NCBI GenBank assembly: GCA_021793595.1
Contig: JAJYSL010000301.1
Span: forward strand, 1-5,523
Direction: 5' to 3'
Origin: Acidobacteriota bacterium
GTDB taxonomy: Bacteria > Acidobacteriota > Terriglobia > Terriglobales > Acidobacteriaceae
DNA: 5,523 nucleotides
Part shown: positions 1-5,523 of the stretch, piece after piece
How the letters are laid out: every line of letters starts with the position of its first letter
How positions within the stretch are numbered: position 1 is the stretch's first letter
The notes under the pieces: generated by a model
What the model saw: only the letters and a program-made list of their open reading frames with translations
Database searches by the model: none
What the model was told of the DNA's origin: nothing
Translations under genes and position numbers: made by a program

Positions 1-474
1 TTGCCCGCACTGGAGCCGGCATTGCAGGTTGCATCTCCGGAACTGGAGAGCCTGCAATCGCAGTTGCTCGCGGTCCTAGGACGCGCCCTCTGTATCCGCC
101 ACGTCGATGCCGGTTCCTGCAATGGCTGCGAACTGGAAATCCAATCGTTGCACAATCCGTATTACAACTTGGAAGGCACCGGCATCCACTTTGTCGCCAG
201 CCCGCGTCATGCAGATCTGCTATTGGTCACCGGTCCCGTCTCGGTCAATATGGAAGAGGCCTTGCGGCGCACCTACGACGCCATCCCCGGACCAAAACTT
301 GTCATCGCACTGGGGGATTGCGCAGCCTGCGGCGGCATCTTTGGCTCAAGCTACGCCAGTCGCGGCAGCGTGGCGAACATTCTCCCGGTAAACACAACCG
401 TTGCCGGATGCCCCCCCACGCCAAATGCCATCTTGCGCGCCATTCTCGAGACGGTCCGCGCCCCGTCGAGGTAA
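1..474 (+). CDS. [NiFe]-hydrogenase group 4-type small subunit (HyfI/HycG/NuoB family)
   Basis: This looks like the electron-transfer small subunit of a membrane-bound group 4 [NiFe] hydrogenase or a hydrogenase-related complex, the subunit that carries the proximal [4Fe-4S] cluster next to the large subunit. Visible ligands are C40 and C43 in SCNGCE, C107 in GDCAACGG and C137 in AGCPPTP. C110 is an extra cysteine in the third motif. PRHADLLLVTGPV at about 68-80 is typical of HycG/HyfI proteins. The spaced CxxC fits the hydrogenase branch better than NuoB, which has adjacent cysteines. It ends soon after GCPPTP, so it is a short form (157 residues), closer to EchC/CooL size than to HycG. The first codon is TTG at the window edge and the frame is open there, so the true start could lie further left. 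The 39 residues before C40 match the length seen in HycG, so TTG is plausible. HyfI is normally the last structural gene of its operon, which fits the lack of a following co-directional gene. Physiological direction and partners cannot be seen here. Confidence 0.85.
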   Translation: MPALEPALQVASPELESLQSQLLAVLGRALCIRHVDAGSCNGCELEIQSLHNPYYNLEGTGIHFVASPRHADLLLVTGPVSVNMEEALRRTYDAIPGPKLVIALGDCAACGGIFGSSYASRGSVANILPVNTTVAGCPPTPNAILRAILETVRAPSR

Positions 475-633
475 CTCTGCAAGCTGTATGGCGTCGCGAC
501 TTCGGCCAACGACCTGAGCCCCGCTTTGGTTGTGAGTCACACACCTGACGTATCGAGTGATTTTGTGTTTATTGAGACAGCCTGGCTCTGTTGACGCGCG
601 AAGAGGTTTCTATATTTCCGGCCGAGCCCAAAC

Positions 634-876
634 CTAGACTCTCCCATTCAACGCCCGTAGAAACTGATGCTTATCCATACGGTATTTGAATGCTTTACGG
701 CCATCAATGAAAACTACGGGCACTTCGTCATTGAATTGCATTCGCAACTCATGATCGGCATCGATATCCAGTTCACGCCACTGAAAGTCAGCGTCGCCTT
801 CAGACTCTGTAACGATCTGCTTGATCACGTCACAGAGATGACATCCTTTGCGCGAAAAAATCACCACGTCATGCAT
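634..876 (-). CDS. Glutaredoxin-like thioredoxin-fold protein
   Basis: This is a small thiol-disulfide protein of the glutaredoxin-like (DUF836-type) family, about 80 residues and cytoplasmic because no signal peptide is visible. Numbering from the ATG at 876, the first strand VVIFSRKG is followed by the redox motif C12-H-L-C15 at the start of a helix. The acidic WRELDID strand comes next, then VPVVFIDG with the cis-proline P53, and a last helix DKHQFLRAL. These are the expected elements in the expected order. The frame also extends upstream to an ATG at 945 (103 residues), but those extra 23 residues do not look like part of the fold. Neither start has a strong Shine-Dalgarno sequence; the 945 start has only AGG a few bases upstream. 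I prefer 876 on family length. It is convergent with the hydrogenase-type gene and divergent from the sigma-54 activator. The substrate is unknown; a role in thiol or persulfide homeostasis is inference from the sulfur-related neighbourhood. Confidence 0.8.
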   Translation of the reverse strand: MHDVVIFSRKGCHLCDVIKQIVTESEGDADFQWRELDIDADHELRMQFNDEVPVVFIDGRKAFKYRMDKHQFLRALNGRV

Positions 877-963
877 AATGCCATTGTAGACGTGCGCCGC
901 GAAGCACCCGGTTTGCCGTGAAGCTCCAAAAGAGCTAGTGCCCATCGCCTATCGGGAACCTAA

Positions 964-1007
964 GTCACGGATGATGTCACACGTTTTCTGTGAACATGCA
1001 AGTTCAC
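964..1007. promoter_or_regulatory. Cluster of short dyads upstream of the glutaredoxin-like gene
   Basis: GTCAC occurs at 964-968 and 976-980, 12 bp apart. GTGAAC at 990-995 and GTTCAC at 1002-1007 form a perfect 6-bp inverted repeat, again with a 12-bp period. TCACA (977-981) and TGTGA (989-993) are also inverted around a 7-bp spacer. The cluster sits 19-62 bp upstream of the longer start (945) of the minus-strand gene, a suitable position for operator sites. Which protein would bind is unknown, and short dyads of this size can arise by chance. Confidence 0.3.
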
Positions 1008-1066
1008 GCCATCAACACTCCTTTGCAGGCTCATCATATGACTTCATCTTTGTGATCCGGAGACGA

Positions 1067-1114
1067 TCTGCAGTGGGTCTCGGATGCGGTATCTTCCAAC
1101 GTCTGCAGGGTCTC
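1067..1114. repeat. Short imperfect direct repeat, two copies
   Basis: TCTGCAG followed by GGGTCTC occurs at 1067-1081 with TG-containing spacing and again at 1102-1114, where the two words share a G. The copies start 35 bp apart. GAGAC at 1060-1064 and GGAGACC at 1158-1164 are inverted copies of the GTCTC part. The spacing could suit repeated protein binding sites upstream of the activator gene, but no function can be read from the sequence. Confidence 0.3.
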
Positions 1115-1260
1115 TTCTCTTTGCGAGAGCGGTAAAGCCTTTTCAGCCGGGCGATTTGGAGACCATTGAAATTGTTTGTAACGTTTTCGATGGAGATGGG
1201 CTCTGTGCATATAGAAGGTCGAATCCCACTGGAAATGCCGCTTGATGGAGAGGTTTTTCT

Positions 1261-1398
1261 ATGGAACCTTATGAACTGGATTCGATCCACATATGCTCAA
1301 TCACCGGGGTCGGCTCCTCCGGCAGGTTGAGCCGGAGGTTGCCAGTCGAGCGCGCTGGAGCGGCGCAAGCAGGGAACGCCTATGACGGATCGCGTTAA
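1261..1398 (+). CDS. Possible small upstream ORF (45 codons) overlapping the activator start
   Basis: An ATG at 1261 opens a 45-codon frame beginning MEPYELDSIHICSITGVGSS and ending with TAA at 1396-1398. It is preceded by a strong Shine-Dalgarno sequence, GGAGAGG at 1247-1253, seven bases from the ATG. That is better than the ribosome sites of several real genes in this window. The frame runs through the hairpin at 1312-1343 and overlaps the first 17 bases of the sigma-54 activator gene in another frame, an arrangement that could couple their translation. No domain or relative is recognised, and the C-terminal half is A/G/R-rich, as chance frames in GC-rich DNA often are. It could be a leader ORF, a small protein, or nothing. 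Confidence 0.28.
   Translation: MEPYELDSIHICSITGVGSSGRLSRRLPVERAGAAQAGNAYDGSR
1312..1343 (+). promoter_or_regulatory. Stable stem-loop in the leader of the sigma-54 activator gene
   Basis: CCTCCGGC at 1316-1323 pairs perfectly with GCCGGAGG at 1331-1338 around a 7-base loop. GGC (1312-1314) and GCC (1341-1343) can extend the stem across a small internal bulge. It ends 38 bases before the ATG at 1382. It has no following T-run, so it is not a standard intrinsic terminator. A role in attenuation, mRNA stability or coupling with the small ORF that spans it is possible but unproven. Confidence 0.5.
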
Positions 1399-2818
1399 GG
1401 AACTTACGTGCATGCCAGAGGGCGAGCCCTCGTTGAGCGAGGACACCCAGATAGCCCTATACGGTGTGACACACGTCTTGGCATCGGTGGGAAGGGCCTT
1501 CTTGTGCCTCGACGACAACTTCCGAATCGTTCATGCGTCTTATTTGCTCGATGATTTGATGGGCAGCGGAATCTCCTCGATGTTGGCGGGCCGCGCGGCA
1601 GAAGACTTATTGGGCACGAGCGTCTTCGGCCCAGGTGCACCCTTGCGACGGGCGCTGGAGGATGGCCAAAAGCGCGAGGGATGGCGCGCCACCATGCAAT
1701 TCGGCGAGAACAAGCCGAGGCTTGTTTCCATCACCGCCGCTCCCCTCCTTGGAGGAGAATCGAATACCTGCGATGCGCGGATGAAGTATGTAGTTCTACT
1801 TCGCCCTGCGGAAGAAGAAGGCATATGGTCGAATGCGGCCACCTTCATCTCCAACGCCGTTGTATGTTCCCCTGCCATGCAGCGCATCTTTCGCCTGGTG
1901 GAAGCGCTGCAGCACAGCGAAGCCCCCGTCCTAATTACGGGAGAGAGTGGCACTGGGAAGGAGGTCGTGGCTCGCGCCATCCACGAGAGCTCGCCGCGCA
2001 GCCACGGACCCTTCGTTGCGGTCAATTGCAGTGCTGTACCGGCGGACCTGTTGGAATCGGAGTTGTTCGGTCACGTTTGCGGAGCCTTCACTGGCGCGGT
2101 TCGCGATCGCGTGGGCCGCTTTGAACTAGCTGCGGGCGGAACCCTGTTTTTGGACGAAATCGGCGACATGCCGCCCCTGCAACAGGTAAAACTGTTGCGC
2201 GTTCTGCAGGGCGGGCACTATGAGCGAGTCGGAGAGAGCGTGCCACGGGTCGCTGACGTTCGCATCATCGCCGCAACCAACGCGGATATTCGGCTGGCTC
2301 TGCGCCAGGGACGGTTGCGGGAGGATCTGTACTATCGGTTGTGTGTAGTTCCTATCGAAGTCCCTCCATTGCGCCAGCGCAGAGAGGATATTGCCCCCCT
2401 TGCCGCCTATCTCCTCGATCGTGTCACGTCGCAGCGCGGTCTGATCCGGCGTATTTCGCCGCAGGCCATGCGCCTACTGATGGAGTATTCCTGGCCCGGC
2501 AACGTAAGGGAGCTTGCCAACGTCATGGAATACGCCGTGGCCGTTGCGAAGATTGAGACGATCCTCCCCGAAGATCTTCCCGACGAGATTCGAGCGCCGC
2601 AATCGACATTGCACGTAAAAACAGAGGCGCAGGAACCAGTTCCTGAGCAGGAAAGTCTCCCGAACCCATCCTTGTCTCAGGAATCCGACCGCCTGGTTGC
2701 TGCATTGGATGCCCATCACTGGTCCCGTTCGGAAGCAGCGCAGGCCCTCGGTCTAAGCCGCTCTACTCTGTGGCGCAAAATGCGGGAACTGCATCTTGCA
2801 GATCGGCGCAAGCCTTAA
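1382..2818 (+). CDS. Sigma-54-dependent transcriptional activator (PAS-AAA+-Fis HTH)
   Basis: This is a bacterial enhancer-binding protein that uses ATP hydrolysis to open promoters held by sigma-54 RNA polymerase. The N-terminal region, about 27-145, has PAS-like sequence and would be the sensor; there is no phospho-receiver domain. The AAA+ domain (about 160-402) shows Walker A GESGTGKE at 187-194, the sigma-54 contact loop GAFTGA at 234-239, Walker B GGTLFLDEI at 252-260, sensor I IAATN at 296-300, the arginine-rich LREDLYYRL at 312-320, and sensor II WPGNVREL at 371-378. A linker leads to a Fis-type helix-turn-helix at about 444-472, including SEAAQALGLSRSTLWRKM. The start is supported by AGGGA at 1371-1375, six bases upstream. 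All catalytic motifs are intact. The residues before GAFTGA are V-C instead of the usual E-K. Its gene lies just upstream of a sigma-54 promoter and dyad, so the FadL-like gene is its likely target; the hydrogenase-type operon could be another. The signal is unknown. Confidence 0.95.
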   Translation: MTDRVKELTCMPEGEPSLSEDTQIALYGVTHVLASVGRAFLCLDDNFRIVHASYLLDDLMGSGISSMLAGRAAEDLLGTSVFGPGAPLRRALEDGQKREGWRATMQFGENKPRLVSITAAPLLGGESNTCDARMKYVVLLRPAEEEGIWSNAATFISNAVVCSPAMQRIFRLVEALQHSEAPVLITGESGTGKEVVARAIHESSPRSHGPFVAVNCSAVPADLLESELFGHVCGAFTGAVRDRVGRFELAAGGTLFLDEIGDMPPLQQVKLLRVLQGGHYERVGESVPRVADVRIIAATNADIRLALRQGRLREDLYYRLCVVPIEVPPLRQRREDIAPLAAYLLDRVTSQRGLIRRISPQAMRLLMEYSWPGNVRELANVMEYAVAVAKIETILPEDLPDEIRAPQSTLHVKTEAQEPVPEQESLPNPSLSQESDRLVAALDAHHWSRSEAAQALGLSRSTLWRKMRELHLADRRKP

Positions 2819-2833
2819 GGCCGCCTGTTTCAA

Positions 2834-2858
2834 GTGTTGCAACGTCTTGTTGCTACAC
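2834..2858. promoter_or_regulatory. Dyad, likely enhancer (UAS) for the sigma-54 activator
   Basis: Left arm GTGTTGCAAC (2834-2843) and right arm GTTGCTACAC (2849-2858) form an inverted repeat with 9 of 10 matching pairs around a 5-bp spacer. The dyad centre lies about 97 bp upstream of the predicted sigma-54 transcription start, within the usual range for an enhancer-binding protein site. It starts 16 bases after the activator's stop codon. As RNA it could also form a hairpin, but no T-run follows, so termination is less likely. Binding by the neighbouring Fis-type HTH protein is inference. Confidence 0.6.
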
Positions 2859-2895
2859 AATGTTTCACTCCAATTCTTGCATCCAGTAAAGTACT

Positions 2896-2908
2896 CATTC
2901 CATTGATT
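2896..2908 (-). promoter_or_regulatory. IHF-like site between enhancer and promoter
   Basis: Read on the minus strand the sequence is AATCAATGGAATG, which agrees with the IHF consensus WATCAANNNNTTR except at one T. It lies between the dyad at 2834-2858 and the sigma-54 promoter, where IHF commonly bends DNA to bring the activator to the polymerase. It is overlapped by the perfect palindrome ATTGCGCAAT at 2906-2915. One such match can occur by chance. Confidence 0.28.
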
Positions 2909-2916
2909 GCGCAATT

Positions 2917-2932
2917 TGGAATACAACTTGCA
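2917..2932 (+). promoter_or_regulatory. Sigma-54 (-24/-12) promoter of the FadL-like gene
   Basis: TGGAATACAACTTGCA carries the invariant GG (2918-2919) and GC (2930-2931) separated by exactly 10 bases. It matches TGGCAC-N5-TTGCA fully in the -12 TTGCA and in TGG and one further base of the -24 element. Transcription would start near 2943, giving a leader of about 15 bases to the ATG at 2958 or about 45 bases to the one at 2988. The adjacent activator gene and dyad make the call stronger than the motif alone. Confidence 0.72.
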
Positions 2933-2957
2933 TTCATGTGTTCGTAAGTAGGGCGAT

Positions 2958-4265
2958 ATGACGACGCACCTACAGGATGGACTCACGATGCCACGATGCG
3001 AGAATGACCAGTCAAAAGCTTGCAGCACTGCTCCGCGGACTATTTTTCTTGCCTTGGTGCTGTTGGCATATAGCGCGACATGCTTGGCTACCAATGGCTA
3101 TCAACTCATTGGAATTGGGCAATGCTCCATGGGAATGGGCGGGGCTGTGGTCGCCGCTCCCTGCGATCCGATGACAGCCATCAGCAATCCTGCCGGCTTG
3201 GCGTGGCTAGCACCGCAAACAGCATTTTCCGGAGAAATCTTCAATCCCGAGCGTAGTACTAACTTTGGCTTTGGTAATACTGGCAGCCACACCAATGTGT
3301 ATGCCATACCCGCGCTAGGCTGGTCGGCGCCGGCATTTCGCCCTAATCTCTACTTCGGCGGCGGCATTTACGGTACTTCCGGACTGGGCGTGAATTACTT
3401 GCAACCGAACACTCCGATGGGAACCATCCAGGCATTTAGCAGTATCGACTTCATGCAAATGGCCCCAGCTATTGGCCTCAAGATGACGGACAAGATCAGT
3501 GTCGGCCTGGCGTTGAATGTCGGCGCCGAGCAGGTGTCCTTTAACGAGAGCTTTAATGACCAGGGCCTCGACCTCACCAGTCCTTCCTGGGCCTACGGCG
3601 TAGGTGCGACCATCGGCGGCTTATACAAATACAACAAGAAGGTGGCTTTCGGTGCGTCCTATAAGTCCACTATGAAGTTCACCCACTTATTCTGGCAAGA
3701 GAATGAGGAGTTCATCCCCACAGGCGTCGGGGAGTCAGGACCCGTTGGCGTCTCAGGTGGCAACGGAACGTATCGAGCGCGACTGAATTATCCGCAGCAA
3801 GTTGCCTTCGGCCTCTCCCTCCATCCTGTGTCCAAATGGCTGGTGAGTACGGAGGGACAGTGGATCAACTGGCATAGCACGATGAACCAGTTCAAGGTGT
3901 TCGGTCCCTGGGAAGGAACTGGGGTTGTGGCGCTGCCTCTTCATTGGCAGAACCAGTGGGTGGGCAACCTGGGCACGCAGTATGACCTTCAATCCTGGCA
4001 AGTTCGCGCGGGCTTTGTCTACGGAGGCAATCCGATCCATAGCGCGGACTTACAAGCCAATCTGATTATGCCCGCCATCGTGACGACCGCGGTTACCTTC
4101 GGCGCTACGCAGAAATTGCCGATGCGATGGACCCTGACCGAGGCCATTATGCATACGTTCAAGGAAACCAGTACCGACGGCACTCTTTTCGGTATGCCTA
4201 TAGCTCCATTGCAGTCCTCGATGTCTCAGAATTCAATTGGCATTCAGATCGGATATTTCTTCTAA
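2958..4265 (+). CDS. FadL/OmpP1/TodX-family outer-membrane transport protein
   Basis: This is an outer-membrane beta-barrel of the family that imports hydrophobic compounds such as fatty acids or toluene. Counting from the ATG at 2958, a basic n-region and hydrophobic IFLALVLLAYSATCLA (29-44) form a signal peptide with likely cleavage before TNGYQ at 45. The N-terminal hatch region follows, with GIGQCSMGMGGAVVAAPCDP and the family-typical SNPAGL (76-81). The rest is alternating aromatic/glycine beta-strand sequence, and the protein ends in GYFF, the terminal aromatic expected for barrel assembly. Length (435) is normal for the family. Another start at 2988 has AGGA ten bases upstream and gives a more usual 34-residue signal peptide; the first ATG has AGGG four bases upstream. 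The only cysteines in the mature protein are C56 and C69, both in the hatch. The gene is preceded by a sigma-54 promoter and dyad. Transport of sulfur or another hydrophobic substrate is inference from the sulfur genes downstream. Confidence 0.88.
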   Translation: MTTHLQDGLTMPRCENDQSKACSTAPRTIFLALVLLAYSATCLATNGYQLIGIGQCSMGMGGAVVAAPCDPMTAISNPAGLAWLAPQTAFSGEIFNPERSTNFGFGNTGSHTNVYAIPALGWSAPAFRPNLYFGGGIYGTSGLGVNYLQPNTPMGTIQAFSSIDFMQMAPAIGLKMTDKISVGLALNVGAEQVSFNESFNDQGLDLTSPSWAYGVGATIGGLYKYNKKVAFGASYKSTMKFTHLFWQENEEFIPTGVGESGPVGVSGGNGTYRARLNYPQQVAFGLSLHPVSKWLVSTEGQWINWHSTMNQFKVFGPWEGTGVVALPLHWQNQWVGNLGTQYDLQSWQVRAGFVYGGNPIHSADLQANLIMPAIVTTAVTFGATQKLPMRWTLTEAIMHTFKETSTDGTLFGMPIAPLQSSMSQNSIGIQIGYFF

Positions 4266-4349
4266 AGGATGAGCGAATCAGCCTTCACGATCGCTATGGT
4301 TGACGCTGTAACGAAAGGTAGTTGAACAATTCTCAACACGCAATAAGGA

Positions 4350-4365
4350 TGGGATAGAAAATGCG
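4350..4365 (+). promoter_or_regulatory. Weak sigma-54-like element in the ArsR-tusA leader
   Basis: TGGGATAGAAAATGCG keeps GG (4351-4352) and GC (4363-4364) with the required 10-base gap, but lacks most other consensus bases. Upstream lie GTTGAC...GTAAC (4299-4312) and the partial dyad GTTGAACAATTCTCAAC (4321-4337). If active, transcription would begin near 4376 with a leader of about 86 bases before the ArsR start. This is a much poorer match than the 2917-2932 promoter. Confidence 0.25.
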
Positions 4366-4378
4366 AACAAGGAGATCA

Positions 4379-4408
4379 ATGCAATCTATTTTTAGCATTT
4401 GTATTTGA
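4379..4408 (+). CDS. Possible 9-residue leader peptide
   Basis: The frame MQSIFSICI ends in TGA and is preceded by AAGGAG at 4369-4374, four bases from the ATG, one of the best ribosome-binding sequences in the window. An in-frame ATG at 4361 would make it 15 residues. It sits in the otherwise A/T-richer leader 53 bases before the ArsR gene. It could be a translated leader, or the ribosome-binding match may be coincidental. The one cysteine codon is not enough to suggest a sensing mechanism. Confidence 0.2.
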   Translation: MQSIFSICI

Positions 4409-4461
4409 GTAAGTACATAACTACGCAACTTAGTAACAACGTGCACCATTAGGGAGGGCGG

Positions 4462-4881
4462 ATGTCCACGAACAATGTACAGCAGGACCGCCATCTGGAC
4501 TGTAATCGAATGGGCGACTTCTTCATGATCCTTGCCCACTCCACACGGATGCGCATTTTTTGCGCCCTGCAAAACGGCTCCAAGAGCGTGACCCGAATCG
4601 CCGAAGAAGCGGAGATATCGGTCTCCAACGCATCGCAACATTTACGTTTGATGCGCGACCGCGGCGCGGTCATCTCCGAGAGGCAAGGTCAAACCGTGTT
4701 TTATGGGGTCGCCGATCCGCGGTTTTTTCAGGCAGCCAGTCTGATTCGAGACGCGCTGGATGACAGAAGAAAAGTGAACGAGTGCAGCCGTTTCCCAGGA
4801 TGCGCGCAAGCACTGACGGAAACCGATCGAACAGTTGAGGAACTTTCTACTGACTCGGTCCACCACCCATCAACCAACTAG
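4462..4881 (+). CDS. ArsR/SmtB-family repressor, possible persulfide or redox sensor
   Basis: This is a winged-helix DNA-binding repressor of the ArsR family, 139 residues. ILAHSTRMRIFCAL (23-36) is the typical second helix. The recognition region is VTRIAEEAEISVSNASQHLRLM at 43-64, and the wing is ERQGQTVFYGV (73-83). The classical ArsR metal motif ELCVCDL is absent at that position. Cysteines are C14, C34, C108 and C114. C34 sits at the same place in the helix as the first reactive cysteine of the persulfide sensors BigR and SqrR, and C108/C114 lie in the C-terminal tail. The spacing C34 to C108 (74) is longer than the roughly 66 residues known for those proteins, so the sensor role is only likely. 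The start is supported by AGGGAGG at 4451-4457. It ends 12 bases before tusA, so the two are probably one transcript, and it likely controls its own operon. Ligand and operator are not shown. Confidence 0.88.
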   Translation: MSTNNVQQDRHLDCNRMGDFFMILAHSTRMRIFCALQNGSKSVTRIAEEAEISVSNASQHLRLMRDRGAVISERQGQTVFYGVADPRFFQAASLIRDALDDRRKVNECSRFPGCAQALTETDRTVEELSTDSVHHPSTN

Positions 4882-4893
4882 AAGGAGAAGTTT

Positions 4894-5148
4894 ATGGATA
4901 CAGAAGAGCTTGTAACACTCACCGCCGATAAAGTAATCGATGCCCGTGGAACAGCATGCCCCGGTCCACTGCTGGAAGCCAAGAAGGGTATTAGCGCCGT
5001 CAAGGTCGGCCAGATTATTGAAGTGAAGTCCAACGACAAAGGTTCTCGCAAGGATCTGGCCACCTGGGCAACCAAGGTTGGCCATGAGTTCCTGGGCCTG
5101 ATAGAAGCCGACGGCCATGACCGTCTCTTCGTTTTGAGAAAGAAGTAA
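4894..5148 (+). CDS. tusA: TusA-family sulfur carrier protein
   Basis: TusA-family proteins are small cytoplasmic carriers that hold sulfane sulfur as a persulfide on one cysteine and hand it to partners: MnmA during tRNA thiolation in E. coli, or DsrE and Hdr-like enzymes in sulfur oxidisers. The 84-residue protein has the signature CPGP at 22-25 with C22 as the only cysteine, after VIDARGTA, and the following helix LLEAKKGISAV. IEVKSNDKGSRKDLATWATKVGHEFL completes the conserved part in order, and LFVLRKK ends the last strand. The start has AAGGAG at 4882-4887, six bases upstream. It directly follows the ArsR-family gene and precedes an MvhD-like gene after 109 bases. That context points to dissimilatory sulfur transfer rather than tRNA modification, but this is inference. 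Confidence 0.93.
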   Translation: MDTEELVTLTADKVIDARGTACPGPLLEAKKGISAVKVGQIIEVKSNDKGSRKDLATWATKVGHEFLGLIEADGHDRLFVLRKK

Positions 5149-5211
5149 CTACACAGGGGATCCTGGCATGAATTCGTTTCATCCAGCCGGTCCCCGCAGT
5201 TGCAGAGCAAA

Positions 5212-5241
5212 GACCAAGATCGCGACGCGATAGTCGTGGTC
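5212..5241. promoter_or_regulatory. Nested palindrome before the MvhD-like gene
   Basis: The inner part is a perfect 13-bp palindrome, ATCGCG-A-CGCGAT (5219-5231). It is enclosed by a second inverted pair, GACCA (5212-5216) and TGGTC (5237-5241). In RNA the inner part would fold as a 5-bp stem with a 3-base loop. It ends six bases before the GAGGTG ribosome site of the following gene. It may be an operator for an internal promoter, an RNA processing or translation-control element, or a weak stop after tusA; no T-run follows. Confidence 0.45.
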
Positions 5242-5257
5242 GGGTAAGAGGTGCGGT

Positions 5258-5523
5258 ATGGCCGATGTTTTCGTCCCTAAGATACTTGTGCTGGCCACTG
5301 AGAAGTGTGCCTATCCTGGCGCAGACGCGGTAGGAAAAGCACATTTGGAATACCCCTCCAGTGTTTACATTTTGCGGGTGCTCTCGCCGGTGCTGTTCCC
5401 GGAAGATTTTTATTTGCGGACCTACAGCAAAGGAATCGACGGCATCCTTGTTGCCGCCTGCGGTTCGGACTGTCCCTACCATGGGGCGTACGACCGTCTT
5501 GCGGCACGTATCGATCAACTCAC
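5258..5523 (+). CDS. MvhD-family hydrogenase/Hdr-associated iron-sulfur subunit (3' truncated by window)
   Basis: The first 88 codons resemble MvhD, the small [2Fe-2S] subunit that passes electrons between a hydrogenase or dehydrogenase and heterodisulfide reductase HdrA; related domains occur in QmoB. Matching landmarks are KILVLATEKCAYPGAD (8-23), EYPSSVYILRV (31-41), the helix FYLRTYSKG and GIDGILVAACGSDCPYHGAY (59-78). Typical MvhD has several cysteines in the first motif, one after the second strand and C-x4-C in the last. Here only C17, C68 and C72 are present in this part, the last pair spaced C-x3-C, so cluster binding may be altered or lost. The ATG at 5258 has GAGGTG at 5248-5253; the frame is closed upstream by TAG at 5231. 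The gene continues past the window end. Standing behind tusA, it probably belongs to an Hdr-like sulfur-oxidation or electron-bifurcation cluster further right; that is inference. Confidence 0.78.
   Translation, partial: MADVFVPKILVLATEKCAYPGADAVGKAHLEYPSSVYILRVLSPVLFPEDFYLRTYSKGIDGILVAACGSDCPYHGAYDRLAARIDQL

Follow-up and report, generated by a model that had tools for sequence, protein, structure and literature searches.

A conserved sigma-54 control region by which a neighbouring activator probably switches on the gene of an outer-membrane channel in an acid-mine Acidobacterium

A conserved switch was identified in the DNA of an acid-mine Acidobacterium which, as read from sequence, probably lets a neighbouring activator turn on the gene of an outer-membrane channel. 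The window, meaning the whole stretch of 5,523 nucleotides that was analyzed, carries this switch between the gene of a PAS-type sigma-54 activator and that of a FadL/TodX-family barrel. A sigma-54 module at this place had been proposed in an earlier note on the same DNA, and it was upheld in two of its three parts, the IHF-like site being misplaced, together with its arrangement, which is conserved in relatives. The regulatory module is almost certainly real, and the operon of the window probably has a sulfur role. The full explanation that fits best, in which a thiol-sensing PAS activator would induce sulfur genes and this FadL would import hydrophobic sulfur, is fairly probable; it draws on the putative operator array and promoter, the activator domains, the PAS fold of a predicted model, RpoN in relatives, conservation, and the sulfur neighbours. 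The features of the window were as follows.

1-474, a NuoB-like fragment (hydrogenase or complex-I type subunit)
634-945, minus strand, a glutaredoxin-like gene
1382-2818, plus strand, the sigma-54 enhancer-binding activator (Pfam; PAS fold of a predicted model)
2826-2832, plus strand, half-site TGTTTCA, the remnant of dyad D1, which lies near -118 in relatives
2838-2854, plus strand, operator dyad D2, TGCAACG-N3-TGTTGCT, near -97, on the same axis as the dyad of the earlier note
2851-2867, plus strand, operator dyad D3, TGCTACA-N3-TGTTTCA, near -84, overlapping D2
2887-2899, minus strand, an IHF-consensus-like element, TAAAGTACTCATT, 7/9, at the place conserved in the family
2896-2908, minus strand, the IHF-like match of the earlier note, not above chance and kept in the closest clade only
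2917-2932, plus strand, the -24/-12 promoter, TGGAATACAACTTGCA (GG at 2918-2919, N10, GC at 2930-2931)
2958-4265, plus strand, the FadL/TodX-family outer-membrane barrel (Pfam; alignment)
4462-4881, plus strand, an ArsR-type regulator with two cysteines, C14 and C34
4894-5148, plus strand, a TusA sulfur carrier (Pfam)
5258-5523, plus strand, the start of an MvhD/FlpD-like protein that runs off the window

Regions flanking the activator were collected by a scan of genome contigs with the barrel and by a search of 300 genomes of the family with the activator. The activator was found in 19 of the 300 genomes (E up to 1e-140) and this FadL in 13 (E up to 1e-60), with nine genomes in both lists, and the closest relatives of the two proteins, where named by the source, were Acidobacteriota MAGs. 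Twenty-four regions were assessable, ten of them reached through fadL (the window and nine loci) and 14 through the activator, so that the sample favors fadL neighbours. Two loci with a truncated activator (L088 and L015) were dropped ahead of this count, and three without the module (L083, L087, and L090) were scored as misses within it; L053-L075 and L091-L122 were left uncounted because they overlap other loci or come from the same searches. A non-redundant set of 17 loci left out the near duplicates L006 and L016, L080 (promoter, no dyad of at least 12), and L085, a weaker locus added later (promoter 14/19; dyads 11, 12, and 12). The genome-level tests (RpoN, IHF, and operator scans) were run in the genomes of relatives.

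The -24/-12 promoter was present in 21 of the 24 assessable regions behind orthologous activators (Acidobacteriota, the window included), 60 to 130 bases past the stop codon of the activator. The pattern alone is weak: two occurrences with at most one mismatch were found in the window against 1.00 expected, and 54 of 200 shuffles had two or more, hence conservation decides. Within shuffles of the window's own region, a promoter as good arose in 2.2% (P 0.022). The GG-N10-GC promoter lies between the activator and barrel genes, as stated in the earlier note, and its TGG and TGC showed no change in any of the 17 non-redundant loci. Identity to the window in 13 more distant loci was near chance in both the spacer (21-37%) and the leader (11-33%), so close kinship does not account for the invariant bases. 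A near-ideal promoter, TGGCAC-N5-TTGCT, occurs in some relatives (L003, L004, and L051). All 14 relatives encode RpoN. Neither a sigma-70-type promoter nor a terminator-like hairpin was seen in positions 2700-3100 of the window, and the transcription start would be expected near 2943.

Ahead of the promoter, the earlier note had described a single dyad at 2834-2858. This dyad, GTGTTGCAAC-GTCTT-GTTGCTACAC, is present with 9 of 10 pairs and recurs in relatives, and its core, TGTTGCAAC..TTGTTGC, has a single copy in the window and none in 200 shuffles; the description was incomplete, however, as the dyad is the middle of a multi-dyad array. The family operator consists of up to three 17-bp dyads, TGMRACR-N3-YGTYKCA, whose midpoints fall at -118, -97, and -84, give or take about 3 bp, relative to the expected transcription start. 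All three reached at least 12/14 in 14 of 20 loci, a count that leaves out L085 (12 of the 17 non-redundant loci). Two dyads did so in the window and L086, one in L077 and L084, and none in L080 and L089; in the window, D1 falls below 12/14 and only its half-site remains. Among shuffles of the window's region (170 bases from the activator stop codon), a dyad as good was found in 0.6% and a dyad and promoter both as good in 0 of 1000, values that are optimistic since the dyad pattern, like the marker proteins used below, was drawn from the loci on which it was scored. In the comparison of intergenic regions from relatives that had been suggested as a check, the -24/-12 bases were invariant across the non-redundant loci and the dyads recurred at fixed places in most loci.

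The operator was also searched for across 16 genomes of relatives. Exact matches were confined to the activator locus and were present in 10 of the 16, which agrees with the earlier view of a dedicated activator, although the targets of the family vary, as described below. A wider operator regulon was rejected: outside the activator loci and L012, 17 one-mismatch matches were found in the 16 genomes against 23 for a reversed-pattern control.

The IHF-like site of the earlier note fared differently from the promoter. A 12-of-13 match does exist at 2896-2908, but four such matches were found in the window against 3.0 expected, and the site retains eight of nine specified bases only in the window, L001, L002, and L006; L076, the closest relative, keeps seven, and no other locus more than five. 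It was rejected as near chance expectation and not conserved beyond the closest clade. The conserved place lies 9 bp upstream, at 2887-2899, where column counts first revealed TAA....TTGAT 30 to 18 bases ahead of the TGG. When scored afterwards against the IHF consensus, this offset gave the best fit, with a mean of 6.88/9 over 17 loci compared with 2.95 +/- 0.82 for all offsets on both strands. The element scored 9/9 in L078, L086, and L089 and 7/9 in the window, and there was no fit at that offset in L008, L010, L016, and L084. Genes of the HU/IHF family were present in 14 of 14 relatives; neither IHF model was above cut-off in any of the 14, the best match being 81 against 120 bits for IHF-alpha and the best matches for IHF-beta being 99-112 bits, near its 120.

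The activator comprises a PAS domain (residues 20-145, approximately), an AAA+ domain (162-326) and lid with the GAFTGA motif, and a Fis-type HTH (Pfam PF00158, 226 bits; HTH_8, 48 bits). No Pfam match above cut-off was obtained for the N-terminal domain, but the model predicted for it shows a PAS fold close to flavin-bearing examples, those of Aer and NifL among them. Among 96 activator sequences, all found through this N-terminal domain, GAFTGA was present in 92, and the PAS-domain cysteines C42 and C130 in 96 and 95, respectively, a conservation that can be structural. In the window activator, C10, C42, and C130 lie N-terminal to the AAA+ domain and C162 on its border, and no two of these are 11 residues apart. 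One genome (G010) carries two copies of the activator, at L089 and L090, and no module lies behind the latter.

A likeness to FisR of Cupriavidus pinatubonensis and Acinetobacter baumannii, drawn from published descriptions, suggests what the PAS domain may sense. FisR is likewise a sigma-54 activator with a regulatory domain before the AAA+ and HTH domains, and in excerpts of the literature it activates sulfide-oxidation operons, lies beside an SQR operon, and possibly senses sulfane sulfur by cysteines (PMC7315123, PMC8614764). In the same excerpts, the Cupriavidus protein forms a tetrasulfide between C53 and C64 (PMC8614764), while the A. baumannii protein is without those cysteines and still answers sulfide (PMC7315123). 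The C53-C64 pair is absent from the window activator, where the conserved cysteines are C42 and C130 of the PAS domain. The analogy suggests polysulfide sensing here, though the cysteine positions differ, and sensing of this kind through the cysteines is put forward tentatively, at slightly less than an even chance. The two families also differ in their neighbours, which for the window activator include FadL, DUF302, and Qmo/Tus genes; members of its family stand ahead of SQR genes, by position only, in L077-L079, L082, L086, and L089, and not in the window. Another acidophile in which sulfur oxidation is under sigma-54 control is Acidithiobacillus, for which a review and a comparative-genomics paper on Acidithiobacillia, in excerpts, name TspS/TspR (PMC10531304, PMC12194929), a two-component system at the sox cluster, whereas the window activator is of a one-component PAS type.

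The activator may instead answer a cue other than a sulfur species, such as oxygen, hydrogen, or redox state read by way of a flavin or haem cofactor. This is plausible without being favored: the resemblance of the PAS fold to the flavin-bearing domains of Aer and NifL speaks for it, and it is countered by the two near-invariant cysteines, by SQR, DsrC, and TusA among the neighbours, and by FisR as an earlier case of a sigma-54 activator that senses sulfane sulfur (PMC8614764, in excerpt).

The genes behind the promoter varied among loci. For example, in L001-L004, L006, L008, and L051 the promoter is followed by a DUF302 gene and then by fadL, while in the window (2932-2988) there is no DUF302 gene and the promoter joins fadL directly. 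No Pfam scan of the DUF302 protein itself was above cut-off; PF03625 is carried by its homologues, and its signal peptide was judged by eye. In an excerpted report, a DUF302 gene occurs in the sox clusters of Acidithiobacillia and other sulfur oxidizers (PMC5037610). A distant FadL, 24-26% identical to that of the window where compared, lies behind the promoter of the activator family in L077-L081, L084, and L085, and in L077-L079 it is followed by SQR-DsrC-DsrE2. In L082, L086, and L089, SQR-DsrC-DsrE2 stands directly behind the promoter without fadL. The SQR was above the NCBIfam type III cut-off in all three cases tested (L077, L082, and L089), and the relatives in the PDB of the one SQR compared (L082) are solved sulfide:quinone oxidoreductases. 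The varied presumed targets (DUF302-fadL, the other FadL, and the SQR operon) indicate that the activator family belongs to a mostly sulfur-linked regulon that extends beyond this FadL. As side observations, the type III matches are of a 'selenoprotein subtype', some loci that pair the distant FadL with this activator family are without sulfur genes, the NuoB-like gene of the window (1-474) has a 74% relative upstream of the activator in L008, and the glutaredoxin-like gene has a 67% relative beyond the SQR operon in L082.

Sulfur genes were found behind the module in 14 of 21 module loci; L051 and L076 end too early to be judged, and none were seen in L010, L016, L080, L081, and L085. Where a locus had been reached only by way of the activator, sulfur genes lay behind in seven of 14 assessable cases, which counts against the sulfur reading, as does the occurrence of this fadL with no such module ahead in L007, L009, L013, and L017. 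In L009 and L017, where activator and module are absent nearby, this fadL (which reads as two pieces in L017) is followed by SQR, DsrC, and DsrE2. L012 carries a promoter, TTGGCACGCAGCGTGCTT (18/19), and dyads of 10, 13, and 10 of 14 ahead of fadL, and no activator was found on its 11-kb contig. The first 5000 bases of this locus are identical to G010:C311; that genome also carries L089, whose activator lies ahead of SQR-DsrC-DsrE2.

Given the gene order in L001-L004, L006, L008, and L051, the promoter might belong to the DUF302 gene, with fadL only second and the promoter-fadL junction of the window a lineage-specific loss. A weaker module in L014 (about 1-390, minus strand; dyads 11, 11, and 13 of 14) agrees with this, as it points away from fadL and faces what looks like a broken piece of a DUF302 gene (68% over 28 residues, E 2e-8). 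The reading is nevertheless unlikely, for a module or promoter lies ahead of fadL with no DUF302 gene found between in L010, L016, and L012, and the same holds for the loci of the distant FadL (L077-L081, L084, and L085). Under either reading, fadL would be inside the controlled unit.

In the window, that unit may reach further. No sigma-70-type promoter was seen from fadL to tusA, and the single terminator-like hairpin in this stretch is located within arsR, so that read-through from fadL into arsR-tusA would be possible. The ArsR-type regulator retained C14 and C34 in 15 of 15 aligned sequences (the window and 14 loci of Acidobacteriota and Planctomycetota), and a second thiol-based switch may thus sit in the operon. 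Behind ArsR-TusA, relatives encode MvhD, two HdrA-like (QmoA/B-like) proteins, a QmoC-like protein (214 bits, below its 300-bit cut-off), and DsrE2, and the MvhD/FlpD-like gene at the end of the window corresponds to the first of this QmoA-, QmoB-, and QmoC-like plus DsrE2 set. The sulfur setting that the earlier note had suspected was thereby borne out, with TusA and MvhD in the window and Qmo-like proteins, DsrE2, and SQR in relatives.

The barrel matched Toluene_X of Pfam at 74.7 bits (cut-off 29.7), a match shared with the TodX/TbuX/CymD branch of the FadL family. Residues N77, P78, and A79 were invariant in 33 sequences, and this NPA motif is a hallmark of the family. The N-terminal signal was judged by eye; an alternative start at 2988 is preceded by AGGA and roughly matches, in the alignment, the point where P0010 begins. 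Among proteins of solved structure, TbuX, TodX, and CymD come closest in sequence, closer than FadL proper, and these three carry aromatic hydrocarbons, which counts against a sulfur cargo. Unlike them, the window barrel sits in a sulfur-metabolism setting, from which its substrate would be read. Relatives of the barrel include proteins of Acidithiobacillus (46-57% identity) and planctomycetes (48-55%), which are about equally close.

Of the 52 loci with a member of this FadL clade, which come from three phyla, 40 had a sulfur or sHdr-linked lipoate marker nearby, and its occurrence varied among groups: 10 of 19 acidobacterial loci, 22 of 23 from Acidithiobacillus or unnamed proteobacteria, and 8 of 10 planctomycete loci, with group names taken from MAG records in which single contigs could be misassigned. 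The nine acidobacterial loci without a marker, some of them cut by contig ends, count against the sulfur reading. Three planctomycete loci were counted by a DsrE2 6-7 kb off, with a weak QmoC match in two, and 7 of the 22 Acidithiobacillus-type loci rely on LipS2 or LplA alone for their marker. In each of the 15 Acidithiobacillus-type loci whose contigs extend 8 kb upstream, fadL was preceded by HdrB, LbpA, LipS1, and LipS2 (in L018, LipS1 and LipS2 scored below NCBIfam's own cut-offs). The lipoate ligase LplA followed downstream in these 15, separated from fadL by one small gene, the exception being L046, where the contig ends. The sHdr-LbpA cluster of Acidithiobacillus thus holds relatives of the window FadL, while the clade of the window has TusA-MvhD-Qmo-like genes instead. 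The possibility that a comparable sigma-54 module precedes fadL in Acidithiobacillus or Planctomycetota was rejected, as none was above thresholds in L018-L050; the fadL genes of Acidithiobacillus differ in this from the window.

To our knowledge, there is no established family of elemental-sulfur importers. Excerpts of the literature attribute the entry of S0 to 'unknown transporters' and postulated outer-membrane proteins (PMC7082400) or, in a review, to Omp40 as a likely route (PMC10531304). In open-licence literature naming FadL together with sulfur terms, the excerpts among the matches listed gave no link between FadL and sulfur uptake; the FadL match in the excerpt of PMC7677001 was an author's name. 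A proteome paper on A. thiooxidans under acid stress, as excerpted, interprets a FadL as a transporter of fatty acids (PMC10487802). This report, the FadL/TodX membership with TbuX, TodX, and CymD as nearest solved relatives, and the presence of the module and this FadL without a sulfur marker in L010 and L016 would fit a genuine sigma-54 system whose barrel imports fatty acids or aromatic hydrocarbons, with coincidental sulfur neighbours. That reading is unlikely, given that 40 of 52 loci of the clade, across three phyla, lie near sulfur or sHdr-linked genes of three different sets, and that the activator family stands directly ahead of SQR-DsrC-DsrE2 without fadL in L082, L086, and L089.

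It is hardly credible that the conserved region is the mere 3' end or terminator of the activator gene: every copy except those of L012 and L014 does sit behind that gene, but promoter and operator occur in L012 without an activator, which led to rejection, TGG-N10-TGC is invariant between spacers of near-chance identity in distant loci, and 2700-3100 holds no terminator-like hairpin.

In the preferred explanation, a sulfur operon would be controlled from positions 2826-2932. The activator encoded next to this region would bind the dyad array at about -84 to -118, and its PAS domain would respond to a signal, most likely polysulfide or persulfide, through C42 and C130. Once the domain is switched on, the AAA+ ring would contact RpoN polymerase waiting at TGG-N10-GC and open the promoter, a contact that bending of the DNA at 2887-2899 may help. 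The TodX/FadL-type barrel would most likely pass hydrophobic sulfur (S8 or polysulfanes) across the outer membrane, to be handed towards TusA, DsrE2, the Qmo/Hdr-like proteins, and DUF302 where present. For the barrel as an importer of hydrophobic sulfur, judged from its family and gene neighbours, we consider the chances evenly balanced. A broader proposal is speculative and somewhat unlikely as a whole: the FadL clade would be the missing elemental-sulfur importer of acidophiles in three phyla, moved between them, and in the Acidobacteriota it would have come under a new one-component sigma-54 activator whose PAS domain reads polysulfide by a C42-C130 bridge.

The route by which solid, hydrophobic sulfur enters Gram-negative cells is put down, in the excerpted text of PMC7082400, to 'unknown transporters'. 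A barrel of a family with hydrophobic cargo, found beside three sulfur gene sets in three phyla and behind a sigma-54 switch in one of them, offers a named gene and a DNA site, and the channel would be a testable candidate for the bacterial uptake of water-repelling sulfur.
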